Below, piece after piece: positions 1-8,461 of a DNA stretch of 8,461 nucleotides. How positions within the stretch are numbered: the first letter of the stretch is position 1; each line of letters starts with the position of its first letter. The notes beneath the pieces are model-generated. The model searched no databases and was not told the origin of the DNA. It saw nothing but the letters and a program-made list of their open reading frames with translations. The stretch is from contig PWHN01000097.1 of the NCBI GenBank assembly GCA_003554945.1, positions 1 to 8,461 on the forward strand. The letters are read 5' to 3'. The stretch comes from a bacterium. GTDB lineage: Bacteria > T1Sed10-126. The position numbers and the translations under genes were made by a program.

Positions 1-132
1 CCGGCCTCCGAGCCGGAATCCATCTTGAATTTTAAACGGTTATCGTTCAAGACTCAAAAGCTGGTTGCGGGTTTCGAGTTACGGGTTAAAACCTATAACT
101 GAAAACTATAAACTGGAAACTGAGAACTTAAA

Positions 133-162
133 ATGGATTGCGAGTCAAGCCCGCAATTACGA
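133..162. repeat. Hairpin repeat, copy 1 (left of the J-domain gene)
   Basis: An imperfect inverted repeat with 8-base arms (ATTGCGAG and CCCGCAAT) surrounds a TCAAG loop, with one mismatch in the stem. Nearly the same sequence, in the same orientation, occurs at 1214-1243. The two copies bracket the J-domain gene. They look like a short dispersed intergenic palindrome, not a gene-specific site. Confidence 0.6.
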
Positions 163-246
163 GCGTTTAAATCTAGCTACGGGGCGTCATACGTTCCCAC
201 AATTACGCGGGGGGCTAAACAGTTATACATAATTTGTTGGTGAATT

Positions 247-299
247 AAGTTTAAAGTTTAACTCTGACACTATAAAGTTTAAAGTTTAACTCTGACACT
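247..299. repeat. Two-copy 25-bp direct repeat
   Basis: Identical 25-base copies lie at 247-271 and 275-299, a 28-base period. Each begins AAGTTTAAAGTTTAAC and ends TCTGACACT. The block starts eleven bases beyond the stop codon of the J-domain gene on its 3' side. With only two copies and no replication or integration gene nearby, there is no reason to call it an origin or an attachment site. Confidence 0.7.
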
Positions 300-309
300 G
301 AACGGGGGT

Positions 310-1017
310 TTAGAAGTATTTTTTGATTAGTTCTTTTTGGCGAGTGGTGAGATCCCTGGGGATTTTGACGTCAAGCTCGACTATCAGGTCGCGGCCGCGG
401 CCGCCTTTATTCGATATGCGTTTCTTGGTGCCGGGCTGGGTACCGGGATCAATTTTAAGTTTAACCACTTCCCCAGTGGGAGTTTTTATCTTCAATTTAC
501 CGCCAAGCAGTGCCAGTTTAAGGGGAATACGACGTTTAATTTTTACACCGCCAGCAACCTGCTGGCGGCCCGCTGCACCGGGTCCACCGGCTGAGGACCA
601 CTGATAGTGCCGGCTCCTACCTCCGCGTCCTCCATTTCCACCAAAAATTTGACTGAAAAAATCAGCGTCGCCGGCTGAATGAGCCGAGCGCCTTTGTCTG
701 GAACCTCCGGCTCCTGTCACCTGTTGAAAGAGATCGAAGAAATCAAATCCTTCTGTATTGAACTGGAAACCGGAACTGCCGGGCGACTGGCCAAATTTAC
801 GGAACTGATCGTATTGCTTTCTTTTCTCTTCATCACTTAAAACGGCGTAGGCTTCCCCTATTTCTTTAAATTTTTCCTCTGCATTTGGTTTGTCCGAACG
901 GTCAGGATGCCACTTCTGAGCCAGCTTTCTATAAGCCTTCTTTATCTCGTCCTGCCTGGCATCCTCGTCGACTCCAAGAATTTTATAATAATCCTTCTGC
1001 GTGTTCGCCTGAGGCAT
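310..1017 (-). CDS. J-domain co-chaperone, CbpA-like, short, without zinc finger
   Basis: This 235-residue Hsp40-type protein should deliver clients to DnaK and stimulate its ATPase in the cytosol. The J-domain covers about residues 9-74 and carries the essential HPD triad at 37-39. A Gly/Phe-rich linker (about 75-157) follows, with motifs such as FDFFDLF and [11 protein letters not shown]. One beta-sandwich substrate-binding domain lies at about 158-235, ending in the family-typical [12 protein letters not shown]. There is no CxxCxGxG zinc finger, and only one C-terminal domain is present where CbpA and DnaJ have two. The ATG at 1017 is chosen because AAAGGAGG lies 8 bases upstream and the J-domain starts just after it; an in-frame TTG 65 codons upstream adds unrelated sequence. 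No grpE or dnaK is adjacent and no CIRCE operator was seen. Family assignment is secure; the exact subtype is inferred. Confidence 0.93.
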
Positions 1018-1025
1018 TTTTGGTT

Positions 1026-1033
1026 CCTCCTTT
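1026..1033 (-). promoter_or_regulatory. Ribosome binding site that sets the J-domain gene start
   Basis: On the minus strand AAAGGAGG ends 8 bases before the ATG at 1017. It decides in favour of the short start over the longer open frame that runs to 1212. Confidence 0.8.
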
Positions 1034-1050
1034 GTTTGTAATTTACCATA

Positions 1051-1059
1051 AGTATAACA
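1051..1059 (-). promoter_or_regulatory. Extended -10 promoter for the J-domain gene
   Basis: Read on the minus strand, TGTTATACT fits the extended -10 pattern TGnTATAAT with one mismatch. No good -35 hexamer sits 17 bases upstream, which is tolerable for extended -10 promoters. It would start transcription about 25-30 bases before the start codon. Confidence 0.45.
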
Positions 1060-1213
1060 AAAATATGAGTGGTTTTTATTCCCGCCTCTGCTTTCCCAGA
1101 ACTTTCTAACGCCGACCCGGCGGAAAGCGTAGTTGCGGAACGGGTTTTCCGATGAGACGATTAGGAGAAGAGGCGAAGAGGCGCAAGACCGTAAATTCAA
1201 GATCAAGTTCAAG

Positions 1214-1243
1214 ATGGATTGCGGGTCAAGCCCGCAATGACGT
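1214..1243. repeat. Hairpin repeat, copy 2 (right of the J-domain gene)
   Basis: A perfect 8-bp stem (ATTGCGGG/CCCGCAAT, 1218-1225 and 1231-1238) encloses a TCAAG loop. It matches copy 1 at 133-162 almost base for base, in the same orientation. GATCAAG words surround it. It resembles the short dispersed palindromes found between genes in many bacterial genomes; no T run follows, so a terminator role is not supported. Confidence 0.7.
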
Positions 1244-1380
1244 TCGAGAGATCAAGATCAAGGTCAAGAGCATGAGTAAGATTATGATAACTTAATGAAT
1301 TCGAATTAGCTTTGAGCTTTTGGCTTTTAGCTTTAAGCTGAATTAATTCCCCCCTCACCTGTATCCTCTCCTTGGGAGTT

Positions 1381-1524
1381 AGAAAGTGTGAAAGTGTGAA
1401 AGTGGGAAAGTGTGAAAGTGGGAAAGTTTGAAAGTTAGAAAGTGTGAAAGTGGGAAAGTTTGAAAGTTAGAAAGTGTGAAAGTGGGAAAGTTTGAAAGTT
1501 AGAAAGTGTGAAAGTGGGAAAGTT
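1381..1524. repeat. Octamer minisatellite, 18 units, purine-rich on + strand
   Basis: Exactly 18 octamers of the form NGAAAGTK (K = G or T) lie head to tail from 1381 to 1524. From about 1405 they form a higher-order 32-base unit of four octamer variants, present as three full copies (the first with one difference) plus a partial fourth. A period of eight cannot keep one coding frame, and no protein is proposed. The array ends about 65 bases before the -10 of the Nudix gene. Related arrays occur at 7561-7616, 7769-7808 and 7841-7984. Confidence 0.92.
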
Positions 1525-1588
1525 GGGAGATTCTGGAGGCGGAAGGTTTTGGAGACAAATGGTGAAGTTCCTATCCATGGGAAAAGTA

Positions 1589-1597
1589 TGGTAAAAT
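1589..1597 (+). promoter_or_regulatory. Extended -10 promoter of the Nudix/eIF2B-like operon
   Basis: TGGTAAAAT fits the extended -10 consensus TGnTATAAT with one mismatch. There is no strong -35. The expected start site, about 1604, leaves a short leader of some 20 bases before the ribosome binding site AGAGGGAG at 1611-1618. Confidence 0.5.
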
Positions 1598-1625
1598 CCA
1601 TCAAACTTTCAGAGGGAGTAAAAAA

Positions 1626-2048
1626 GTGAAAGATAAAGTAAAAGATGTTGTCAGCTCATTTATTGTTAAAGAAAACAGGGTCCTGCTTCTGAAACGAAGC
1701 GATGAGATCGGAACGTTCCCCGCCCACTGGTCGGGAATAAGCGGCTACCGAGAGGGCAACCCACCACTTCAGCAGGCCTACACAGAAATTGAAGAGGAAA
1801 CAAGAATTAAGCGAAAACAACTGAAGCTACTAGAACGCGGGGAGGTTTTTACAGTTGATGAGGAGGCGCCTGAGGGAGTGAGTTTCAGAATCTTTCCGTT
1901 TAAATTTACCCCTGTCACAGACAGCGAACTAACTATAAAACTAAACTGGGAAAACAGCAGCTTTAGATGGGTTGTGCCGGAAAAAATAAGAGAACTTCGG
2001 ACAGTTCCCAAATTACTTGAGGTCTGGAGGAGTGTAAACAATGAATGA
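1626..2048 (+). CDS. Nudix hydrolase-family protein with divergent Nudix box
   Basis: The 140-residue product has the single-domain Nudix layout: an N-terminal strand with VLLLKRS (19-25), the segment AHWSGISGY (33-41), and a Nudix helix TEIEEETRI (53-61). Nudix enzymes hydrolyse nucleoside diphosphates linked to another moiety, using metal held by glutamates of the box GX5EX7REUXEEXGU. Here the core glutamates E54, E57 and E58 remain. The box's first Gly, first Glu, Arg and last Gly align with Ser39, Asn45, Thr53 and Arg60. Start is GTG at 1626, supported by AGAGGGAG 7 bases upstream; no other start fits. Its stop overlaps the start of the eIF2B-like gene (ATGAATGA), so the two are translationally coupled. 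Substrate is unknown. An isopentenyl-diphosphate-isomerase-like role is possible but not supported by specific motifs. Confidence 0.88.
   Translation: MKDKVKDVVSSFIVKENRVLLLKRSDEIGTFPAHWSGISGYREGNPPLQQAYTEIEEETRIKRKQLKLLERGEVFTVDEEAPEGVSFRIFPFKFTPVTDSELTIKLNWENSSFRWVVPEKIRELRTVPKLLEVWRSVNNE
2026..2032 (+). promoter_or_regulatory. Internal ribosome binding site for the eIF2B-like gene
   Basis: GGAGGAG lies inside the last codons of the Nudix gene, 8 bases before the ATG at 2041. With the 8-base overlap of the two frames it indicates coupled but independently primed translation. Confidence 0.75.
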
Positions 2049-2943
2049 ATGGAAAGGAGAAATCCCGGGGGCTGAAGAACTGGGAAATATTTTTAACCGT
2101 GTTACCGCTGATAGAGCGAGAGGCTCGCGGGAGTTGACGGCTTTTCTGCTGGAAGAGCTCCTCGTCTGGTGCCTGGAGTTAGCACAACCTCCAGAGCGTC
2201 GAACAATTGAAAAGATCTGCCGGGAGATTGTCGAATTACGACCGGAAATGGCAGCACTAACCAACTTTGGATACCTGCTCTGGAGTCGCTTCCGGGACAA
2301 GAAGTCAAAAACCGGGGAAAGCTTCTGCGGTGCTTTGCGTGAGCTGCGCGCCCGGCTGGAAAAAGCCGACGAAAATATCATAAACGCCGCTACTGAGGCC
2401 AAACTAAACGACCAGGACGTCATGACTTTCAGCCGTTCAAGCACCGTCCTAAAATTAATTAGCAGCTCACCTACTATTGAAAAATCAGTAGTCCTTCACT
2501 CTTATCCCGGCGGCGAGGGAATTGACCTGGCCGAAGATTTATCCCAAGAAATCGACGTGACTTTTGCTTACGACGTAGAGGCAGGATATTTTTTGCCCAG
2601 GGTCGATGCCCTTTATCTGGGCGCCGACATGCTTTTTGAGGACGGTTCAGTGGTTAACAAAACCGGGTCACGTCTTCTCGCCCGCTCCGCGCACAAAACT
2701 CCGGTCAGGGTAATAACCGACCTCTGGAAGCTAGCCGACGGCGAGCTGCTGTCGGAAGTCCCCCGCTACCCCTCGCCGGATGAGCTTCCCCAAAAAATCA
2801 AACGTAATCACCCAATATTTGAGAGCGTGCCCGCAGATTTGATTGATACCTACGTCACCGACATGGGCGTATTTGAAAGCGTGGATAATTTGCTGGGAAG
2901 CACCGAGGAATTACAGCGAGCGCGGAAGGAATTCTGTAGTTAA
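2041..2943 (+). CDS. eIF2B alpha/beta/delta-like (IF-2B family) protein
   Basis: This 300-residue protein has the architecture of the IF-2B superfamily, which includes eukaryotic eIF2B regulatory subunits, archaeal ribose-1,5-bisphosphate isomerase and methylthioribose-1-phosphate isomerase MtnA. A helical N-terminal half (about 1-120) precedes a Rossmann-like domain. Hallmarks are TFSRSSTV (129-136), VDALYLGAD (188-196) and the DGSVVNKTGS segment (201-210), which carries the family NK.G signature. Asp196 corresponds to the catalytic Asp of the isomerases. The catalytic Cys, found in THCN-like motifs, appears to be Ser131, as in non-catalytic eIF2B-type members, so isomerase activity is doubtful. 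Bacteria have no eIF2, so a translation role is unlikely. Coupling to a Nudix protein suggests a phosphorylated sugar or nucleotide ligand; this is inference. The stop codon interlocks with that of the convergent regulator gene. Confidence 0.85.
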   Translation: MNEWKGEIPGAEELGNIFNRVTADRARGSRELTAFLLEELLVWCLELAQPPERRTIEKICREIVELRPEMAALTNFGYLLWSRFRDKKSKTGESFCGALRELRARLEKADENIINAATEAKLNDQDVMTFSRSSTVLKLISSSPTIEKSVVLHSYPGGEGIDLAEDLSQEIDVTFAYDVEAGYFLPRVDALYLGADMLFEDGSVVNKTGSRLLARSAHKTPVRVITDLWKLADGELLSEVPRYPSPDELPQKIKRNHPIFESVPADLIDTYVTDMGVFESVDNLLGSTEELQRARKEFCS

Positions 2944-3407
2944 CCCCTGGAAGGACAGTCGCCGGTATTGTAATACTCGTGAAATCCATTCAGCCAGCGC
3001 GGCTGCTGATTTTCAGGACAATTTTTAACAAACTCAACGAAACTGGCCAGTTTCTCCAGAGTTTCAGTGCTGACAGCGTGTTCAAGCTCGCAGGCGTCCT
3101 GACGGGCAACCTCGGGGTCTATTTTCAGAATATCAACCAGCAGCTCGAAAAATACCTGATAACGCCTCTGAATTCCCGCAGCCACTTTCTGCCCTTTCTC
3201 CGTGAAGTCAACATAGCTGTATTTTTCGTGTTCCACCAGCCCGGCTTCGGTTAGCACATCAAGCGCCGACGAAACACTCGGCGTACTCACCCCTAGGTGC
3301 TCACTTATCTCCTTAACTCGAACGACTTTTTTCTGTTCGCCCAGCAGCGCAATAGCCTTAACGTAATTTTCCATCTGAGGACTTAAATCGACGTCATCTA
3401 CTTTCAT
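2940..3407 (-). CDS. DtxR/MntR-type transcriptional regulator with altered metal-ligand set
   Basis: The 155-residue product matches short MntR-type members of the DtxR family, which repress metal-uptake genes when bound to Fe or Mn. A winged helix-turn-helix spans about 10-75 (VKEISEHLGVSTPSVSSALDVL, wing near 62-68), followed by a helical dimerisation and metal-binding region (77-150). There is no C-terminal SH3/FeoA domain. Cys106, Glu109 and His110 (CELEH) align with the primary-site Cys/Glu/His of DtxR. However, the N-terminal ligand positions of MntR (Asp8 and Glu11) correspond to Asn14 and Lys17, and the usual His after the wing appears as Tyr83. The ATG at 3407 has an AGGGAGAA ribosome site. 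It lies 126 bases downstream of aconitase on the same strand and may be co-transcribed. Targets are not evident. Confidence 0.85.
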   Translation of the reverse strand: MKVDDVDLSPQMENYVKAIALLGEQKKVVRVKEISEHLGVSTPSVSSALDVLTEAGLVEHEKYSYVDFTEKGQKVAAGIQRRYQVFFELLVDILKIDPEVARQDACELEHAVSTETLEKLASFVEFVKNCPENQQPRWLNGFHEYYNTGDCPSRG

Positions 3408-3445
3408 ATTGTTCTCCCTGTAAAAGAATATTTTTAGAAACTTAT

Positions 3446-3461
3446 TTCAGCACAAACTGAA
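3446..3461. promoter_or_regulatory. Candidate operator inverted repeat upstream of the DtxR-like gene
   Basis: Arms TTCAG and CTGAA flank a CACAAA spacer, 39 bases before the start codon of the regulator gene. A second inverted repeat, CACTC/GAGTG with a 6-base spacer, lies at 3473-3488. Either could be a binding site for autoregulation. The first does not closely match the classical DtxR or MntR boxes, so the role is a guess from position and symmetry. No T run follows either one, so they are not clear terminators of the aconitase gene. Confidence 0.3.
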
Positions 3462-3533
3462 GTTTGGCGGTACACTCTCCATTGAGTGCACGAATAAAAC
3501 AGGTGATTTCCTAACTTAAGCAATTGCTCAAAC

Positions 3534-6194
3534 TCACTCGTTGCTCGTTAGAAAATCACGCAGAACGTAAGGTAATATACCGCCATTTTTGAAATAATTC
3601 AACTCAACTTCGGTGTCGAGGCGGTTAAGAACTTCAAATTCAAGCTTATCTCCCTCATCAGTTTTTGCCTGAACAGTTAACAGTCCCCCCGGGGACAGCT
3701 CATTCAGCCCTTTTATACTGAAAGCTTCCCGGCCACTCAGGCCTAAACTGTTTCGATCTTCCCCTTCCTTAAATTGCAGGGGCAGAACCCCCATACCAAC
3801 CAGATTTGAACGGTGAATCCTCTCGTAGCTTTCCGCGATCACTGCCCGAACACCAAGTAGCTCGGTCCCCTTGGCAGCCCAGTCACGGGATGAGCCAGTT
3901 CCGTATTGCTTGCCGGCCAGAACAACAAGCGGTGTTCCTTCCCTCTGATAGCGCATCGCAGCGTCGTAAATGGTAGTCTCCTCGCCACTCGGCCAGTGAA
4001 CGGTATACCCGCCTTCTTTTTCCACCAGTTCATTATCCAGCCGGATATTACCAAAGGTACCACGCATCATCACCTCGTGGTTACCGCGTCGAGAGCCGTA
4101 AGTATTGAACTCATGAGTTTCAACACCACGTTCTCGCAGGTAATCGGCTGCCGGACTGTTTTTGGGAATATCACCGGCAGGTGAAATATGATCGGTGGTT
4201 ACCGAATCACTAAGTCGGCAGAGACAGCGCGCTTCCAGTATGTCATCCGGTGGTTCTATCTCGGCTGATACCTGTTCAACAAAAGGCGGTTTCTTTATAT
4301 AAGTTGAATCGTCCTGCCACTGAAAGACATCGCCAGAAGGAGCATCCAACGACCTCCAGAGCTCATCACCGGCAAATACTCCCTCATATTCACTTTCAAA
4401 AAGCTCTGGTTTGAGCACGTCGGCAGCAACCGAACTAAGCTCCGACTGGTCCGGCCAGAGGTCTTTCAAATAGACAGGTGTCCCATCCTGGCCTTCACCC
4501 AGTGGCTCTGTCTCAAAATCTATATTAATTCTGCCGGCAAGCGCAAAAGCCACTACCAGCGGCGGCGAGGCCAGATAATTAGCTTTCGTATGCGGACTGA
4601 TGCGACCTTCAAAATTGCGATTGCCGCAAATTACGGAAGTGGCAAATAACCCCTCCTCTTCAATCAGGTGAACCAGTTCAGGGGCCAGCGGTCCGCTGTT
4701 ACCAATACAACTCGAACAGCCGTAACCAACAAGATCAAAATTGAGCTGCGAGAGCGGTTCCAGTAGCTCCAGGTCCTCCAGATACCCGGTTACGACGCGT
4801 GAACCGGGCGCCAGACTGGTCTTCACATGCGGCGGTACCTTCAATCCGGCTTCAACTGCTTTTTTGGCAAGTAAACCGGCGGCAATCATTAGCTCCGGAC
4901 TTGATGTATTTGTACAGGAGGAAAGGGCGGCGATTAGCAGGGCACCGTCTTCTATCTTATATTCTTCTCCCTGCAATTCTAACGAATATACTCCCTGCTT
5001 TTCACGCTCAACAGTTTCTGTAAAAGAATCCGGTATATCCGACAGACTGATATGCTGATGAGGTAGAGTCGGTCCGGCCACGGCTGGTTCAACAGAACTG
5101 ATATCAAAATCAATTTGCTCATCATAATCAGGCGCCGGTGCTTCCGGGTCGTAAGTTAGACCCTGCTGGCTATAATATTCTCTTGCTTTAGAAACGGTTG
5201 CGGGAGACCGGCCCGTAGTTTCCAGAAAAGCAATGCTTTCCTCGTCGACGGGGAAGTAGCCAGCCGTTGCTCCATACTCCGGAGTCATGTTACTTATCAC
5301 TGCCCGGTCGGGTAAACTCAGACCTCTAAGACCGGGACCAAAATACTCAACAAACTTACCCACAACGCCGTGAGCACGCAGACGCTGGGTTAATTTAAGA
5401 ACAATATCGGTAGCAGTTATATCGGCTCCTGGTTCTCCGGTCAACCGCACTCCAACCACAGGCGGGATGAGCATATAGAAGGGTTCGCCGACCATAACTG
5501 CCTCGGCTTCAATTCCGCCAACCCCCCAGCCTAATACGCCAAGACCGTTAATCATGGTGGTGTGAGAATCGGTTCCAAGAACAGTATCGGGATAGAGCAT
5601 CTTTTCACCGTTTTGCTCGGACTCGTAAACAAGGGAGGCAAGATATTCGAGATTGACCTGGTGAATAATCCCCTGCCCCGGTGGAACTATCTGCAGGTTG
5701 TCAAAAGCCGACTGTCCCCAGCGCAGTAATTGATAACGCTCGGAGTTGCGCTCATATTCTTTTTTTTGATTAAAACTGCAGGCATCGGCGGTTCCATATT
5801 TGTCGACCTGTATGGAGTGGTCAATAATTAAATCGCCACGAACCAGCGGATCGACCAGAGACGGATCGGCACCTTTTTCCTGCATAGCATCACGCAATGC
5901 GGCAAAATCTACCACTGCAGGAACACCGGTAAAATCCTGCATCAAAACCCGGGCGGGCAGGAAGGGAATCTCTCTATCTTCCCGGTCTGTAGAGGTAAAC
6001 TTTTGAAGTTCTTTCGGCTCAATCGCACCTGATATAACCTGGCGCATAACGTTTTCCAGCAAAATCCTAATAGTATACGGTAATTTGTTTAGATCAAATT
6101 CATTATCTTTTGCAAATTTTTGTAAATCACTTACAGAATAGGTCTCCCCATCGACTGAGAGTTTATTAACATATTTGTCCGAAATAGCATTCAT
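3534..6194 (-). CDS. acnA: Aconitate hydratase, AcnA/IRP1 type
   Basis: This 886-residue enzyme interconverts citrate and isocitrate in the TCA cycle, using a [4Fe-4S] cluster in the cytosol. The three cluster cysteines are Cys427 (SSCTNTSSPE) and Cys493 and Cys496 (GYGCSSCIGNSGPL). Other landmarks are the LGTDSHTTMINGLGVLGWGVGGIEAE block near 206-231, SDSVTTDHISPAGDI opening the swivel domain, YGSRRGNHEVMMRGTFGNIR, and the C-terminal YGTGSSRDWAAKGT substrate-binding loop. Length and domain order are normal and no frameshift is seen. The ATG at 6194 is preferred over a TTG three codons upstream because GGAGG (6205-6209) would sit one base from the TTG but 10 from the ATG. A two-membrane-segment gene lies 75 bases upstream and a DtxR-like regulator follows downstream. 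AcnA proteins can act as iron-responsive RNA-binding proteins, but that is not shown here. A methylcitrate-type AcnD or 2-methylaconitate role is less likely given its motifs. Confidence 0.97.
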   Translation of the reverse strand: MNAISDKYVNKLSVDGETYSVSDLQKFAKDNEFDLNKLPYTIRILLENVMRQVISGAIEPKELQKFTSTDREDREIPFLPARVLMQDFTGVPAVVDFAALRDAMQEKGADPSLVDPLVRGDLIIDHSIQVDKYGTADACSFNQKKEYERNSERYQLLRWGQSAFDNLQIVPPGQGIIHQVNLEYLASLVYESEQNGEKMLYPDTVLGTDSHTTMINGLGVLGWGVGGIEAEAVMVGEPFYMLIPPVVGVRLTGEPGADITATDIVLKLTQRLRAHGVVGKFVEYFGPGLRGLSLPDRAVISNMTPEYGATAGYFPVDEESIAFLETTGRSPATVSKAREYYSQQGLTYDPEAPAPDYDEQIDFDISSVEPAVAGPTLPHQHISLSDIPDSFTETVEREKQGVYSLELQGEEYKIEDGALLIAALSSCTNTSSPELMIAAGLLAKKAVEAGLKVPPHVKTSLAPGSRVVTGYLEDLELLEPLSQLNFDLVGYGCSSCIGNSGPLAPELVHLIEEEGLFATSVICGNRNFEGRISPHTKANYLASPPLVVAFALAGRINIDFETEPLGEGQDGTPVYLKDLWPDQSELSSVAADVLKPELFESEYEGVFAGDELWRSLDAPSGDVFQWQDDSTYIKKPPFVEQVSAEIEPPDDILEARCLCRLSDSVTTDHISPAGDIPKNSPAADYLRERGVETHEFNTYGSRRGNHEVMMRGTFGNIRLDNELVEKEGGYTVHWPSGEETTIYDAAMRYQREGTPLVVLAGKQYGTGSSRDWAAKGTELLGVRAVIAESYERIHRSNLVGMGVLPLQFKEGEDRNSLGLSGREAFSIKGLNELSPGGLLTVQAKTDEGDKLEFEVLNRLDTEVELNYFKNGGILPYVLRDFLTSNE

Positions 6195-6204
6195 TTGCAG
6201 CAAA

Positions 6205-6209
6205 CCTCC
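6205..6209 (-). promoter_or_regulatory. Ribosome binding site that decides the acnA start
   Basis: GGAGG on the minus strand lies 10 bases before the ATG at 6194. It is only one base from the in-frame TTG at 6203, which rules against that upstream start. Confidence 0.7.
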
Positions 6210-6269
6210 ATAAATTTATGATGAAAAAAATTAATCGGGTAAGAATAACCGTAAATATCCGGGCGACTG

Positions 6270-6554
6270 CTACTCTTCTGAGGCGGGGGGAGTTATAATC
6301 CTCACCAGCACGTAAACTCCGGCCAGAAGAAAACCAACGCCGGCTCCAACAAAGGCAACGCCGCGGCGATGTTGTGCTTTTATTTCCTGATCTCGTTCGC
6401 TTAACTCCCGCTCGTAATTGCCGGATAGATAATCGGTACGAGTAACCTGCTTGTCCTGCGTCGGCTTGGGAAGCTCGGTTTTAAAACGACGCCAGCCCTC
6501 AAGTAAGGCCGCCACTCCAGCAACGGTTAACAGACCATCAATTAGCTTTTTCAT
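6270..6554 (-). CDS. Small protein with two predicted membrane segments, unknown function
   Basis: The 94-residue product starts at the ATG at 6554, with GGGAGG (6562-6567) 7 bases upstream; a longer frame with ten more residues lacks such a site. Hydrophobic segments at about 4-20 (LIDGLLTVAGVAALLEG) and 66-87 (VAFVGAGVGFLLAGVYVLVRII) flank a charged, polar stretch of some 45 residues (ERELSERDQEIKAQHRR). The first segment has Asp and Glu within it and may be an amphipathic or signal-anchor helix. With a positive N-terminus and positive residues before the second segment, the polar middle could be on either side of the membrane. No family was recognised. It lies 75 bases upstream of acnA on the same strand and might share its transcript. 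Confidence 0.65.
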   Translation of the reverse strand: MKKLIDGLLTVAGVAALLEGWRRFKTELPKPTQDKQVTRTDYLSGNYERELSERDQEIKAQHRRGVAFVGAGVGFLLAGVYVLVRIITPPASEE

Positions 6555-6694
6555 AGCAATACCTCCCAGAATAATAAAACTCAAAATTACGGGTTAAAAA
6601 TACGCATTGTCTCATCCATATCTTTCCTTCCGAGAGAGCTTTTAGGATAAGACACCTTGTATAATTATTTTTGCAACAGAACCTACCGAAGCAT

Positions 6695-6805
6695 CTCCCC
6701 TCCCCTGGAGGGAGGGGATTGAGGGGAGGGGGAAAAGGTCTTTTGAACCCAAACTCAACCCCTTATCCCCCCCATCCTAACCTTCCCCCTCCGGGGGGGA
6801 AGGAA
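6695..6805. repeat. C/G-rich palindromic intergenic repeat
   Basis: Two strong hairpins lie at the ends: 6697-6704 pairs with 6710-6717 (CCCCTCCC/GGGAGGGG, 5-base loop), and 6781-6789 pairs with 6795-6803 (CCTTCCCCC/GGGGGAAGG, 5-base loop). The inner sequences are also roughly complementary (GGATTGAGGGGAGGGGG against the complement of CCCCCCCATCCTAACC). The whole block is therefore one imperfect inverted repeat, able to form a cruciform. It resembles C/G-rich palindromic repeats dispersed between genes in many bacteria. No transposase or target-site duplication was seen. Confidence 0.75.
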
Positions 6806-6907
6806 TTTTGGAACCCTTCGGTCGGTATTGTTTTCACAACCAAAATAGTTGAACCAGAGCTTAAATACCGTTAAAATAGTTGGCACAGGTAGAATGATAT
6901 TATATGC

Positions 6908-6936
6908 TTGAGTAAAAATTAAGTGCCTTATATAAT
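6908..6936 (+). promoter_or_regulatory. Sigma70-type promoter for the 181-residue gene
   Basis: TTGAGT (6908-6913) and a perfect TATAAT (6931-6936) are separated by exactly 17 bases. The start site would be near 6943, giving a leader of roughly 47 bases. A second possible extended -10, TGATATTAT, lies just upstream at 6895-6903. Confidence 0.6.
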
Positions 6937-6989
6937 TATCCGGCGTAAATAACTACTTTTTTGCCTATCTTAATCAAATGGTGATTAAC

Positions 6990-7535
6990 ATGGAATTAGG
7001 CCAGAGTTTTAAAGACAATCTCAAGCAGGCTGAGGAGTGGGTCCGCCGATTACGACGCTGGGCCGACCGAGTAGAATCCCACCCGAAAATGCTGGCACTT
7101 ATTTCAGTGTTAAAATATATTCCTTCTAACGGTGCTCAGGCGGCGCGCAGAAAGCTTGAGAGCTTGTTGGAAGAAGAACCCCGGTTTCAGGAGGAAATAA
7201 AAGTTGAAGGGGAGAGCGAAAATAACGATGAAAAATACATTTTTTCTTTATCAATCAATCGAGCTGAGCTAACAGTTACAACTAAAAAAGATCACTCCAT
7301 AAAAATATTTATAGACGACCAGTCAGTGGAAATCATTCACGGTGATGATCCAAGTAATATATTTTATCCGCGTATGAAGGAGAGAGTCTCCAAGACATTT
7401 GGGCTTGATTGGAGCGAACGCAGGGTAGAGATACTGACTGAGCAGGCGATTCACCAGCTTTTCAAATCAGAGCTGGACCGGGCCCGCTCAACACTGCGCT
7501 GGGCCGTCCAGGAACATCAAAAGATAGACTACTAA
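6990..7535 (+). CDS. Hypothetical protein, 181 residues, soluble, highly charged
   Basis: I do not recognise a family. The start is taken as the ATG at 6990, with GGTGAT 4 bases upstream; an in-frame ATG at 6978 has no ribosome site. Residues 1-70 look helical and basic (EEWVRRLRRWADRVESH; AARRKLESLLEEEPRF). A beta-rich middle follows (about 85-120: KYIFSLSINRAELTVTTKK, HSIKIFIDDQSVEII), and then a helical C-terminus (about 130-181). There is no signal peptide or membrane segment, and no Cys. It has its own promoter and runs convergent to the rRNA operon, ending 97 bases from the 5S gene. The good promoter, ribosome site and ordinary composition make it a likely real gene. Its function is open. 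Confidence 0.7.
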   Translation: MELGQSFKDNLKQAEEWVRRLRRWADRVESHPKMLALISVLKYIPSNGAQAARRKLESLLEEEPRFQEEIKVEGESENNDEKYIFSLSINRAELTVTTKKDHSIKIFIDDQSVEIIHGDDPSNIFYPRMKERVSKTFGLDWSERRVEILTEQAIHQLFKSELDRARSTLRWAVQEHQKIDY

Positions 7536-7560
7536 CGTCTACAGTATAAGGCTCTCAGTT

Positions 7561-7616
7561 TTCTAACTTTCCCACTTTTTTACTTTCCCACTTTCTTACT
7601 TTCTAACTTTCCCACT
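7561..7616. repeat. Octamer repeat array, 7 units, downstream of 5S
   Basis: Seven octamers run in register, using TTCTAACT, TTCCCACT, TTTTTACT and TTCTTACT variants. They are the complement of the NGAAAGTK family at 1381-1524, so this array is inverted relative to that one. It fills most of the 97 bases between the 181-residue gene and the 3' end of 5S rRNA. Confidence 0.85.
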
Positions 7617-7625
7617 AAAGTACAT

Positions 7626-7632
7626 AAAAAAG
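7626..7632 (-). terminator. Possible rRNA operon end: T run after 5S
   Basis: On the minus strand the 5S sequence ends ...GTTACCGGGC and is followed by C and six T. There is no separate hairpin, so only helix I of 5S could act as the stem of a terminator. The call rests on the T run and its position. Confidence 0.35.
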
Positions 7633-7752
7633 GCCCGGTAACGACCTACTCTCCCACGGCGTCTCCACCGTAGTACCATGGGCGCTGAAGGGCTTAGCTA
7701 CCGTGTTCGAAATGGGAACGGGCGTTTTACCCCTTCGCTGTAGTTACCGGGC
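7633..7752 (-). rRNA. rrf: 5S ribosomal RNA
   Basis: The minus strand carries a complete 120-base 5S rRNA. Helix I is a perfect 10-bp pairing of the two ends (GCCCGGTAAC at 7752-7743 with GTTACCGGGC at 7642-7633). Typical internal segments include CCCGTTCCCATTTCGAACACGG and, near the 3' side, GGAGACGCCGTGGGAGAGTAGG. It lies downstream of 23S in the same operon, separated by an unusually repetitive spacer of about 310 bases. Exact ends are inferred from the helix and may differ by a base or two. Confidence 0.97.
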
Positions 7753-7768
7753 ACAAGTATGTATTTAG

Positions 7769-7808
7769 TTTTAAAGTGTAAAAGTGTGCAAGTGTAAAAG
7801 TTGCAACA
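7769..7808. repeat. Degenerate octamer array, plus orientation, in the spacer
   Basis: Five degenerate octamers follow each other: TTTTAAAG, TGTAAAAG, TGTGCAAG, TGTAAAAG and TTGCAACA. They resemble the NGAAAGTK family in the orientation seen at 1381-1524 and opposite to the array at 7841-7984. In the rRNA transcript the two could pair in part. Confidence 0.55.
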
Positions 7809-7840
7809 GTTCAAGCTCAAAAGTCAGAAAGAACTCATCT

Positions 7841-7984
7841 TTTTAACTTTCCAACTTTCCCACTTTCATACCTTCCAACTTTCTAACTTTCCAACTTTCT
7901 AACTTTCCAACTTTCTAACTTTCCAACTTTCTAACTTTCCAACTTTCTAACTTTCCAACTTTCTAACTTTCCAACTTACTTACT
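7841..7984. repeat. Octamer minisatellite, 18 units, inside the rRNA operon
   Basis: Eighteen octamers lie in perfect register between 7841 and 7984. The 13 units from 7873 to 7976 alternate strictly between TTCCAACT and TTCTAACT, a 16-base higher-order unit. The first five and the last unit are variants. Transcribed from the minus strand the array is purine-rich (AGTTGGAA/AGTTAGAA). It is the same family as 1381-1524, inverted, with the same unit count, and sits in a place where most bacteria have a short unique spacer. Confidence 0.93.
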
Positions 7985-8063
7985 TTGACACCAAAATCCT
8001 GTATGGAAGTTAAGAGGACCGCTTCTGAGGTAACCAGCCAAACAGAAGAAAAAATAAGAGAGG

Positions 8064-8461
<398 letters not shown>

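Follow-up and report, generated by a model that had tools for sequence, protein, structure and literature searches.

A Nudix and IF-2B-family gene pair in bacteria as a two-gene variant of a haloarchaeal fusion protein

The window, meaning the whole 8,461-nt stretch of DNA analyzed here, carries a Nudix hydrolase gene and an overlapping IF-2B-family gene that together form a conserved module. Their association goes beyond chance, as the two genes recur as a pair or as a fusion in unrelated phyla. The module is the two-gene bacterial variant of a haloarchaeal fusion protein that has already been annotated. Its IF-2B-family protein belongs to a prokaryotic branch of the isomerase-fold/eIF2B family that lacks the isomerase cysteine and appears to stand outside translation, and its Nudix partner gives a hint of the ligand that a protein of this fold may bind.

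Gene pair in the window

The pair, its start signals and the converging gene next to it are located as follows.

1613-1619, plus strand: Shine-Dalgarno-like sequence GAGGGAG upstream of the GTG of the Nudix gene at 1626
1626-2048, plus strand: Nudix hydrolase gene, GTG start, 140 aa; PF00293, 31.9 bits (cut-off, 21.1)
2025-2031, plus strand: Shine-Dalgarno-like sequence GGAGGAG within the Nudix gene, upstream of the ATG of the IF-2B-family gene at 2041
2041-2048, plus strand: 8-nt overlap of the Nudix and IF-2B-family genes, ATGAATGA
2041-2943, plus strand: IF-2B-family gene (eIF2B/R15P-isomerase fold), ATG start, 300 aa; PF01008, 97.6 bits (cut-off, 22.4)
2940-3407, minus strand: DtxR/MntR-like metalloregulator gene (PF02742 and PF01325), convergent with the pair, 4-nt overlap

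Both proteins scored above the Pfam cut-offs, which are gathering scores, and the purine-rich sequences lie 6 to 9 nt ahead of both starts of the pair. A preliminary description of this DNA had reported that a Nudix gene and an IF-2B gene overlap by eight bases; both open reading frames, the overlap and the Pfam matches were confirmed. It had also placed the pair under one promoter. A sigma-70 promoter scan of window positions 1250 to 3000 found no site, so co-transcription of the two genes is something that we infer from their overlap only. The IF-2B-family gene is present as a single copy in the source genome. Pfam matches bore out the earlier remark that neither an AMP phosphorylase nor a RuBisCO gene is in view in the window.

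The DtxR/MntR-like neighbor is probably independent of the pair. Beyond it lies an aconitase gene at 3534-6203. Tandem arrays of 8-, 16- and 32-bp units (GAAAGTGT, GAAAGTGGGAAAGT and their complements) at 1382-1524, 7560-7616 and 7845-7986 occupy the intergenic stretches ahead of the Nudix gene and around the 5S and 23S rRNA genes, both of which are on the minus strand (5S, 7633-7751; 3' end of 23S, 8063-8461). A 185-aa open reading frame at 6978-7535 matched no Pfam or NCBIfam family above the cut-off, and a CbpA-like DnaJ-domain protein with a partial DnaJ_C is encoded at 310-1017 on the minus strand.

Recurrence as pairs and fusions

The source phylum was represented by two genomes in the searched set. 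In the sister genome, the Nudix, IF-2B, DtxR and aconitase genes stand in the same order as in the window, with a Nudix/IF-2B overlap of 14 nt and protein identities to the window pair of 53% and 58%. A close relative of the source genome is the soda-lake sediment MAG CSSed10_354m; PMC6146748 describes the sediment data sets.

A scan for IF-2B relatives across bacterial and archaeal genomes yielded 31 loci. Among these, the same Nudix gene was found directly upstream of the IF-2B gene in MAGs of Nitrospira (L033), Geobacteraceae (L039) and two Proteobacteria (L037 and L046, Gammaproteobacteria), and in Poribacteria (L032) the two were joined in one fused protein. The junctions in five other pairs ranged from -14 to +15 nt: the genes either overlap, by up to 14 nt, or are separated by 5 to 15 nt. 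The two genes were approximately 4.9 kb apart in an Anaerolineae MAG (L040), and a gammaproteobacterium (L051) retained an out-of-frame Nudix remnant. When the IF-2B profile was compared with 386 bacterial genomes, 24 gave a match at an E value of 1e-40 or better, and only 3 of those 24 had an adjoining Nudix: the source genome, its sister and G519, which contains the second bacterial Nudix-IF-2B fusion. No strong match to the module Nudix was obtained in eight genomes in which close kin of the IF-2B protein stand alone. Searches of plasmids with the Nudix or the IF-2B protein returned nothing useful. The co-occurrence of the two genes in other genomes thus upheld the earlier suggestion that they form a module. 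A conserved wider neighborhood was ruled out; the genes flanking the pair vary between lineages, and therefore no pathway can be read from the gene context.

The remark in the preliminary description that the two domains are joined in some archaea proved correct. HVO_1934 of Haloferax volcanii is annotated as "NUDIX family hydrolase/eIF-2B domain protein" (PMC8576121), and a search of 246 genomes of one archaeal phylum, presumably Halobacteriota, gave many long open frames. Fifteen presumably haloarchaeal loci were fetched, a selection made for long frames rather than a census, and in all 15 a recognized Nudix domain or an N-terminal stretch of Nudix size was followed by the IF-2B domain without a linker. 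The Nudix domain was recognized by profile in 12 of the 15. Nudix followed by IF-2B is also the domain order of the two bacterial fusions. The window pair resembles the haloarchaeal fusions in its two domains, their order and the Nudix subfamily, as well as in the pocket residues described below, which were read from the fusions retrieved here. It differs from them in consisting of two overlapping open reading frames, whereas theirs is a single polypeptide in which some Nudix boxes have decayed. The likeness to HVO_1934 itself, a protein known here from the literature only, is based on its published annotation.

The decay of the Nudix box was seen in four fusions. In L232, the domain was still recognized by profile but had lost the box; in L228, L238 and L239 it fell below recognition, although its C-terminal segment could still be aligned. 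The Nudix catalytic glutamates were gone in all four and the eIF2B pocket was intact, whereas the other haloarchaeal fusions inspected had intact glutamates. Nudix catalysis is thus not always needed, and supply of a ligand by the Nudix domain cannot be universal.

Distances among the Nudix proteins followed those among their IF-2B partners (Mantel r of 0.92 over 21 pairs; 0.96 for bacteria), an agreement that must partly reflect species history and may reflect species history alone.

Properties of the two proteins

Pocket residues of the IF-2B-family protein were evaluated in an alignment placed on R15P isomerase structures, with 25 module members including the decayed fusions. The catalytic Cys135 (PH0208 numbering) corresponds to Ser131, and the 1-phosphate ligand Gln166 to Glu159, in the window protein and in 25 of 25 module members. 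Ser133, Asp196, Asn206, Lys207 and Lys230 were likewise invariant in all 25. Three of these, Asp196, Asn206 and Lys207, are kept in the window and correspond, in R15P isomerase, to the catalytic Asp204 and to Asn214 and Lys215, which bind the sugar. Position 67 is either Arg or Lys among module members, with Arg67 in the window, and the 1-phosphate ligand Arg22 is mostly replaced by His in the module. All R15P and MTR1P isomerases compared had Cys131 together with Gln159. The Ser131/Glu159 signature was also found in PH0440-type proteins and in most other nonisomerase members of the family.

The window protein scored 55.3 bits against the R15P isomerase equivalog TIGR00511 of NCBIfam (cut-off, 314.1) and 28.3 bits against TIGR00512, which represents MtnA (cut-off, 279). 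Membership in the R15P or MTR1P isomerases was ruled out by these missed cut-offs together with the replacement of Cys by Ser and of Gln by Glu. In the tree, the pairs, the fusions and the lone kin grouped apart from both the isomerases and the PH0440 type. A single clade of all pairs, fusions and lone kin was not rejected (p-AU of 0.45); the branch of the window protein is long and its placement unsure. The preliminary description had allowed for orthology to a characterized isomerase with a different partner; by its family scores and its separate clade, the IF-2B-family gene is not such an ortholog.

The window protein has an eIF2B-type fold according to its matches in sequence and profile searches, its alignment to eIF2B subunits and the fold match of the Poribacteria fusion, whose model (pLDDT of 89, pTM of 0.74) matched R15P isomerase and eIF2B. 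With R15P isomerases (PH0208, TK0185; TIGR00511) the window protein has in common the fold and the residues Asp196, Asn206, Lys207, Lys230 and Ser133, but it carries Ser for the catalytic Cys and Glu for the 1-phosphate Gln and remains far under the family cut-off. With MtnA (methylthioribose-1-phosphate isomerase, TIGR00512) it shares superfamily and fold but not the catalytic Cys. The nearest solved structure is 1vb5, that of the stand-alone archaeal eIF2B-like protein PH0440, at 26% identity; both carry the Ser131/Glu159 signature, but PH0440 belongs to a different clade. No Nudix gene was present within the stretch fetched at any of the Thermococcus loci encoding a PH0440-type protein.

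With Ser in place of the catalytic Cys throughout the module, sugar-phosphate isomerase activity is unlikely. Binding of a 5-phosphate ligand is likely, judging from the residues retained in the alignment. In view of the loss of both the catalytic Cys and the 1-phosphate Gln, the IF-2B partner would most likely bind a 5'-phosphorylated product of the Nudix protein without isomerizing it. There are two precedents for such behavior. An engineered C135S variant of R15P isomerase binds R15P without converting it (PMC5789824), and in eIF2B-alpha the isomerase pocket has become a noncatalytic sensor of sugar phosphates in which the space at C1 can accommodate nucleotides (PMC8187479). The window protein has the fold and an isomerase-derived, apparently noncatalytic sugar-phosphate pocket in common with eIF2B-alpha, but bacteria are not known to have eIF2. 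It had been suggested earlier that the pair may act on or sense one nucleotide or sugar phosphate; for the IF-2B protein, sensing is the half that we favor, and action as an isomerase is the half that the Ser substitution in all members makes improbable.

The Nudix protein of the window has retained the E-I-x-E-E core that binds metal (E54, E57 and E58), and these glutamates are intact in every intact bacterial partner too. Compared with the consensus GX5EX7REUXEEXGU, its box (TEIEEETRI) retains the EUxEE glutamates, with Thr in place of Arg, Arg in place of Gly and a shifted G-x5-E spacing. Its AlphaFold model (pLDDT of 91) matched the folds of NudI, MutT and Ap4A hydrolases with Z scores of about 16 to 17, and the structure search gave NTPase, Ap4A hydrolase and RppH structures at close scores. 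As NudI, MutT, Ap4A hydrolase and RppH are resembled alike, no substrate can be named. Assignment as an IPP isomerase-type Nudix was rejected (16.5 bits; cut-off, 105.8). Archaeal proteins in which the Nudix subfamily of the module is fused to other domains contained a MazG-like domain (L066 to L069; below the Pfam cut-off), a HAD domain (L090 and L091), a second MutT domain or, in one archaeon (L095, positions 1483-2250), the aconitase-X (AcnX) swivel domain PF01989. Fusion to nucleotide-processing domains suggests that the subfamily acts on nucleotide-type substrates or in nucleotide clearance.

Proposed working and alternative explanations

A pair composed of a ligand-making Nudix protein and a ligand-sensing IF-2B protein is plausible. 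More specifically, our preferred reading, which we regard as possible rather than probable, is that the window encodes the unfused form of the haloarchaeal fusion, in which the Nudix protein yields a 5'-phosphorylated product and a nonisomerizing IF-2B partner binds it. The Nudix protein would cleave a nucleotide-type pyrophosphate substrate and release an NMP or ribose 5-phosphate, and the IF-2B partner, in physical contact with it, would hold this product without isomerization. The partner would thereby serve as a sensor or effector, as eIF2B-alpha does with sugar phosphates, and would relay a signal or sequester the product. The conservation of the module, the gene overlap, the recurrent fusion, the residue changes in the pocket and the retained catalytic glutamates of the window Nudix protein are directly observed; the Nudix substrate, the ligand, the contact between the proteins and the downstream effect are predicted. 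Against it stand the four decayed Nudix boxes, the lone IF-2B kin, the nonconsensus box in the window and the symptomless deletion of HVO_1934. Single deletion of that gene made no phenotypic difference across 12 conditions, and a double deletion with HVO_2706 was viable, with growth described as wild-type-like (PMC3828320). Haloferax volcanii offers a tractable fused version, for which a deletion strain exists, with no phenotype so far.

The invariance of Ser131, Glu159 and Asp196 in 25 of 25 members is tighter than a passive pocket needs, and the sugar and 5-phosphate contacts are kept. The IF-2B partner could be an enzyme with new chemistry in a two-step nucleotide clearance. The Nudix protein would make a 5'-monophosphate from an NDP-sugar or from an NTP that is damaged or noncanonical, and the Ser131/Glu159 pocket, with Glu159 beside C1 at the site of the isomerase's 1-phosphate, would cleave an NMP into base and ribose 5-phosphate, or else gate it. 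The other nucleotide-processing domains fused to the Nudix subfamily would fit such a route, and an ancestral sugar-phosphate isomerase would then have been given a new reaction. However, the placement of Glu159 comes from alignment only, and the same Glu in PH0440-type and most other nonisomerase proteins means that this residue is no special mark of the Nudix partnership. We know of no related fold that cleaves NMP into base and ribose 5-phosphate, and we consider this explanation unlikely.

An explanation that we hold to be unlikely as well sees in the Nudix domain chiefly a scaffold, structural or ligand-binding, on which the eIF2B-like protein relies, with any hydrolase activity incidental. 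It would account for the 4 of 15 haloarchaeal fusions inspected that retain the domain, C-terminal segment included, without a Nudix box, but not for the intact catalytic glutamates in the window, in the intact bacterial partners and in the other haloarchaeal fusions.

Production of ribose 1,5-bisphosphate from PRPP is an activity of some Nudix hydrolases (Fisher 2002, as cited in PMC5389931, reference 140). The Nudix protein of the module might catalyze the same step, with its partner holding the bisphosphate and monitoring PRPP status. The binding of R15P by the C135S isomerase (PMC5789824) and the retention of Arg67 and Lys207 of the 1-phosphate site in the window speak for it. In the module, however, the 1-phosphate ligand Gln166 is replaced by Glu and Arg22 mostly by His, and a Glu at this site should repel a 1-phosphate, which leaves the idea quite doubtful. 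We judge it quite improbable, too, that the genes are neighbors without direct functional interaction, maintained by operon inheritance or by horizontal transfer as a block. The lone IF-2B kin and the separation of the genes in the Anaerolineae MAG agree with mere proximity; the gene overlaps seen in several phyla and the fusions of haloarchaea and two bacteria do not.

Bacteria are not known to have eIF2/aIF2. A role as a translation initiation factor subunit, under which archaeal relatives were once annotated, is very improbable in a bacterial host in spite of the resemblance to eIF2B-alpha, -beta and -delta in fold and sequence, and is further disfavored by the dispensability of HVO_1934, alone and with HVO_2706 (PMC3828320), and by the few interactions of HVO_1934 with other factors (PMC8576121).
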